This document shows positions 1-64,000 of a DNA stretch of 64,000 bases, piece by piece. Position numbers and translations under genes: made by a program. This DNA is from Cellulosimicrobium sp. Marseille-Q4280 (lineage in GTDB: Bacteria; Actinomycetota; Actinomycetes; Actinomycetales; Cellulomonadaceae), in contig NZ_CALPBY010000001.1 of the NCBI RefSeq assembly GCF_943181405.1, positions 744,001 to 808,000 on the forward strand, written 5' to 3'. The notes under the pieces are model-generated. The model was not told where the DNA came from. It did no database searches and saw nothing but the letters and a program-made list of their open reading frames with translations. Position 1 is the first letter of the stretch. Each line of letters opens with the position of its first letter.

Positions 1-1352
1 TGGAGGTGACCGGTGCCGACCACGGGCGCGGACGTCTCGGAGCGTACGTGCGCGGCGAGCCGCGCGAGGGCGCGACGGGCCGGGCTCGCCGGCGCGACCT
101 CGGCCAGGACCCGGCCCTCGCGCAGCGCGAGGTCGAGCGACCGGTCCTCGGGGACGGCCTGCAGGTCGTCCACACCGGCGTAGCGTGCCAGCGCCTCGCG
201 CACGGCGCGCTCCGGCCGCGGCCCGACGACTCCCGAACGCACCCGGTTCACCACGACGACCCGCAGCGCTCCGGCCGCTGCACCGGTCTCGTCGAGCTCG
301 TCGAGCGCGCGCACGAGGCGCTGGAGGGAGACCGGGTCCGCTCCCCCGACCACGACGACCACGTCCGCGGCGCCCAGCGCGCTGAGGGTGGCGGCGTTGC
401 GCTGCGGAGCCCGCGTGTCGTAGGTCAGGAGCTCGTCGCTCTCGATGCCGAACCCGCAGTCGAGGACGGTCCAGTCCGCGACCGACCGCGCCACGTCCCA
501 CACGACGTCCAGCGATGGACCGGGCAGCTCCGGCCAGCGCGCGGCCCGGGCCAGCCCGGTGAGGACCTGGAGCCGCGGGACGACGGCCGGCGCGAGCGCC
601 TGGAGACCGGTCGCGTCGAGCGCTCCGTGCCCCGCGCTGCGGGCGGCGGCCGCGAGCCCCGGCGACTCGTCGAGCATCCCGAGGTGCTGGGCCACCGACC
701 CGCCGTACGTGTCCGCGTCGACCAGCAGGACCCCGGACTCGGGGCCGGTCGGCGCGACCGCGGGCAGCTCGACCTCCGCGGGACGACGGTCGCGCCGCGA
801 CCCGCGTCGCGGGGACGATGGCGGTCCCGCGAGCTCGGCGGCGAGGTTCACCGCGACCGTCGTGCGACCGGGCGCACCGGTCGGCCCCCACACGGCCACG
901 ACCCGCCCGACGCGGCGCGCCGGCTCGACGCCGACCGGTGCCGGTGCCGGTGTTCCGTGCGGGCCCTCGGGAGCCACGGCGACCGGCGGGCGCGCGACGA
1001 CGGCACGGACGGCTTCCAGGAGCGAGTCTGCCGAGGCGGCAAGGTCGACGACGACGTCGACCCCGAGCGCCCGCAGCCTGCTCTCCTCCCACGACCCCGT
1101 CGGCGCCAGACCCACGACGCGGACACCGTGCCCATGGAGCTCGCCGACCACCTCCCGGTCGAAGGCGGGGAGGTCGGCGGACACGACCCCTACCTGCCCC
1201 GCACCCGCCGCCGCCGCGGCTCGCAGCTCGACGACGTCGGCGCAGCGTCGCGTCACCTGGAGACCGGGCACGTCGAGCGCGGTGACGACGTCGGCCTCGG
1301 ACGGTCCTCGGACCGCGCAGAGCACCGTGGCGACGGCTGTCGCCCCGCTCAT
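1..1352 (-). CDS. CpaE/TadZ-like P-loop ATPase, 3' end beyond window
   Basis: Partial gene running off the left edge; 450 codons are visible from ATG 1352. The N-terminal ~120 residues resemble a receiver-like region and are followed by a MinD/ParA-type ATPase domain. The P-loop reads GPTGAPGRTT, so the usual lysine before TT is arginine. A later VLLVDADTYGG segment and VLDCGFG fit a MinD-family fold. Such proteins localise Flp/Tad pilus machinery at the membrane (family knowledge). Its ATG overlaps the stop of the upstream SAF-domain gene (ATGA), so the two are probably one operon. The Tad assignment is inferred from this pairing; the rest of the locus lies outside the window. Confidence 0.8.
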   Translation of the reverse strand, partial: MSGATAVATVLCAVRGPSEADVVTALDVPGLQVTRRCADVVELRAAAAAGAGQVGVVSADLPAFDREVVGELHGHGVRVVGLAPTGSWEESRLRALGVDVVVDLAASADSLLEAVRAVVARPPVAVAPEGPHGTPAPAPVGVEPARRVGRVVAVWGPTGAPGRTTVAVNLAAELAGPPSSPRRGSRRDRRPAEVELPAVAPTGPESGVLLVDADTYGGSVAQHLGMLDESPGLAAAARSAGHGALDATGLQALAPAVVPRLQVLTGLARAARWPELPGPSLDVVWDVARSVADWTVLDCGFGIESDELLTYDTRAPQRNAATLSALGAADVVVVVGGADPVSLQRLVRALDELDETGAAAGALRVVVVNRVRSGVVGPRPERAVREALARYAGVDDLQAVPEDRSLDLALREGRVLAEVAPASPARRALARLAAHVRSETSAPVVGTGHL

Positions 1353-2050
1353 CCCGCACCGCCCACGGGGACGACGGCGATCGACCCCTCGCCCGCCACG
1401 GCGGCGAGCACCGTGGCGAGGTCCTCGGCCGCGACGAGGACGTGGATCGTCACCGGGCCGCCGGCGACGAAGGTCCCGTCGGCCTCGTCGATCTCTGCCA
1501 CCGTCACGCCCTCGACCAGGGTCGCCGGTTCGACCCCTTGGTTCGGCGCGCCCTGCTCGCCCGTCGCGGACGGCGCCGGCGGCACGTGCCACAGGTCGAC
1601 CTCGGCCCCGGCCACGATGCGGTCCGACAGCCCCGACGTGACAGGCACCGCGACGGCGCGCAGCGCGAGATCGGCGGTGGCACCCAGCGCGCTCGCCGGG
1701 ACCAGCTCGCCGGACTCGACGGTCCGGAGCACCACGGCCTCCTCGGGGACGCCGTCGGCAGCGAGCAGGTAGCCACCCGTCTCGCTGCCGAGCCGGACCT
1801 CCACGACGCGCAGGTCCTCCGCGGTGACCCGGTCACCGGGCGTCAGCACGCCGTCGGCCGCGTACACGGCGTCCGTGTGCCCGGCGGCGCCGACCGCCCA
1901 GGACCCGAGCGCGACGGAGGCGGCGATCACGACCAGGCCGACGAGGAGCCTCGGGTCGCGCCACGTCGGTCGCCGCAGGCGGGTCGCCGTGCGGGCGGGC
2001 GAGGGCGTCGCCGTCGAGTCGCGCGAGGGGCGTTCCAGGGTCGTCGTCAT
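1349..2050 (-). CDS. SAF-domain membrane-anchored protein (CpaB/RcpC-like)
   Basis: 233 residues from ATG 2050, preceded by GGGAC; an in-frame GTG at 2086 would add a His/Asp-rich leader and looks less likely. A basic N-terminus is followed by one membrane segment at about residues 35-55, then a SAF-type domain at about 60-130. SAF domains occur in CpaB/RcpC proteins, which link outer and inner parts of Flp pilus machinery, and in other periplasmic-facing proteins. It overlaps the CpaE-like ATPase by four bases, supporting a shared Flp/Tad-type role. The match is at domain level; a pilus function is inferred. Confidence 0.8.
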   Translation of the reverse strand: MTTTLERPSRDSTATPSPARTATRLRRPTWRDPRLLVGLVVIAASVALGSWAVGAAGHTDAVYAADGVLTPGDRVTAEDLRVVEVRLGSETGGYLLAADGVPEEAVVLRTVESGELVPASALGATADLALRAVAVPVTSGLSDRIVAGAEVDLWHVPPAPSATGEQGAPNQGVEPATLVEGVTVAEIDEADGTFVAGGPVTIHVLVAAEDLATVLAAVAGEGSIAVVPVGGAG

Positions 2051-2192
2051 CGAGTCCCGTCCGTGGTCGTGTCCGTGGTCCTGCACCTGCCTGCGGCCGG
2101 CGGCCGCGGTTCATGATCGTCGCTGCCGCAGCTCTGCGGGAAGGCATGTGGACAACGGTGGGGCCTCGCCGACCCCGTGCCAGACTTGCGGC

Positions 2193-2408
2193 ATGGCCCA
2201 GCGCTTCCTCACCCTCGCCGACGTCACGGAAGAGCTCAACATCTCCGCGGCCCAGGCGTACGCGCTCGTGCGGTCGGGCGAGCTGCCCGCCATCCAGGTC
2301 GGCGGCCGTGGCCAGTGGCGCGTCGAGGCGAGCGAGCTCGAGGGATACATCCAGCGCATGTACGCGCAGACCCGCCAGCGGATCGAGGCCGGTGAGTTCG
2401 AGGGCTGA
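2193..2408 (+). CDS. Small excisionase/BldC-like HTH DNA-binding protein
   Basis: 71 residues from ATG 2193. Almost the whole chain is one MerR/excisionase-type winged helix: FLTLADVTEELNISAAQAYALVRSG forms the HTH, and GRGQWRV the wing followed by a helix. Single-domain proteins of this size in actinobacteria include BldC, which binds head-to-tail direct repeats cooperatively (family knowledge). It is divergent from the SAF gene. A cluster of 10-bp direct repeats lies about 730 bp downstream at 3141-3170 and is a possible target, which is inference. It could instead be an excisionase remnant, but no integrase or attachment site is visible. Confidence 0.85.
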   Translation: MAQRFLTLADVTEELNISAAQAYALVRSGELPAIQVGGRGQWRVEASELEGYIQRMYAQTRQRIEAGEFEG

Positions 2409-2495
2409 CGCACGCCGCCACCATGCCGTCGCCGCGCCGTCGCCCGCGACGGCCGAACGTCCCCGACCTCTCCGACCGCTCCCCCTGCGTCGTGA

Positions 2496-3035
2496 TCATC
2501 GTGCGGCGCCACCTGGCCAGGAGTCGCTGACGCACAGCAGCGCAGCGTAGGGGACCGACCGGGTACCGTGCCGCGCCCCCGGCGAGACCTCCAGGTCGAC
2601 GTGGTCCTTGCCCACGCGGGAGATCCATCCCGGGTACGCGGCAGTGTGGACGCGCACCTGCACCGGCCGACGGTCCCGCATGAGGGCCCGCAGGACGTGG
2701 CCCAGACCGAGCCGCTCGGCCCGTCCCGAGGTCGCGGGTCGCGCGAACCTCCCCAGCCCCGTGACGGCCGCGACGGCCGCCGACGGGACGAGGTGCTGGC
2801 GCTGCTGCTCCTCCATGAGCACCCAGTCCGTGGCGACGTCGCGGACCTCGCCGGTGACCCGGGACCCGTCCCGGAGCTCGAGGGTGACGACTCCCTCCGT
2901 GCCTCGAAGCCGCTCGACGAGCGAGACGGTGGCGTGCTCGGCGCGCGTCAGGTCTGCCACCGCGTCGGCCAGCTCGGCGCGCTCGGCGGCGGCCAGCTGC
3001 GCCGCGAGGTCGTCGAAGAGGGCGTCCCACCGCAC
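2496..3035 (-). CDS. Conserved actinobacterial hypothetical protein
   Basis: 179 residues. I chose GTG 3035 because a TACCGT hexamer (3042-3047 on the minus strand) lies exactly 6 nt upstream, the leaderless spacing seen repeatedly in this window; the reading frame stays open to 3083. The N-terminal half is helical and Ala/Glu-rich. The middle (VTLELRDGSRVTGEVRDVATDWVLM) resembles a small beta-barrel of the Sm/SH3 kind. No catalytic motif, signal peptide or membrane segment is visible. Function unknown; the gene diverges from the LysM protein across an unusually A+T-rich spacer. Confidence 0.75.
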   Translation of the reverse strand: MRWDALFDDLAAQLAAAERAELADAVADLTRAEHATVSLVERLRGTEGVVTLELRDGSRVTGEVRDVATDWVLMEEQQRQHLVPSAAVAAVTGLGRFARPATSGRAERLGLGHVLRALMRDRRPVQVRVHTAAYPGWISRVGKDHVDLEVSPGARHGTRSVPYAALLCVSDSWPGGAAR

Positions 3036-3140
3036 GCGCACACGGTAGCGGGAGGGGCACCCGGGCGGGTCCGCGCCGTCCACATCACGAGAACCCCCTA
3101 GACACCGACAACAAGCTGCACTTAGATATCGCCAACAGCA

Positions 3141-3170
3141 TCAAACGATATCAAACGTCATCAACACATG
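3141..3170. repeat. Three 10-bp direct repeats in an AT-rich promoter region
   Basis: TCAAACGATA (3141), TCAAACGTCA (3151) and TCAACACATG (3161) are consecutive units of exactly 10 bp, one helical turn each. A related GATATC lies just left at 3125-3130. The spacer is strikingly A+T-rich for this genome and separates two divergent genes, so it is a plausible operator for cooperative head-to-tail binding. Confidence 0.6.
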
Positions 3171-3204
3171 CCGCGGTTGGCGAACGGCAGACTCAGGGGG
3201 ACCC

Positions 3205-4311
3205 ATGGAACGGCGATCTGACGCGCGACCAGCACCCGACGAGCCAGCCGCACGAGGCAGCGGCGTGCACGGGGGCTGGACGCTTCTTCTTCTGCTCGGC
3301 GCCCTGTCGGGAGCGGCGGTCGCTCTCACGGCGCGAGGCGTGCACGTCGCCGGGACCCTGCCCACCACGCGGTTCGAGGCCTACCTCGAGCTCGCGGCGG
3401 TCACCGTCGGCGCCCTGGTCGCCGCCTGGGTCGCCCTCAGCAGCGCGCTGGCGCTCGGCTGCCTGGCCGTCCGGGCCGGCGGGCGGACCTGGGCCGCCGG
3501 CGAGCGGATCGTCGCGCGCCACGCCCCTGCTGTCGTGCGCCGGGCGGCGCGCATCGGCGTCAGCATGACGGTCGGAGCCGGGCTGGTCCTCGGCGCAGGG
3601 ACCGCCCACGCGACGGAAGGGCCGGACGCGGACCGGGCGCCGGTCGTCGCCGTCGACCTCGGATGGCGTGCGTCGGCCCCGGAGGTCGCACCCAGGACCG
3701 TGGCAGGAGGTCCGGTGACGTCCGCGGTCGAGACCGAACGCCGCGCGGACCGCCGGTCCGGCGACGCCGTCCCCTCCGTCGACGGGACCGACGCCCCCGA
3801 CGGCACGACCGGGCCCGCGCCGGTGCCCACGGGCACGAGCAACGCCTCTGGTGTGCCGACCACCGACGACGCGCCCGCCTCCTGGTCGCTCCCCGTCGAG
3901 GCGCCCCGAACGACATCCGGGACCGAGGGACCACGGTCCGACGCGTCCACCGAGACCGGTCCTCGGCAGGCGGCCGCCCACCCCGTTCCCCCGACCGACG
4001 CGGACGCCGCCCTTCGCCCCGGTGGGACGGGTGCCGGCACGACGCTCGTTCGCTCGGGCTCGACACTCCCGGCCGCCGAGAGGGACGCCGCGCTGACCGT
4101 CACCCGCGAGCGGTCGGCGACCGGTACCGAGGTCGTGGTCCTGCGCGGCGACACGCTCTGGGACATCGCCGCCCGGTCGCTCCCCACCGCCGCCACCGAC
4201 GCCGACGTCGCCGCGGCCGTGGCGCGGTGGCACGCGGCGAACGCCGCCGTCATCGGCGGCGACCCCGACCTCATCCGACCCGGCCAGGTGCTCGTCGCAC
4301 CGTCGGCGTGA
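3205..4311 (+). CDS. LysM-domain membrane protein
   Basis: 368 residues from ATG 3205, with a G-rich Shine-Dalgarno (SD) just upstream. Hydrophobic segments at about residues 25-45, 60-90 and 115-132 place the N-terminus in the membrane. A long Pro/Thr/Ser/Asp-rich linker follows, then a C-terminal LysM-like module (about 310-366) with LRGDTLWDIAARSL and the closing IRPGQVLVAP. LysM binds N-acetylglucosamine-containing glycans such as peptidoglycan (family knowledge). The next gene begins 32 bp downstream on the same strand. A cell-wall role is inferred; the exact ligand is unknown. Confidence 0.88.
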   Translation: MERRSDARPAPDEPAARGSGVHGGWTLLLLLGALSGAAVALTARGVHVAGTLPTTRFEAYLELAAVTVGALVAAWVALSSALALGCLAVRAGGRTWAAGERIVARHAPAVVRRAARIGVSMTVGAGLVLGAGTAHATEGPDADRAPVVAVDLGWRASAPEVAPRTVAGGPVTSAVETERRADRRSGDAVPSVDGTDAPDGTTGPAPVPTGTSNASGVPTTDDAPASWSLPVEAPRTTSGTEGPRSDASTETGPRQAAAHPVPPTDADAALRPGGTGAGTTLVRSGSTLPAAERDAALTVTRERSATGTEVVVLRGDTLWDIAARSLPTAATDADVAAAVARWHAANAAVIGGDPDLIRPGQVLVAPSA

Positions 4312-4343
4312 CCCACCGTCCCGAACGACCGAAGGAGCCGACG

Positions 4344-4874
4344 ATGACGACCAGCGTGCTCGACCCCCAGTCCGCGGTGACGGCGCGGTCCACCAGCGTC
4401 CCGACCGAGGCGAGCAGCGCCCGGCTGCTCCGGAGCGTCGGTGAGGCGCCTGCTGCGAGCGTCGACGTCCGCGACCCCCGAGCCGGCGTCCCGCGCCACG
4501 TGGCGCACGGGCGTCCTCTGGTCCCGACGACGCCCGTTCCGCTCCCGGACCCGACGCCGCTGTGCTGCGCCGTGGTGAGAGCCGCCGTCGAGGTGGTGCG
4601 GGGCGACCGTACGGTCCAGCAGCTCGCGCGCTGGGTGACGCCGGAGATCTACGAGGCGCTCGCGCGACGCGCGCGGGTCGTGCTCGACGCGGGTCTCGCT
4701 CCCGACACGGCGACCCGCCCCGTGACGGTCCGGCGCGCCCGTGTCCTGCGTCTCGGGTCGGACGTCGCCGAGGCGACGGTGGTCGTCGACGACGGCGACC
4801 GTGTCCGGGCAGCCGCCGCCCGGCTCGAGGAGCGCCGCGGGACGTGGCGCGTGGTCGCTCTCGAGATCGGGTGA
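4344..4874 (+). CDS. Rv3235-family protein
   Basis: 176 residues from ATG 4344, with GGAG 8 bases upstream. The first ~75 residues are low-complexity. The C-terminal half (CCAVVRAAVEVVRGDRTVQ through WRVVALEIG) is the conserved Rv3235-type domain, an alpha-beta fold of unknown function found beside secA in many actinobacteria. It sits tail-to-tail with secA, as Rv3235 lies near secA1 in Mycobacterium tuberculosis (remembered gene order). No signal peptide or membrane segment is evident. It is probably co-transcribed with the LysM gene and ends before a strong hairpin. Confidence 0.85.
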   Translation: MTTSVLDPQSAVTARSTSVPTEASSARLLRSVGEAPAASVDVRDPRAGVPRHVAHGRPLVPTTPVPLPDPTPLCCAVVRAAVEVVRGDRTVQQLARWVTPEIYEALARRARVVLDAGLAPDTATRPVTVRRARVLRLGSDVAEATVVVDDGDRVRAAAARLEERRGTWRVVALEIG

Positions 4875-4918
4875 CCGGACCGGCGCTGCCGCGGCGCCGG
4901 TCGCTGACGCCGAAGACA

Positions 4919-4954
4919 CGAGGAGGGGCGGTCGAAGACGACCGCCCCTCCTCG
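4919..4954. terminator. Bidirectional hairpin between Rv3235-like gene and secA
   Basis: A perfect 16-bp stem (4919-4934 with 4939-4954) closes a 4-base AAGA loop. It lies between two convergent stop codons. No T tract follows, as is usual for terminators in such G+C-rich genomes. Confidence 0.85.
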
Positions 4955-4958
4955 CGCA

Positions 4959-4985
4959 CCCGGGGGGCGCGATACGCCCCCCGGG
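4959..4985. terminator. Second hairpin next to the secA stop codon
   Basis: An 11-bp perfect stem CCCGGGGGGCG (4959-4969) pairs with CGCCCCCCGGG (4975-4985) around CGATA. It begins 4 bp past the secA stop, so it would be met first by transcripts leaving secA. Together with 4919-4954 it forms a tandem terminator. Confidence 0.75.
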
Positions 4986-4989
4986 CCGG

Positions 4990-8082
<3,093 letters not shown>

Positions 8083-8186
8083 GCAGAACTCCCGTATCGA
8101 TCGCGTCCCGGGCCGGGTGGTCCGGGAGGGCCGCGCTCCTCGCCGCACGGGTGCGTGCGGGTCGGGCGTCGGCAACGTCACACAAC

Positions 8187-8192
8187 ATCGTA
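8187..8192 (-). promoter_or_regulatory. Likely secA -10 element
   Basis: TACGAT on the minus strand lies about 105 bp before the secA GTG, leaving a leader of roughly 100 nt. No clear -35 is seen. The rest of the 8083-8289 spacer shows no gene. Confidence 0.4.
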
Positions 8193-8276
8193 GGGGAGCC
8201 TGGGGCCTCCCGGCCCCGTCCGCGTTCCGCCGACGACGAACCGCACCGCCCGCACGCCCGCACCGTCCGACGCCCG

Positions 8277-8292
8277 TAGGCTCGGGCCCGTG
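8277..8292 (+). promoter_or_regulatory. Leaderless promoter: TAGGCT, 7 nt, GTG
   Basis: TAGGCT (8277-8282) is followed by 7 nt and the GTG of the kinase-like gene, so transcription should start at or next to the start codon. Confidence 0.5.
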
Positions 8293-8802
8293 GCGCACGT
8301 GCTCGTGACGGGGATGTCGGGCGTCGGGAAGTCGACGGCGCTCGGCGGTCTCGCGGACCGGGACGTCGAGGTCGTCGAGACCGACGACGGCGACTGGTGC
8401 GTCGTCGCGCCGGTACCTGGCGCACCGCGCGGCACCGTCGACCGCGTGTGGCGGGAGGACCGGATGACCGCCCTGCTCGACGACCGCGCGGGGCGTCCGC
8501 TCGTCGTCGCCGGAACGGTGCCGAACCAGGGCAGGTTCCACGACCGGTTCGACGCCGTGGTCCTGCTCTCGGCGCCTCTCGACGTCATGCTCGACCGGGT
8601 CGCGCGGCGGGTCACCAACCCGTTCGGCAGGACCGAGGCCGAGCGCGCGCGCATCGTCGCCGACACGCGCGTCGTCGTCCCCCTGCTGCGTGCAGCGTGC
8701 ACGCACGAGATCGACACGAGCGTGACGCCGCCCGACGCCGTCGTCGACCGGCTGGTGCAGCTCGCCCTCAGGCCGGGAGCTCTGTCGCCCTTCAGGCGGT
8801 GA
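8290..8802 (+). CDS. P-loop kinase-like NTPase
   Basis: 170 residues from GTG 8290. The chain opens directly with a Walker A loop, GMSGVGKST (about residues 8-16), followed by the two-strand order of small nucleoside or shikimate-type kinases; a lid-like Arg-rich segment lies at [24 protein letters not shown]. This fits an AAA_18/shikimate-kinase-like P-loop NTPase of about 170 residues. The acceptor substrate cannot be told from sequence. Its stop overlaps the convergent AlkX-like gene by 11 bp. The two genes together separate secA from hpf, which are adjacent in mycobacteria, so they look like an insertion into a conserved block. Confidence 0.8.
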
Positions 8803-10063
8803 GCTGCGTCGCGACCTCCGCCGCGAGTGCCGGCGCCAGGTCCCCGACGGGGGTGACGTCGACCTCCGGCACGCCGAGCCAGGCGCCGAGCACGGCGAGC
8901 TCGGCCGCGAGCCGGGCTGCGGTCTCGGCGCCCGCCGCCTGCTCGCGGTGCGCGGACAGCACGCGCAGCACGCCGGCGCGACGATCGGCCTTGAGGTCGA
9001 CGCGCGCCGTGAGGGCTTCTCCCTCGAGGAACGGCAGGACGTAGTACCCGTGCACGCGCTTCGCCGCCGGGACGTAGATCTCGATCCGGTAGTGCACGTC
9101 GAACAGCCGCTCGAGCCGGGTGCGCTCGAACACCAGGGGGTCGAACGGGTTGAGCAGCGTCGTCGCCGTCGCGCGTCGCGGCAGCGCGGCGTCGGCGTGC
9201 AGATACGTCGGCTCGTCCCAGCCGCGCACGACGACCGGCCGCAGCGTCCCGGCCTCGACGAGCTCCACGAGCGCCGTGCGTACGGCCGGTCCAGAGAGCC
9301 GGAAGTAGTCCTTGAAGCACCGCAGCGTGCCCACGCCGTGCGCGCGGGCGCCGATCTCGAGGAGCTGCCGGACGGCGTCGGCGTCCGAGACCGGTGCCGC
9401 GGCGACCACCTCGGGCGGCAGGACACGCTCGGAAAGGTCGTAGCACCGCTCGAACGCCCCGTTGCGCCGGGCCGACGTGATCTCGCCCGTGAAGAAGAGG
9501 AACTCGAGCGCGCGCTTGGCGACGGTCCAGTTCCACCCCCACTGCGACCGGTCGCGGGGGTGGGCGCGCCCCTCCTCCTCGAGGATCGCGTGGACCTCGC
9601 TCGCCGTGATCGGCCCTCGATCGGTCACGAGCCGGCGGACGTCCTCCACCGTCTCGGAGTGGCTCATCTCGACCGCGCTGATCGCCCCCCACGCCTCCGT
9701 GCGGTACCGACGTCGTCGCCACTCGAGCAGCGGCCACGTCGACGGCGGCACGTAGGACGCGACGTGCGCCCACGTCTCGACGAGCCGACGCGGTGCCCGC
9801 CCGGCCGCACGGTCCAGCAGCGCCGTGTCGTACGGCCCGAGGCGCGCGTACAGCGGCATGAGGTGCGCCCGGGCGAGCACGTTCACCGAGTCGATCTGCA
9901 CCAGCCCGAGCCGGTCGATCACTCCTTGCACGTGCCGCATGGTCGGCGCCCCGGCCCGCCCCTCTCCCCCGGCGCCCCCGAAGGGGCGCGGTCGGTGCAG
10001 ACCCTGAGCCGCGAGCGCGACCCGCCTCGCCTGCGACAACGACATCGTCTCGACGGTGACCAC
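8792..10063 (-). CDS. AlkX (YcaQ)-type DNA glycosylase, HTH_42 family
   Basis: 423 residues from GTG 10063, chosen because CAGGAT lies 6 nt upstream (leaderless spacing) and AGGA is also near; the frame stays open to 10090. The family comprises tandem winged helices plus a beta-barrel and excises bulky alkylated bases or interstrand crosslinks. A QID motif in [11 protein letters not shown] (about residues 58-68) matches the Q-aliphatic-D catalytic signature described for AlkX/YcaQ, unlike the Q-x-Q of AlkZ. The downstream [16 protein letters not shown] and [20 protein letters not shown] segments are typical of the family. A second family member is encoded at 23055. A structured repeat element lies 128 bp upstream. 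Confidence 0.9.
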
Positions 10064-10152
10064 CCCCCGATCCTGCCCGACCCCACCCACACGGAGCGGC
10101 GTCGCTGCGCGTCGTGCACGCTCGCGAGACCGCCGGGCCCCCGACGCACGAC

Positions 10153-10181
10153 GGTCCGCCTCGCACGACGCGAGGCGGACC
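10153..10181. terminator. Hairpin between AlkX gene and repeat element
   Basis: GGTCCGCCTCG (10153-10163) pairs perfectly with CGAGGCGGACC (10171-10181) around a 7-base loop. It could be a terminator for minus-strand transcripts leaving hpf. It is separate from the larger element at 10191. Confidence 0.55.
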
Positions 10182-10190
10182 GGGCAGGAG

Positions 10191-10298
10191 CGGACGAGGT
10201 GAGGGTGGGCGCGCGCGACCGTGGCGGGTCTGGCGGGAGCCCGCGAGGAACGAGCGGGCGGATGGTAGGTCGCGCGCGCCCAACCCTCACCTCGTCCG
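10191..10298 (-). repeat. Structured inverted-repeat element, copy 1
   Basis: The arms 10191-10220 and 10268-10298 pair over 30 bp with a single bulged base. Read on the minus strand, the inner 14-bp helix is GGGCGCGCGCGACC with its complement. It encloses TACCATCC, a 6-bp hairpin GCCCGC/GCGGGC with loop TCGTTCCTC, and TCCCGCCAGACCCGCCAC. The unpaired parts recur almost unchanged in copy 2 (22532-22627), whereas the helices differ but remain complementary. It begins 34 bp after the hpf stop on the same strand. It may be a structured 3' untranslated RNA, a mobile miniature element or a protein-binding hairpin; I do not recognise it. Confidence 0.85.
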
Positions 10299-10332
10299 GA
10301 GGCGACTCAGGACCGCGAGGGGTCCACGAGGG

Positions 10333-10992
10333 TCAGGCGGACTTCTCGACCTTCGCCTCGGCGCAGTCGCACGACGTGTCGAGCGCGACGACGCCGTAGG
10401 TCCACCCGCGTCGGCGGTACGCGACCGACGGGCGCGCGGTCTCGACGTCGACGAAGAGGAAGAAGTCGTGGCCGACCATCTCCATCTCGTACAGCGCGTC
10501 GTCGACGGTCATGGGCTCGGCGCTGTGCAGCTTCTGCCGGATCACGACGGGCGAGTCGCCGTCGCCGAGAGGCTTCTCGACCGCCTCACCGGGCTCGGAG
10601 GGCGCCGTGGGCGCCGGTGCCGGCGGGGCGGAGTGCGTCACCGGGTCGTAGGGACGGACGTCGACGGGCGGCACGACGGTGTGGTTCCGGTGGTCCTTGC
10701 GACGGTCGCGCACGCGGCGCAGGCGCTCGGCGAGCTTCTCCATCGCGAGGTCGAGGGCGCCGAACCGGTCGTCGGCCGCTGCCTCGGCACGCACGACGGG
10801 CCCCTTCGCGCGGACCGTGAGCTCGACGCGTTCACGGACCCCGGAGAGCCTCGGGTTGTTCTCGTGGGTGACCTCGACGTCCACGCGCTGCGCCGTGGGC
10901 GCGAGCTGCTGGACCTTGGCGAGCTTGTCCTCCGCGTGCTGGCGGAACCGGTCGGCCACCTCGGTGTGCCTGCCGACGACGACGATCTCCAT
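10333..10992 (-). CDS. hpf: Ribosome hibernation promoting factor, long form
   Basis: 219 residues from ATG 10992, preceded by GGAGG; an upstream in-frame GTG extension lacks such support. HPF binds the 30S decoding region and, in the long form, pairs 70S ribosomes into inactive dimers. The N-terminal S30AE domain (MEIVVVGRHTEVADRFRQHAEDKL through about residue 100) is joined by a Pro-rich linker to a C-terminal dimerisation domain (about 155-215) with VIRQKLHSAEPMTVDDALYEMEMVGHDFFLFVD. This gene order (secA, hpf, ComF) is typical of actinobacteria. Two adjacent inverted repeats lie in its upstream region at 11051-11082. Confidence 0.96.
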   Translation of the reverse strand: MEIVVVGRHTEVADRFRQHAEDKLAKVQQLAPTAQRVDVEVTHENNPRLSGVRERVELTVRAKGPVVRAEAAADDRFGALDLAMEKLAERLRRVRDRRKDHRNHTVVPPVDVRPYDPVTHSAPPAPAPTAPSEPGEAVEKPLGDGDSPVVIRQKLHSAEPMTVDDALYEMEMVGHDFFLFVDVETARPSVAYRRRGWTYGVVALDTSCDCAEAKVEKSA

Positions 10993-11050
10993 GTGAGCCT
11001 CCACGAGGGTAGTGACGCCCGTTCCTCGAGCGTCGGTCCGGATCTGGTAG

Positions 11051-11082
11051 GGCACCAAGATCGGTGCCGGTGGTCTACCACC
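11051..11082. promoter_or_regulatory. Two adjacent small inverted repeats upstream of hpf
   Basis: GGCACC-AAGATC-GGTGCC (11051-11068) is followed without a gap by GGTGGT-CT-ACCACC (11069-11082). Both lie 60-90 bp before the hpf start, where they could be operators or leader hairpins. The remaining spacer to 11275 holds no gene I can support. Confidence 0.4.
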
Positions 11083-11275
11083 TCCTTGCGACGCCGGGGC
11101 GCCCCGCTCGGCGGGCTCGCGCGGGGACTCGGCACAGGTGTCCTGTGCGCCCGGTCCTCGCGACGACTGGCCCTCAGCCTAACCCGCGGTCCGGGGTGTC
11201 GGCAGTCTCAACGGGAGGTGAACACCGGGACCTTCGACCGTCGCCCGCGAGACCCGCGCGAGCGCGCGGAGAGGG

Positions 11276-12025
11276 TCACGGATCGCTTCGTGGTGACGGC
11301 GTGGCGGCGAGCACGAACGCCCCGAGGACGGGGATCCCGGCACGGGCGAGCGCCGTCTCGCACGCGGCGAGCGTCGCGCCGGTGGTGAGCACGTCGTCGA
11401 CCAGGAGGACCGACGGCGCGGCTCCCAGGGCGCGGCGCACCCGTGGCCCACGCGCGAGCTCCACGGCGCGGAGCCGGTCGCCGCGGGCGCGCGACCCGAG
11501 CCCTACCTGGTCTCGTGCCAGCCCCCGCTGGCCGAGGACGTGCACGGTGCGCGCCGGCGCTCCCAGCCCTGCGGCGAACGCGGCCGCGAGGCCCGCCACC
11601 GGGTCACGACCGCGCGTCCGGCGTGCGGCCCTGCTCGTGGGTGCGGCCGCGACGAGGACCGGTCCGGAGGCGAGGACCGGGCGCAGGCGCTCGCCCGCGC
11701 GCCGGGCCGCCGCGCGGAGCGGCGCGTCGAGGTCTGCACGACCGCGGTCCTTCCACGCCACGACGACGTCGCGCAGCCCGCCCGCGTAGCCGGCGAGCGC
11801 CCAGACCGGGAGCGGGTCGACGTCGTCGAGCCGGTCGAGGCGTGGCGCGGTGGCCTCGCACCGCCACGGCGGGGCGTCCAGCACGGCGAGGCAGTCCGCG
11901 CACCAGCGGACGTCCGGCGTGCGGCACCCGGGGCACACCACGGGGAGCGCGAGGCGTGCGACGTCGCGCACCCCGCGCACCAGGACGGCGGGGGCGGTCC
12001 GCTCTCGGTCGGGGCGGCTGCTCAT
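11276..12025 (-). CDS. ComF-family phosphoribosyltransferase-like protein
   Basis: 249 residues from ATG 12025. Near the N-terminus a paired-cysteine zinc ribbon reads CPGC...CADC (about residues 32-47). The C-terminal half is a type I phosphoribosyltransferase fold with the PRPP-binding signature VLLVDDVLTTGATL (about 209-222). Homologues are linked to DNA uptake in naturally competent bacteria, but most actinobacterial members have no tested role. It sits between lpqB and hpf, as Rv3242c does in mycobacteria, and is 100 bp downstream of the mtrAB-lpqB operon on the same strand. Confidence 0.9.
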   Translation of the reverse strand: MSSRPDRERTAPAVLVRGVRDVARLALPVVCPGCRTPDVRWCADCLAVLDAPPWRCEATAPRLDRLDDVDPLPVWALAGYAGGLRDVVVAWKDRGRADLDAPLRAAARRAGERLRPVLASGPVLVAAAPTSRAARRTRGRDPVAGLAAAFAAGLGAPARTVHVLGQRGLARDQVGLGSRARGDRLRAVELARGPRVRRALGAAPSVLLVDDVLTTGATLAACETALARAGIPVLGAFVLAATPSPRSDP

Positions 12026-12125
12026 CGCCGCATCGTCGCTGCTCAGGCCCGTCCGCGCGCCCTCATCCCGACGCCCTGTGGACGAGCCGAGATCTGCCGG
12101 GCCTGTGGACGGCCGGGACGACGCC

Positions 12126-13853
12126 TCAGCCCGGATAGGTCGGGAGCCGCACCTCGGTCGCGACCCGCGTCCACAGCGAGGAGGACCCCGCCGCGTACAG
12201 GCTCCCGTCGCTCGTGCCGAGCAGCATCGTGCCGATGCCCGTGCCCGAGGCGAGCGAGACCGCGCCCTCGAGCGGTGACGCCTTGCTCGTCGGACCGCCC
12301 ACGGGCACGAGGTGCACCAGCGGTGCGGTGTCGCCGATCGACCGTCCGAGCACGCCCAGCGTCGTCCGGTCGACCCACACCACCTGGGTCGCCGCGACGA
12401 TCGGCTGCCCGACCCGCACCGGCTCGGAGAGCTCGGTCGGCAGGCCGTCCTCGTCCCGCAGGATCCCCGCGACGTGGACCTGGAGCCCCGTCCCCGTCGC
12501 GCTCACGACGGCGATCCGCGCGCCGTCGGGCGCGACCCGGAGGGACATGACGGTCCGGCCGTCGAGCCACGGCGCGGCCACCTCCGAGACGGTTCCCTCG
12601 AGGTCGGCGACCCGGAGCGACCCCGGCTGCTCCTGCGGCCCGCTCCACACGAGGCCGAAGCGGTCGACGCTCGGCGCGAGGAGGTTCTCGCCGTCCATGA
12701 GGAGGACGGACTCGGTGTCCGCCGTGGGTGCCGTCACGAGCCGGCGAGACCCGTCGCGCACGACGAACGTCGCGTCGGACGACGACCCGGTGAACGCCAG
12801 CGCGGTCGGCTGCAGGCCCGTGAGCGGGGCGACGGTCTCCACGGGCTGGGTGGACCGGCCGACGATGCTCGTCACCTGGTCGCCTGCGAGGACGACGGGG
12901 TCGTTCGGGGTGGTCGCCGGCCGCGCCGTGGTCTCGTCCACGGCGGCGAGGGGCACCCCTTCGACCGTGATCTGCACCTCGCGCGGCGAGGGGTTCCCCA
13001 GCGACGCCCCGAGCTGGGCCACGAGCACGGCGCGGTCTTCCGCAGAGGTCCCGGACACGGCGTCCGTGAGCGGCACCTCGACGGGGCCGGCCGGGGCCGC
13101 GGTCACCGAGTCGATGCTCAACGCGGTCCCGTCGGGGACGACGGTCGTCACCGAGCCCGCGAGCCACGGGACGGGGCCGACCAGCGTCTCGCGCACCGCG
13201 AGCGTCTGCCAGTTCCGGCTCGGGAACCACCGGGCGTCGGGCACGAGGTAACGACGGTCGACCGTCGGGAAGTACAGGTCGGTCGCCCGGTACGTCTGCA
13301 CGAAGTTCGTCGCCGAGACCACGAGGCCGTCGTCCGTCGTGTCGACGCGCCACTGCCCCTCGTCGTCGCGCACGAGCCCGTACACGAGGTCGGTCGTCGT
13401 CCCGGGGACCTCCTCGGTGTACACCCCGTGGGCGTCGACGGTGCCCACGACGTCGGCGGCCGCGCGCACGGTCGCCACGCCCTCCTCGACGCGCGAGTCG
13501 TCGACCTCGAGCTCCGGCTCGGCGGCGAGCACGGCGACCTGCGCGAGCGGCGACCAGGTCGTGGCGGTCTCCGGCGTGAGGAACTGCGTGGCCACGTCGA
13601 ACGAGCCGGACGCGCCCTGGGCCTGCGCCGCGAGGAAGCCCCGCACGATCTGCTCGGGCAGCGCGTCCTCGCGCGGGGCGTCGGCGCGCACGAAGACCGG
13701 GCCGCGCTGGGACAGGACCGTCTCGCCGTCCATCACCGGACCCGACGTCGGGATGGACGCGCACGCCGCGACGGGTCCGACCACGAGCGCCGCGGCGAGG
13801 GCCGCGAGCGCCGCGCGCAGCGGCCTGCGCCGCGCGACCCGGGTCCCGCTCAT
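12126..13853 (-). CDS. lpqB: Lipoprotein LpqB, MtrAB accessory
   Basis: 575 residues from ATG 13853, overlapping the mtrB stop by four bases. A twin-Arg-like basic start and hydrophobic stretch end in the lipobox VAAC (about residue 27), giving a membrane-anchored lipoprotein. A GerMN-like domain lies near residues 50-220 and a beta-propeller-like region fills most of the rest. In mycobacteria LpqB interacts with the extracellular part of MtrB and affects MtrA phosphorylation and cell-wall functions (family knowledge). Operon position directly after mtrB supports the same role. Confidence 0.95.
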   Translation of the reverse strand: MSGTRVARRRPLRAALAALAAALVVGPVAACASIPTSGPVMDGETVLSQRGPVFVRADAPREDALPEQIVRGFLAAQAQGASGSFDVATQFLTPETATTWSPLAQVAVLAAEPELEVDDSRVEEGVATVRAAADVVGTVDAHGVYTEEVPGTTTDLVYGLVRDDEGQWRVDTTDDGLVVSATNFVQTYRATDLYFPTVDRRYLVPDARWFPSRNWQTLAVRETLVGPVPWLAGSVTTVVPDGTALSIDSVTAAPAGPVEVPLTDAVSGTSAEDRAVLVAQLGASLGNPSPREVQITVEGVPLAAVDETTARPATTPNDPVVLAGDQVTSIVGRSTQPVETVAPLTGLQPTALAFTGSSSDATFVVRDGSRRLVTAPTADTESVLLMDGENLLAPSVDRFGLVWSGPQEQPGSLRVADLEGTVSEVAAPWLDGRTVMSLRVAPDGARIAVVSATGTGLQVHVAGILRDEDGLPTELSEPVRVGQPIVAATQVVWVDRTTLGVLGRSIGDTAPLVHLVPVGGPTSKASPLEGAVSLASGTGIGTMLLGTSDGSLYAAGSSSLWTRVATEVRLPTYPG

Positions 13854-15706
13854 CGCCCGCCCTCCCGCACGGTGGAGCCGTGGTCTGCCGGTCCGGACGG
13901 TTCGTCCCGGCCGGTGTGCGCGGCGCGGTCGGGGAGCTCGGCAGGGCCGGGGACCGACGCCGGGAGCACCACGGGGATCCCTCCGGTGACCGACGGCAGG
14001 TCGGCGGGCCCGACGGTCCCGTCGACGTCCTCGACGACGGCGGCGTGCGCGCTCCACCCGCTGCCCAGACCCCGGTCGCCGGTCACCTCGGAGACCAGCG
14101 GGAGCGGCGAGGACTGGAGCCGGATGCCGGCACGGCGCGGCAGCGTGAGGCGGAAGCTCGCCCCGCGCGCGGGCCGTCCCCACGCCTCGAGCCAGCCGCC
14201 GTGCAGGTGGGCGTCCTCGAGCGAGATCGCGAGGCCGAGGCCGGTGCCGCCGGTCGTGCGGGCACGCGCGGGGTCGGCCCGCCAGAACCGGTCGAACACG
14301 TGCTGGACCTCGTCGGGCGTCATGCCCACGCCGTGGTCGCGCACGACCACCGCGATCGCGTGCCCGTCGCCCTGGACGGTGATCTCCACCGGCTTCTCCT
14401 CCGCGTGCTCGACCGCGTTGACGACCAGGTTGCGCACGATCCGCTCGACGCGCCGCGGGTCGACGTCGGCCGTGAGCCGCTCGTCGCCGAGGTGCACCGA
14501 GAGCCACACGCCCTTGCGCTCGGCGAGCGGTGCCGCATGGTCGACGGCGGCGCTGACGACGTCGCGCACGTCGCGGCGCTCGGCGTCGAGGACGGCCGCC
14601 CCCGCGTCGAACCGGGAGATCTCGAGGAGGTCGGCGAGGAGGTCCTCGAACCGGTCGAGCTGGGCCTGCAGGAGCTCCGTCGAGCGCCGCGAGACCGGGT
14701 CGAAGTCGTCGCGCGAGGAGTGCAGCACCTCCGACGCCATCCGGATCGTCGTGAGCGGGGTGCGCAGCTCGTGCGACACGTCGGACACGAAGCGACGCTG
14801 CAGCATCGACAGCTCCTCCATGCGCTCGATCTGCTCCTGGAGGCTGTGCGCCATCTCGTTGAACGTGCGCGCGAGCGAGGCCATCTCGTCGTGCCCCTTG
14901 ACGGGCAGCCGCTCGTCGAGGTGACCGTCGGCGAGACGCTCCGCGACCCGCGCGGCCTGACGCACCGGGACGACGGCCTGGCGCGTGACGAGCGCGGTGA
15001 TCCCGACGAGGAGGGCGAGCAGGACGAGCGCCCCGACGAGAAGGACCGACTGGAGGAAGGACAGCGTCTCCTGGTCCGCCTCGAGGTCGTAGAGGTAGTA
15101 GAGCTCGTAGGTCCCGCCGATCGGCACCTCGACCGTCGAGCCGACGACGACGCCCGGCACCACCGGCGACTCCGGGTCGCCCGGATCGCGCGGGATGGCC
15201 ACCGACTGCCGCTGCTGCCCGCCGTCCGCGGCGAGCGTCTGCTCCCGCATCTCGGGCGAGACGAGCCCGTCGAGCTGGTCGTTCGACGAGAGGTCGAGCA
15301 GCGCCCCGGACGTCTCGTCGTCCGCGCGCCACAGGAAGACCTCCCGCGACGCCGAGCCGCTGTACAGCAGCATCGAGTAGAGGTCGTACAGGAGCGACTG
15401 CGCCTCGGAGACGCTGGACGCCGGTGAGGCGTCGAGCGTGCGGCGGGCCTGCGCCGTGGACTGCGCGCTCTCGAGGTCGATCTCGGCCAGGCGGCGCTCG
15501 AACAGGCCGTCGCGCATCGAGTCCGACAGGTACGCGCCGAGGGCGGCCACCACGACGACGCCGACGACGAGCGCCGACGTGACGACCCGCAGCTGCATCG
15601 ACGAGCGCCACCGCCACACGGCGCGGCGCACAGCGGCCCGCAGCCGGAGCCGCAGCCGGGTCCACGCCCCGCGTCGCCGTGCACCCCTGCCGGCCGTCGT
15701 GCTCAC
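13850..15706 (-). CDS. mtrB: Sensor histidine kinase MtrB
   Basis: 618 residues from GTG 15706, overlapping the mtrA stop (GTGA). Two membrane segments (about residues 38-60 and 228-250) flank an extracellular sensor region of about 170 residues. A HAMP linker, then HisKA with [15 protein letters not shown] (phospho-accepting His), and an HATPase domain follow: [12 protein letters not shown] (N box), DHGVGM (G1) and [18 protein letters not shown] (G2). MtrB phosphorylates MtrA and coordinates cell division and peptidoglycan functions in actinobacteria. The C-terminal tail of about 80 residues past the kinase core is Pro/Ser-rich and probably unstructured. Confidence 0.96.
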
Positions 15707-16386
15707 GTCCGCGCCGCGCCCGCCTTGTACCCGACGCCACGGACGGTGAGCACGATCTCCGGGTTCTCCGGGTCGTGCTCGATCTTCGACCGCAGACGCT
15801 GGACGTGGACGTTGACGAGGCGCGTGTCCGCGGCGTGCCGGTAGCCCCAGACCTTCTCGAGCAGGACCTCGCGCGTGAAGACCTGCCACGGCTTGCGCGC
15901 GAGGGCGACGAGCAGGTCGAACTCGAGGGGGGTGAGCGCGATGGCCTCTCCGCCGCGCAGCACCCGGTGCCCCGTGACGTCGATCTCGACGTCGCCGATG
16001 GCGAGGTGCTCCGGCGCGGGCTCGTCCGTGCGGCGCAGGCGCGCGCGGATGCGGGCCACGAGCTCCTTGGGCTTGAAGGGCTTCGAGATGTAGTCGTCCG
16101 CGCCCGACTCGAGCCCCAGCACGACGTCGACCGTGTCGCTCTTGGCCGTGAGCATGATGACGGGCACGCCCGACTCCGCCCGGATGAGCCGGCACACCTC
16201 GGTGCCGTCCTTGCCGGGAAGCATGAGGTCGAGCAGCACGAGGTCGGGCTGCGCGTTGCGGAACGCCTCCAGCGCGAGGTCTCCGTCCGCGCAGAAGACG
16301 GGCTCGAACCCCTCCGAGCGCAGGACGATGCCGATCATCTCGGCCAGGGCGGTGTCGTCGTCGACCACGAGCACGCGAACCTTCAT
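15703..16386 (-). CDS. mtrA: Response regulator MtrA
   Basis: 227 residues from ATG 16386; an in-frame GTG 6 bp upstream is an alternative. The OmpR-family receiver has acidic residues D9-D11, the phospho-acceptor D53 in [10 protein letters not shown], and the switch lysine in [12 protein letters not shown]-terminal winged-helix domain (about residues 130-224) ends in LTVRGVGYK. MtrA is a global regulator of division and cell-wall genes that is often essential in actinobacteria. Its order with mtrB and lpqB, all coupled by 4-base overlaps, matches mycobacteria and Streptomyces exactly. Confidence 0.97.
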
Positions 16387-16456
16387 GCGCACATCTTGCC
16401 ATCGCGGGGCGTGGGTACCGGTGGGCGCGCCCCCGTCGTGGGTCGGGGGCCCGTAC

Positions 16457-16462
16457 TAGGGT
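16457..16462 (+). promoter_or_regulatory. Likely -10 of the MoxR-block operon
   Basis: TAGGGT in the divergent spacer between mtrA and the membrane-protein gene would give a leader of about 105 nt. That leader contains a direct repeat of CAGACGACG (16537 and 16548). No clear -35 is seen. Confidence 0.4.
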
Positions 16463-16575
16463 GGCCTCGCCAGCGGTGCCGTGTCGTCCCCGAGACGATC
16501 GAGCAGGACACGAGCGGACGACCGGCGAACGATGTGCAGACGACGTTCAGACGACGAGCGAGGACGACAGCCCCG

Positions 16576-17946
16576 ATGAGCACACCTGACGCCCCCGGCA
16601 CGCCGGACGGAGCGACGCCGGACGCACCGGACGCGCGAGGGGCCGCCTCCGGCTCGGACGCCACGCCCGCGCAGCCGTCCGGGTGGGGGACGCCGTCGTA
16701 CGGGCAGCCGGGATACGGCCCCGCGGCAGGTCCCGCGCCCGAACGGCCCCGGTACGGCCAGTACGGCCAGCAACCCGGCCAGCCCGAGCAGCAGCACGGA
16801 CAGGGCCAGTACGGACAGCAGGGTCAGTACGGGCAGCCGGCCCAGGGACAGCCGGCCCAGCACGGACAGCAGGGTCAGTACGGACAGCCGGCCCAGTACG
16901 GACAGCAGCAGTACGGACAGCCGGGCCAGTACGGGCAGCAGCAGTACGGGCAGGGTCAGTACGGGCAGCCCGGGTACGGCCCGCCCGCAGGGTTCGGTGG
17001 TGCCCCGTACGTCCCGCCCGCCTCGAAGCCGGGGATCGTCCCGCTGCGACCGCTGACGCTCGGCGAGATCTTCGACGGGTCGTTCGGCGCGATCCGCCAC
17101 AACCCGCGCGTCATGCTCGGCATGACGACGATCGTCGTCGTCGCCGCGACGATCGTGGGCGCGCTGATCGGCTACGCGTTCTCGGGCTACGTCGCGGACC
17201 TGTTCTTCGCCCTGCCCTCCGACGCCGGGCTCGGCGGGATGGAGTCGCAGTTCGCGACCCTCTACTCGACGCTCTTCGGGACGGGGATCACCACGGCGCT
17301 CGCGACGCCGATCGTCAGCGGCCTCCTCACCGTCTCCATCGGCCAGTCGGTCATCGGCCGCAGGGCGAGCGTCGGGGAGGTGTGGTCGCAGGTCGGGCGT
17401 CGCGCGTGGTTCCTCCTCGGGTTCACCCTGCTCCTCGGTCTGGCGTCGACCCTGCTCGTCACGGCGCTCGTGCTGCTCGCCGTCCTCGCATTCTCGGTCG
17501 ACCCGGCGCTCGGGGGCGTCTCGATCCTCCTCGCGATCCCCGCCTATCTCGTGCTCGTGGTGTGGGTCGGTGTGCGGACGGGGCTGGTGCCGCCCGCGCT
17601 CGCGCTCGAGGGGCAGCCGTTCTGGGCCACGGTCGCCCGCGTGTGGCGGCTCACGCGCGGGTCGTTCTGGCGCCTCTTCGGCATCTACCTGCTCGCCTAC
17701 GTCGCGATCTACGTCGTCACGCAGATCCTCATCACGCCGTTCAGCCTCGTCGGCGGGATCGCGCTGGGCGCCGGCCAGGTGTTCGTCGGCAACCTCGTCA
17801 TGACCCTCGGGATCGCGGTGTCGACGATCGCCCTGACCCTCTTCCTGGGCAGCGTCGTCGCCCTGCTCTACATCGACGTGCGCATGCGGCGCGAGGGCCT
17901 CGACGTCGAGCTCGCCGCGGCAGCGAGCGAGCAGCCCGCGGCATGA
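16576..17946 (+). CDS. Multi-pass membrane protein with Gln/Tyr/Gly-rich N-terminal tail
   Basis: 456 residues from ATG 16576. Residues ~30-150 are an extreme low-complexity tail of repeated YGQ and QPGQ-type units, probably disordered and cytoplasmic. Residues ~160-445 form about six membrane segments of the kind annotated as glycerophosphoryl diester phosphodiesterase membrane domain, although no phosphodiesterase catalytic domain is present. It opens an operon of five genes with 4-base overlaps. The same order (membrane protein, DUF4129, DUF4350, MoxR, DUF58) occurs at Rv3689-Rv3693 in M. tuberculosis. Biochemical role unknown. Confidence 0.88.
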
Positions 17947-18614
17947 CCCTCACCCTGCTCTCCGCCGACGTCCCGGTGGAGCCCGGCGCCGAGGAGGCCC
18001 GACGCTGGGTCGTCGAGGAGCTCGCGAGACCGGAGTACAGCACGGACCCGTCCCTGCTGGCCCGCTTCCTCGAGTGGCTGGCCGGCCTGTTCGACGGCGC
18101 CCCGGCCCTGGACCTCTCCACGCCCTGGGTGGCGCTCGTCGTCGTCGCGGTCGTCCTCCTGGTCGCGGGGATCGCGTACCGGGTCGCGGGTCCCGTCCGC
18201 CTCTCCCGGCGACGCTCCACCTCGGCGGTCGTGCTCGAGGACGACACGCGCAGCGCCACCGAGCTGCGCGCCGCGGCCGACGCCGCCGCGGCGGCAGGGG
18301 ACTGGGCGACGGCCGTGCTCGAACGGTTCCGCGCCGTCGTGCGCTCGCTCGAGGAGCGCGCGCTCCTCGAACCGCGACCGGGCCGCACGGCGTGGGAGGC
18401 GGCGCAGGCCGCGGGCGAGCGCCTGCCCGACGTCGCTGCCGACCTCGGGCGTGGCGCCCACCTCTTCGACGACGTCTGCTACGGCAAGGTGGCCGTCGGC
18501 CGCGACGCCGACACGTTCCTGCGCGAGCTCGACGCGCGAGCCACCGCCGCCCGCCCGCTCGCGCGCGCGGAGCTCGCGGCGGCCGGTGCTGCCCCGGACG
18601 GGGGTGGCGCATGA
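17943..18614 (+). CDS. DUF4129-domain membrane protein
   Basis: 223 residues from ATG 17943, overlapping the previous stop (ATGA). The N-terminus has a short helical region, one membrane segment at about residues 60-83, and a soluble C-terminal DUF4129 domain (about 105-205) with [25 protein letters not shown] and [11 protein letters not shown]4129 proteins commonly accompany MoxR ATPases and DUF58 proteins and are thought to act at the membrane in substrate or chaperone assembly; no enzyme activity is known. Equivalent to Rv3690 by position. Confidence 0.88.
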
Positions 18615-19872
18615 GCACGACGACGCCGCCACCTCCGACGACGGCCGCGGCTCCGGCCGACCCGACCCGTCTCGTGGCGACCGCGCACCTGCCGGTCGTG
18701 GGTGACGGCACCACGGGCGCCAGCCGGGCACGCCGCCGCTGGGCACGCGTCCGCTGGCCCGTCACGGTCCTCGTCGTCCTCCTGGCGCTCGCCGGTCTCT
18801 CCGCCGTCGCCCGCCCGACGACGTCGAGCACCCCGCTCGCACCCGACAACCCCGGCCCGGGCGGTGGCCGCGCCGTCGCCGAGGTGCTCCGTGATCGCGG
18901 CGTCGACGTGACGTACGTGCAGACCGTGGCCGACGCCGTCGCCGCGGCCGGCGACGACACGACGCTCCTCGTCGCGCAGAGCGACTTCCTCCTCGACGAG
19001 CAGGCCGACGCGCTCGTCGCGACCGCGGCAGACCTCGTGCTCGTCGCGCCGAACGAGTACCTCCTCTCGAGAGCGACCGGTGGAGCGGCAGAGCTCGTGT
19101 ACGACTGGCCCGACGGTTCCGTGGTGCGCGAGCCGCGGTGCGAGGACCCCGCGGCGCGTGCCGCCGGCGGGATCGGCTCGGACGGCGTCGGGTTCTCCCT
19201 GACCGGTGCGGGTGCCGGGGCGAGCACGGTCGTGTGCTTCCCGTCCCCCACCGACACGACCGCCGGGGCCTACCTCGTCCACGAGGCCGACGACCGCACC
19301 GTGCGCGCCGTGGACACCGGGTCCGTCCTGCGCAACGACACGGTGGCCGAGGAGGGGAACGCCGCGCTCGCCCTGTGGACGCTCGGTGCGGACGAGCGTC
19401 TCGTCTGGCTCGTCCCCGACCCGTTCGACACCACCCTGTCCGGCGGTGACGAGCAGCCCGCGCTCGCGCTGCCCCCGTGGACGGGGGTCGTCGCGCTCCA
19501 GCTCCTCGTCCTCGTGCTCGTCGTCGCGCTGTGGCGCGGCCGGCGGCTCGGCCCACTCGTCACCGAAGACCTCCCGGTCGTGGTGCGCGCGTCGGAGACG
19601 ACGCGGGGCCGCGGTCGGCTCTATCGCCGCGCCGGGTCCCGCGGGCACGCCGCCGCAGGACTGCGGGCGAGCGCGGCCGACCGGCTCGCCGGGCGCCTCG
19701 GCCTCCCCCGCTCCGCCGACGCGGCGTCCCTCGTCGACGCCGTCGCGCGCGCGACCGGGCGACCACCCGACCAGCTCGCCCACATCCTGTACGGACCCCC
19801 ACCCGCCGACGACGCGGCGCTGCTCGAGCTCGCGCGTCACCTTGACCAGATCGAGAGCGAGGTCTACCACTC

Positions 19873-19876
<4 letters not shown>
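18611..19876 (+). CDS. DUF4350-domain membrane protein
   Basis: 421 residues from ATG 18611, coupled to the preceding gene by four bases. A Pro/Thr-rich cytoplasmic tail precedes a membrane helix at about residues 50-70. The extracytoplasmic DUF4350 domain (about 80-300) contains PDNPGPGGGRAVAEVLRDRG, typical of this family's ThuA/GATase-like fold. A second membrane helix lies at about 300-322, followed by a cytoplasmic tail. It is a standard member of the MoxR operon (Rv3691-like). A role in envelope or metal-cofactor assembly is only inferred. Confidence 0.88.
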
Positions 19877-21084
<1,208 letters not shown>

Positions 21085-21094
21085 GGCGCTCGAC

Positions 21095-22387
21095 GTGGCC
21101 CTGACGTGGCGCGCCGTCGTGCTCGTGGCGATCGGCATCGTGCCCGTGCTGCTGTTCCCCGTGCCGGGCACGGTGCTCGTGTGGGCGCTGCTCGTCGTCG
21201 CCGTGTGCTCGGTCGACGTCGCGCTCGCCGCCTCGCCGCGGCGCGTCGCCATCGAGCGGCGCGTGCCGGGCTCGGTCCGGCTCACCGACCGCACGGCGTC
21301 GACCCTGACCCTGACCAACCTCGCACCGCGCCGACTGCGCGCGCTCGTGCGCGACGCGTGGCCGCCGTCCGCCGGGACGCAGGTCAACCGGCACGCGGTC
21401 GACCTGCCGCCCGGCGAGGCGACGCGCGCGGTGACGGTGCTGGTCCCGACGCGGCGCGGGGAGCGCGTGGCCGACCGCGTGACGATCCGCTCCTTCGGCC
21501 CGCTGCGGCTCGCGGCCCGCCAGGCATCGCTCCCGGTACCCGGGCGCCTGCGGGTCCTGCCCGAGTTCGCGTCCCGGCGCCACTTGCCGAGCCGCCTCGC
21601 ACGCCTGCGCGAGATGGACGGCCGTGCCGCCGTACAGGTGCGCGGCGAGGGCACCGAGTTCGACTCGCTGCGCGAGTACGTCATCGGCGACGACGTGCGC
21701 TCCATCGACTGGCGCGCGTCCGCGCGGGGCCGCGACATGGTGGTGCGCACCTGGCGACCCGAGCGCGACCGTCGCGTGCTGATCGTCGTCGACACCTCGC
21801 GGACGTCGGCCACGCGCCTCGGGGACGAACCTCGGCTCGACGCGAGCATCGAGGCGGCACTGCTCCTCGCGGCGCTCGCCGGACGCGCCGGCGACCGCGT
21901 CGAGCTCATCGCGTTCGACCGCACCGTCCGCGCCCGGGTCGCGGGGGCAGCGGGTCCGCGGCTCATGCCCGCGATGGCCGACGCCCTCGCGCCGCTCGAG
22001 CCCGCGCTCCTCGAGACCGACTGGCCGGGCCTCGTCGGCGCGGTGCACGAGCGGCTCTCCCAGCGGGCGCTCGTCGTGCTCCTGTCGACGCTCGACGCCG
22101 CTGCTGTCGAGACCGGTCTGCTGCCCGTCGTCGGACAGCTCACCGCGAAGCACCAGGTGGTCCTCGCCGCGGCGGGCGACCCGGAGGTCGCCGAGCTGCG
22201 CGCGGACCGGACCGGCACCACGGAGGTCTACGACGCCGCCGCCGCGGCACGCGGGGAGATCGAGCGCGCCGCCGTCACGACGGTCCTGCGGCAGCGCGGG
22301 GTCGAGGTCGTCGACGCGCTGCCCGACGAGCTCGCACCGCGGCTCGCCGACACCTACCTCGCGCTCAAGGCCGCCGGCCGCCTCTGA
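21095..22387 (+). CDS. DUF58-domain protein
   Basis: 430 residues from GTG 21095, 10 bp after moxR. Two membrane helices occupy about residues 8-45. The conserved DUF58 signature GEGTEFDSLREYVIGDDVRSID-W lies at about 182-206, followed by a von Willebrand A-like fold with VLIVVDTSRTSATR as a probable metal-ion site. DUF58 proteins are partners of MoxR ATPases. In M. tuberculosis the next gene would be the SpoIIM-like Rv3694c; here about 2 kb of extra DNA intervenes. Confidence 0.93.
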   Translation: MALTWRAVVLVAIGIVPVLLFPVPGTVLVWALLVVAVCSVDVALAASPRRVAIERRVPGSVRLTDRTASTLTLTNLAPRRLRALVRDAWPPSAGTQVNRHAVDLPPGEATRAVTVLVPTRRGERVADRVTIRSFGPLRLAARQASLPVPGRLRVLPEFASRRHLPSRLARLREMDGRAAVQVRGEGTEFDSLREYVIGDDVRSIDWRASARGRDMVVRTWRPERDRRVLIVVDTSRTSATRLGDEPRLDASIEAALLLAALAGRAGDRVELIAFDRTVRARVAGAAGPRLMPAMADALAPLEPALLETDWPGLVGAVHERLSQRALVVLLSTLDAAAVETGLLPVVGQLTAKHQVVLAAAGDPEVAELRADRTGTTEVYDAAAAARGEIERAAVTTVLRQRGVEVVDALPDELAPRLADTYLALKAAGRL

Positions 22388-22402
22388 CGTCGCCGCCCGC
22401 AG

Positions 22403-22507
22403 CGCGAAGTGGTACCCCGGTCGCGCGAAGTAGTACCCCGGTCGCGCGAAGTAGTACCCCGGTCGCGCGAAGTAGTACCGCGGTCGCGCGAAGTAGTACC
22501 GCGGTCA
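22403..22507 (+). repeat. Left array: five 21-bp direct repeats
   Basis: Units start at 22403, 22424, 22445, 22466 and 22487, exactly 21 bp apart. The shared core is CGCGAAGTAGTACC, ending CCGGTCG or GCGGTCG; unit 1 has GTGGTACC. The units are contiguous with no spacers. Twenty-one bp is two helical turns, so a bound protein would see every unit on one DNA face. Confidence 0.92.
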
Positions 22508-22531
22508 GGCCCGACGGCGAGTGGTCGCCCT

Positions 22532-22627
22532 GGGAGTCGGGGGGGTGGGCGCCGCGTCTACCATCCGCCGCTCGTTCCTCGCGGCTCCCGCCAGACCCAC
22601 CACGACGCGGCGCCCCCCGCCCCTCCC
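22532..22627 (+). repeat. Structured inverted-repeat element, copy 2
   Basis: The perfect 12-bp helix GGGCGCCGCGTC (22547-22558) pairs with GACGCGGCGCCC (22604-22615). It encloses TACCATCC, a 5-bp hairpin GCCGC/GCGGC with loop TCGTTCCTC (22567-22585), and TCCCGCCAGACCCACCAC (22586-22603). Weaker G/C-rich outer pairing runs to 22532 and 22627. Compared with copy 1 (10191-10298), one base of 35 differs in the unpaired segments. Both helices have changed in sequence and length on both sides together. It lies 144 bp after the DUF58 stop, on the same strand. Confidence 0.88.
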
Positions 22628-22688
22628 GGCATCGTCTCGCCCTGGCCATCGCTCGCCCGGCGCTGTCACGCTTCAGCGGCACCGGACC

Positions 22689-22848
22689 GGGGTACTACTT
22701 CGCGAGACCACGGGTCTCCCTCGCACACCGGTACTACTTCGCCTGACTGCGGTACTACCTCGCGCTACGGGGTACTACCTCGCGGTACCGGGGTGCTACT
22801 TCGCGGGACCACGGGTGCTACCTCGCGCTACCGGGGTACTCCCCGGCG
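22689..22848 (-). repeat. Right array: about eight degenerate inverted repeats
   Basis: The reverse complement of the left-array core, GGTACTACTTCGCG, recurs with variation at 22691, 22713 (degenerate), 22730, 22751, 22771, 22792, 22814 and 22835 (degenerate). Spacing is 17-22 bp, mostly 20-22. The array therefore faces the left one across about 180 bp. Confidence 0.85.
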
Positions 22849-22874
22849 GTCGGGGCCGCGTCGGTGCCACGGGG

Positions 22875-22880
22875 TAGGGT
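22875..22880 (+). promoter_or_regulatory. Likely -10 for the small membrane protein gene
   Basis: TAGGGT lies 35 bp before the GTG at 22916. A start about 7 nt downstream would leave a leader of about 28 nt that includes AGGAG. Confidence 0.45.
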
Positions 22881-22915
22881 CGTGGCCGCACGATCCCCGA
22901 ACCTCAGGAGACCCC

Positions 22916-23038
22916 GTGGCCTGGCAGCCCACCGACCCGCGCGACCGCGAACGGCGGAACCGGCGCGTCGCGATCATCGTCGTCGCCGCGCTGCTCGCGA
23001 CGTTCGTCATCCCTGCGCTCGCCATCGTCCTGTCCTGA
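22916..23038 (+). CDS. 40-residue single-pass membrane protein
   Basis: GTG 22916 has AGGAG eight bases upstream. The peptide starts with a charged, Arg/Asp-rich segment (PTDPRDRERRNRR) followed by one membrane helix (VAIIVVAALLATFVIPALAIVLS) to its end, giving an N-in topology. Good SD, promoter and charge bias support a real gene. It is 16 bp before the AlkZ-like gene on the same strand, so the two are probably co-transcribed. Function unknown; the longer upstream frame through the repeats is spurious. Confidence 0.65.
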   Translation: MAWQPTDPRDRERRNRRVAIIVVAALLATFVIPALAIVLS

Positions 23039-23054
23039 GCCGGCGGGAGGCGAC

Positions 23055-24380
23055 GTGAGCGACGACCGGTACGGGCCGTGGCTGGATCACGACGCCCTGA
23101 ACCGCGCGCTGCTCGCGCGCCAGCACCTCGCGCCCCGCCCTGACGCACGGGCGACGACCGCGTCCGACGCGGCCGCGGGGGTCGTCGCCGAGGTGGACCA
23201 TCTCGTCGGGCTCCAGTCGCAGGTCCCGTCGTCGCCGTACCCCGGCCTGTGGTCACGGGTGCCGGGGTTCGCGACCGACGACCTGGGCGCGCGGCTGCTC
23301 GACCGGTCGGTCGTGCGGATCGCGACGCTGCGGGGCACGGTCCACCTCGTCACCGCCGACGACGCGTTCGAGCTCGCCGCCCACGCGCGCCCCGCGCTCG
23401 TCGCCTACCTGCGCGCGAAGAACCAGCACGGCGACGCCCTGCGCGACGTCGACCTCGGTGACCTCGAGCAGGCCGCCACCGACCTGCTCGCCGAGCCGCT
23501 CACGTCCGTCGAGCTGGGCCGACGGCTCGCCGCGCGCTGGCCGGACGTCGACCCGAAGCACCTCGCGTACGGCGCGCGATGCCTCCTCCCGCTCGTCCAG
23601 GTCCCCCCGCGCGGCCTCTGGGGCGCGAGCGGGCCTGGCACCACCACGACGTGGACCACGGCGCACGCGTGGCTCGGCGGCCCGACCCGCCGGTCCGCCG
23701 ACGAGCTCGACGCCGTCGCGACGGCGAGCGACCCCGAGGCGGTGCTCGCCGCGCGCGTGCGGCTCGTGCGCCGCTACCTCGCGGCGTTCGGCCCTGCGAC
23801 GGTCGCCGACGTGCAGCGGTGGTCCGGGCTGACGCGGCTGCGCCCCGCGGTCGAGGCGCTGCGACCCGAGCTCGTGACGTTCACCGGCCCCGGTCGACAG
23901 GACACCGGCCCGACGAGCGCCAGGAGCGCCGGTGCACCACGCGGCGTCGAGCTGCTCGACCTCGCCGACGCCCCGCGCCCACCCGGCGACGAGCCCGTCC
24001 CCGTCGTCCTCGCCGCCGACTTCGACAATCTCCTCCTGGCGCACGACGATCGCACCCGCGTCCTCGGCGCGGTCGCCGTGAAGCAGGTCGTGAGCATCAA
24101 CGGGCAGGTCGCCGCCACGGTGCTCGTCGACGGCAGGGTGGCCGGCACCTGGGTGTGGACCCTCGACACCGCGGGGGACGAGGCCGTCGCGCGGGTGGAC
24201 GTGCGGCCCCTCGTCCCGGCGGGGACCAGCGCCGACGACACCGGGAGCTCGATCGGCGCGCCGCACCCCGCGGCCCGGTTGGCCGAGGCCGGCGTCCGGG
24301 ACGAGGTCGTCGCGCGGGCCGAGGACTGGCTGCGGGTCGCGGCTCCCGAGGCGCGACCGAGCGTCGTCGTCCACGCCTGA
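23055..24380 (+). CDS. Winged-helix HTH_42 protein, AlkZ-like glycosylase family
   Basis: 441 residues from GTG 23055, with GGGAGGCGAC just upstream. The HTH_42 family comprises bacterial DNA glycosylases for bulky or crosslinked lesions, often called winged-helix DNA-binding domain proteins. A QSQ motif in LVGLQSQVPSSPY (about residues 55-67) matches the Q-x-Q signature of the AlkZ branch, whereas the paralogue at 8792 has QID. RIATLRGTVHLVTADD and the late VLAADFDNLLLAHDDRTR segment are also family-typical. Activity is inferred. It lies in an insertion within the MoxR block, downstream of the repeat arrays and copy 2 of the structured element. Confidence 0.88.
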   Translation: MSDDRYGPWLDHDALNRALLARQHLAPRPDARATTASDAAAGVVAEVDHLVGLQSQVPSSPYPGLWSRVPGFATDDLGARLLDRSVVRIATLRGTVHLVTADDAFELAAHARPALVAYLRAKNQHGDALRDVDLGDLEQAATDLLAEPLTSVELGRRLAARWPDVDPKHLAYGARCLLPLVQVPPRGLWGASGPGTTTTWTTAHAWLGGPTRRSADELDAVATASDPEAVLAARVRLVRRYLAAFGPATVADVQRWSGLTRLRPAVEALRPELVTFTGPGRQDTGPTSARSAGAPRGVELLDLADAPRPPGDEPVPVVLAADFDNLLLAHDDRTRVLGAVAVKQVVSINGQVAATVLVDGRVAGTWVWTLDTAGDEAVARVDVRPLVPAGTSADDTGSSIGAPHPAARLAEAGVRDEVVARAEDWLRVAAPEARPSVVVHA

Positions 24381-24401
24381 GCGCGGGACGGACAGGACGG
24401 G

Positions 24402-25391
24402 TCAGGCGGCGACCGGCGCGACGTCGCCGGCGTGGTCCGCCGAGAGGTCGCCCGTCTCTCCCGCGCGCACCGCGCGACGGCCCAGCACGATCGTGTAGAC
24501 CCAGAAGCCCGCGAGAGCGATCGCGCCGATGACGATCTTCAGCCACCAGGGCAGGTCCGAGCCCGTGACGAAGCCCTCGATGAGGCCCGAGACCGCGAGC
24601 GCGATCGTCAGACCGATCGCGACCGTGACGAGCGCGCGCCCCTCCTGGGCGAGTGCGCGCGAGCGCGGCAGCGGCCCGGGGTCGACCCACGCCCAGAAGA
24701 TCCGCAGCCCCGCCGCACCGGCGACGAAGATCGACATGAGCTCGAGCAGGCCGTGCGGGGCGATCAGCGTGAGGAACAGGTCGAGCTCGCCGTGCGCGGC
24801 CATCATCCCCCCGATCGACCCGACGCCGACCGCGTTGGTGAACAGCACGTACGCCGGGTAGACGCCCGTGATCCCCAGGCCGATGCACTGCGCGGCGATC
24901 CAGGCGTTGTTCGTCCAGACGACGGCCGCGAAGTCGAGGCCGGGGTCGTAGTACGACGCGAACGCGTTCTGGACGTAGTCCTCCTGGACGCTCGGCGGCC
25001 CCATCGACGCGAGCCCCTCGGGCGTGGTCGCGACCCACACGCCCGCGACGAGCGCGACGACGAGGAACGCCGTCGTGACGCCGACCGACCACCAGCGGAT
25101 CCGGTACAGCGCCGCCGGGAGCGAGACGACGAGGAACCGCACGACGTCGCGCCACGCGGGCTCGTGCGCGCCCGCGATGCGGGTGCGGGCGCGTCCCAGG
25201 AGGTCGGAGAGCCGCGTGACGAGCACGGGGTCGGGGGCGACGGACCGGATCGTCGAGAGGTGGGTCGCCACGGCCTGGTACAGGCGCACGAGCTCGTCCG
25301 CCTCGGCGCCGTCGAGCGAGCGTCGCTTCGTCAGCACCTCCAGGCGGTCCCACTGCGCGCGGTGCACGTCGGTGAAGGCGTCGAGGTCCAC
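24402..25391 (-). CDS. SpoIIM-like (stage II sporulation M) membrane protein
   Basis: 329 residues from GTG 25391. About 100 N-terminal soluble residues precede five to six membrane helices (about residues 110-305). The central NNAWIAAQCIGLGITGVYPAYVLFTNAVGVG and PHGLLELMSIFVAGAAGLR are typical of the SpoIIM/DUF95 family. In endospore formers SpoIIM acts in engulfment; in non-sporulating actinobacteria its role is unknown. It pairs divergently with the RDD gene, as Rv3694c does with Rv3695. It converges with the AlkZ-like gene, 21 bp apart. Confidence 0.92.
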   Translation of the reverse strand: MDLDAFTDVHRAQWDRLEVLTKRRSLDGAEADELVRLYQAVATHLSTIRSVAPDPVLVTRLSDLLGRARTRIAGAHEPAWRDVVRFLVVSLPAALYRIRWWSVGVTTAFLVVALVAGVWVATTPEGLASMGPPSVQEDYVQNAFASYYDPGLDFAAVVWTNNAWIAAQCIGLGITGVYPAYVLFTNAVGVGSIGGMMAAHGELDLFLTLIAPHGLLELMSIFVAGAAGLRIFWAWVDPGPLPRSRALAQEGRALVTVAIGLTIALAVSGLIEGFVTGSDLPWWLKIVIGAIALAGFWVYTIVLGRRAVRAGETGDLSADHAGDVAPVAA

Positions 25392-25510
25392 GACCGATAC
25401 CCTGCCACACGGGACGGTGGCCCGGCGGCGCGACCGGCCCGGCGACCCCGTCCGGCACCACCCGGTGCGTCGGACGGGACGGACAGACGAGGCGAGGAGC
25501 GAGGAGCGAC

Positions 25511-26329
25511 GTGCGCGACGGCATCCTGATCGGTGAGGGCGTGGTCCTCGACGCGCGTCCCGCGTCCTTCCTCTCCCGGGGTCTCGGCTTCTTCCTGGAC
25601 CTGGTCGCGATCGGGGTCGTCCTCGTCGCGTTCATGATCGTCGCGTCCCGGTCGCTGTCCTTCGTCGACCCGGACCTCGCGCCCGCGATCCTCGTCGCGG
25701 TCCTCGTGCTGGTCATGGTCGTCGTCCCGACGACGGTGGAGACGCTCACGCGCGGCCGCTCGCTCGGCAAGCTCGCGCTCGGGATCCGCGTGGTGCGCGA
25801 CGACGGCGGCCCGGTCCGCTTCCGCCACGCGTTCCTGCGGGCGCTCGTGGGGGTCGGCGAGCTGTGGCTCACGTTCGGGACCGTCGCACTCGTCGCGTCC
25901 CTGACCAACGACCGCGGCAAGCGGCTCGGCGACATGGCGGCGGGGACGTACGCCATCCGCGTGCGGGGAGGCAGGGCGACGCTCGCACCGCTCGCGATGC
26001 CGCCCTACCTCCAGTCCTGGGCGTCGCACGCGGACATGCGCCGCCTCCCCGACGGGCTGGCGCTCGCCGCCCGGCAGTTCCTCGCCCGCGTCGACCGGCT
26101 CAACCCGGCGTCGCGGGCGCGGCTGGGTCAGGAGCTCGCCGGGCAGGTCGAGCGGTACGTCGCGCCGGGGCCGCCCCCGGGGACGCACCCCGAGACGTTC
26201 CTGCTGGCCGTGCTCGCCGCACGCCGGGACCGCGACCGGGTCACCGCGCGACGCCAGCAGGCGCTCGCCGCGGAGCAGGCCGAGCTCCTGCACCGGCTCC
26301 CGTACTCGGTGCCCGACCCGCCGAGGTGA
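25511..26329 (+). CDS. RDD-family membrane protein
   Basis: 272 residues from GTG 25511, with a strong SD (GGAG). The RDD domain (about residues 15-160) has the defining Arg-Asp pattern: an N-terminal ASFLSRGLGFFLDLVAI, helices at about 30-75, TRGRSLGKLALGIRVVRDDGG, and NDRGKRLGDMAAGTY. The C-terminal ~110 residues are soluble and helical. RDD proteins have been proposed as transporters or membrane scaffolds, with little direct evidence. The 3' end overlaps the convergent acyltransferase by 89 bp. Confidence 0.92.
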   Translation: MRDGILIGEGVVLDARPASFLSRGLGFFLDLVAIGVVLVAFMIVASRSLSFVDPDLAPAILVAVLVLVMVVVPTTVETLTRGRSLGKLALGIRVVRDDGGPVRFRHAFLRALVGVGELWLTFGTVALVASLTNDRGKRLGDMAAGTYAIRVRGGRATLAPLAMPPYLQSWASHADMRRLPDGLALAARQFLARVDRLNPASRARLGQELAGQVERYVAPGPPPGTHPETFLLAVLAARRDRDRVTARRQQALAAEQAELLHRLPYSVPDPPR

Positions 26330-27608
26330 CCGGTCGCGCGGCGCCGTCGGTCCGCCGCGTGCCGCGCCCCGCCGGGCCCTCGAACCGTCCGACGGCACGT
26401 GCGATCCCCGCGAGGACGAGCCCGAACGCCCCGAACCACACGGGCCGGCTCGCCCACCAGTCGGCGGAGCCCGGCTCCGGGAGCGGCGTCCCGAGGACCA
26501 CGAGCACGAACGCCACCACCGCGATCATCGCGGTGACGTGCCACAGGTAGACCGTCATCGAGCGGGCCGCGAGCGCCGCCACGACGCCGCGACCCGGGCC
26601 GTCCGCCCAGCGCACGAGGGCACCGCGCGCCGCGAGCACGAGCGCCACGAGGCCGACGGCGTGCAGCAGGACGGGCGCGGTCGGCGGGCCGAGGTTCGAC
26701 ATCGCGTCCCCCGGCATCCCGATGAGCGACACCGGGTACGGCCCGACGGCGACCAGGAGCGCCGCGAGCGCGAGCGCCCCTGCGCCGACCGCGACGAGCA
26801 CGCCCCGGGACGGCACGACCGCGACCGGCGCGACGCGCCCGCGGCGCACCACACGAAGCCCGGCGCGTGCGTCGGCGTAGAGCATGCCGACCACGTAGGG
26901 GACGGCCCACACGAGCACGACGTCCACGAGCGCGAGCCGTTCGAGGCCGGCCCCGAAGCGCAGTGCCTCGACCGCGAGCGGCACCGCGGCGAGCCCCGCG
27001 ACGACCCACCACCCCGCGGCGTGCAGCGCGCGCCGCAGCACCGGCGTGAGCGCGACGAGCACCACGTAGACGCCGAGGAACCACAGGAGCTGTGGCGCGA
27101 GGCGAGCGAGGGTCAGCACCGCGTCGTCGGGCAGCCCGAGGGCGAGGAGGACGCCCACCACGACCACCCACGCCCCGACGAAGACGCCGACCGGTCGTAG
27201 CATCCTCGGCAGTCGCCGGGCGACGAGGCGCAGGCCGGAGGGCGTCGCGCCGTCGGGCGTGCGCTGGAGCCCGTACGCGGCCGACGCGCCGGCCGCGAAG
27301 AACAGGAGCGCGAGCACCTGCAGCACCCACGTCGCGGCCCAGCCGTACCCGTGGGCGAGCGCGTTGCCGAGCTCGAGGTGCCGGCCGTCCCACGACGCGT
27401 CGGCCATGAGCCAGTGCACCGTCACGACGCACACCGTCGCGACGGCCCGGACGGCGTCGACGAAGACGTCGCGCGGTGGTCCGCCGGCGCGGTCGGTGGT
27501 CACGCGCTTCCCGACGGCGGCGCGCGGCCCGGCCGTCGGGGTCCGCACAAGCGGGTGCTTCGCGCCCGTCGGCCGGGGCGAGCGGGGTGGGTCGAGCAGG
27601 GCGGTCAC
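26241..27608 (-). CDS. Acyltransferase-3-family membrane protein
   Basis: 455 residues from GTG 27608. After about 45 disordered residues, FVDAVRAVATVCVVTVHW carries the His that is catalytic in this family. About ten membrane helices follow to residue ~415. Such enzymes O-acetylate or succinylate surface glycans or lipids. The final ~40 residues are Pro/Ala/Arg-rich and lie antisense to the last 89 bp of the RDD gene, so true C-termini could be shorter. No glycan gene is adjacent, so the acceptor is unknown. Upstream DNA to 27,809 is non-coding apart from a hairpin. Confidence 0.88.
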   Translation of the reverse strand: MTALLDPPRSPRPTGAKHPLVRTPTAGPRAAVGKRVTTDRAGGPPRDVFVDAVRAVATVCVVTVHWLMADASWDGRHLELGNALAHGYGWAATWVLQVLALLFFAAGASAAYGLQRTPDGATPSGLRLVARRLPRMLRPVGVFVGAWVVVVGVLLALGLPDDAVLTLARLAPQLLWFLGVYVVLVALTPVLRRALHAAGWWVVAGLAAVPLAVEALRFGAGLERLALVDVVLVWAVPYVVGMLYADARAGLRVVRRGRVAPVAVVPSRGVLVAVGAGALALAALLVAVGPYPVSLIGMPGDAMSNLGPPTAPVLLHAVGLVALVLAARGALVRWADGPGRGVVAALAARSMTVYLWHVTAMIAVVAFVLVVLGTPLPEPGSADWWASRPVWFGAFGLVLAGIARAVGRFEGPAGRGTRRTDGAARPVTSAGRAPSTGAGAGARPAPRRAPAGVAR

Positions 27609-27755
27609 GGGACGCTCCTCGGTGGGTGGGAGCCGGCGTCATCCGGCTCTCACCAGTCTCAAGAAACGCGCTCTGACCTGGAACGGGACCCTCCCCCGGC
27701 CTCCGCGCGGCCAGCCGCCCGACGGCACGGGGGTTCTCCCCCTCCCTCACGAGCC

Positions 27756-27787
27756 AGCGCCCCACCGGCCGGGACCGGTGAGGCGCT
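27756..27787 (-). terminator. Hairpin downstream of the LuxR-type regulator
   Basis: AGCGCC and CACCGG pair with GGCGCT and CCGGTG as two 6-bp blocks separated by one C-A mismatch, closing CCGGGA. It sits 22 bp after the regulator stop, in the direction of its transcription. Confidence 0.6.
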
Positions 27788-27809
27788 GACAGGGCGTGAG
27801 CGGCGTGCC

Positions 27810-28469
27810 CTACACCTTGAGGTAGCGCAGCACGGCGAGGACGCGGCGGTGGTCGCCCGCGTCCTGCGGGAGGCCGAGCTTGCCGAAGATGGACGTCACG
27901 TTCTTCTCGACCGCGCCGTAGGAGAGGAACAGCGTCTCGGCGATCGCGGAGTTCGACCGTCCCTGGGCCATCAGCTCGAGGACCTCGGTCTCGCGCGGCG
28001 TGAGGCGCGCGAGACCGTCGTCGGACCTCGACGCGCCCATGAGCTGGCTGACGACCTCCGGGTCGAGCACCGTCTGGCCCGCGGCGATGCGCGTCAGCGC
28101 GTCGACGAACTCGCTCACGTCCGCGACACGGTCCTTGAGCAGGTAGCCCACGCCCTGCGCACCGCCGGTCAGCAGCTCGCTCGCGAAGCGCGTCTCGACG
28201 TACTGGGAGAAGAGCAGGACGCCGAGGCCCGGGTGCGCCGCCCGCAGCGCGAGAGCCGCACGCAGCCCTTCGTCGGTGAACGTCGGGGGCATCCGGATGT
28301 CGACGACCGCGACGTCGGGCAGCGCGTCCTCGGCGGCGAGACGCGTCACCGCGGCGACGAGCGCGTCGCCGTCGGGCACGTCGGCCACGACCTCGTGCCC
28401 GCGGCGCGTGACGAGCGCGACGAGCCCGTCGCGCAGGATGGCCGAGTCCTCGGCGATGGCGAGCCGCAT
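27810..28469 (-). CDS. NarL/LuxR-type response regulator
   Basis: 219 residues from ATG 28469, with GGAAGGAC upstream. The receiver (about 1-125) has the acidic pair at AIAEDS, the phospho-acceptor in VAVVDIRMPP and the lysine in YLLKDRV. The C-terminal LuxR helix-turn-helix (about 155-215) reads LTPRETEVLELMAQGRSNSAIAETL. It lies 32 bp downstream of its histidine kinase in the same direction, so they form a two-component pair. Regulated genes are not apparent; neighbours include an acyltransferase and a membrane protein. Confidence 0.95.
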   Translation of the reverse strand: MRLAIAEDSAILRDGLVALVTRRGHEVVADVPDGDALVAAVTRLAAEDALPDVAVVDIRMPPTFTDEGLRAALALRAAHPGLGVLLFSQYVETRFASELLTGGAQGVGYLLKDRVADVSEFVDALTRIAAGQTVLDPEVVSQLMGASRSDDGLARLTPRETEVLELMAQGRSNSAIAETLFLSYGAVEKNVTSIFGKLGLPQDAGDHRRVLAVLRYLKV

Positions 28470-28501
28470 CGATGTCCTTCCGTCGGGGTGCGCGGCCATC
28501 C

Positions 28502-29965
28502 TCACACGCGCGCGGGGAGGAGCACCGTCACGACGGTCGGCCCGCCGACCGGGCTCGTCAGCTCGAACGAGCCGTCGACCGAGCGCACGCGCTCCGCGAG
28601 GCCGGCGAGACCGGACCGCTGGCCGTCGGAGCCGGGCTGCACGACGCGCGCCCCGCCCTGTCCGTCGTCGCGCACGCGCAGGCGCAGGCGCGCGGCGCGA
28701 CCGGTGCCCTGCCGCTCGACGAGCACGTAGACGCCCGTGGCGCGCGCGTGCTTGACGGCGTTCGTCACCAGCTCCGCGACGCAGAAGTACGCGATCGACT
28801 CCACCGCGGGCGCGAGCCGGCCCGACGCCTCGACGTCCGGGTCGACGTCGACCGTGACGGGGAGGGGCGAGCGAGCGGCGAGCGTCTCCAGGGCGACGGC
28901 GAGGCCGTTGTCCAGCGCCGGCGGGTGGATGCCGCGCGCGAGCTCGCGCAGCTCGACGAGCGCCTCCTTCGTCGAGGAGTGCGCGAGGTCGACGAGGTCG
29001 AGCGCCTCGCCCGGGTCGCTCCCCGCGGCGAGCTGCTCCTTCGCCTCCCCGAGCTGCATCGCGACCGCGACGAGGCGCGCCTGGGTGCCGTCGTGCAGGT
29101 CGCGCTCGATGCGCCGCAGCTTGGCGTCGGCGTCCTCCACCGTGCGGCCGCGCGACTCCTCGAGGTCCGCGACGCGCAGGCTCGCGAGCGTCGGGCCGAG
29201 CAGCGCCACGGTGAGCGCGCGGAACAGGTGCGCGAAGGCGCGCGTGACGTGCGGCCAGACCCACAGGAAGAGCGCGCCCGCCAGCACGAGCCCCAGCTGG
29301 CGCACCGGGGTGTCCACGAACCAGTCGGTGCCGAACGAGGCGCCACGGTGCCACGAACCGTCGCTCGCCTGCTGGAGCGGCAGCCAGCGCGACCAGAACC
29401 AGTGCGTCATGGCGCCGAGGCCGACCGCGAGGAACACCGTGCTCGCGACGAACGAGACGATCGCGAGCGGGAGCGTCACGACGAGGAAGAGGAGCGCCCG
29501 CCACCCCGGGCCGTCGCCGAGACCGCTCCACATCGTGCGCCAGAAGCCGCGCGGCCGGACGTAGGGCGCCGGTGCCGCGACGTCGACGCCGAGCATCGAG
29601 CGCGCCATCGACCGGTACATCGCCCCCCAGCCGCGACCGCCGACCACGACCCAGCCCGCGACGAGGAGCCCGACGACGGTCACGAGGACGCCCGCGAGGA
29701 AGGAGACGGTGAACACCGCGTACGCGAACCCGAACGGCGCGAGCAGCAGCGCGAGCCACAGGTACCCGTACTCGCGCCACGTCCGGCCCGCGAACGGCGC
29801 GCGCAGGAAGGAGACCTGCCGGCGGTGGTCCACGTAGCGCGGGTCGGGGCGCGTCCCGGCGAACGCCGCCGCGGCGGCGGAGAGCGGGACGGGCGCAGGG
29901 GTGCCCGACGACGACGGCTCGCCCGAGGGAAGGACGCTGGGCTGGTCAGGGGTCACGGCGATCAT
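28502..29965 (-). CDS. NarL-family sensor histidine kinase
   Basis: 487 residues from ATG 29965. A Pro/Ser/Ala-rich leader precedes about four membrane helices between residues 65 and 240, with no large extracellular sensor, so the signal may be membrane-borne. HisKA_3 is marked by RIERDLHDGTQARLVAVAMQLG (phospho-His at about residue 293), and HATPase by VAELVTNAVKHARA, VRDDGQGGA and GLAGLAERV. This arrangement is widespread in actinobacterial two-component pairs of unknown stimulus. It partners with the regulator 32 bp downstream. Confidence 0.94.
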   Translation of the reverse strand: MIAVTPDQPSVLPSGEPSSSGTPAPVPLSAAAAAFAGTRPDPRYVDHRRQVSFLRAPFAGRTWREYGYLWLALLLAPFGFAYAVFTVSFLAGVLVTVVGLLVAGWVVVGGRGWGAMYRSMARSMLGVDVAAPAPYVRPRGFWRTMWSGLGDGPGWRALLFLVVTLPLAIVSFVASTVFLAVGLGAMTHWFWSRWLPLQQASDGSWHRGASFGTDWFVDTPVRQLGLVLAGALFLWVWPHVTRAFAHLFRALTVALLGPTLASLRVADLEESRGRTVEDADAKLRRIERDLHDGTQARLVAVAMQLGEAKEQLAAGSDPGEALDLVDLAHSSTKEALVELRELARGIHPPALDNGLAVALETLAARSPLPVTVDVDPDVEASGRLAPAVESIAYFCVAELVTNAVKHARATGVYVLVERQGTGRAARLRLRVRDDGQGGARVVQPGSDGQRSGLAGLAERVRSVDGSFELTSPVGGPTVVTVLLPARV

Positions 29966-30054
29966 GGTGCCAGTCTGACGACGGCGACGGCCCTTCCACC
30001 AGGGAGCGGTCCGCCGGAGCGGAGGGGGGACACCCCCCGGTCAGGGGACCTCCG

Positions 30055-31128
30055 TCACGACGCTGGCGGTGGCGGCGTCGACGCGGCCACGTCACCCGGG
30101 GCACGGCGACCGCCGGACCAGACCGACCATCCGATCACCGCCGCGAGCAGGACGACGCCGACCACGACGAGCCAGATGCCGTCGCCGCGCAAGGGCCCGA
30201 GCAGCCGGTCGTACACGACGCCCGTGGCGTTCTCGCGCGCGGAGGCGGGCAGCGCCTCCAGGTACGCCGAGCGTCCGAACGCGACGGCGCCGACGAGGAG
30301 CAGGCCTGCCGCGGCCCACGCCCCCCCGACCAGCCCGACGCCGCGCCGTCGGGCCGGGGAGACCCACACGGCGAGCGCGGCGAGCCCGACGACGACCCAC
30401 GGCAGCCAGGCCGCGGCGCGGCCGAGCCACGTCACGCCCGTCTGGACCACCGTCACCTGCGGGAACTGGCCGAGCACGAGCTCCGGGTCGACGTCGTCGG
30501 GGATGCGCTCGGCGAAGGAGAAGCCGCGCTCCTCGAGCGCCCCGCGGACGTCCTGGACCACGGGCCCGAGGCTGAGCCGCACGACGCCGTCCTCCGAGGC
30601 CCGCACGACGTCGCCCTCCCCCGTCACGACGTAGACCACCGCCCGGTGACCGGCACGGTTGACGGTCTCCCACACCCCCGCGAACGCGTCGGACGTCACG
30701 ACGCGCTCGACGACCTGGTGGACGAGGCGCTCGACCTGCCCGTACACGACGGGCGCGAGCGCGGCCGCGGCGGCGTCGGCCCGCTCGGTGGCCTCGGCCG
30801 AGAGCCGGGGCCTCGCCTCGGGGTCGATCGACGCGGCGAGGCCGTCCAGCACGGTCGCGGTCATCGACTCGATGTCCACGCGGGACATGACCTGGTCGGT
30901 CACGGTCTCGACGACCTGGTCCTGCACGGACTCCTCGTCGGCGAGGGGCCGCACGATCGCGACGTACCGCTCGGTGTCGAGGAGGGTGCCGTCGGCGTAG
31001 CGCGCGACGAGCGCCGCGACCGCGAGGACGGCGCTCAGCGCGAGCAGCAGCCCGCTCGCGGTCCACCGCACCCACCCGGGCACGCGACGGGCCCGACCAG
31101 GACCGGACGTCGATCGACGAGACTCCAC
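30055..31128 (-). CDS. Conserved actinobacterial membrane protein
   Basis: 357 residues from GTG 31128. One membrane helix lies at about residues 20-45, followed by a large extracytoplasmic region (about 45-225) rich in acidic residues and Val. Three helices lie in the C-terminal third (about 230-335), and the tail is Pro-rich. The segment around LLDTERYVAIVRPLADEESVQDQV is typical of a family seen in many actinobacteria without an assigned role. No catalytic motif is visible. It precedes the two-component genes by about 90 bp on the same strand and could report to them, which is inference only. Confidence 0.78.
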   Translation of the reverse strand: MESRRSTSGPGRARRVPGWVRWTASGLLLALSAVLAVAALVARYADGTLLDTERYVAIVRPLADEESVQDQVVETVTDQVMSRVDIESMTATVLDGLAASIDPEARPRLSAEATERADAAAAALAPVVYGQVERLVHQVVERVVTSDAFAGVWETVNRAGHRAVVYVVTGEGDVVRASEDGVVRLSLGPVVQDVRGALEERGFSFAERIPDDVDPELVLGQFPQVTVVQTGVTWLGRAAAWLPWVVVGLAALAVWVSPARRRGVGLVGGAWAAAGLLLVGAVAFGRSAYLEALPASARENATGVVYDRLLGPLRGDGIWLVVVGVVLLAAVIGWSVWSGGRRAPGDVAASTPPPPAS

Positions 31129-31203
31129 CGAGCACCACCCTCACGTTGCGACTGCCGAGCCGTGGAACACGTTCCCACAGGTCAGCCGGTGCGGCGCGGG
31201 GTG

Positions 31204-31255
31204 CCCCGCGACCACCTCCTGCTCGGCGACGGTCGCCGAGGAGGTCGTCGCGGGG
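31204..31255 (-). terminator. Large hairpin downstream of ahcY
   Basis: CCCCGCGAC, ACCTCC and TCGGCGA on the left pair with GTCGCGGGG, GGAGGT and TCGCCGA on the right, with one mismatch and a 3-base bulge around a CGG loop. It begins 18 bp after the ahcY stop. Confidence 0.75.
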
Positions 31256-31273
31256 CCGGTCGCCCGGTGCTCG

Positions 31274-32848
31274 TCAGTAGCGGTAGTGCTCGGGCTTGTA
31301 CGGCCCGGCGACGGGCACGCCGAGGTAGTCGGCCTGCGACGACGTGAGCTCCGTGAGCCGCACGCCGAGCGCGTCCAGGTGCAGGCGCGCGACCTTCTCG
31401 TCGAGCACCTTCGGCAGGCGGTACACCTGGTGCTCGTAGGAGCGCTCGCGGCCCGCCTCCGCCGACTCCACGGCGTCGCGGTACAGCTCGATCTGCCCGA
31501 TCACCTGGTTGGAGAACGAGTTGCTCATGACGAACGACGGGTGGCCCGTCGCGTTGCCCAGGTTGAGCAGGCGCCCCTCCGAGAGCACGATGATCGACCG
31601 CTCCGCGCGCTCCCTGCCGTCGGCGCTCGTGCCGGCGGGGAAGGTCCACTCGTGGACCTGCGGCTTGATCTCGGTCCGCGTGATGCCCGGGAGGTCGGCC
31701 AGGCCGGCCATGTCGATCTCGTTGTCGAAGTGACCGATGTTCCCCACGACGGCCTTGTTCTTCATCGCGGCCATGTGGTCGGCGCGGATGACGTCCTTGT
31801 TGCCGGTCGTCGTGATGAAGAAGTCTGCTTCATCGAGGACGTCCTCGATGCGTGCGACCTGGTAGCCGTCCATCGCCGCCTGGAGCGCGCAGATCGGGTC
31901 GACCTCCGAGACGATCACGCGCGCGCCCTGGCCGCGGAACGCCTCCGCGGCACCCTTGCCGACGTCGCCGTAGCCCGCGACGAACGCGACCTTGCCGCCC
32001 ATGAGGACGTCGGTCGCGCGGTTGATGCCGTCGGGCAGCGAGTGCCGGATGCCGTACTTGTTGTCGAACTTCGACTTCGTCACCGAGTCGTTGACGTTGA
32101 TCGCCGGGAACAGCAGCTCGCCGGCCTCGGCGAGCTGGTACAGGCGGTGCACGCCCGTCGTCGTCTCCTCGGTGACGCCCTGGATCGCCTGCGCGACCGT
32201 CGTCCAGCGCAGCGGGTCCTGGTCGATCGCGCGACGCAGGACCGAGCGCACGACGTTCATCTCGTGCGTGTGGTCGGGCTCGCCCGGCAGCGTGTCGGGC
32301 GGGACGACGCCCGCGCGCTCGTACTGCAGGCCCAGGTGGACGAGCATCGTCGCGTCGCCGCCGTCGTCGAGGATCATGTTCGGGCCGCGCCGCTCGGCGT
32401 CCGCGGAGCCGTCGGCCGGCCACACGAGGATCTGCTCGGTGCAGTCCCAGTACTCCTCGAGGCTCTCGCCCTTCCAGGCGAACACGGGCACGCCGCGCGG
32501 GTCCTCCGGGGTGCCGTCGGGGCCGACGACGACGGCGGCAGCGGCCTCGTCCTGCGTCGAGAAGATGTTGCAGCTCGCCCAGCGCACCTCGGCGCCGAGG
32601 GCCACGAGCGTCTCGATGAGCACAGCGGTCTGGACCGTCATGTGCAGCGACCCGGCGATGCGGGCGCCGGCGAGCGGCTGCGACGCGCCGTACTCGGCGC
32701 GCAGCGCCATCAGACCGGGCATCTCGTGCTCGGCGAGGCGGAGCTGGTGACGACCCGCCTCGGCGAGCGCGAGGTCCCTGACCTTGTAGCGGCCGGGGAG
32801 CTCGTCGAAGCCGGGGGTCGTCGTGGGTGCTGGCGCCGTCGTGGACAT
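31274..32848 (-). CDS. ahcY: S-adenosylhomocysteine hydrolase
   Basis: 524 residues from ATG 32848, with AAGGAG upstream. It reversibly cleaves S-adenosylhomocysteine to adenosine and homocysteine, relieving product inhibition of methyltransferases. The substrate domain begins with [27 protein letters not shown]; the NAD-binding Rossmann loop is [13 protein letters not shown]. The C-terminus PYKPEHYRY supplies the conserved Lys/Tyr that close the cofactor site of the partner subunit. It is cytosolic and probably tetrameric. Mycobacterial sahH (Rv3248c) has the same place near mtrA. A promoter and structured leader lie upstream (32906-33025). Confidence 0.97.
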
Positions 32849-32905
32849 GATTCTCCTTGGGGACGATCACGGTCGAGGTCTGCGCTGGGGGCTCCCGTCC
32901 GCGCC

Positions 32906-32930
32906 TGTCCGTCGGCCTCGCCGACGGACA
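32906..32930 (-). promoter_or_regulatory. Leader hairpin of ahcY
   Basis: A perfect 11-bp stem TGTCCGTCGGC/GCCGACGGACA closes a 3-base loop. Flanking GCGCTGGG (about 32940) and CCCAGCGC (about 32885) can pair around it, extending the fold. It may be a regulatory RNA; it does not match a riboswitch consensus I can verify. Confidence 0.45.
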
Positions 32931-32996
32931 CCCCCACCCTACCCAGCGCGCCTCGGAGCCGGCCGGGGCGAGAACGCTGAGCGCGCGCGGACGCGC

Positions 32997-33025
32997 GCGA
33001 TAGCACGATCTCTTGACCGAATCAA
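32997..33025 (-). promoter_or_regulatory. Sigma-70-like promoter for ahcY
   Basis: On the minus strand TTGATT (33020-33025) and TATCGC (32997-33002) are separated by exactly 17 bp. Transcription would start near 32990, about 140 nt before the ATG. The -35 overlaps an inverted repeat, TCTTGA-CCGAA-TCAAGA (33011-33027). Confidence 0.55.
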
Positions 33026-33041
33026 GATCACGAAGAGGTAA

Positions 33042-33084
33042 CGATCCGCGATCCGGCGCGATCCGCACGATCGCAACGATCGTG
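33042..33084. promoter_or_regulatory. Cluster of five CGATC motifs with a 19-bp palindrome
   Basis: CGATC starts at 33042, 33049, 33059, 33068 and 33077, about one helical turn apart. The last two form the palindrome CACGATCG-CAA-CGATCGTG (33066-33084). This is a likely operator, possibly controlling the divergent ahcY and transporter genes. Confidence 0.5.
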
Positions 33085-33365
33085 GGTCAAGAATCCACCT
33101 GCAATCGTCCGCGATCCAGGGGACCTCGGTCGCAATTCGGCCTGGATTGAGGCAGGGTGCAGGTGAACCGATTGACATCGGATCAGCGTGAGGTCCTGTG
33201 TGCGCCGACCCTGCAGGGAGCGTCGGCCGGACGAGCCGCCCGAGGGAGGACGTCCGCGCACCGGGGCCTCTCCTCGTGCCCCTCACCGTCGACGTCCCCC
33301 GCTGCGGGGTGACCCGTCCGGTGCCCACGCGCTGGTCCACGGACGGAAGGTGGCGACACCGCCGC

Positions 33366-34775
33366 ATGACAGCACTCAGCACCACCGCATCACCAGGGAC
33401 GGAGGGATCCGTCGGCACCGCGCACGCCGGGACGGGCGAGCGCGAGACCGCGCTCTCGGTCCGCGACGTCTACAAGGTCTTCGGGCGCAAGCCCGTCGAG
33501 GCCGTGCGCCGGCTCGAGCAGGGCGCGTCGCGCGACGACGTCAAGCCCCTCGGGACCGCCGCGGTCATCGACGCGAGCTTCGACGTGAAGCAGGGCGAGA
33601 TCTTCGTCGTCATGGGACTGTCCGGCTCCGGGAAGTCGACGCTCATCCGCATGCTCAACGGCCTGTGGAAGCCGACCTCGGGCCACGTCCTCCTCGGCGG
33701 CACCGACCTCGCGCAGGCGGACGCCCAGCAGATGCGCGCGCTGCGCCGCAAGCACGTGAGCATGGTGTTCCAGCACTTCGCGCTCCTGCCCCACCGCACC
33801 GTGCTCGACAACGCCGCCTACCCCCTGGAGATCCAGGGCATGGGCAAGGCCGAGCGCCGCGAGAAGGCGCAGCAGGCGCTCGACCTCGTCGGGCTCGGCG
33901 GCTGGCAGGACTCGCTGCCGTCGCAGCTCTCCGGCGGCATGCGCCAGCGCGTCGGGCTCGCCCGCGCCCTCGCGGCCGACACCGACGTGCTGCTCATGGA
34001 CGAGGCGTTCAGCGCGCTCGACCCGCTGATCCGCCGCGAGATGCAGGAGCAGCTCCTCGAGCTCCAGCAGACGCTCGGCAAGACGATCGTCTTCATCACG
34101 CACGACCTCAACGAGGCCATGCACCTCGGCGACCGGATCGCCGTCATGCGCGACGGCCGCATCGTCCAGATCGGCACCGCCGAGCAGATCCTCTCCGACC
34201 CCGCGAACGACTACGTCGCGCAGTTCGTCGCCGACGTGGACCGCACGCGCGTCCTCACCGCGTCGTCCGTGATGGTGCGCCCGGCCGTCGTCGTCCCGAT
34301 GGGTGGCGGCCCGCGCCAGGCGAGCCGCACCATGCGCGAGGCGCAGGTGTCGGCCGCGTACGTCGTCGACCGCCAGCGCCGCCTCCAGGGCGTCGTGCGC
34401 GATGCCGACGCGGTCACCGCGCTCAAGGCCGGCAAGGAGTCCCTCGACGGCATCGTGCGCGACGGCGTCGCGCCCGTCTCCCCCGACACCCCCCTCGCGG
34501 AGATCTTCGCGCCCGCCGCGGAGTCCCCGCTGCCGGTCGCCGTCACCGACGGCTCCGGCCGTCTGGTCGGCGTCGTGCCCCGCGTGACGCTGCTCGAGGC
34601 CATGGTCCCGGGCGACCAGCCCCGTACCGGCGAGGTCTCCGTGCCCGCGGTCCGGGAGGCCGTCGCGCACGGCCGCGCCGAGGACCTTCCGCCCGCGCAG
34701 GCCGCGCTGGCCGACCACCCCGTGGAGGACGGCGCCGTGGACGGCCGCCCCGTGACCGAGGGAGGTGCCCGATGA
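33366..34775 (+). CDS. proV: Glycine betaine/proline ABC transporter ATPase
   Basis: 469 residues from ATG 33366; a longer in-frame GTG at 33198 looks non-coding. The ABC domain (about residues 30-290) has a Walker A GLSGSGKST, signature LSGGMRQRVGLARAL and Walker B VLLMDEAFSALDP. The N-terminal FGRKPVEAVRRLEQGASRDDV insert is typical of ProV/OpuAA. A CBS-domain pair fills about 290-430 and is thought to sense ionic strength. The ATPase powers uptake of compatible solutes such as glycine betaine. Its stop overlaps the permease start (ATGA). Confidence 0.95.
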   Translation: MTALSTTASPGTEGSVGTAHAGTGERETALSVRDVYKVFGRKPVEAVRRLEQGASRDDVKPLGTAAVIDASFDVKQGEIFVVMGLSGSGKSTLIRMLNGLWKPTSGHVLLGGTDLAQADAQQMRALRRKHVSMVFQHFALLPHRTVLDNAAYPLEIQGMGKAERREKAQQALDLVGLGGWQDSLPSQLSGGMRQRVGLARALAADTDVLLMDEAFSALDPLIRREMQEQLLELQQTLGKTIVFITHDLNEAMHLGDRIAVMRDGRIVQIGTAEQILSDPANDYVAQFVADVDRTRVLTASSVMVRPAVVVPMGGGPRQASRTMREAQVSAAYVVDRQRRLQGVVRDADAVTALKAGKESLDGIVRDGVAPVSPDTPLAEIFAPAAESPLPVAVTDGSGRLVGVVPRVTLLEAMVPGDQPRTGEVSVPAVREAVAHGRAEDLPPAQAALADHPVEDGAVDGRPVTEGGAR

Positions 34776-35641
34776 CCGACACGCTCGTTCCCCGGCTGCC
34801 CCTCGGCGAGTGGGTCGAGGCCTTCGTCGACTGGGTGACCGACGTCTTCGACCCCGTCTTCGACGTCATCAAGGACGTGCTCACGAGCATCTACGACGTC
34901 TTCGAGACCGTGCTCGCGACCCCGCCCTTCTGGATCGTCGCGCTCGCGCTCGCCGCGCTCGCGCTCGCCGCCAAGGGGTGGAAGCTCGCCGTCGGCTCGC
35001 TCGTCGGCTTCCTCGTCATCGCCGGGGTCGCCCAGTGGGACAACGCGATGGACACGCTCGCGCTCGTGCTCCTGGCCACGGCGATCACCCTCGCGATCGC
35101 GATCCCGCTCGGCATCTGGGCGGCACGCGACGACCGGGTCTCGCGCACCGTCCGACCCGTGCTCGACTTCATGCAGACCATGCCGGCGTTCGTGTACCTC
35201 ATCCCGACCGTCGTCATCTTCCTCACCGGCCCCGTGCCCGGCATCATCGCGACGATCGTCTTCGCGATGGCGCCCGGCGTGCGGTTCACCGAGCTCGGCA
35301 TCCGCCAGGTCGACAAGGAGGTGGTCGAGGCCGGCCACGCGTTCGGCTCGACCCCGGGCCGGATCCTGCGCCAGATCCAGCTCCCCCTCGCGATGCCCAC
35401 GATCATGGCGGGCGTCAACCAGGTGATCATGCTGTCCCTGTCGATGGTCGTGATCGCCGGCTTCGTCGGCGCGGGCGGCCTGGGGCAGCCCGTCGTCCAG
35501 GCGCTGAGCAGCATCGACGTCGCGCTCGGCTTCGAGGCCGGCCTGTCCGTCGTCATCCTCGCGATGTTCCTCGACCGCGTGACGTCGGCCCTCGCCGACC
35601 GCGCACCCGTCTCCCGGGCTCTCGCCGCCGCGCGCGTCTGA
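34772..35641 (+). CDS. proW: Glycine betaine/proline ABC transporter permease
   Basis: 289 residues from ATG 34772, with GGGAGG upstream and a 4-base overlap with proV. An amphipathic N-terminal region is followed by about six membrane helices. The binding-protein-dependent transport signature GHAFGSTPGRILRQIQLPLAMPTI (the EAA-like loop at about residues 190-210) contacts the ATPase. This size and the single-permease arrangement fit ProW/OpuAB homodimers. It operates with the lipoprotein encoded 105 bp downstream. Confidence 0.95.
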   Translation: MTDTLVPRLPLGEWVEAFVDWVTDVFDPVFDVIKDVLTSIYDVFETVLATPPFWIVALALAALALAAKGWKLAVGSLVGFLVIAGVAQWDNAMDTLALVLLATAITLAIAIPLGIWAARDDRVSRTVRPVLDFMQTMPAFVYLIPTVVIFLTGPVPGIIATIVFAMAPGVRFTELGIRQVDKEVVEAGHAFGSTPGRILRQIQLPLAMPTIMAGVNQVIMLSLSMVVIAGFVGAGGLGQPVVQALSSIDVALGFEAGLSVVILAMFLDRVTSALADRAPVSRALAAARV

Positions 35642-35678
35642 GCCACCGCCGGGCCGCCCGGCCCACCCCGCCAGCCGT

Positions 35679-35704
35679 CCGACGGCGCGTCCGCGCGCCG
35701 TCGG
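35679..35704 (+). terminator. Hairpin between proW and proX
   Basis: A perfect 11-bp stem CCGACGGCGCG/CGCGCCGTCGG surrounds TCCG. Placed inside the operon, it may attenuate or stabilise message ends so that the binding protein is made at a different level from the membrane parts. Confidence 0.55.
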
Positions 35705-35746
35705 GCACCACCGCCCCCGGGTCCGCAGGACCCCAGGAAGGAATTC

Positions 35747-36679
35747 ATGACCCCCGCACGTACCACCACCCGTCGCCGCACCGCGGCCGTCGCCACCGCC
35801 GCCGTCCTCGGCCTCGGCCTGTCCGCCTGCGCGTCCGACACCGAGTCCGGGGACTCCGGCGACGCTTCCACGGGCGAGGACGAGACGTCGGTCTCGATCG
35901 GCATCCCCTCCGGCTGGGACGAGGGCATCGCGGTCTCCCACCTGTGGAAGGCGATCCTCGAGGACGAGGGCTACGACGTCGAGACGCAGACGGCCGACAT
36001 CGGCATCGTCTTCACCGGTCTCGCCGGCGGCGACTTCGACCTGCTGTTCGACGCGTGGCTGCCCATCACGCACGCGTCCTACCTCGACGAGTACGGGGAC
36101 GACGTCTCCGACCTCGGCGTCTGGTACGACGACGCCAAGCTCACCGTCGCGGTGAACGAGGACTCCCCGGCCCAGTCGCTCGAGGACCTCGCGGACATGG
36201 CCGACGAGTACGGCAACAAGCTCGTCGGCATCGAGGCGGGCGCGGGCCTGACGAAGGTCACCCAGGAGGAGGTCATCCCGACCTACGGCCTCGAGGACAT
36301 GGACTACACCATCTCGTCGACCCCGGCGATGCTCGCCGAGCTCAAGGGCGCGACCGACTCCGGCGAGAACATCGCCGTGACCCTGTGGCGCCCGCACTGG
36401 GCCTACGACGAGTTCCCCGTCCGCGACCTCGAGGACCCCGAGGGCACGCTGGGCGACGCCGAGGAGATCCACACGTACGGTGCGGGCGACTTCGAGGACC
36501 GCTACCCGACGCTCACGAAGCTCGTCGGGGCCTTCGAGCTGGACGACGAGCAGCTGTTCTCGCTCGAGAACATGATGTTCAACTCCGACGAGTACTCCGA
36601 CGAGGATGCGGCCGTCGAGGCGTGGCTCGAGGAGAACCCGACGTTCGTCGACGACCTCAAGGAGGCCGCGGGCGTCTGA
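35747..36679 (+). CDS. proX: Glycine betaine-type substrate-binding lipoprotein
   Basis: 310 residues from ATG 35747, with AGGAAGG upstream. A basic start and hydrophobic stretch end in the lipobox LSAC (about residue 27), so it is anchored to the outer face of the membrane. The OpuAC domain follows (about 45-305), opening with VSIGIPSGWDEGIAVSHLWKAIL and including aromatic residues such as WLPITHASY and LWRPHWAYDEF, which form cages around quaternary amines in this family. The chain is strongly acidic. Ligand specificity (betaine, proline betaine or choline) is not determinable by eye. Confidence 0.94.
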   Translation: MTPARTTTRRRTAAVATAAVLGLGLSACASDTESGDSGDASTGEDETSVSIGIPSGWDEGIAVSHLWKAILEDEGYDVETQTADIGIVFTGLAGGDFDLLFDAWLPITHASYLDEYGDDVSDLGVWYDDAKLTVAVNEDSPAQSLEDLADMADEYGNKLVGIEAGAGLTKVTQEEVIPTYGLEDMDYTISSTPAMLAELKGATDSGENIAVTLWRPHWAYDEFPVRDLEDPEGTLGDAEEIHTYGAGDFEDRYPTLTKLVGAFELDDEQLFSLENMMFNSDEYSDEDAAVEAWLEENPTFVDDLKEAAGV

Positions 36680-36694
36680 CCCGCACCTCGACAC

Positions 36695-36729
36695 CGAAGG
36701 CCGGCTCCCTCACGGGGAGCCGGCCTTCG
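36695..36729. terminator. Terminator after the betaine transporter operon
   Basis: A perfect 15-bp stem CGAAGGCCGGCTCCC (36695-36709) pairs with GGGAGCCGGCCTTCG (36715-36729) around TCACG. It lies between convergent genes and can serve both. Confidence 0.85.
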
Positions 36730-36747
36730 TGCGTGTGCCGTCGGCGC

Positions 36748-36936
36748 TCAGAGCGCCCGGGCGTCGTCCTCGAGGAGGACCGGGATCCCGTCGCGCACGG
36801 GGTACGCCAGGGGTCGCTCCGCGTCCGTCGAGTGCAGCTCGGGCGCGCCGTCCGGGCCGGTGCCGTCCACGAGCGTCGCACCCGTCACCGGGCAGCGCAG
36901 GGCCTCGCGCACCCAGGGGTCGACGTTCAGGCTCAT
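36748..36936 (-). CDS. Trm112-family small protein
   Basis: 62 residues from ATG 36936, preceded by GAGGAG and overlapping the manB stop (ATGA). LRCPVTGATLV and YPVRDGIPVLLEDDAR are the signature of the Trm112/YcaR family, short zinc-ribbon-like proteins. Only one Cys of the usual set is present, so metal binding is unlikely. Family members activate methyltransferases in other organisms. Coupling to manB is common in actinobacteria; its purpose there is unknown. Confidence 0.88.
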   Translation of the reverse strand: MSLNVDPWVREALRCPVTGATLVDGTGPDGAPELHSTDAERPLAYPVRDGIPVLLEDDARAL

Positions 36937-38429
36937 GCTCGCTCCTCGCTCGTCGTGCCCGACGCCGCGGCGTCGGCCGCGCGCACGAGCGACAGGACGT
37001 CGTCGCGCACCTTCTCCAGGATGTCCTGGTCCGCGGCCTCGACGTTGAGCCGCAGCAGCGGCTCCGTGTTGGACGCACGCAGGTTGAACCACCACTGCGG
37101 GTGGGAGTCCCAGTGCGAGACGGTCAGGCCGTCGAGCTCGTCGACGTCGACCGGTCCGGCGCCCTGCTGCGTCACGTAGGCCTCGACCACGCGGGCCCGC
37201 GCCGCGGGGACGTCGGCCACGGTCGAGTTGATCTCGCCGGAGGCGACGTAGGGCTCGTACATCTCCCCGAGCGCCGACATGGGGTGCGGCTGGTTCCCGA
37301 GCGCCGCGAGCACGTGCATCGCGGCCAGCATGCCCGTGTCCGCGAAGAAGAAGTCGCGGAAGTAGTAGTGGGCGCTGTGCTCGCCGCCGAACACGGCGTC
37401 GTTGTCGGCCATCTGCGCCTTGATGAACGAGTGGCCGACGCGCGTGCGCACCGTCCTCGCGCCCGCGGCACCGAGGAAGTCCGGGACCGCTCGCGACGTG
37501 ATGAGGTTGTGGATCACGGTCGGGGTGCGCCCTGCCTCGAGCTCCTTGCCGACCTCGCGCAGCCCGACGAGCGCGGTGATCGCGGACGGCGAGACCGGGT
37601 CGCCGTGCTCGTCGACGACGAAGCAGCGGTCGGCGTCGCCGTCGAAGGCGAGGCCCAGGTCGGCGTCGTGCTCGACGACCGCGGCCTGCAGGTCCACGAG
37701 GTTCTTGGGGTCGAGCGGGTTGGCCTCGTGGTTCGGGAAGGTCCCGTCGAGCTCGAAGTACAGCGGGACGACGTCGAGGGGCAGCGCCGGCAGGCCTGCG
37801 CCGGTCCCGAGGACGGCGGGGACCGTGTACCCGCCCATGCCGTTCCCTGCGTCCACGACCACCTTGAGGGGACGGATGCCGGAGAGGTCGACGAGACCGC
37901 GGAGGAACGCCGCGTAGTCCGCGAGCATGTCGCGGTCGGCGACCGCGCCGCGCTCGTCCACGGCGGTCGGGAGGCCGTCGTCCAGGTAGCTCTCCGCGAG
38001 GCGGCGGACCTCCGCGAGGCCCGAGTCCTGCCCGACGGGGCGCGCGCCCGCGCGGCACAGCTTGATGCCGTTGTACGCGGCCGGGTTGTGGCTCGCGGTG
38101 AACATAGCGCCCGGCACGCCGAGCACGCCCGACGCGTGGTACAGCCCGTCCGTCGAGCAGAGCCCGATCCGGGTCACGTCCACGCCCGCGTCCGCGAGCC
38201 CGGCGGCGAACGCGTCCACGAGCTCCGGCCCGGAGTCCCGCATGTCGTGCCCGACGACGACGCTCGGCCGCGCGGCCGTGCCGCCGCCCGCGACCGGTGC
38301 CTCCGGGAGCACGACGGCCCGGGCGAACGCGGCGCCGATCGCCCTCGTCACCTCCGGGTTCAGCTGGTCCGGGACGGTACCCCGGACGTCGTAGGCCTTG
38401 ATGAGGTGGGAGAGATCGCTCGTGGTCAC
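36933..38429 (-). CDS. manB: Phosphomannomutase/phosphoglucomutase
   Basis: 498 residues from GTG 38429, a start with TACTGT 6 nt upstream (leaderless pattern). The enzyme interconverts hexose 1- and 6-phosphates, feeding GDP-mannose or glucose-1-phosphate pools. Domain 1 carries the phosphoserine loop FTASHNPAAYNGIK (about residues 105-118), domain 2 the Mg-binding DGDADRCF (about 265), and domain 4 the phosphate loop RASNTEPLLRLNVEA near 455-470. Length and motifs match the mycobacterial enzyme Rv3257c. It is divergent from manA, its metabolic partner, across 156 bp. Confidence 0.95.
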   Translation of the reverse strand: MTTSDLSHLIKAYDVRGTVPDQLNPEVTRAIGAAFARAVVLPEAPVAGGGTAARPSVVVGHDMRDSGPELVDAFAAGLADAGVDVTRIGLCSTDGLYHASGVLGVPGAMFTASHNPAAYNGIKLCRAGARPVGQDSGLAEVRRLAESYLDDGLPTAVDERGAVADRDMLADYAAFLRGLVDLSGIRPLKVVVDAGNGMGGYTVPAVLGTGAGLPALPLDVVPLYFELDGTFPNHEANPLDPKNLVDLQAAVVEHDADLGLAFDGDADRCFVVDEHGDPVSPSAITALVGLREVGKELEAGRTPTVIHNLITSRAVPDFLGAAGARTVRTRVGHSFIKAQMADNDAVFGGEHSAHYYFRDFFFADTGMLAAMHVLAALGNQPHPMSALGEMYEPYVASGEINSTVADVPAARARVVEAYVTQQGAGPVDVDELDGLTVSHWDSHPQWWFNLRASNTEPLLRLNVEAADQDILEKVRDDVLSLVRAADAAASGTTSEERA

Positions 38430-38435
38430 CCGACA

Positions 38436-38441
38436 ACAGTA
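38436..38441 (-). promoter_or_regulatory. Leaderless promoter of manB
   Basis: TACTGT on the minus strand ends 6 nt before GTG 38429, matching the spacing at several other genes here. Confidence 0.5.
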
Positions 38442-38510
38442 GTGGGGACGGGCCGCAGGCTCTCCTCGGGTCCCGCCCGCGCGGCACCCGGGAGGTCGAG
38501 GGCCCTCGGC

Positions 38511-38516
38511 TACGCT
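38511..38516 (+). promoter_or_regulatory. Likely -10 for manA
   Basis: TACGCT would start transcription near 38523, leaving a leader of about 60 nt before manA. Confidence 0.4.
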
Positions 38517-38585
38517 GGCCGGAGAACTCATCGGACCGCGGAGGGCAGGACGCGCCCCCGCCCGACGGACGCGAGACCTCTCAGC

Positions 38586-39815
38586 ATGCACAACCGGCAC
38601 TTCCGGCTCGACAACACGGTCCAGCACTACGACTGGGGATCGCCCACACGGATCCACGAGCTCCTCGGCTCGACCCCGGACGGCCGGCCCGCCGCGGAGC
38701 TCTGGCTCGGTGCACACCGGAGCGCGCCGTCGACCGTGCTCGACGCGGCACCCGGCGACGTGCCCGAGCAGGTCTCGCTCGCCGACCTCGTGCAGGGCGA
38801 CCCGGAGGGGATGCTCGGACGACGCGTCGCGGACGCCTTCGGCCCGCGACTGCCGTACCTGCTCAAGGTGCTCGCCGCCGACCGTGCCCTCTCGCTCCAG
38901 GTGCATCCTCGGCCCCACCACGCACGCGCCGGGTTCAACCGCGAGAACCTCGACGGGCTGCCCCACGGCTCGCCCGACCGCTCGTTCCACGACGACCAGC
39001 ACAAGCCCGAGATGGTCGTCGCGCTCTCGCAGTTCGAGGGGCTCGTCGGCTTCCGCACCCCGCGCGCCGTCCTCTCCCTCCTCGACGGTCTCGACGGACC
39101 GCTCGTCGCGACCGTCCGCTCGGTGCTCGCCGCGGACAGGTCGGCCCGCGGCATCCGCGCCGCGTTCACAGGACTCGTCGCGTCGCGCCACGACGCGGGC
39201 ACTCCCGCCGCGCTCGAGGCATCCCTCGAGTCCGTGCGCCGCCGCCTGGACGGCGGCTCTCCCTACGAGCGAGCCGACCGCACGGTCATGCTCCTCGCCG
39301 AGCAGCACCCCGGCGACCCCGGAGCCCTCGTCTCGCTCCTGCTCAACCGGGTGACCCTGGAGCCCGGCGAGTCCTTGTTCATCCCGGCCGGCGTGGTGCA
39401 CGCCTACGTGAGCGGCCTCGGCATCGAGGTCATGGCGAGCTCGGACAACGTGCTGCGAGCGGGCCTCACGTCGAAGCGGGTCGACGAGGCGGCGCTGGTC
39501 GAGTGCGCCGTCTTCGAGCCGAGCGGTCCCACGGTCCCCACCGTCACCACGTCGGGCGACCGCGGACAGGTCCACACGTACCGGGTCCCGGTCGAGGAGT
39601 TCGGCCTCGTGGTCGCCGACGTCGACGAGGAGGAGACCCTGACGTTCCCGTCGGAGGGCCCTCGCATCGTCCTGTGCCTGGACGGGAAGGCGGTGCTGCA
39701 CGGCACCCACGACGACCTGGTCCTCGCCCGGGGCGAGTCCGCGTTCGTGCCCCACGCTGCGGGGCCCCTGCAGGTCGGCGGGCACGGCCACGTCGTCTGC
39801 GTGTGGACGCCGTAG
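38586..39815 (+). CDS. manA: Mannose-6-phosphate isomerase, class I
   Basis: 409 residues from ATG 38586. It interconverts fructose-6-phosphate and mannose-6-phosphate, the entry to mannosylated glycans and glycolipids. Zinc ligands are visible in the cupin-like core: LQVHPRPHHA (about residues 106-115) and DDQHKPEMVVAL (about 140). SLFIPAGVVHAYVSGLGIEVMASSDNVLRAGLT is the conserved C-terminal active-site segment. It corresponds to Rv3255c. Its stop codon lies inside a short tandem duplication (39808-39847). Confidence 0.95.
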   Translation: MHNRHFRLDNTVQHYDWGSPTRIHELLGSTPDGRPAAELWLGAHRSAPSTVLDAAPGDVPEQVSLADLVQGDPEGMLGRRVADAFGPRLPYLLKVLAADRALSLQVHPRPHHARAGFNRENLDGLPHGSPDRSFHDDQHKPEMVVALSQFEGLVGFRTPRAVLSLLDGLDGPLVATVRSVLAADRSARGIRAAFTGLVASRHDAGTPAALEASLESVRRRLDGGSPYERADRTVMLLAEQHPGDPGALVSLLLNRVTLEPGESLFIPAGVVHAYVSGLGIEVMASSDNVLRAGLTSKRVDEAALVECAVFEPSGPTVPTVTTSGDRGQVHTYRVPVEEFGLVVADVDEEETLTFPSEGPRIVLCLDGKAVLHGTHDDLVLARGESAFVPHAAGPLQVGGHGHVVCVWTP

Positions 39816-39847
39816 CGTGCGGACGCCGTAGCGTGCGGACCCCGTAG
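39806..39847. repeat. 16-bp tandem repeat over the manA stop codon
   Basis: GACGCCGTAGCGTGCG occurs twice in tandem from 39806, followed by a partial third unit (GACCCCGTAG). The first TAG is the manA stop. This looks like a recent slippage duplication; frame and protein end are unaffected. Confidence 0.7.
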
Positions 39848-39883
39848 AGGACGACAGGCGCGCCCTGCCGGCGAACGCCGGGC

Positions 39884-40237
39884 TCAGTCCCCCTCGGCGC
39901 GCAGCACGCGCAGGTGGCCGCGCCGCCCGACCTCGGTCACGGCGGCCGGCTCGGGCTCGCTCCGGACCTTGCCCGCCTCACGGACGGCGTCCGCGAGCGC
40001 CGACAGGTCGTCGTCGCTCGGGCCGGTCTCGACGAACTCCGGGGAGAGCCGGACGACCTCCCACCCGCGCGGGGCGGTGAGTCGCTCGGCGTGCTCGGCG
40101 CACAGGTCGTAGCTGTGGGGCTCGGCGAGGTGCGCGAGAGGGCCCAGGACCGCCGTCGAGTCGGCGTACACGTAGGTGAGGGTCGCGACGGCGGCACGGA
40201 CGCACGCCGTGCGCGAGCACTGCCTGACGGATCTCAC
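39884..40237 (-). CDS. DUF3499 family protein
   Basis: 117 residues from GTG 40237. Two cysteines near the start (RQCSRTACVRAAVATLTYVYADSTAVLGPLA) and CAEHAERL further on form a probable zinc-binding set (about residues 7, 12, 46). The remainder is short and acidic. DUF3499 is actinobacteria-specific, uncharacterised, and normally sits divergently from a metallopeptidase-like gene, exactly as here (Rv3258c/Rv3259 in mycobacteria). Role unknown. Confidence 0.88.
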   Translation of the reverse strand: MRSVRQCSRTACVRAAVATLTYVYADSTAVLGPLAHLAEPHSYDLCAEHAERLTAPRGWEVVRLSPEFVETGPSDDDLSALADAVREAGKVRSEPEPAAVTEVGRRGHLRVLRAEGD

Positions 40238-40357
40238 GGGGTGACCTTACGCCCTTCGCCAGGTCGGTGGACGCGGCACACGCCGTCGCGGTCACGGTGC
40301 CGCGGCACGGCACGTCACGGCGAGGACCGCAGAAGGACAGCGGCCCGCCTGCGCGTC

Positions 40358-40372
40358 TACAGTCGTCGTGTG
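40358..40372 (+). promoter_or_regulatory. Leaderless promoter: TACAGT, 6 nt, GTG
   Basis: TACAGT (40358-40363) is separated by 6 nt from the metallopeptidase-like GTG at 40370, which I used to place that start. Confidence 0.55.
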
Positions 40373-40963
40373 CGCGGCATCCCTTCCTTCCCCGGTTCCC
40401 GGCCCGAGCCGGCGGGGCGCGGTCGCCGGTCGCGCGACCGGGCCGCCGGTCGCCGCCCCCCGGCGCCGGTGGAGCAGGCGCCCGGCGAACCGTCGTTCGA
40501 CGACCTCGACATCCCGCTGCGAGCGCCCGGACCGGGTGGCCAGGGCCCGGCGGCACGACGGCGCGACCGTCGGGGCCGCGGCCTCCGCGGGCCGCTCCTC
40601 CCGCCGTCCGCCCCGGCGAACCGGACGCGGGCCGAGCGGTTCGACGACGTCGTGGTCGACGTGGTCGAGCGCGTCGAGCGCACGTGGTCCAAGCAGCTCC
40701 GGGGCACCGAGTTCGCCGTCGAGGACGTCCCGCCGTCCGACCCCGCGCCGTGGGAGCAGGGCGTCGTTCCGCTCGGGCGGTGCTTCCCGGCGGAGTCGGG
40801 CCAGCCGTCCCGGGTCGTCGTCTACCGCCGGCCGGTCGAGGCGCGGGCGCTCGACGCCGAGGATCTCGAGGACCTCGTGCGCGACGTGGTGGTCGAGCAG
40901 GTCGCGCACCTGCTCGCCCGCTCGCCCGAGGAGATCGACCCGCGCTACACGGGCGACCACTGA
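40370..40963 (+). CDS. Metallopeptidase-family protein with degenerate active site
   Basis: 197 residues from GTG 40370. The first ~85 residues are Arg/Pro/Gly-rich and likely disordered. The C-terminal domain (about 87-195) belongs to the small zincin-like metallopeptidase family. Where active members carry HExxH, this protein reads VVVEQVAHLLARSPEEIDPRY, so the first His is Glu-Gln replaced and zinc binding is improbable. This seems usual for the copies next to DUF3499 (family recollection, not checked). Function is therefore unlikely to be proteolysis. Confidence 0.8.
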   Translation: MRGIPSFPGSRPEPAGRGRRSRDRAAGRRPPAPVEQAPGEPSFDDLDIPLRAPGPGGQGPAARRRDRRGRGLRGPLLPPSAPANRTRAERFDDVVVDVVERVERTWSKQLRGTEFAVEDVPPSDPAPWEQGVVPLGRCFPAESGQPSRVVVYRRPVEARALDAEDLEDLVRDVVVEQVAHLLARSPEEIDPRYTGDH

Positions 40964-40984
40964 CGCCCCGACCGGGCGCCAGGA

Positions 40985-42637
40985 CTAGGGGCCGAGCCCC
41001 GCCGTGCCCGACGCGCGGACCGCGACCTCGCGCGGCGCGGAGCCGTCCGCGACCGGGAGCAGCACGGAGAGCAGGCTCGGCGTCCTGTCGCCCTTGTCCC
41101 CGCTCGGCGGGCCGGCGCTCGCGAGCACGGACCAGAGCGGGACGACTCCCTCGGCGCCGCGGACGACGTCGACGGTGACGGTCGCCGGCGGGTCGTCCGA
41201 CCCCTCCGGTCGCAACGACCCTGCGTCGAGCGTGGTCGTCGTCCCGGCCGGTACGGCGACCGTCTCCTCCCCGAGGAGCGACCCGTCGGCGGCGTAGCCG
41301 CGCACCGCGAGCTCGAGCTCTCCGGCAGGAGGGTCGGAAGCCCCGTCCTTGACCGGCACCGCGGCGAGCGACAGGCTCGACGACGTGCCGGGGACGAGCG
41401 CGACCTGGCCCGCCGGGGTCGACCCCGCGGCGTCGGGCTCCGCGAGCGGCACCGCCGCGATCCAGGCGCGGTCGTACTGCCGCTCGTCGTGGAGGAGGTC
41501 CGGGTCCGGCTCGCCGCGCCGGTCGACCGACCCCCCCGCGACGACGGGGACGTCGGCGTGGACCGCGACCGTGTACCGGCCTTCGGGCAGCCCACCCAGG
41601 GACACGTCCGTCACGACGCCCGGGGTGAGCGCGACCTCCTCCGCCCCGCGCAGCGGGACGACGCCGTCCGCACCGTGGACGACGACGCGCGCCGTCCCCG
41701 GGTCCGGGCCGGGTGCGAGCACGCGCACCTGCGGCGCGTGGGGGTCGTCGACGGCCTCGCCCACGCTGGCGAACCCCGTCAGCGCGACGTCGTGCGTCGG
41801 CTGGGTGCCCGGCACGACGTACTCGACCCCGAGAGGGACGAGTCCGTCGAGGGTGGTGTGCTGCAGGTACGCGGAGACGAGCCCGCCGGACGCCTCGACG
41901 TGCACGACGAGTCGACGCTGCTCGGGCGCGGCGGCCTCGACGAGCGTCACGACCTCTTCGCCGGGACCCACCAGCTGCTGCCCGCCGCCGGCGAGCACGG
42001 CCTCGCCGCCCTGGCCCCAGACGCTCACCTGGACGGTCGCGGGTGTCAGCCCGGGGTTCTGGAGCACGAGCTGCGCGCTGCTGCCGACCTCGGTGCTGCC
42101 ACCGACGAGCCAGTGGCTGACCCCGGGCCGACCACAGCTCGCCGCGGCGAGACCCCTCAGGTCGCCCGCGGTGGTGACGGAGCCCACGGCCGCCGCGGGG
42201 CGCGGCGCGTCGCCGTCGCCCGGCCGGACCGCGAGCACGGACCCGACGGTCGGGTCCTCGACCGTCGTCGCGGCAGGACCGGCCGTGTCGGCGCCGGCGT
42301 CCAGCTCGACGCCCTCGCTGCCGTCGAGCGGTGTGAGCACCGACGTCGCGTCACCCGCGACCGCAGCCCGCAGCACGCTCGTCGTACCGACCGGCGCCGG
42401 CCCGAACTGTGCGTCCCCGACCGCCTCGGGGTCGGTGAGCCGCGCGGGTCCGGGGCAGACGAGGACGTCCTGCGCGGGGGCCACCGTCACGTGCTCGACG
42501 GGGTCGGCGACCTCCGGCTCGGGGACACGGTCCGTCAGGACACCGCCGAACGCCGCGACCGCGCCGACGGCGAGGATGCCGACCACCCCTGCGCCGGTCG
42601 TCGCGAGCCGACGGGCGACGGAGCGCCGGGCCGTCAT
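40985..42637 (-). CDS. DUF5719 family exported protein
   Basis: 550 residues from ATG 42637, overlapping the stop of the upstream giant glycosyltransferase by four bases. A single membrane anchor at about residues 14-36 is followed by a large extracytoplasmic region built of beta-rich repeats with little Cys (one pair only). DUF5719 proteins are actinobacterial, uncharacterised and consistently paired with this type of large glycosyltransferase, which suggests joint work on an envelope glycan. No catalytic residues are recognisable. Confidence 0.88.
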   Translation of the reverse strand: MTARRSVARRLATTGAGVVGILAVGAVAAFGGVLTDRVPEPEVADPVEHVTVAPAQDVLVCPGPARLTDPEAVGDAQFGPAPVGTTSVLRAAVAGDATSVLTPLDGSEGVELDAGADTAGPAATTVEDPTVGSVLAVRPGDGDAPRPAAAVGSVTTAGDLRGLAAASCGRPGVSHWLVGGSTEVGSSAQLVLQNPGLTPATVQVSVWGQGGEAVLAGGGQQLVGPGEEVVTLVEAAAPEQRRLVVHVEASGGLVSAYLQHTTLDGLVPLGVEYVVPGTQPTHDVALTGFASVGEAVDDPHAPQVRVLAPGPDPGTARVVVHGADGVVPLRGAEEVALTPGVVTDVSLGGLPEGRYTVAVHADVPVVAGGSVDRRGEPDPDLLHDERQYDRAWIAAVPLAEPDAAGSTPAGQVALVPGTSSSLSLAAVPVKDGASDPPAGELELAVRGYAADGSLLGEETVAVPAGTTTTLDAGSLRPEGSDDPPATVTVDVVRGAEGVVPLWSVLASAGPPSGDKGDRTPSLLSVLLPVADGSAPREVAVRASGTAGLGP

Positions 42638-45600
42638 CGTGCCACCGGCCGACGTCGCCGCACCGGGACCGCGAGCAGGACGTACACGAGCAGCACGACG
42701 CCCGTGACCGCCAGCCACCCCGTCCGGTGGTCCGCGGCGTGGTAGATCGTGAGACGTCCGTCGTCCGGTCCGACGGCGAACGCCTGCAACCCGCCCGTGA
42801 GCGCCGGGTCGACGGGGTCGAGCGCTCGCCCGTCGAGCGTCGCGCGCCAGCCAGGAGCGGCGTTCTCCGCGAGCACGACGGTGCGGTCCGCCGGCCCGGC
42901 TGCCACCCCGACGTCGACGGGGCGCAGTGCGCTCCGGTCGGCCTCGAGCGGCTCGACCGTGCCGTCGTCGGTCTCCAGTCGCGCGTACGAGGGTTCGACA
43001 CCCTGTGGCGCGACCCGCCACGTCACCTCCGACTGTCCCTCCGTCATCCGTTCGAGGCCCGGCACCATGTCGAGCCGGGCGACCAGCTCGGCCCGGTCCT
43101 GGTCCGCCGGGACGGACGCCGGGACGAGGACCGCCCCGACGCCCAGCCGCGCGAGGCGCGCCGCGGCGTCGTCGGACGTGCCCGCGGTGAGCTCGGCGAC
43201 CGTCGTGGGCAGGTCGGCCTCGACGGCCCCCGGCGCGACCTGCTGCCGCGACCGCACGACGGCGGACGAGTCCACGGCCTGGGGTCCGTCCCCGCGCAGC
43301 GCGGCGTACGCGACGACGCCGTCCTCCCCGGGCTCGAGCGTCAGGACGCGGGCCTGCCGTGGGGACGTCTGCGTCTGGCGGCCTACCGGTGGGACGACGG
43401 GCTGCGTGGTGGCGCGGACCGCTCCCACGCTCGCGTCGGAGCGGTCGAGGACCTGCGCGGTCCACGACGTGACCGTCCCGAGCGGGAGCAGGGTGACGAC
43501 GAGCGCGAGCGCGACGACGCTGCCCGTGCGCCACGCGGCCGCGTCGCGCTCCGGGAGACGGGGCAGCCCGGCGAGCGCCGCGCCGAGGAGCGCGAGGAGC
43601 GCGAGGGACACACCCGCACCCGGCCAGCCCGTGACCGGCGCGTCGACCGACGGACCGGGCGCGACCGTCGTCGCTCCCGCGAGGATCCCCGCGCCGACCC
43701 CGGCGGCCGCGACGAACCAGGCGCCCGCGGCGACGCGGCGTCCCCGGAGGACCGCGACGGCGGCCAGCACGACGACGACGCCACCCGCGACGAGGGGCGC
43801 CCACCGCGCGAGGAGGTCGGCGGCGCCCGCCCCGTCCGCGCCGAACCACGGCTGGGGGGAGACGGGCAGGCCGAGCACCTGCTGCCACCCGGGGGCCGCG
43901 GTCGACGCGACCGGGGACCCGGGGTCGGCGAGCAGGAGCCGCCACCCGCCGTCGGACCAGGTGCGGGCGGCGTGCACGAGGAACGGGGCGAAGACGACGA
44001 CCGCGGGGACCGGGACGAGGGCGAGATAGCGGCGGTGGCGGCGCACGCCCAGCGCGGCGACACCGAGCGCGAGGAGACCCGCGGGAAGCAGGACGGGCGC
44101 CCCCGCGACGGCCACCGCGAACGCGAAGCCGGCTGCCGCCGCCGCGGCGAGCGAGCCCGGTTCGGGACGGGGGGCGCGGCGTGGGGCGTCGGGCGTCGCC
44201 GGCGCCACGACGTCGACCCGCTGCAGCCCGACGGCACGCACGACGGTCAGCGCGACCCACGGCAGGGCGGCGTGCGCGAGGACGGCACCGACGCGCCCCG
44301 AGGCGACGGACGCGAGCAGGCTCGGCGCCGCGACCCAGACGAGCGTCGCCCACCCGCGCAGGGCCACCGAGCGCGTGAGCGTGCCGGCCGCGAACCATGC
44401 GCCCAGCCCGGCCACGAGGAAGCAGGCCGGGACGAGGACGTCGACGGCGGTCTGCGCCGACCCGCCCGCGAGCAGCGCACCGGGGACGAGCACGGAGACG
44501 AACGGGTCGGCAGGCGCCGACGCCCCGAGCTCCGTCGTCACCCACCCTGTCGTGGCCGCCCGCCACACGTCCCCGAGCGTGCTGCCGGCCGGGAGGACGC
44601 CTCCGCCGACGAGCCGCCCCCCGGACAGGAGCGGACCGACGAGCGGGCCGAACACGAGCGCGGTGAGCCCGCCGAGCGCAAGGACCACGCCGCCCAGCCC
44701 GGCACGACGGCGCACGGCGAGGGCGCGCAGCTCGCGTCGCTCGATGTCCGTGGGCGCCCACACGGTGCGCCGCAGCTCCGCCCGCGCGAGGCGACGGTCC
44801 CGGCGCTCCGCGAGGACCTCGCGCCACGTCCCCTTGAGCGGGCGCAGCGTGCTGCGCGGCAGCCGCGCGGTCCGCCCCGCCCGTCGGCGCGCCCGCACGA
44901 CCGGCCCGACCCGTGCCAGCGCCCAGAGCGGCGCGACGATCTCGTCGCGCGCGTGGCCGGGCTGCTTGACGAGCAGGCGGTACATCGCGTGGAACGGGGC
45001 CGCGACGAGCATCGCCAGCGCGACGAACGGCACCCAGGGCAGCGCGACCCCGACGAGACGCGCGTGCAGGTGCGCCCGTCGTCGCTGGACGTACGACGCG
45101 TCCGGGTCGGGACGGGGCGCCTCCGCACCGGGCCGGCGCGCGGACCGGTCCCGCAGCCCGAGGAGCGAGGCCTGCACGTGACGCACGACGGCGGACGGGA
45201 CGACGACCACCCGGTGTCCCGCGAGCCGGGCGCGGCGGCACAGGTCCAGCCCGTCGCCGAACGCACCGAGCTCCGGGTCCGTCCCGCCGAGCTCCTCCCA
45301 CACGGTCCGTCGCACGAGCGCGCCCGCGAGGCCGACGGCGAGCACGTCGTCGCGCGCGTCGTGCTGGCCCTGGTCGATCTCGTCGTCGTCGATGCCCGTC
45401 ATCCGGCGGCCGAGCGGCGTCGTCGTGAAGCCGACCTCGAGGAGGTGCCCCGGGCTCCCGGCCTCGAACGGGTCCGCCGGCTCGGACGCCGTGCCGGGCG
45501 ACCAGCGCTCCTGCTTCGGGCCCGCGACGGCCACGGCGCTCGAGTGCTCGACGGCGCGCAGCAGCTCGGCGAGGGCGTCCGGCGCCGGCGCGGAGTCGTC

Positions 45601-46029
45601 GTGCAGGAGCCAGAGCCAGGTGCCCGCGTCGTGGTTCGCGAGGGCGGCGTCCACGGCGTCGCCGAACGAGCGGGCCCTGGGCGCCGCGACGAACCGGGCG
45701 TCGCCGAGGTGGAGGTCGGGGTACTGACCGGCGGCCCCCGCGCTCGCCGCGTCGACGACCACCACGGCGTCCGGGCCGCTCGTCTGGGCGCGCACCGCGG
45801 CGAGCGTGCGGCGCAGGTACGGGGTCTCGCCGCGCGTGACGACGACCGCGGTCACGCTCACGACGACGGGAAGCGCACCGGTCACCGTCGCGACGACGTC
45901 GGGCGCCGAGACCGGCACACCGGTCGGGGGTGACGCCGGGGGCGCGGCGCCGACGGGCGCGCGCACGACGGTCTGCGCCGGCCCGGGGAGGGCCGCGCGC
46001 GTGCTGCTCGTGAGGTCCGCGGAAGTCAT
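42634..46029 (-). CDS. Very large GT2 glycosyltransferase with multi-pass membrane domain
   Basis: 1131 residues from ATG 46029, preceded by CGGGAC. An N-terminal GT-A domain (about residues 45-330) opens with VSVTAVVVTRGETPYLRRTLAAV, carries LWLLHDDSAPAPDAL as the nucleotide-sugar acidic motif and GDGLDLCRRARLAG as the acceptor-side signature. Two membrane spans and an Arg-rich linker lead to a long C-terminal region with about ten helices and an extracytoplasmic portion. It probably adds sugars to a lipid-linked or wall glycan at the membrane. It is transcribed from downstream of whiB and coupled to DUF5719. Confidence 0.9.
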   Translation of the reverse strand: MTSADLTSSTRAALPGPAQTVVRAPVGAAPPASPPTGVPVSAPDVVATVTGALPVVVSVTAVVVTRGETPYLRRTLAAVRAQTSGPDAVVVVDAASAGAAGQYPDLHLGDARFVAAPRARSFGDAVDAALANHDAGTWLWLLHDDSAPAPDALAELLRAVEHSSAVAVAGPKQERWSPGTASEPADPFEAGSPGHLLEVGFTTTPLGRRMTGIDDDEIDQGQHDARDDVLAVGLAGALVRRTVWEELGGTDPELGAFGDGLDLCRRARLAGHRVVVVPSAVVRHVQASLLGLRDRSARRPGAEAPRPDPDASYVQRRRAHLHARLVGVALPWVPFVALAMLVAAPFHAMYRLLVKQPGHARDEIVAPLWALARVGPVVRARRRAGRTARLPRSTLRPLKGTWREVLAERRDRRLARAELRRTVWAPTDIERRELRALAVRRRAGLGGVVLALGGLTALVFGPLVGPLLSGGRLVGGGVLPAGSTLGDVWRAATTGWVTTELGASAPADPFVSVLVPGALLAGGSAQTAVDVLVPACFLVAGLGAWFAAGTLTRSVALRGWATLVWVAAPSLLASVASGRVGAVLAHAALPWVALTVVRAVGLQRVDVVAPATPDAPRRAPRPEPGSLAAAAAAGFAFAVAVAGAPVLLPAGLLALGVAALGVRRHRRYLALVPVPAVVVFAPFLVHAARTWSDGGWRLLLADPGSPVASTAAPGWQQVLGLPVSPQPWFGADGAGAADLLARWAPLVAGGVVVVLAAVAVLRGRRVAAGAWFVAAAGVGAGILAGATTVAPGPSVDAPVTGWPGAGVSLALLALLGAALAGLPRLPERDAAAWRTGSVVALALVVTLLPLGTVTSWTAQVLDRSDASVGAVRATTQPVVPPVGRQTQTSPRQARVLTLEPGEDGVVAYAALRGDGPQAVDSSAVVRSRQQVAPGAVEADLPTTVAELTAGTSDDAAARLARLGVGAVLVPASVPADQDRAELVARLDMVPGLERMTEGQSEVTWRVAPQGVEPSYARLETDDGTVEPLEADRSALRPVDVGVAAGPADRTVVLAENAAPGWRATLDGRALDPVDPALTGGLQAFAVGPDDGRLTIYHAADHRTGWLAVTGVVLLVYVLLAVPVRRRRPVAR

Positions 46030-46087
46030 GTCCCGTCGATCATGCGACGAGGACGGCGCCGGACCCGGCATTTGCGCGCCCCGGTGT

Positions 46088-46108
46088 GGCGGGGTGTCGG
46101 ACCCCGCC
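46088..46108 (-). terminator. Hairpin downstream of whiB
   Basis: GGCGGGGT (46088-46095) pairs perfectly with ACCCCGCC (46101-46108) around GTCGG, about 70 bp after the whiB stop in its direction of transcription. Confidence 0.5.
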
Positions 46109-46174
46109 GGAGAAGGCCCGCACGGACGTCGGGACGGCGCTCGTGCCGCCCGTCCCCTCAGGCCTCGACCGCCG

Positions 46175-46540
46175 TCAGACCACGCGGCGCTTGAGCTTGC
46201 GGCGCTCCCGCTCGGACAGTCCGCCCCAGATGCCGAAGCGCTCGTCGTTCTCGAGCGCGTACTCGAGGCACTCCGCGCGGACCTCGCAGCCCGTGCAGAC
46301 CTTCTTGGCCTCGCGCGTGGACCCGCCCTTCTCCGGGAAGAAGGCCTCCGGGTCGGTCTGCGCGCACAGGGCACGCTCCTGCCATCCCATGAGCCCGTCG
46401 TCGACCGGCTCGCCGAAGAGCGGCAGCACCGGTGCTACCCGCTCCACCTCACGCCCTGCGTCGGAGGGAATGTCCGCTCCGGCTCCGTCCAGAATGTTCC
46501 ACATCGTGCGCCCCTTCATGCCGTTCACGAGAAACTGCAT
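46175..46540 (-). CDS. whiB: WhiB-family iron-sulfur transcription factor
   Basis: 121 residues from ATG 46540. A promoter places the transcript start almost on this ATG; an internal ATG at 46504 has its own SD (AAGGGG) and would give 109 residues. The [4Fe-4S] ligands are four Cys in RALCAQTDPEAFFPEKGG, VCTGCEVRAEC (about residues 55-90). GIWGGLSERERRKLKRR supplies the beta-turn and basic DNA-contact tail. The sequence is closest to WhiB of Streptomyces and WhmD/WhiB2 of mycobacteria, which control septation. The locus matches Rv3260c. Confidence 0.95.
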   Translation of the reverse strand: MQFLVNGMKGRTMWNILDGAGADIPSDAGREVERVAPVLPLFGEPVDDGLMGWQERALCAQTDPEAFFPEKGGSTREAKKVCTGCEVRAECLEYALENDERFGIWGGLSERERRKLKRRVV

Positions 46541-46547
46541 TGAAGAA

Positions 46548-46576
46548 ATTACACGCGTGTCGTCCTCAGCCGTCAA
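46548..46576 (-). promoter_or_regulatory. Strong leaderless promoter of whiB
   Basis: On the minus strand TTGACG (46571-46576) and TGTAAT (46548-46553) are spaced by 17 bp. Seven nt then separate the -10 from ATG 46540. This is the best sigma-70-like promoter in the window. Confidence 0.7.
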
Positions 46577-46647
46577 GCCGAAATGTGATAGCCCCGCGAA
46601 GGCGCCGGGGTGAAATCCCGACATGTCCGGACGCATAGCACACCGCC

Positions 46648-46662
46648 TAGGGTGGTGCCATG
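46648..46662 (+). promoter_or_regulatory. Leaderless promoter: TAGGGT, 6 nt, ATG
   Basis: TAGGGT (46648-46653) lies 6 nt before ATG 46660 of the TIGR03089 gene, divergent from the whiB promoter. Confidence 0.55.
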
Positions 46663-47445
46663 GTGACCTCTCCCCACGCTTCCACGGTCGGCCCCGATGC
46701 TCCCCGCGAACGCCCGGCTCACGTCGCTGACCTGCTGCGTCTGATCACCCGCGAGCCCGGCCGTCCCCGGCTCACGTGGTATGGCGACGACGGTGAACGC
46801 GTCGAGCTGTCCGGCGCGGTGCTTGAAAACTGGATCAACAAGACGACGAACCTGCTCGTCGAGGAATTCGACGCCGGGCCCCGAACGCGGGTCGTGATCG
46901 ACCTCCCCGTGCATTGGCGCACCGTCGTCTGGGCGTTCGCCGTGTGGCGGGTCGGGGCGACGGCGGTGCTGGTCGAGGAAGGCGGGGTGACCCGGGCGCC
47001 CGAGCGACCGGACGTCGTCGTGACGACGCGGCCCGCGGAGTGGGACGACTCCGGGGCGGAGATCGTCGCGGTCTCGCTCCCGGCGCTCGCCCGCCGGTTC
47101 GACGGCGCCCTGCCTCCCGGCGCGATCGACGCGGCGTCGGCCGTGATGACGTACGGCGACCAGGTCGCCTGGGTCCCCGACCCGGACCTCGCCCTTCCCG
47201 CCGTCACCGGCACCGCCACCTGGGAGCACGCCGGTCTCGTTCCTCCCGTGACGCCCGAGGGGACGCAGGGCGGGACGGCAGGAGCCGGCCGCCGGGAGCT
47301 CCTGCCCACGGCAGGGCAGCCCCTGGACGGCGTCCTGCGGACCGCTCTGCGTCTGTGGGCGTCCGACGGGTCCGCGGTCCTCGTGCGGACGCAGGACCCG
47401 TCGCGCCTCGAGCGCATCGCTCGCGACGAGCGCGTCACCGGCTGA
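46660..47445 (+). CDS. TIGR03089 family protein
   Basis: 261 residues from ATG 46660. The protein resembles the N-terminal part of AMP-binding (acyl-CoA synthetase-like) proteins: RLTWYGDDGERVELSGAVLENWINKTTNLL and WRTVVWAFAVWRVGATAVLV. It stops before any adenylation catalytic motif would appear, as is normal for TIGR03089. Family members are restricted to actinobacteria and lie near wbbL and rmlD (Rv3268-like). No function is established; binding an acyl or nucleotide ligand is conceivable. Confidence 0.88.
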   Translation: MVTSPHASTVGPDAPRERPAHVADLLRLITREPGRPRLTWYGDDGERVELSGAVLENWINKTTNLLVEEFDAGPRTRVVIDLPVHWRTVVWAFAVWRVGATAVLVEEGGVTRAPERPDVVVTTRPAEWDDSGAEIVAVSLPALARRFDGALPPGAIDAASAVMTYGDQVAWVPDPDLALPAVTGTATWEHAGLVPPVTPEGTQGGTAGAGRRELLPTAGQPLDGVLRTALRLWASDGSAVLVRTQDPSRLERIARDERVTG

Positions 47446-47477
47446 CGCAAACCGCAGGGACGGTGCGGGGCGACGGG

Positions 47478-48791
47478 TCAGGGACGGCCGAGCGCCCGGT
47501 AGGTCCACCCGGCGGCGCGCCACGCGACCGGGTCGAGGACGTTCCGTCCGTCGAGGATCCGCAGCCCCGCGACCTTCTCCGCGAGCTCCGCCGGGACGAG
47601 CTCGCGGTACTCCTGCCACTCCGTGAGCAGCAGCACGATCTCGGCGTCCACGACGGCCTCGTCCAGGGACTCGACGAGCCGGAGCTCAGGATGCAGGCGC
47701 CGCGCGTTCGGGACGGCCTCGGGGTCCGTCACGCGGACGTCCGCGCCCTGTCGCGCGAGCTGCACCGCCACGTCGAGGGCCGGCGAGTCCCGGACGTCGT
47801 CGCTGTTGGGCTTGAACGCCGCGCCGAGCACGGCGATGCGCTTGCCCACGATCGAGCCGTCGAGCACCTCGCGCGCGAGGTCGACCATCCGGACCCGACG
47901 CCGGGTGTTGATCGCGTCGATCTCCTTGAGGAACGCGACCGCCTGGTCCGCGCCGAGCTCCCCCGCACGCGCCATGAAGGCGCGGATGTCCTTCGGGAGG
48001 CAGCCGCCACCGAAGCCGAGGCCCGCGTTGAGGAACTTGCGCCCGATGCGGTCGTCGTAGCCGATGGCGTCGGCGAGCCGCGTGACGTCCGCACCCGTCT
48101 CCTCGCACAGCTCGGCCATGGCGTTGATGAACGAGATCTTCGTCGCGAGGAACGAGTTCGCGGCGACCTTCACGAGCTCCGCGGTCGGGTAGTCGGTGAC
48201 GACGCGCGGGGTGTGCTCCGACAACGGCCCGGCGTACACCTCGTCGAGCTGCGCGACCGCCAGCTCCCCCGCCTCGCCACCCGGGACGCCGTAGACCAGG
48301 CGGTCGGGGTGGAGGGTGTCCTTGACGGCGAAGCCCTCGCGGAGGAACTCCGGGTTCCAGGCGAGGGAGACGCCGGGAGCCTCGCGCCCGAGCCGCTCCG
48401 CGATACCGGCTGCGGTGCCGACCGGGACCGTCGACTTGCCGACGACCAGGTCGCCGTCGCGCAGGTGAGGGATCAGCGCGTCCACGGCGCTCTCGACGTA
48501 CCGCAGGTCGGCGGCGTACTCGCCCCGTCGCTGGGGCGTCCCGACGCAGACGAAGTGGACCTGCGAACCGGCGACCTCGGCCATGTCGGTGGTGAAACGG
48601 AGGGCTCCGGTGCCGGAGACCTCGCCGAGCAGCTCGGGCAGGCCGGGCTCGAAGAACGGCGCGCGCCCCTCCGCGAGCGCGGCGATCTTCGCCTCGTCGA
48701 CGTCGACCCCCACCACCTCGTGGCCGAGCCTGGCCATGCACGCTGCGTGCACGGCACCGAGGTAACCACAACCGATCACTGAGATTTTCAC
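47478..48791 (-). CDS. ugd: UDP-glucose 6-dehydrogenase family protein
   Basis: 437 residues from ATG 48791. The N-terminal NAD domain starts ISVIGCGYLGAVHAACMARLGHEVVGVD. The central helix contains the substrate Lys in AELVKVAANSFLATKISFIN, and the catalytic Cys lies in GLGFGGGCLPKDIRAF (about residues 255-270). The C-terminal domain carries AFKPNSDDVRDSPALDV. The enzyme oxidises UDP-glucose to UDP-glucuronate, a precursor of acidic envelope polysaccharides. GDP-mannose dehydrogenase is a less likely alternative. The neighbouring glycan cluster fits. Confidence 0.92.
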   Translation of the reverse strand: MKISVIGCGYLGAVHAACMARLGHEVVGVDVDEAKIAALAEGRAPFFEPGLPELLGEVSGTGALRFTTDMAEVAGSQVHFVCVGTPQRRGEYAADLRYVESAVDALIPHLRDGDLVVGKSTVPVGTAAGIAERLGREAPGVSLAWNPEFLREGFAVKDTLHPDRLVYGVPGGEAGELAVAQLDEVYAGPLSEHTPRVVTDYPTAELVKVAANSFLATKISFINAMAELCEETGADVTRLADAIGYDDRIGRKFLNAGLGFGGGCLPKDIRAFMARAGELGADQAVAFLKEIDAINTRRRVRMVDLAREVLDGSIVGKRIAVLGAAFKPNSDDVRDSPALDVAVQLARQGADVRVTDPEAVPNARRLHPELRLVESLDEAVVDAEIVLLLTEWQEYRELVPAELAEKVAGLRILDGRNVLDPVAWRAAGWTYRALGRP

Positions 48792-48887
48792 GACGTGTCC
48801 TTCGGGCCGATTTCGCGAGGAGGCTATCCGATCGGGACCCTACGCCCCAATCGCCGGCGGTGTGCCTGGCGCGCGCCGCTCGACCGC

Positions 48888-48893
48888 TAGGCT
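48888..48893 (+). promoter_or_regulatory. TAGGCT -10 of the WbbL-like gene
   Basis: TAGGCT is followed by 8 nt and ATG 48902, giving an essentially leaderless message. Confidence 0.5.
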
Positions 48894-48901
48894 CGCGTGC
48901 C

Positions 48902-49786
48902 ATGCCGTCCGCCCCTCCGCCGGTCCCTCCTGCCGTCCGAGTCGTCTGCGTCGTGTTCAACCCCGGCCCCGAGCTCGAGGCCTTCGTGCGCTCGCTGCGC
49001 ACGGCGACGAGCGCGTCGTACGAGCTGGTCCTGGTGAACAACGGCGGGCCCAGCGCGGTCGTGCAAGGGCTCGTCGACGAGGGCGCGGCGCGACTCGTGG
49101 AGTCCGGGGGCAACCTCGGCTACGGCCGTGCGGCGAACATCGGCGCGCAGGGCTCCACCTCCCCGTGGCTGGTGGTCGCGAACCCCGACGTCGTCTGGGA
49201 GCCCGGGTCCCTGGACACCCTGCTCGACGCCGCCGCGCGCCATCCGGCGGCCGGCTCGCTCGGGCCGCGGATCCTCAACGAGGACGGCACGGTGTACCCG
49301 TCGGCGCGGGCGGTCCCCTCGCTGTGGCTCGGGGCCGGGCACGCGCTCCTGGTGCGCATCTGGCCGTCCAACCCGCTGTCCCGCCGCTATCGCCGGGAGA
49401 ACCCCGCGGACCCCGGGGCCGAGCGCGCCGTCGGCTGGCTCTCGGGCGCACTCCTCCTGCTGCGCCGCGAGGCGTTCGAGGCGGTCTCCGGCTTCGACAG
49501 CGGCTACTTCATGTTCTTCGAGGACCTCGACCTCGGTGAACGGCTCGGCCGTGCGGGGTGGGACAACGTCGTCGTCCCCTCGGCGACCGTGACCCACATC
49601 CAGGGCGCGTCCTGGAAGCGCACGCCCGAACCGATGATCCGCGCCCACCACGCCAGCGCCCGACGGTACGTGCGTCGCCGGTACCGGCGCTGGTTCGAGG
49701 CACCGGTGCGCTGGGTCGCCGTCCTCGGCCTGCGCCTGCGCGAGCAGCTCGAGGTCGCCGGTGCGCGCCGGACCGCACGGTCCTGA
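48902..49786 (+). CDS. GT2 rhamnosyltransferase-like protein (WbbL-like)
   Basis: 294 residues from ATG 48902. The GT-A fold shows [49 protein letters not shown] and [15 protein letters not shown], the acidic metal site. [19 protein letters not shown] is the acceptor-side motif of WbbL enzymes. Mycobacterial WbbL adds rhamnose to the GlcNAc-diphospho-lipid that links arabinogalactan to peptidoglycan; here it likely rhamnosylates a lipid-linked wall-glycan intermediate. Nearby RmlA, C and D supply dTDP-rhamnose. Exact acceptor is unproven. Confidence 0.9.
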
Positions 49787-49815
49787 GCGCTCCCGCGTGC
49801 GGCACAATGGCGACC

Positions 49816-50679
49816 ATGCGTGGAATCATCCTGGCCGGCGGCTCCGGCACCCGACTGCACCCGATCACCCTCGGCGTGAGCAAGCAGCTCGTCCCGGTGT
49901 ACGACAAGCCGATGATCTACTACCCGCTGTCCACGCTGATCCTCGCGGGCATCCAGGACATCCTCGTCATCACCACCCCGCACGACGCCGAGCAGTTCCG
50001 ACGTCTCCTCGGTGACGGCTCGCAGTTCGGCGTCTCGATCAGCTACACGGTCCAGGCCGAGCCCAACGGCCTCGCCCAGGCCTTCGTCCTCGGCGCCGAC
50101 TTCATCGGGGACGACTCCGCCGCCCTGGTCCTGGGGGACAACATCTTCTACGGCCCCGGCCTGGGCTCCCAGCTCACCCGGTTCGAGGACATCGACGGCG
50201 GCGCCGTCTTCGCGTACCGCGTGTCCGACCCGACGGCCTACGGGGTCGTCGAGTTCGATGCGCAGGGCCGCGCCCTGTCGCTCGAGGAGAAGCCCGCCGA
50301 GCCGAAGTCGAACTATGCGGTGCCCGGTCTGTACTTCTACGACAACGACGTCGTCGCGATCGCGCGCGACCTCGAACCGTCGGCTCGCGGCGAGTACGAG
50401 ATCACCGACGTCAACCGCGAGTACCTGCGCCAGGGCCGGCTGCGGGTCGAGGTCCTCCCCCGTGGCACGGCGTGGCTCGACACCGGCACGTTCGACTCGC
50501 TCCTCGAGGCGTCCGACTTCGTCCGGACGATCGAGAACCGGCAGGGCATGAAGATCGGCTCGCCCGAGGAGGTCGCCTGGCGTCGCGGCTTCCTCACCGA
50601 CGACGAGCTCCGCCGCCGCGGCGAGGCGCTCGTCAAGTCCGGCTACGGCTCCTACCTGATCAGCCTCCTGGACGCGTAG
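49816..50679 (+). CDS. rmlA: Glucose-1-phosphate thymidylyltransferase
   Basis: 287 residues from ATG 49816, 7 nt after a CACAAT -10-like hexamer. The first step to dTDP-L-rhamnose joins glucose-1-phosphate and dTTP. The signature loop [32 protein letters not shown] is complete, with [10 protein letters not shown] (metal-binding Asp) and the later [26 protein letters not shown] typical of RmlA. Length is standard for the short RmlA form. The rhamnose genes rmlC and rmlD follow within 4 kb; rmlB is not in the window. Confidence 0.96.
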
Positions 50680-50744
50680 CCCGTCGCGCACCGGCCCGGG
50701 CCGCGTCCGGCCGCGGGGTCCTGGGGCATCGTCGGACGGCACCG

Positions 50745-50759
50745 TACTGTGGGCCCGTG
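50745..50759 (+). promoter_or_regulatory. Leaderless promoter: TACTGT, 6 nt, GTG
   Basis: TACTGT (50745-50750) lies 6 nt before GTG 50757, the start of the next membrane-protein gene. Confidence 0.55.
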
Positions 50760-51731
50760 ACAACCGAGGAGCCCGGTGCCGCCGAGGACGACGGCCGCAC
50801 CCCCACCGCCCGTGCCCGGTGGGTCCGCCTCGCGGGCCGCCTGGTCGCCGTCGTCGCCGTCGGGCTGTGCGTGTGGACGGTCGTCACGCAGTGGGACCGC
50901 ATCTCGGGAGACCTGCGGTCGGCCGACCTGACGCTCCTCGTCGTGGCTCTCGTGGTCAGCGCCCTCGCGGGCCTCGTCCTCGCCACGGCGTGGTGGTACT
51001 GCCTACGGATCGTCGGGCACGGCCGCACCGTGACCGACGTCCTCGCCTGGTACTTCGGCGGCGAGATCGGCAAGTACCTGCCCGGGGGGATCTGGGCGAT
51101 CGTCGGGCGCGGCGAGCTGTCGCTGCGCGGCGGGATCGACCGGCGCACCAGCTACGCCTCGACGCTCCTGTCGCTCGGCGCGATCGTCGTGTCCGGCGGG
51201 TGGTTCTGCGGCGTCGTCGGGCCGCTCGCCGTCGGTCTGGGCGACGCGCCGAGCTGGGTTGCCTGGTTCGCCCTCGCCCTCCCCGTGGGAGCGGTCCTCC
51301 TGCACCCGCGCGTCGTCGGGCTCGGGCTGCGGCTGATGCACGTCGCGCTCCGGGGAGACCGGATGCTCACGGTGCCGAGCTGGGCCGCGATGACGCGGCT
51401 GACCCTCCTGACGCTGCCCTCGTGGCTCTTCGTCGGCGGGGCCGCGGTGCTCGTCACCGCGTCCCTCGGGTACGCGCAGTCGCCCGCGGCCGTGTCCATG
51501 GCCGCCGTGGCCGCCTGGACGGTGGGGATCGTCGCGGTCCCCGTGCCCGCGGGAGCGGGGTTGCGGGAGATCGTCTTCGCCGCCCTGTGCGGACTCGGCG
51601 CGGCGCCCGGTGTGATCGTTGCCACGGTCTCCCGCCTGCTCTATGTTCTCGTGGACGGCGCCGCCGCCCTGGTGGCGTTCTCGTACCTTCGTCGAAGGAG
51701 CCGCCTGGCGGCGACCGAGGAGCAGCCCTGA
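50757..51731 (+). CDS. LPG-synthase-TM-like (UPF0104) membrane protein
   Basis: 324 residues from GTG 50757. Eight or so membrane helices run from about residue 22 to 310, with the family's landmark YFGGEIGKYLPGGIWAIVGRGELSLR and AVPVPAGAGLREIVFAALCG. This is the transmembrane domain of lysylphosphatidylglycerol synthase/AglD-type proteins without the soluble aminoacyltransferase domain. Stand-alone members are frequent in glycan clusters and may flip or transfer lipid-linked sugars. A second copy is encoded at 62896. The gene's stop overlaps the next start by 1 base. Confidence 0.88.
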   Translation: MTTEEPGAAEDDGRTPTARARWVRLAGRLVAVVAVGLCVWTVVTQWDRISGDLRSADLTLLVVALVVSALAGLVLATAWWYCLRIVGHGRTVTDVLAWYFGGEIGKYLPGGIWAIVGRGELSLRGGIDRRTSYASTLLSLGAIVVSGGWFCGVVGPLAVGLGDAPSWVAWFALALPVGAVLLHPRVVGLGLRLMHVALRGDRMLTVPSWAAMTRLTLLTLPSWLFVGGAAVLVTASLGYAQSPAAVSMAAVAAWTVGIVAVPVPAGAGLREIVFAALCGLGAAPGVIVATVSRLLYVLVDGAAALVAFSYLRRRSRLAATEEQP

Positions 51732-52447
51732 TGAGAGACACCGTCCTCCGCATGTCGAAGAGCGCCTACGTGTCGGGCATGAAGACGCTCGGGTCGGGCC
51801 TGCGCGCCCTGCACGTCCTCGACGACGCCCCTCCTCCCCGTGCCGCGCGCACCAAGCACTGGTTCTACAGCCTCACCCGCGTGTACGACCCCCAGGCCAT
51901 GATCGAGATGGACGTCCCGTGGTGGACGTACGACGCGATCGACGCGGTGGAGTCATGGCTCGGCGGCCGCGAGCACGCGCGGATCTTCGAGTACGGGTCG
52001 GGGGCCAGCTCGCTGTGGCTCGCGCGCCGCGCCGGCGAGGTGCACTCCGTCGAGCACCACGAGGGCTTCTACGAGTACATGCGTCCCGCGTTCGAGGCGC
52101 AGGAGAACCTCAGCGTCGAGCTCGTCGAGCCGGAGGTCTCGGACCACCCCGCGGTGCCGTCCCAGAAGGAGGGGCAGTCCGGGCTCGACTTCGCCGACTA
52201 CGTCGCGGCGATCGACCGCGCGGGCGGGACGTTCGACCTCGTGGTGGTCGACGGCCGCGCGCGCGGCGCGAGCCTCGCGCGCGCCGTCCGCCGGCTCGCG
52301 CCGGACGGTCTCGTGGTGTTCGACAACAGCCGCCGGGCCAGGTACCGGCCCGCGATCGAGGGCAGCGGGCTGCGCGAGACCCGCTGCACCGGGCTCACGC
52401 CCACGCTGCCGTACGGCGAGCAGACGTCGCTCCTGACCCCCGCCTGA
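51731..52447 (+). CDS. Class I methyltransferase-like protein
   Basis: 238 residues from ATG 51731, beginning in the TGATG of the previous stop. The Rossmann-like core shows ARIFEYGSGASSLWLARRAGEVHSVEHHEGFYEYM (glycine loop and acidic end of strand 2) and FDLVVVDGRARGASLARAVRRL, resembling small-molecule or glycan methyltransferases that use S-adenosylmethionine. The N-terminal 60 residues have no clear domain. Acceptor unknown; coupling to a membrane protein and rhamnose genes points to surface-glycan modification. Confidence 0.75.
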   Translation: MRDTVLRMSKSAYVSGMKTLGSGLRALHVLDDAPPPRAARTKHWFYSLTRVYDPQAMIEMDVPWWTYDAIDAVESWLGGREHARIFEYGSGASSLWLARRAGEVHSVEHHEGFYEYMRPAFEAQENLSVELVEPEVSDHPAVPSQKEGQSGLDFADYVAAIDRAGGTFDLVVVDGRARGASLARAVRRLAPDGLVVFDNSRRARYRPAIEGSGLRETRCTGLTPTLPYGEQTSLLTPA

Positions 52448-52460
52448 CCGCCCCGGCCGG

Positions 52461-53351
52461 TCAGCCCCGGCCGAGCACGGTGGGCGCGGCGAGCGCCCAG
52501 CGCTCCTCCCACGCCCCGATCGGCTCCACGCCCGCGGCGCGCAGGGCGTCGTGCCCCAGCACGGAGTACGCCGGGCGGGGCGCCGGACGGACGAAGCCCT
52601 CGCTCGTCGTCGGCACCACGCGGGCGCTCCCGCCCGCCGACGCCACCACGTGCCGGGCGAACTCGTACCAGGACGCGGAGCCCGACGACGTGCCGTGGTA
52701 CGTCCCGCTCGGCGCACCCGCAGCCACGAGGCGCACGACGAGGTCCGCGAGGTCGACCGTCCAGGTCGGCTGACCGACCTGGTCGTCGACGACGGTGAGC
52801 TCGTCGCGCTCGCCGGCGAGCCGGGCCATCGTCTTCGGGAAGCACGCGCCGTGCGCCCCGTACAGCCACGCGGTCCGCACGACGAGGTGGTCCGGGGCCT
52901 CGGCCCGCACGGCCCACTCGCCCGCCGCCTTGGTGCGCCCGTAGGCGGACCGCGGCGCGGGTGCGGCGTCCTCCGCGTACGGGGTGGAGGCGCGACCGTC
53001 GAACACGTAGTCGGTCGAGACGTGCACGACCCGTGCGCCCGCGCGGGCGGCCCCCCGTGCGACGTTCGCGGCGCCCGTGCCGTTCACGGCGAAGGCGGCC
53101 GGCTCCTGCGACTCGGCGTCGTCCACCGCGGTCCAGGCGGCGCAGTTGACGACCACGTCGAAGCCCCGGGCCGCCGCGGCCGTCGCGCTGGGGTCCGTGA
53201 CGTCGAGCGACCGGCGGTCCACCGGCACGACCTCGTCCCCCGAGGCCGCGACGGCCGCCACGACGTCCTGTCCCAGCATCCCGCCCGCGCCGACCACCAG
53301 CCACCGGCGTGATGGCCCGGTGGATCCGGTCCGCGTGGTCCCGTGGTCCAT
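52461..53351 (-). CDS. rmlD: dTDP-4-dehydrorhamnose reductase
   Basis: 296 residues from ATG 53351; GTG 53363 with GGAG upstream is an alternative giving four more residues. This enzyme makes the last reduction to dTDP-L-rhamnose. The NAD(P) loop is VVGAGGMLGQDV, followed by VNCAAWTAVDDAE, HVSTDYVFDG and the catalytic YxxxK in SAYGRTKAAGEWAV. It is divergent from rmlC across 185 bp that carry overlapping opposite -10 elements. In mycobacteria rmlD (Rv3266c) is next to wbbL1. Confidence 0.95.
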   Translation of the reverse strand: MDHGTTRTGSTGPSRRWLVVGAGGMLGQDVVAAVAASGDEVVPVDRRSLDVTDPSATAAAARGFDVVVNCAAWTAVDDAESQEPAAFAVNGTGAANVARGAARAGARVVHVSTDYVFDGRASTPYAEDAAPAPRSAYGRTKAAGEWAVRAEAPDHLVVRTAWLYGAHGACFPKTMARLAGERDELTVVDDQVGQPTWTVDLADLVVRLVAAGAPSGTYHGTSSGSASWYEFARHVVASAGGSARVVPTTSEGFVRPAPRPAYSVLGHDALRAAGVEPIGAWEERWALAAPTVLGRG

Positions 53352-53463
53352 CGTCTCGTCCACGACGCTCCGTCCCTGGATGTGGGCCGCGCTCGGCGGC
53401 CTGCAGAGATGCGCCCGCCCGCGTCGCGCAGAGGGCCGCACCGTGCGCCCGGTCGGGGCACCG

Positions 53464-53473
53464 TAAGATCCTA
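53464..53473. promoter_or_regulatory. Overlapping divergent -10 elements of rmlC and rmlD
   Basis: TAAGAT (53464-53469, plus) and TAGGAT (53468-53473, minus) overlap by two bases. The two promoters may compete, linking the outputs of the rhamnose genes. Confidence 0.45.
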
Positions 53474-53535
53474 GGGCCCGCCGCGCGACGTCCGCGGCGG
53501 GGTCCGCCACGACGTCCGGAAGAGGAGTACGACCG

Positions 53536-54153
53536 ATGCAGCTCCGCGAGCTCGCCGTCCCCGGTGCGTGGGAGATCACGCCGCAACAGCACGGCGACCC
53601 GCGAGGGGTCTTCCTCGAGTGGTTCAAGGCCGGACCCTTCGCCGAGGCGGTGGGGCACCCGCTCGACCTGCAGCAGGCGAACTGCTCGGTCTCCGCCGCA
53701 GGCGTGCTGCGCGGGATCCACTTCGCCGACGTCCCGCCGGGACAGGCCAAGTACGTGACGTGCGCCCGGGGCGCGGTGCTCGACGTCGTCGTGGACGTCC
53801 GCGTCGGTTCGCCGACGTTCGGGCAGTGGGACTCGGTCCTGCTGGACGACGTGGACCGTCGGGCCATCTACCTCGGCGAGGGGCTCGGGCACGCCTTCCT
53901 CTCCCTCGAGGACGACTCGACGGTCCTGTACCTGTGCTCGACCGGCTACGCGCCCGGCCGCGAGCACGGGATCCACCCGCTCGACCCGGCGGTCGGCATC
54001 GAGTGGCCGACGACGGCGCGCGACGGCTCGCCGCTCACGCCCCAGCTCTCCGCGAAGGACGAGGCCGCACCCGGGCTGCACGAGGCGGCGGAGCAGGGCC
54101 TGCTCCCGACGGCCGCGGCCGTCGAGGAGTTCATCGCCTCCCTGCGCGCCTGA
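53536..54153 (+). CDS. rmlC: dTDP-4-dehydrorhamnose 3,5-epimerase
   Basis: 205 residues from ATG 53536, with GGAAGAGG upstream. It epimerises the 4-keto-6-deoxy sugar before RmlD acts. The cupin fold carries RGVFLEWFKAGPF, the catalytic His in AGVLRGIHFADVPPGQAKYV, the Tyr region and VDVRVGSPTFGQWDS, then GHAFLSLEDDSTVLYLCS. Length is normal. The last 23 bp overlap the convergent glycosyltransferase gene. Confidence 0.95.
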   Translation: MQLRELAVPGAWEITPQQHGDPRGVFLEWFKAGPFAEAVGHPLDLQQANCSVSAAGVLRGIHFADVPPGQAKYVTCARGAVLDVVVDVRVGSPTFGQWDSVLLDDVDRRAIYLGEGLGHAFLSLEDDSTVLYLCSTGYAPGREHGIHPLDPAVGIEWPTTARDGSPLTPQLSAKDEAAPGLHEAAEQGLLPTAAAVEEFIASLRA

Positions 54154-55264
54154 TCGCGGCCTCGTACGCCTCCACGTGGACGCGGGCCGCGGCGGCCCAC
54201 GTGAACTCCTGCGCGCGGACGGCGGCCGCGTCGGCGAGCGCCGCACGGCGCGCGTCGTCGGCGAGGAGCGAGCCCAGCTCGCGCGCGATGGAGGTGTCGT
54301 CCGTCCCGCAGTACGCGACGGCGTCGCCGCCCACCTCCGGCAGCGAGAGCTCGCGCGTCGTGAGCACCGTCGCACGGCAGGCCATCGCCTCGAGCACGGG
54401 CAGGCCGAACCCTTCCCCGAGGCTGGGGTAGGCGAGCACGCTCGCCCCACCGAGGAAGCCCGGCAGGTCGTCGAGCGGCAGATAGCCCGGACGGCGGACC
54501 GTCAGGTGGTCGGGCACGTGCGCGATCTCGGCGTCGATCCGGTCGTCCCACCCGCGGCCGCCCGCGAGGACGAGAGCCGGGGGGCTCTCGAGCCCGGCGC
54601 ACGCCTCGACCCAGCCCCGGACGAGGGCAGGGACGTTCTTGCGGGGCTCGAGCGTCCCGAGGAAGCCGACGTAGGGCGCGTCGCCGACGTCGAGCGTGCG
54701 GCGCACCCGCTCGCGCTCGTCGGTGCTCGTCGGGTGGAACCGCGCGTGGTCCACGCCGTGGTACGCGACGAAGAACTTCCCGGCGTCGGCGCCGACGAGC
54801 CGGACGACCTCGTCCCGCGTCGCGCGGGACGGCACGACGAGCGCGTCCGCGCGCCGCGACGCGACCTTGATGGCGTTGCGGAAGAAGACGGCCTTGGACC
54901 GCAGGTGCAGCTCCGGCGTCGTGAAGAAGGTGGCGTCGTGGAGCGTGACGACGGTCGGTGCCCCCGTGACGAGCGGGAGCGTGTAGTGCGGCGAGTGCAC
55001 GACGTCGGGACGCACGGAGCGCACGAGCGCCGGCAGGCCGGACTGCTCCCACGCCAGGCGCGTCGCCCGACGTGCGACGTGCGAGGGCGCGGGCACGAGC
55101 TCGGCGGCCGGCGCGACGCGCGCGAAGAGGTCGACGTCGCGTCGCTGGACGGCGAGGACGAGGTCGACCCCGGCGGCGACGAGCTCGGGGACGAGCTCGT
55201 CGACGTAGCGGCCGACGCCCCCACGGTCGGCCGGGACGGCGGTGGCGTCGAGGAGGACTCGCAC
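54131..55264 (-). CDS. GT4-family glycosyltransferase
   Basis: 377 residues from GTG 55264 with GGAG upstream; a TAGTGT -10-like element lies at 55314-55319 on the minus strand. A GT-B fold is indicated by VRVLLDATAVPADRGGVGRYVDEL, VVHSPHYTLPL, GVDHARFHP and the donor-binding SLGEGFGLPVLEAMA (E-x7-E) near residue 288. The early TLHDATFFTTPELH is typical of mannosyl/rhamnosyl-transferases of this group. It probably acts on the cytoplasmic face in assembling the rhamnose-containing glycan. Donor not certain. Confidence 0.9.
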   Translation of the reverse strand: MRVLLDATAVPADRGGVGRYVDELVPELVAAGVDLVLAVQRRDVDLFARVAPAAELVPAPSHVARRATRLAWEQSGLPALVRSVRPDVVHSPHYTLPLVTGAPTVVTLHDATFFTTPELHLRSKAVFFRNAIKVASRRADALVVPSRATRDEVVRLVGADAGKFFVAYHGVDHARFHPTSTDERERVRRTLDVGDAPYVGFLGTLEPRKNVPALVRGWVEACAGLESPPALVLAGGRGWDDRIDAEIAHVPDHLTVRRPGYLPLDDLPGFLGGASVLAYPSLGEGFGLPVLEAMACRATVLTTRELSLPEVGGDAVAYCGTDDTSIARELGSLLADDARRAALADAAAVRAQEFTWAAAARVHVEAYEAAIRRAGRR

Positions 55265-55348
55265 GAGGGCGCTCCAGTTCCTGTGTCGCGATGGGAAGGG
55301 CCGGGAGACAGGGACACTAGCAAGGCCGTCCCCCGGGACGGGCAGCGG

Positions 55349-55365
55349 TATCATCGTCGACCGTG
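55349..55365 (+). promoter_or_regulatory. TATCAT -10 of the glycan sub-operon
   Basis: TATCAT (55349-55354) lies 8 nt before GTG 55363, the first of five overlapping genes, so the message is nearly leaderless. Confidence 0.5.
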
Positions 55366-56103
55366 ACCGCCCCCGGACCTCCTCGCGTGCTCGTCGTCGT
55401 GCCCGCGTGGAACGAGGAGGAGGCCCTGCCCGGCGTCCTCGACGACATCGAGGCCTCCATCCCCTGGGCGGACGTCCTCGTCGTCGACGACGGGTCGACC
55501 GACTCCACCGCCGCCTCGGCGCGACGCGGCCGGACGATGGTCCTCGAGCTCCCGCTGAACCTCGGCGTCGGAGGGGCGATGCGCGCCGGGTACAAGTTCG
55601 CGCGCAACCACGGCTACGACGTCGCGGTCCAGCTCGACGCGGACGGCCAGCACGATCCCGCCGAGGTGCCCAGGCTCCTCGAGGTGCTGGAGTCGCAGGG
55701 CGCCGACGTCGTCATCGGCGCCCGCTTCGCCGGCGAGGGCAAGTACGCCGTGCGCGGCCCCCGGCGATGGGCGATGCGGCTGCTCTCCGTGACCTTGTCA
55801 AGGGTCACGAAGACGCGCCTGACGGACACGACCTCGGGCTTCAAGGCCTCGAACCGTCGCGCGATCGAGCTGTTCGCGCGGGACTACCCCGCGGAGTACC
55901 TGGGCGACACCATCGAGTCGCTCGTCATCGCCGCGCGCTCGGGGCTGCGGGTCCGGCAGGTCGGCGTCTCGATGCGCCCGCGCGCCGGCGGCACCCCGTC
56001 CCACAACCCCGCCAAGGCGGCCGTCTTCCTCGGTCGCGCGGTCCTGGCGCTCACGATCGCACTGACCAGGCCCGTCGTCGTGCCCGAAGGAGACCTCCCT
56101 TGA
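55363..56103 (+). CDS. GT2 glycosyltransferase (dolichyl-phosphate mannose synthase-like)
   Basis: 246 residues from GTG 55363. The GT-A core has VLVVVPAWNEEEALPGVLDDIE, VLVVDDGSTDST, LPLNLGVGGAMRAGYKFA and VAVQLDADGQHDP (metal site), matching DPM1/GtrB-type polyprenyl-phosphate sugar transferases. The following gene encodes a DUF2304 protein, a pairing often seen in envelope clusters. It may charge polyprenyl phosphate with a sugar for use outside the membrane. Its TGA overlaps the TTG start of the next gene. Confidence 0.92.
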   Translation: MTAPGPPRVLVVVPAWNEEEALPGVLDDIEASIPWADVLVVDDGSTDSTAASARRGRTMVLELPLNLGVGGAMRAGYKFARNHGYDVAVQLDADGQHDPAEVPRLLEVLESQGADVVIGARFAGEGKYAVRGPRRWAMRLLSVTLSRVTKTRLTDTTSGFKASNRRAIELFARDYPAEYLGDTIESLVIAARSGLRVRQVGVSMRPRAGGTPSHNPAKAAVFLGRAVLALTIALTRPVVVPEGDLP

Positions 56104-56492
56104 GCGGATACGTCCTCGCCCTGGGCGCGTGCGTCGCCCTCGTCGTCTTCCTGGTCGTCCTCCTCCGCCGTCGCCGCCTCCGTGAGAAGTACGCGGCCAC
56201 CTGGCTGGTGCTCGCCGTGGCCGTGTGCGTCGTCGGCGCGTTCCCGGGCGTCGTCGAGACCCTCGCGGGCGTGGTCGGCGTCGAGACGCCGAGCAACCTC
56301 CTCTTCGCGCTCGCCCTCGCGGTCCTGCTCGGCGTGTGCATCCAGCTGAGCGTCGAGACCACTGCGCTCGAGGAGGAGACGCGCGTCCTGGTCGAGGAAG
56401 TCGCCATGCTCCGCTTCGACGTCGACGTCCTCACCCGCGGTTCGCGCGCGCGCACCGACCTCGACGTCGAGACGCTCACCGATGAGGGCTGA
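56100..56492 (+). CDS. DUF2304 membrane protein
   Basis: 130 residues from a rare TTG start at 56100, with AGGAG about 8 bases upstream and a TTGA overlap with the preceding stop. Three membrane helices (about residues 3-22, 33-60 and 67-85) are followed by a charged helical tail that may form a coiled coil (LEEETRVLVEEVAML). DUF2304 proteins accompany DPM-type glycosyltransferases and could recruit or stabilise them at the membrane. No catalytic residue is known. Confidence 0.85.
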   Translation: MSGYVLALGACVALVVFLVVLLRRRRLREKYAATWLVLAVAVCVVGAFPGVVETLAGVVGVETPSNLLFALALAVLLGVCIQLSVETTALEEETRVLVEEVAMLRFDVDVLTRGSRARTDLDVETLTDEG

Positions 56493-57756
56493 CCCCTCCA
56501 GGACGCGTGCCGACCTCGGACCGATCTGGGTGGCGTGCGGGCTGGGCCTCTTCGGCCTGTCCAACTTCGTCTTCCTCGCCCTCGTCGGCCGCGACCTCGG
56601 TCCCGCGGCCTCCGCACCCGTGTCGGTCGCGTGGACCGTGCTCAACGCCCTGGGCATCGGCCTGTTCCAGCCCTTGGAGCAGGAGACCGGACGCCGGCTG
56701 GCCGCGAGCCGGGCGACCGGGCGCGGCGCCAACGTCGTCACGGCGGTCCGGTTCGGGGTCGTGGCGTCGGCCGTCGTCCTCGTCGTGGGCCTCGCCCTCA
56801 TGCCGTGGCTGGCCGACGTGTTCTTCGGCTCCGCCCAGGACATCGTCGTCGTCGTGGTCCTCGGTCTCGTCGGCCAGGCGCTCGCCTACTACGCCCGGGG
56901 AGTGCTGGCGGGTCAGGGACGCTTCGTCCGGTACGGCGCGCAGCTGGGCGTGGACGGCGCGCTCCGGATCGTCCTGGCGGGCGCGCTCTTCGCCCTGCCG
57001 GACGCGTCGCGCCTGTCCTACGGGCTCGTCCTCGTGCTCGCGCCCGTGGTCGCCACCCTCGTCACGGCCTCGCCGCGCGCGCTCCTGCACGTCGGGCGGG
57101 GACATCGCGACCTTCCCCGGGGGGCCGGGATCGGCGCCCTCGTCGCCGCGTCCACCGCGGCCCAGGTCCTCGCGAGCCTCGGCCCGATCGCCATGGCAGC
57201 GCTCGCCACGCCCGCCCAGCAGGGTCTCAGCGGTCGTTTCGTCGCCGCCGTGACCGTCGCCCGGATCCCGCTCTTCCTGTTCGCCGCGGTCCAGGCGGTC
57301 TTCCTGCCGTCCCTGGCGGGTCATATCGCGCGGCACGACGTCGTCCGGTACCGGACGGCAGTCCGCGGGGCGCGCCTCGCGGCCCTGGCTCTCGCCGTCT
57401 CCGGTGTCGCGGGCGTCTGGCTGCTCGGCGAGCAGGCTCTGGCACTGATCTACGGTCCGGAGTTCGCGGTCGGGCTCTCCACCCTCGTGGTCGTGGCGGT
57501 CTCCGGCGGCGTGTTCATGCTGGCGCAGGTGCAGGCCCAGGCGCTCCTCGCCCACGAGCAGGAGCGGGTCGTCGCGCTCGCGTGGGCCGCCGGCGTCGTC
57601 GGCGCGCTCGTCTCGCTGCCCCTGCCCGGCACGCTCGACCTCCGCGTCGCGGTCGCCCTGACGATCGGGTCGGCCGTCTCGTTCCTCGCCCTGACGATCG
57701 CCCTGCGCCGGACGGACCGCCGCTGGGACCAGCTCCGCCGAGAGGCCCTCCCGTGA
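56482..57756 (+). CDS. Polysaccharide flippase-like membrane protein (MOP superfamily)
   Basis: 424 residues from ATG 56482, overlapping the DUF2304 gene by 11 bp. About twelve membrane helices span residues 15-410, with the loose repeat pattern of Wzx/MATE-type flippases. Helix 1 begins GLGLFGLSNFVFLALVGRDLG, and the LFQPLEQETGRRLAASRATGRG loop lies between early helices. It likely moves an undecaprenyl-linked oligosaccharide across the membrane. It is flanked by glycosyltransferases in a coupled operon, which supports the assignment. Confidence 0.88.
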   Translation: MRADPSRTRADLGPIWVACGLGLFGLSNFVFLALVGRDLGPAASAPVSVAWTVLNALGIGLFQPLEQETGRRLAASRATGRGANVVTAVRFGVVASAVVLVVGLALMPWLADVFFGSAQDIVVVVVLGLVGQALAYYARGVLAGQGRFVRYGAQLGVDGALRIVLAGALFALPDASRLSYGLVLVLAPVVATLVTASPRALLHVGRGHRDLPRGAGIGALVAASTAAQVLASLGPIAMAALATPAQQGLSGRFVAAVTVARIPLFLFAAVQAVFLPSLAGHIARHDVVRYRTAVRGARLAALALAVSGVAGVWLLGEQALALIYGPEFAVGLSTLVVVAVSGGVFMLAQVQAQALLAHEQERVVALAWAAGVVGALVSLPLPGTLDLRVAVALTIGSAVSFLALTIALRRTDRRWDQLRREALP

Positions 57757-58793
57757 CCCAGCCCGACGTCTCCGTCGTCGTCCTCGCCTTCGGCGCCGAG
57801 GAGTACCTGCACGAGGCGGTGCGCGCGGTCCTGGCCTCCGAGGGTGTCACGATCGAGCTCGTCGTCGTCGACAACGGCTGCACCTCCGACGCCGTCGGGC
57901 GGCTCCCTGCCGACGAGCGCGTCGAGGTCCTCACCCCCGGCCGGAACCTCGGCTTCACCGGTGGGGTGAACCTCGGCGCCCGGCGTGCGCACGGGAGGTT
58001 CCTCGCCCTCGTCAACAGCGACGCCGTCGTCGAGCCGTCGACGCTGTCCCGCCTCGTCACCCACCTCGAGGGCGCGCCCGACGTCGGTGTCGCGGGTGCC
58101 ACCGTCCTCCTCGCCGACTCCCCCGGCACCGTGAACTCGGCGGGGAACCCGCTGCACGTGCTGGGTCTGAGCTGGGCCGGCCGGATGGGGACGCCCGCAG
58201 CCGAGGTCCCCGCGGTCCGCGACGTCGCCTCCGCCAGCGGCGCGTGCCTGGTCCTGCGGCGCGACCTCTGGGAGCACCTGCGCGGGTTCCCCGACGAGTA
58301 CTTCGCGTACATGGAGGACATGGAGCTCAGCTGGCGGTGCTGGCAGCAGGGCCTGCGCGTGCAGGTGCTCGGCGACGCGCGCGTGCTCCACCACTACGAG
58401 TTCTCCCGCAGCCCGCTGAAGATGTACCTCGTCGAGCGCAACCGCTGGCTGCTCCTGCTCACGTGCCACGAGCGCGCCACCCTCGCCGCTCTCGCGCTCC
58501 CGCTCGTCGCGTTCGACCTCGCGCTGCTGCTCGTCGCCGTCCTGCAGGGCTGGGGTCGGCAGAAGGTCGCCGGGTGGTGGTGGTGCCTCACCCACGCGTC
58601 GTGGATCCGTCGGCGTCGTGCGGTCGTCCAGCGCGCCCGGACCGTTCCGGACCGCGAGCTGTTCTCCCTCCTCACCGACACGTTCGACCCGGCGCAGACA
58701 CCTCTCCCTCCCGCGGCGCGACCGCTCGAGGGCGTGCTGCGCGCGTACTGGTCGACCGCCCGCCGACTGCTGACGCGAAAGGGTCGACCATGA
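57753..58793 (+). CDS. GT2 glycosyltransferase with C-terminal membrane helix
   Basis: 346 residues from GTG 57753 (GTGA overlap). It has the WbbL-type pattern: VSVVVLAFGAEEYLHEAVRAVL, LVVVDNGCTSDAV, TPGRNLGFTGGVNLGA, FLALVNSDAVVEPST, and FPDEYFAYMEDMELSWRCWQQG as the acceptor motif. A hydrophobic pair at about residues 240-270 suggests membrane association. It probably adds rhamnose or a related sugar to the growing lipid-linked chain. Coupled to the DUF2142 gene downstream. Confidence 0.92.
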   Translation: MTQPDVSVVVLAFGAEEYLHEAVRAVLASEGVTIELVVVDNGCTSDAVGRLPADERVEVLTPGRNLGFTGGVNLGARRAHGRFLALVNSDAVVEPSTLSRLVTHLEGAPDVGVAGATVLLADSPGTVNSAGNPLHVLGLSWAGRMGTPAAEVPAVRDVASASGACLVLRRDLWEHLRGFPDEYFAYMEDMELSWRCWQQGLRVQVLGDARVLHHYEFSRSPLKMYLVERNRWLLLLTCHERATLAALALPLVAFDLALLLVAVLQGWGRQKVAGWWWCLTHASWIRRRRAVVQRARTVPDRELFSLLTDTFDPAQTPLPPAARPLEGVLRAYWSTARRLLTRKGRP

Positions 58794-60376
58794 CCCAGAC
58801 CACGGTCTCCGCCCCCGCCGCCCCTGCCACCCCCGGCACTCCCGCGTGGGTCGAGCGGGTGTTCACCGCGCGGCGCTCGACACCTCGCGCCGCGTTCTGG
58901 TCAGCCTTCGTGGCGCTGTTCGCCGTCAGCGCCCTGTGGGCCGTGAGCAACCCGCTCATGGCGTCGGTCGACGAGCCCGCGCACGTCGTGAAGGCGGCCG
59001 CCACCGTGCGCGGTGCCGAGGACCTCTCGCCCGACGGTGCGGAGAACGGCATCGGCGTGGTGGAGCTGCCGAACCTGTACCTCCAGCTCTCGCTCTACCC
59101 CAACTGCTTCGCGTTCGACCCCGACCAGCCGGCCTCGTGCCAGCCGGACCTGAGCGGCGACATCGACACGCCGACGCCCGTCCAGACCTCCGCGATCAAC
59201 TACAACCCGTTGTACTACGCGATCGTGGGCCTGCCGAGCCTTCTGCCCGGGGGCGGCGAGCACACGGTCCTTCTCATGCGCCTGGTGAACGCCGCCCTGG
59301 CCTCCCTCGTGCTGGCGCTCGCCGTGCGCACGATCGTCGAGCTCAGGACGCGACGCTGGCTCGGGCTCGCGCTGCTGCTCCCCGTCACACCGACGGTCGT
59401 GAACCTCCTCGGCTCGGTCAACCCCCAGTCGATCGAGGTCACCGGCGCGGCGCTCCTGTGGGTCGCCCTCCTCGCCCTGCTGCACTCCCCGGACGCCGCG
59501 CTCACGCCGCGGCGCCTCGTGCGGGTGGGGATCGCTGCGCTCCTCCTCGCCAACGCGCGGAGCCTCGGCCCGTTCTTCGCCGCCCTGATCGTGGTGCTGT
59601 GCGTCGCGAGCGTGCCCTGGTCGACGCTGCGGGAGGTCTTCCGCGACCGCCGACTGTGGTGGGGCGTGGCGGCGGGCGTCGCCGCGTGCGCGGTCGGCAC
59701 GGCCTGGATCTTCGGTGCGAGCGCGGTACCCGACGGGGGCGGTTCCGGGATCCCGCTCCGCGACGCCGTGACCTTCACGCTCGGGAACACGAGCGCCTAC
59801 GTGCAGCAGCTGATCTCCGCGCTGGGGTGGCTGGACGTCGCCGTCCCCGTCTGGCTCTACCTGCTCGCCGCGGCCACCATCGGCTTCGTGGTCTTCCTGG
59901 CCTGGGCCCTCGGCCGCTCGCGGGACCGCCTCCTGCTGGCGGGACTGGCCCTCGTCGTCTTCGCCCTCCCGATCGCGTTCCAGGCGGCGCAGGCGCAGTC
60001 GATCGGGTTCTTCTGGCAGGGACGCTACATCTTCCCGCTCTCGGTCGGGTTCGTGCTCCTCGCGGGCCTGGTCGTGTCCCGCGCGGCGGACGTGCTGCCG
60101 GGGTGGCTGCACACCAACCTGCTCGCGACCCTCGGCGTCGGCCTCGTCGCGGTGAACGTCGCCGCGTTCGCGGTCAACATGCACCGCTACGTCAACGGGG
60201 CCGCCGGCGGGTGGTTCAGCACGGACGCGGACTCCTGGGCGCCCGTCGCCCATCCGCTCGTGCTCGCGGCCCTGTACACCGCGGCCTGGGCAGCGCTGGT
60301 CGTCGTGGTGCTGCGCGCGACCTCGGGCGACGACCGTCGTCGTGCGCTGACCAGCGCGGAGACCTCCGACCGCTGA
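58790..60376 (+). CDS. DUF2142 membrane protein
   Basis: 528 residues from ATG 58790, overlapping the preceding stop (ATGA). An Ala/Pro-rich start leads into about twelve helices from residue 38. VSNPLMASVDEPAHVVKAAATVRG, with an Asp-Glu in the first extracytoplasmic loop, is the family signature and resembles the catalytic Asp of GT-C enzymes. A sizeable first outer loop contains two Cys (YPNCFAFDPDQPASCQP) that may form a disulfide. GT-C membership would imply use of polyprenyl-phosphate sugars such as those made by the DPM-like enzyme at 55363. Confidence 0.88.
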   Translation: MTQTTVSAPAAPATPGTPAWVERVFTARRSTPRAAFWSAFVALFAVSALWAVSNPLMASVDEPAHVVKAAATVRGAEDLSPDGAENGIGVVELPNLYLQLSLYPNCFAFDPDQPASCQPDLSGDIDTPTPVQTSAINYNPLYYAIVGLPSLLPGGGEHTVLLMRLVNAALASLVLALAVRTIVELRTRRWLGLALLLPVTPTVVNLLGSVNPQSIEVTGAALLWVALLALLHSPDAALTPRRLVRVGIAALLLANARSLGPFFAALIVVLCVASVPWSTLREVFRDRRLWWGVAAGVAACAVGTAWIFGASAVPDGGGSGIPLRDAVTFTLGNTSAYVQQLISALGWLDVAVPVWLYLLAAATIGFVVFLAWALGRSRDRLLLAGLALVVFALPIAFQAAQAQSIGFFWQGRYIFPLSVGFVLLAGLVVSRAADVLPGWLHTNLLATLGVGLVAVNVAAFAVNMHRYVNGAAGGWFSTDADSWAPVAHPLVLAALYTAAWAALVVVVLRATSGDDRRRALTSAETSDR

Positions 60377-60451
60377 CGAACGACGCCCACCGCGTCCGAG
60401 GAACGGACGCGCCCGGCCACCGGCGTGCGCCGACGCCCGTCCGACGGTGAC

Positions 60452-60457
60452 TAGACT
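60452..60457 (+). promoter_or_regulatory. Likely -10 for the second DPM-like gene
   Basis: TAGACT would start transcription near 60464, after an in-frame GTG at 60447. This argues that translation begins at ATG 60513. Confidence 0.45.
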
Positions 60458-60512
60458 GCTGCACGTCAAGCGTCGCTCCGTCGAGCCCGCCTCCGTCCTC
60501 AGTGAGTGTGAG

Positions 60513-61583
60513 ATGAAGCTGTTCGTCCAGGTCCCCTGTCTCAACGAGGAGGCGACCCTCGGCTCGGTCCTCGCCTCGATCCCCCGCGAGATCGAGGGTG
60601 TCGACGAGATCCACGTCCTCGTGATCGACGACGGGTCGACCGACCGCACCGTCGAGGTCGCACGCGAGCACGGAGTGGTCCACTTCGTGCGCCACACCCG
60701 CAACATGGGTCTCGCGCGGTCGTTCCGGGACGGCGTCGACTACGCGCTCAAGCACGGCGCGGACATCGTCGTGAACACGGACGGTGACAACCAGTACCCG
60801 CAGGAGCGCATCGGCGACCTCGTCGCACCCTTGATCCGCGGCGAGGCCGACATCGCGATCGGGGACCGGCAGACCGCCACGATCGCGCACTTCTCGCCGT
60901 TCAAGAAGCTCATGCAGGGGATCGGGAGCAAGGTCGTCAACTTCGCTGCCGGGACCGACCTGCCCGACGCGGCGAGCGGGTTCCGGGCGTACTCCCGGTC
61001 GTCGCTGATCCGTCTCAACGTGGTCACGCAGTTCAGCTACTGCATGGAGACCATCATCCAGGCGGGCAACAAGCGCCTGCGCATCGCGAGCGTGCCGATC
61101 TCGACCAACGCCAAGACCCGCGAGTCCCGCCTGTTCACGAACATCGGCCAGCACATGGTCAAGTCGGGACAGGCGATCTCCCGCAGCTACATCATGTTCA
61201 AGCCGCACACCGTGTTCGTCACGCTGGGGCTCCTGTTCCTCGTGGTCGCGCTCGTTCCGTTCGTCCGCTTCCTCGTGCTGACGCTCGTCGGGGACGCGGG
61301 CGACCACATCCAGTCGCTGATCTTCGGCGCCGCCATGCTCTTCGGATCGCTCCTCTGCTTCGCGCTCCTCGTCATCGCCGACCTGCTCAAGACGAACCGC
61401 ACGCTCATGGAGGACACCCTCGAGCGGCTCAAGGAGATCCAGTACGGCCGACCCGATCGCGCGGAGCGGCCGACGCTGCCCGCGTCCGGGACGGTCGCAC
61501 CGGCGTCGGTCCGCACGGCCGCCGCTCGAGACCCGCAGCCCGTCAGGGTCCAGGAGGAGCTTCCCCCGGCCGCGATCCGCTGA
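60513..61583 (+). CDS. GT2 glycosyltransferase (DPM/GtrB-like) with two C-terminal helices
   Basis: 356 residues from ATG 60513. The GT-A domain shows MKLFVQVPCLNEEATLGSVL, LVIDDGSTDRT, HTRNMGLARSFRDGVDYALKHGADIVVNTDGDNQY and LPDAASGFRAYSRSSLIRLN. Two membrane helices at about residues 232-255 and 268-295 and a Pro/Ala/Arg-rich tail follow, as in GtrB-type polyprenyl-phosphate sugar transferases. It may provide a second lipid-linked donor. The 231-bp gap downstream has no supported gene and leads to the nitroreductase-like gene. Confidence 0.92.
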   Translation: MKLFVQVPCLNEEATLGSVLASIPREIEGVDEIHVLVIDDGSTDRTVEVAREHGVVHFVRHTRNMGLARSFRDGVDYALKHGADIVVNTDGDNQYPQERIGDLVAPLIRGEADIAIGDRQTATIAHFSPFKKLMQGIGSKVVNFAAGTDLPDAASGFRAYSRSSLIRLNVVTQFSYCMETIIQAGNKRLRIASVPISTNAKTRESRLFTNIGQHMVKSGQAISRSYIMFKPHTVFVTLGLLFLVVALVPFVRFLVLTLVGDAGDHIQSLIFGAAMLFGSLLCFALLVIADLLKTNRTLMEDTLERLKEIQYGRPDRAERPTLPASGTVAPASVRTAAARDPQPVRVQEELPPAAIR

Positions 61584-61814
61584 GACGACCGGTCGCGCAG
61601 TTTTCCTCTCCTGTCCGAGCCGTGGGAGGATGCCCGTCGGCGCACTCCGTCCCGGCGCACCACGCCACGGGCCGTCGGCTCCGTGCGGACGCACCCCGAC
61701 CGGTCGTCGCGCCGTCCTCTCGGAGGAGGCGTCCGGCCGCGCCGGAGACCGCCCGTCCTGACCACCGCCAGGCCCGCGTGCCGCGGGCGAACACGACGAC
61801 CTGAGGTGCACGCA

Positions 61815-62912
61815 GTGCTGAAGAAGCTCAAGAAGTTCGCGAAGGACGCGCTGGCCGTCCCCCAGGTCCGCCGTGCCTACGAGCGGACCACCCTCGGCGT
61901 CCTCGAGGTGTTCGGCAGCAACCGCCCCGCGGCGACCGCCTACTCGGTGCTCGGGCTCGGGACGTTCAACCGCGAGCAGTACGGCATCCTCGCGGGGCGG
62001 CGCGCGTACTACCGCAACCTCAGCCGCGCGCGTCACTCGCACGTGGAGCTGCGACGCAACGTCCACCGTCTGGAGAAGGGGATCCTCATGGAGCCCCGCC
62101 GGGAGGTGTTCGCCCGCGACTACATCGAGGAGACGGTCGACTTCTACGGGCTCGCCGTCCGCGGCCGTGGACCCGGCACGGGGATCGACGACGTCGAGCT
62201 GCGCTGGGCCGATGCCGTGCTCGCGGAGTACTTCTCCGTCGTCGCGCCCGGTGAGCCCGTGGTGGACCGCGCCCGCGCCGCCTACGAGGCGTTGCCCAAG
62301 CCGGACGGCGTCGTCGTGGACCGCCCGCTCTTCCCGTACGCGCAGTCCGACATCAAGCGCAGCGACGTCTCGTACGACGACCTCCTGGCGCTCGCCCACC
62401 AGCGCCGCTCCGTCCGGTGGTTCGAGGACCGCCCGGTGCCGCGCGAGCTCATCGACAAGGCGCTCGTGGTCGGTCGCGAGGCTCCCACCGCCTGCAACCG
62501 GCTGCCGTATGAGTTCCTCGTCTTCGACGACGCGGACGCCGTGCAGAAGGTTGCCTCGATCCCCTTCGGCGCGGGCGGCTACGGGCACCAGATCCCCACC
62601 GTCATCGTCGTGAAGGGGCGCTTCGACTCCTACTTCTCCCCCCGCGACAGGCACGTGCCGTACGTCGACGCGTCCTTGGCCGCGATGGGCTTCATGCTGG
62701 CGCTCGAGACCCTCGGTCTCTCCTCCAGCGTCATCAACTGGCCGGACTTCGAGCCGCTCGAGATGAAGATGCAGAAGACCCTCGGCCTCGCCCCGTACGA
62801 GCGCGTCGTCTTTCTCATCGCCGTCGGATACCCCCGGCCCGACGCCCTCGTCGCCTCCTCCCCGAAGAAGTCCTTGGACGTGATGCGTTCGTTCAATGCG
62901 CTGGCCGAGTGA
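61815..62912 (+). CDS. Nitroreductase-family protein in a glycan cluster
   Basis: 365 residues from GTG 61815, with GAGGTG six bases upstream. The first ~185 residues have no domain I recognise and include a Lys/Arg-rich helix. The C-terminal half (about 190-350) is a nitroreductase fold: LAHQRRSVRWFEDRPVPRELIDKAL (FMN phosphate contacts), APTACNRLPYEFLVF, GYGHQIPTVIVVKG and LGLAPYERVVFLIAVGYP. It probably binds FMN. Such proteins recur beside polysaccharide pyruvyl transferases (remembered context); the next gene but one is one. Substrate unknown. Confidence 0.85.
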   Translation: MLKKLKKFAKDALAVPQVRRAYERTTLGVLEVFGSNRPAATAYSVLGLGTFNREQYGILAGRRAYYRNLSRARHSHVELRRNVHRLEKGILMEPRREVFARDYIEETVDFYGLAVRGRGPGTGIDDVELRWADAVLAEYFSVVAPGEPVVDRARAAYEALPKPDGVVVDRPLFPYAQSDIKRSDVSYDDLLALAHQRRSVRWFEDRPVPRELIDKALVVGREAPTACNRLPYEFLVFDDADAVQKVASIPFGAGGYGHQIPTVIVVKGRFDSYFSPRDRHVPYVDASLAAMGFMLALETLGLSSSVINWPDFEPLEMKMQKTLGLAPYERVVFLIAVGYPRPDALVASSPKKSLDVMRSFNALAE

Positions 62913-63873
62913 CAGGGTGGCGTCGGTCTCGGGAGGTCGGCGCAGAGCGCTCCGTATCGCGCTGACGGTCGTCGTCGTCGCGGTCGTCGGCTACTTCTTC
63001 GGCCGGTCGCTCCTCGACAACATCGACGCCGTCCGCGACATCGACTTCACCCTGGACGGGTGGATCGTCGCCTCGGTGCTCCTCTTCGCCTGGGCAGTCG
63101 TCGTCTCCGGCCAGCTCTGGGGCAGGATGACCTCCGAGCTCTCAGGGCACCGCGTCCCGGCGCTCGAGGCGATCCGCGTCCACTCGTTGTCCTGGCTGCT
63201 CAAGTACGTACCCGGCCAGGTCGGGTCCGTGGTCAACAAGGTGGCGTGGGCCAAGGACGTCGGGATCTCGCGCACCCTCGTCACGCTGACGTTCGTCTAC
63301 GAGAACGTCTTCCTGCTCGTCGGTTCCCTCGTCCCGCCGACCGTGGTGCTCCTCGCGATGGGGACGTTCGACGTCAGCGGGAACGGGATGCTCGTCCTCG
63401 CCCTCGTGTCGCTCGTCCCGCTCCTCGCGCTGACGAACCGCCGGTTCTTCCGCTGGGCGTCGAACCTGCTCGCTCGCCGGACGCTCAAGCGGGAGATCCC
63501 GCACGAGTACTTCCTCACCTCGCGCCAGTCGCTGCGCTTCCAGGTCCTCTACCTGCTCCCGCGCGTCGTCAACGGGGTCGGTGTCGTCGCGATCGCGATC
63601 TCGATGATCGACCCTCCGGCGTCCACCTACCTCCCCCTCGCGTGCGCGTACATCATCGCGGGCGCCGTGGGGATCCTCGCCGTGTTCGTGCCGAGCGGCA
63701 TCGGTGTCCGCGAGTCGGTGTTCGTGCTCCTGGCCACGCCGTACGTCCCCGTCGAGCAGGCCATCGTCCTCTCCCTGGCCGCGCGGCTCCTGGCGACGCT
63801 CGCCGACGCCGTCGTGGCAGCCCTCTACCTCGCGCTCAGAGCGCTCTCACACCGCAAAGGACACACAGCATGA
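62896..63873 (+). CDS. LPG-synthase-TM-like (UPF0104) membrane protein, second copy
   Basis: 325 residues from ATG 62896, overlapping the nitroreductase gene by 17 bp; GTG 62917 is an alternative start with no overlap. About eight membrane helices contain the family landmarks LSWLLKYVPGQVGSVVNKVAWAKDVGISR and FVPSGIGVRESVFVLLATPYVPVEQAI. It is a paralogue of the protein at 50757, though quite diverged. Likely role is transfer or flipping of a lipid-linked glycan intermediate. It overlaps the next gene by four bases (ATGA). Confidence 0.88.
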   Translation: MRWPSDRVASVSGGRRRALRIALTVVVVAVVGYFFGRSLLDNIDAVRDIDFTLDGWIVASVLLFAWAVVVSGQLWGRMTSELSGHRVPALEAIRVHSLSWLLKYVPGQVGSVVNKVAWAKDVGISRTLVTLTFVYENVFLLVGSLVPPTVVLLAMGTFDVSGNGMLVLALVSLVPLLALTNRRFFRWASNLLARRTLKREIPHEYFLTSRQSLRFQVLYLLPRVVNGVGVVAIAISMIDPPASTYLPLACAYIIAGAVGILAVFVPSGIGVRESVFVLLATPYVPVEQAIVLSLAARLLATLADAVVAALYLALRALSHRKGHTA

Positions 63874-64000
63874 GGATTGCGATCATCGGTTCGGCCTTCT
63901 CGGGCAACAAGGGTGCATCGGCGATGCTCGAGAGCTCCGTGCAGCACCTGAGCGCGCGTGACGAGGAGGCCCGGTTCGTCCTCCTCAGCATGTACCCCGA
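63870..64000 (+). CDS. Polysaccharide pyruvyl transferase-like protein, 5' end only
   Basis: Only 43 residues are in the window, from ATG 63870. The start MRIAIIGSAFSGNKGASAMLESSVQHL resembles the beginning of polysaccharide pyruvyl transferases, which have a GT-B-like fold and add ketal-linked pyruvate to sugars. The GNKGA-like loop and the context of an acidic-glycan cluster support this, but the short fragment keeps confidence moderate. It is coupled to the preceding membrane-protein gene. Confidence 0.6.
   Translation, partial: MRIAIIGSAFSGNKGASAMLESSVQHLSARDEEARFVLLSMYP

Follow-up and report, generated by a model that had tools for sequence, protein, structure and literature searches.

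The DNA analysed here, called the window throughout, is a 64,000-nucleotide stretch of the genome of Cellulosimicrobium sp. Marseille-Q4280 (contig NZ_CALPBY010000001.1, positions 744,001 to 808,000). It contains two copies of a hairpin element, each located behind a gene on the same strand. The features of the two loci are the following:

10191..10298, minus strand: copy 1, whole hairpin; the outer stem pairs 10191-10220 with 10268-10298 and comprises about 30 bp and one bulge
10230..10267, minus strand: core of copy 1, with TACCATCC, an inner helix of 6 bp, the apical loop TCGTTCCTC and the start of the C-rich 3' segment
10333..11058, minus strand: gene upstream of copy 1, an ORF whose stop codon lies 34 nt ahead of the hairpin on the same strand
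21095..22387, plus strand: gene upstream of copy 2, an ORF whose stop codon lies 144 nt ahead of the hairpin
22402..22506, plus strand: array made up of five 21-nt units (GCGCGAAGTAGTACCnCGGTC) that face copy 2 (four units by a stricter motif)
22532..22627, plus strand: copy 2, whole hairpin; perfect 12-bp stem (22547-22558 with 22604-22615)
22559..22603, plus strand: core of copy 2, with TACCATCC, an inner helix of 5 bp, the apical loop TCGTTCCTC and the 3' segment TCCCGCCAGACCCACCAC
22685..22849 (approximate limits), minus strand: inverted degenerate array of the GCGCGAAGTAGTACCnCGGTC unit, beyond copy 2 (three units by a stricter motif)

A preliminary description, made from the letters of the window, had placed two copies at these positions and strands, with outer helices of 14 bp (copy 1) and 12 bp (copy 2), inner helices GCCCGC/GCGGGC and GCCGC/GCGGC, and nearly identical unpaired segments. 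All of this was recovered, including the single difference between the unpaired segments (G/A in the 3' segment), and only the stem of copy 1 had to be extended. Beyond its 14-bp outer arms (10207-10220 and 10268-10281), about 16 further base pairs and one bulged base prolong it to 10191 and 10298; the C-rich 3' segment of this copy reaches 10221. The loop pattern occurs twice in the window against 0.00 expected from 100 shuffles of it, and the folding z-scores, on the strand proposed in the preliminary description, are -9.7 for copy 1 and -4.2 for copy 2. The upstream ORF of copy 1 is presumably of the HPF/ribosome hibernation type and that of copy 2 is one that we take to be of the DUF58 type. 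Both copies precede genes that read as winged-helix genes, a coincidence not seen again among the neighbours of copies in other genomes.

The element is not confined to these two loci. A pattern of the exact loops retrieved 18 copies from the whole genome, and the reversed control none. The covariance model built from these 18 copies (R1) found 47 copies in the same genome (E ≤ 0.01), among them the two window copies (C1:754198-754290 and C1:766537-766626). In the alignment of the 18, changes on both sides are present at 25 of the 28 pairs and 90.1% of cells are paired, compared with a mean of 65.0% after shuffling and 38-51% for slid structures; none of 500 shuffles reached the observed values. 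The covariation score is 0.577, versus 0.152 when shuffled and at most 0.134 when slid. For the core alone (43 sequences), 91.7% of cells are paired and the score is 0.376 against 0.115 in shuffles; of five measures, two do not exceed shuffles (the number of pairs changed on both sides and that of further pair types), partly because the fixed 7-bp inner helix of the model misfits copies with 5 or 6 bp. Pairing has also been altered in step at one orthologous convergent locus (L035, L068 and L083). Covariation far above chance supports the proposal that selection acts on a folded single strand, or else that pairing is repaired.

Because the 18 copies were picked by exact loops, loop invariance in that alignment is there by construction. 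A mismatch-tolerant search, which yielded 159 distinct copies, gave the same loops with few exceptions: TACCATCC, TCGT[T/C]CCTC and TCCCGCCAGnCCC[G/A]CCAC. They are near-invariant, with three positions free to vary and, in about 17 of the 159 copies, one additional base towards the 3' end of the final segment. Nineteen of the 35 consensus loop bases are C and four are G. The stems are more variable: the inner helix mostly has 5, 6 or 7 bp in these 159 copies, and the outer helix, measurable in 126 of 167 copies, has a median length of 20 bp. In these 126 copies, 1969 of 2033 interior stem cells are Watson-Crick. A second form, in which a short closing helix is followed by an asymmetric internal loop and a long stem, occurs in Actinomyces, Isoptericola and part of Luteimicrobium and Cellulosimicrobium.

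At E ≤ 0.001, R1 detected 12-83 copies in each of the 17 Cellulosimicrobium-type genomes among 39 genomes searched (own genome included), and had no match in the 22 genomes of other genera in that set. One of these 22 (G035) was matched once by a second model, R2, a core-only model made from 43 diverse copies; R1 thus misses some diverged copies. With R2, matches across the order are patchy (20 of 396 genomes, 10 of 110 genera), the copy counts being lower bounds because the filters were strict and at most 14 candidates per genome were scored. In a phylum-wide sample, the home genome alone matched (1/396). A pattern scan of named genomes (at least 112 stretches) found the element in Cellulosimicrobium, Actinomyces, Luteimicrobium, Oerskovia and Isoptericola.

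The preliminary description had not recognised the element as a known family, and our searches agree with it. Rfam release 15 has no match in the window at the gathering threshold; at E ≤ 5, searches of eight loci gave two weak matches, both in a single locus (L116) and off the element, and a known RNA family is ruled out by this lack of a match. Viral contigs contained no exact pattern match and no plasmid match was obtained, so that neither origin is indicated; the one partial match, 64 bases long, is terminal in a faecal contig that carries no annotation and has no covariance-model match. No description of this element was found among the open-access papers listed in our literature searches (for several searches the best 8-12), as judged by titles and abstract openings. 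We regard these DNA hairpins as a family not described before.

Around copy 2, inverted 21-nt arrays build up a larger composite with the hairpin at its centre, and at the loci examined many copies in relatives are also flanked by arrays of 21-nt units aimed at the core. Stray 21-nt units occur elsewhere in a few loci. Many cores of this composite class have an identical score (94.5 bits) in several genomes, and core and stem are nearly identical among the 20 copies fetched, which suggests that the composite class has spread recently.

The position of the copies relative to genes is strongly biased. According to a gene finder trained on the window, the 33 intergenic copies of the home genome with both neighbours comprise 15 sense-tandem, 11 convergent, 7 antisense-tandem and no divergent cases; of the other copies, 11 of the 47 are within genes, and contig ends account for 3. 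In 15 other genomes (40 loci fetched; L289, L290 and L320 gave no placement), the 31 intergenic copies comprise 12 sense-tandem, 14 convergent, 4 antisense-tandem and 1 divergent, and 10 further copies lie inside genes. Pooled, the ratio of convergent to divergent is 25:1 (p 8e-7) and that of sense to antisense 27:11 (p 0.014), p-values that are indicative since they assume independence and the copies are partly orthologous. Many hairpins begin 10-150 nt past a stop codon.

These positions recall transcription terminators. Neither window copy has a T-run straight after the hairpin, and hence neither shows the U-tract of an intrinsic terminator. Rho-dependent terminators and their rut sites consist of unpaired RNA, rich in C and poor in G, downstream of stop codons, and rut is degenerate. 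The predicted RNA of the element would likewise present a C-rich, G-poor unpaired segment 3' of the stop on the sense strand, but its loops, exposed on a hairpin, hardly vary. Other hairpins of the window (net at least 12 bp, loops below 30 nt) occupy none of the 12 divergent gaps, two of the 4 convergent ones and one of the 14 tandem ones, a distribution by which they look like terminators too. We also surveyed seven intergenic sites that are devoid of the element, scanning the gap for inverted repeats in one genome each. Five of them contain another inverted repeat, with arms of 20 to 31 nt:

L327: 31 nt, 97%
L333: 25 nt, 84%
L345: 25 nt, 100%
C. marinum L207: 23 nt, 96%
L075: 20 nt, 95%

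No inverted repeat was found in the other two gaps, L069 and yebC-ruvC (L339; names by reading). At L069, another copy of the element is kept close by. From its position behind genes, and from the other long inverted repeats at empty sites, it is likely that the element works as a 3'-end terminator.

Among 123 copies with equal inner arms and distinct stems (out of 159), the clean three-loop structure is the minimum-energy fold on the C-rich strand in 75 and on the other strand in none, the G-rich loops of the latter mispairing in the folds. Together with the 27:11 sense bias, these predicted folds favour the C-rich strand as the folding strand. Wobble-type cells, counted as independent events, comprise 20 C.A, 6 A.C, 5 G.T and 2 T.G, i.e. 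7 events on the C-rich strand versus 26 for the other (p 0.0013), and point to the other strand; we do not rely on them, because a single mismatch type, C.A, makes this excess, and the choice of strand from wobble pairs was set aside. The preliminary description had left open whether RNA or single-stranded DNA is folded, rightly in our judgement.

What that description lacked is the dispersed nature of the element, its presence inside genes and the existence of filled, empty and scarred sites; its reading as a folded element under selection, to which we add a large non-Rfam family, is supported. Copies inside genes occupy linkers or tails of proteins, in either orientation, with several frames and both strands being read. 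In all four proteins scanned (DnaE2, LigD, biotin carboxylase and thioredoxin-NHL), Pfam domains flank the element on both sides. The dnaE2 linker, aligned for 16 of the 17 genomes (G012, locus L245, left out), carries two inverted copies in this genome and in C. marinum, none in nine genomes and a scar keeping part of an arm in four, while C. terreum has its own copy at a shifted place. In ligD, the element has one orientation in this genome and the opposite one in other species, with scars in two genomes. Actinomyces ruminicola and A. bovis have an in-gene copy in common, in opposite orientations. A tandem triplet of the element was observed as well.

Intergenic sites turn over too. Ten sites were probed in nine close genomes, and five proved polymorphic, filled in some genomes and short in others; 20 of the probed places were fetched, and absence is clean at the L126 site and at nrdE-nrdF (gene names by reading). 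No target-site duplication could be read at flanks that are too diverged or scarred. Among 317 orthologous flank pairs from the fetched loci, a set biased towards filled sites, the core is kept in 291, reversed in 10 and absent in 16. Vertical conservation is the rule in these loci, and this counts against a mobile element.

Several classes of dispersed repeats resemble this family in part. REPs are dispersed, mostly intergenic palindromes whose folded single-stranded DNA is recognised in part through bases of the loop or bulge (PMC8266576). They measure 20-50 nt, follow a tetranucleotide that is usually GTAG, and depend on the Y1 transposase TnpA-REP (RAYT). The present element is also dispersed, palindromic and mostly intergenic, but it measures about 90-110 nt, and its reverse strand has GTAG not at the foot but within the internal loop, on the 3' side of the inner helix. 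Moreover, Y1_Tnp (PF01797) is absent from all 17 genomes of the genus, which rules out a REP with a Y1 transposase; the domain was found in 1 of the 39 genomes overall (G038, itself without an R1 match), and the control rings gave 5/14. Rickettsia palindromic elements (RPE) are about 150 bp long, palindromic and inserted in frame in unrelated genes (PMC10969869). They encode a conserved peptide. In-frame insertion in unrelated protein genes is shared by our element (11 of the 47 own copies), which differs in phylum and sequence and, being read in different frames and on both strands, encodes no single peptide. MITEs (for example SPRITE and ERIC) are short non-autonomous repeats, SPRITE being terminator-like (PMC10969869). 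The element is likewise a short non-autonomous repeat with filled and empty orthologous sites, a feature by which MITEs are recognised, but its identity resides in unpaired loops rather than in terminal repeats and no parent transposon was found among the scanned neighbours. Nor was a shared neighbour gene seen that could act as a mobiliser: of 148 neighbour proteins of 60-900 aa, 101 were scanned, and no family was common to more than 3 of them (best 25 of 164 matched families). Copies in either orientation within genes, together with filled, empty and scarred sites, lead us to regard the element as a palindromic repeat of the REP/MITE/RPE type rather than as an ordinary RNA gene.

We therefore consider it on balance probable, if far from certain, that this is a likely mobile, dispersed palindromic element of Actinomycetales, predicted to form a long hairpin with three near-invariant C-rich unpaired segments and likely to be a terminator behind genes. 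A mobile palindromic element best accounts for loop identity across families, patchy occurrence, in-gene positions and filled and empty sites. A trans-acting enzyme or protein would recognise the folded strand, DNA or RNA, via the loops; these would remain identical, with stems that need only pair, because the recogniser reads the loops. An element inserted 3' of a gene would then serve as a terminator hairpin, interchangeable with other hairpins at most empty sites, and its C-rich, G-poor loops would suit loading of Rho. Within ORFs it may be tolerated, since it would be covered by ribosomes and is read there in open frames. The 11 antisense-tandem copies and the in-gene copies in either orientation need no sense RNA, which is an argument against a mobile terminator.

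A cis-acting structured RNA, i.e. a 3'-UTR or terminator module bound by an RNA-binding protein or Rho, multiplied through duplication of the ordinary kind and retained by selection on the host instead of by mobility, is a possibility that we take seriously while doubting it. The 27:11 sense preference and the near-absence from divergent gaps speak for it, and the clean fold on the C-rich strand only, the in-step changes at the convergent locus and the other inverted repeats at five of seven empty sites agree with it; the copies in both orientations within dnaE2, ligD and other genes do not, nor does the patchy distribution over 10 of 110 genera. In addition, only 8 of 2033 cells on the C-rich strand are G-U pairs, which we judge, without a measured control, to be low for an RNA helix. 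Almost purely Watson-Crick stems would instead suit a REP-type signal in single-stranded DNA without any role in transcription, where a nuclease that escaped detection, HUH-like or specific for structure in another way, would do the cutting and joining. Both orientations in genes, the inverted pair in dnaE2 and the tandem triplet fit this reading as well, but we think it unlikely: the Y1 transposase is absent from the genus genomes and, although purifying selection alone could produce the 3'-end position, the hairpins at empty sites suggest use. Template-switch correction of imperfect palindromes during replication yields paired changes without selection, and scars are visible deletions inside the palindrome, yet an old repeat without function, its arms kept complementary in this way, is very improbable, as it leaves unexplained both the 25:1 position bias and the near-identity of loops across families, which already suggests conservation beyond the neutral expectation in vertically inherited copies.

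Returning to the mobile palindromic element, one may tentatively go a step further. In the palindromic repeats known from bacteria, recognition is through a foot motif or through terminal repeats, and a transposase often goes with them. In the present family it is the loops that hold the conserved information, and the stems are free to vary. Perhaps, then, this is a mobile nucleic acid defined by its loops alone: an enzyme would read the three C-rich segments, stems would be rebuilt at each site, and the element would be a portable terminator swapped with the 3'-end hairpins of the host. As the loops carry the conserved information and no known mobiliser was found, an undiscovered recogniser should exist. 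The family also offers a natural experiment: comparison of its filled, empty and scarred sites can show how hairpins at 3' ends and linkers in proteins turn over in high-GC actinomycetes.

Copy 2, the hairpin at 22532-22627 on the plus strand of the window, lies between two mutually inverted arrays of a 21-nt unit (GCGCGAAGTAGTACCnCGGTC), each repeated head-to-tail:

22402-22506, array of the 21-nt unit, on one side of copy 2
22685-22849, array of the 21-nt unit, on the other side, inverted relative to the first

In relatives, cores other than copy 2 are also flanked by GCGCGAAGTAGTACCnCGGTC arrays, which point inwards and have variable spacers.

The element occupies the dnaA-dnaN gap in two genomes of bacterial family f3 (loci L293 and L297); these neighbours were identified by Pfam assignment for L293 and have two members each in the neighbour-protein family scan. 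A single convergent gap in genome G091 carries three copies head-to-tail (L303, and L268). A partial element was also found at the extreme end of MT837112.1 (L219:3-66), a contig of 7.7 kb from human faeces that carries no annotation and is filed as a phage.

The element seems to break assemblies, since a copy stands at the start of many contigs in the assembly of C. cellulans MP1 (L108, L121, L141, L158, L162, L184, L185). Genome G011 groups with Cellulosimicrobium; its contigs are matched by records titled Sphaerisporangium cinnabarinum ATCC 31213 (L112, L135, L140, L190, L213), a label that looks wrong.

At sites lacking the element, several hairpins share the outer start CCGAAC(A/C)C (L327:106-177, L345:119-173, L207:2333-2391) and perhaps constitute a second family of 3'-end hairpins. 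Near 980-1473 of L075, a remnant retains the stem module of form II, the second form of the element (GTGCTCGGGC / CCCTTCGCATCC), with a different apical part. This remnant looks as though stem and core could be swapped as modules.
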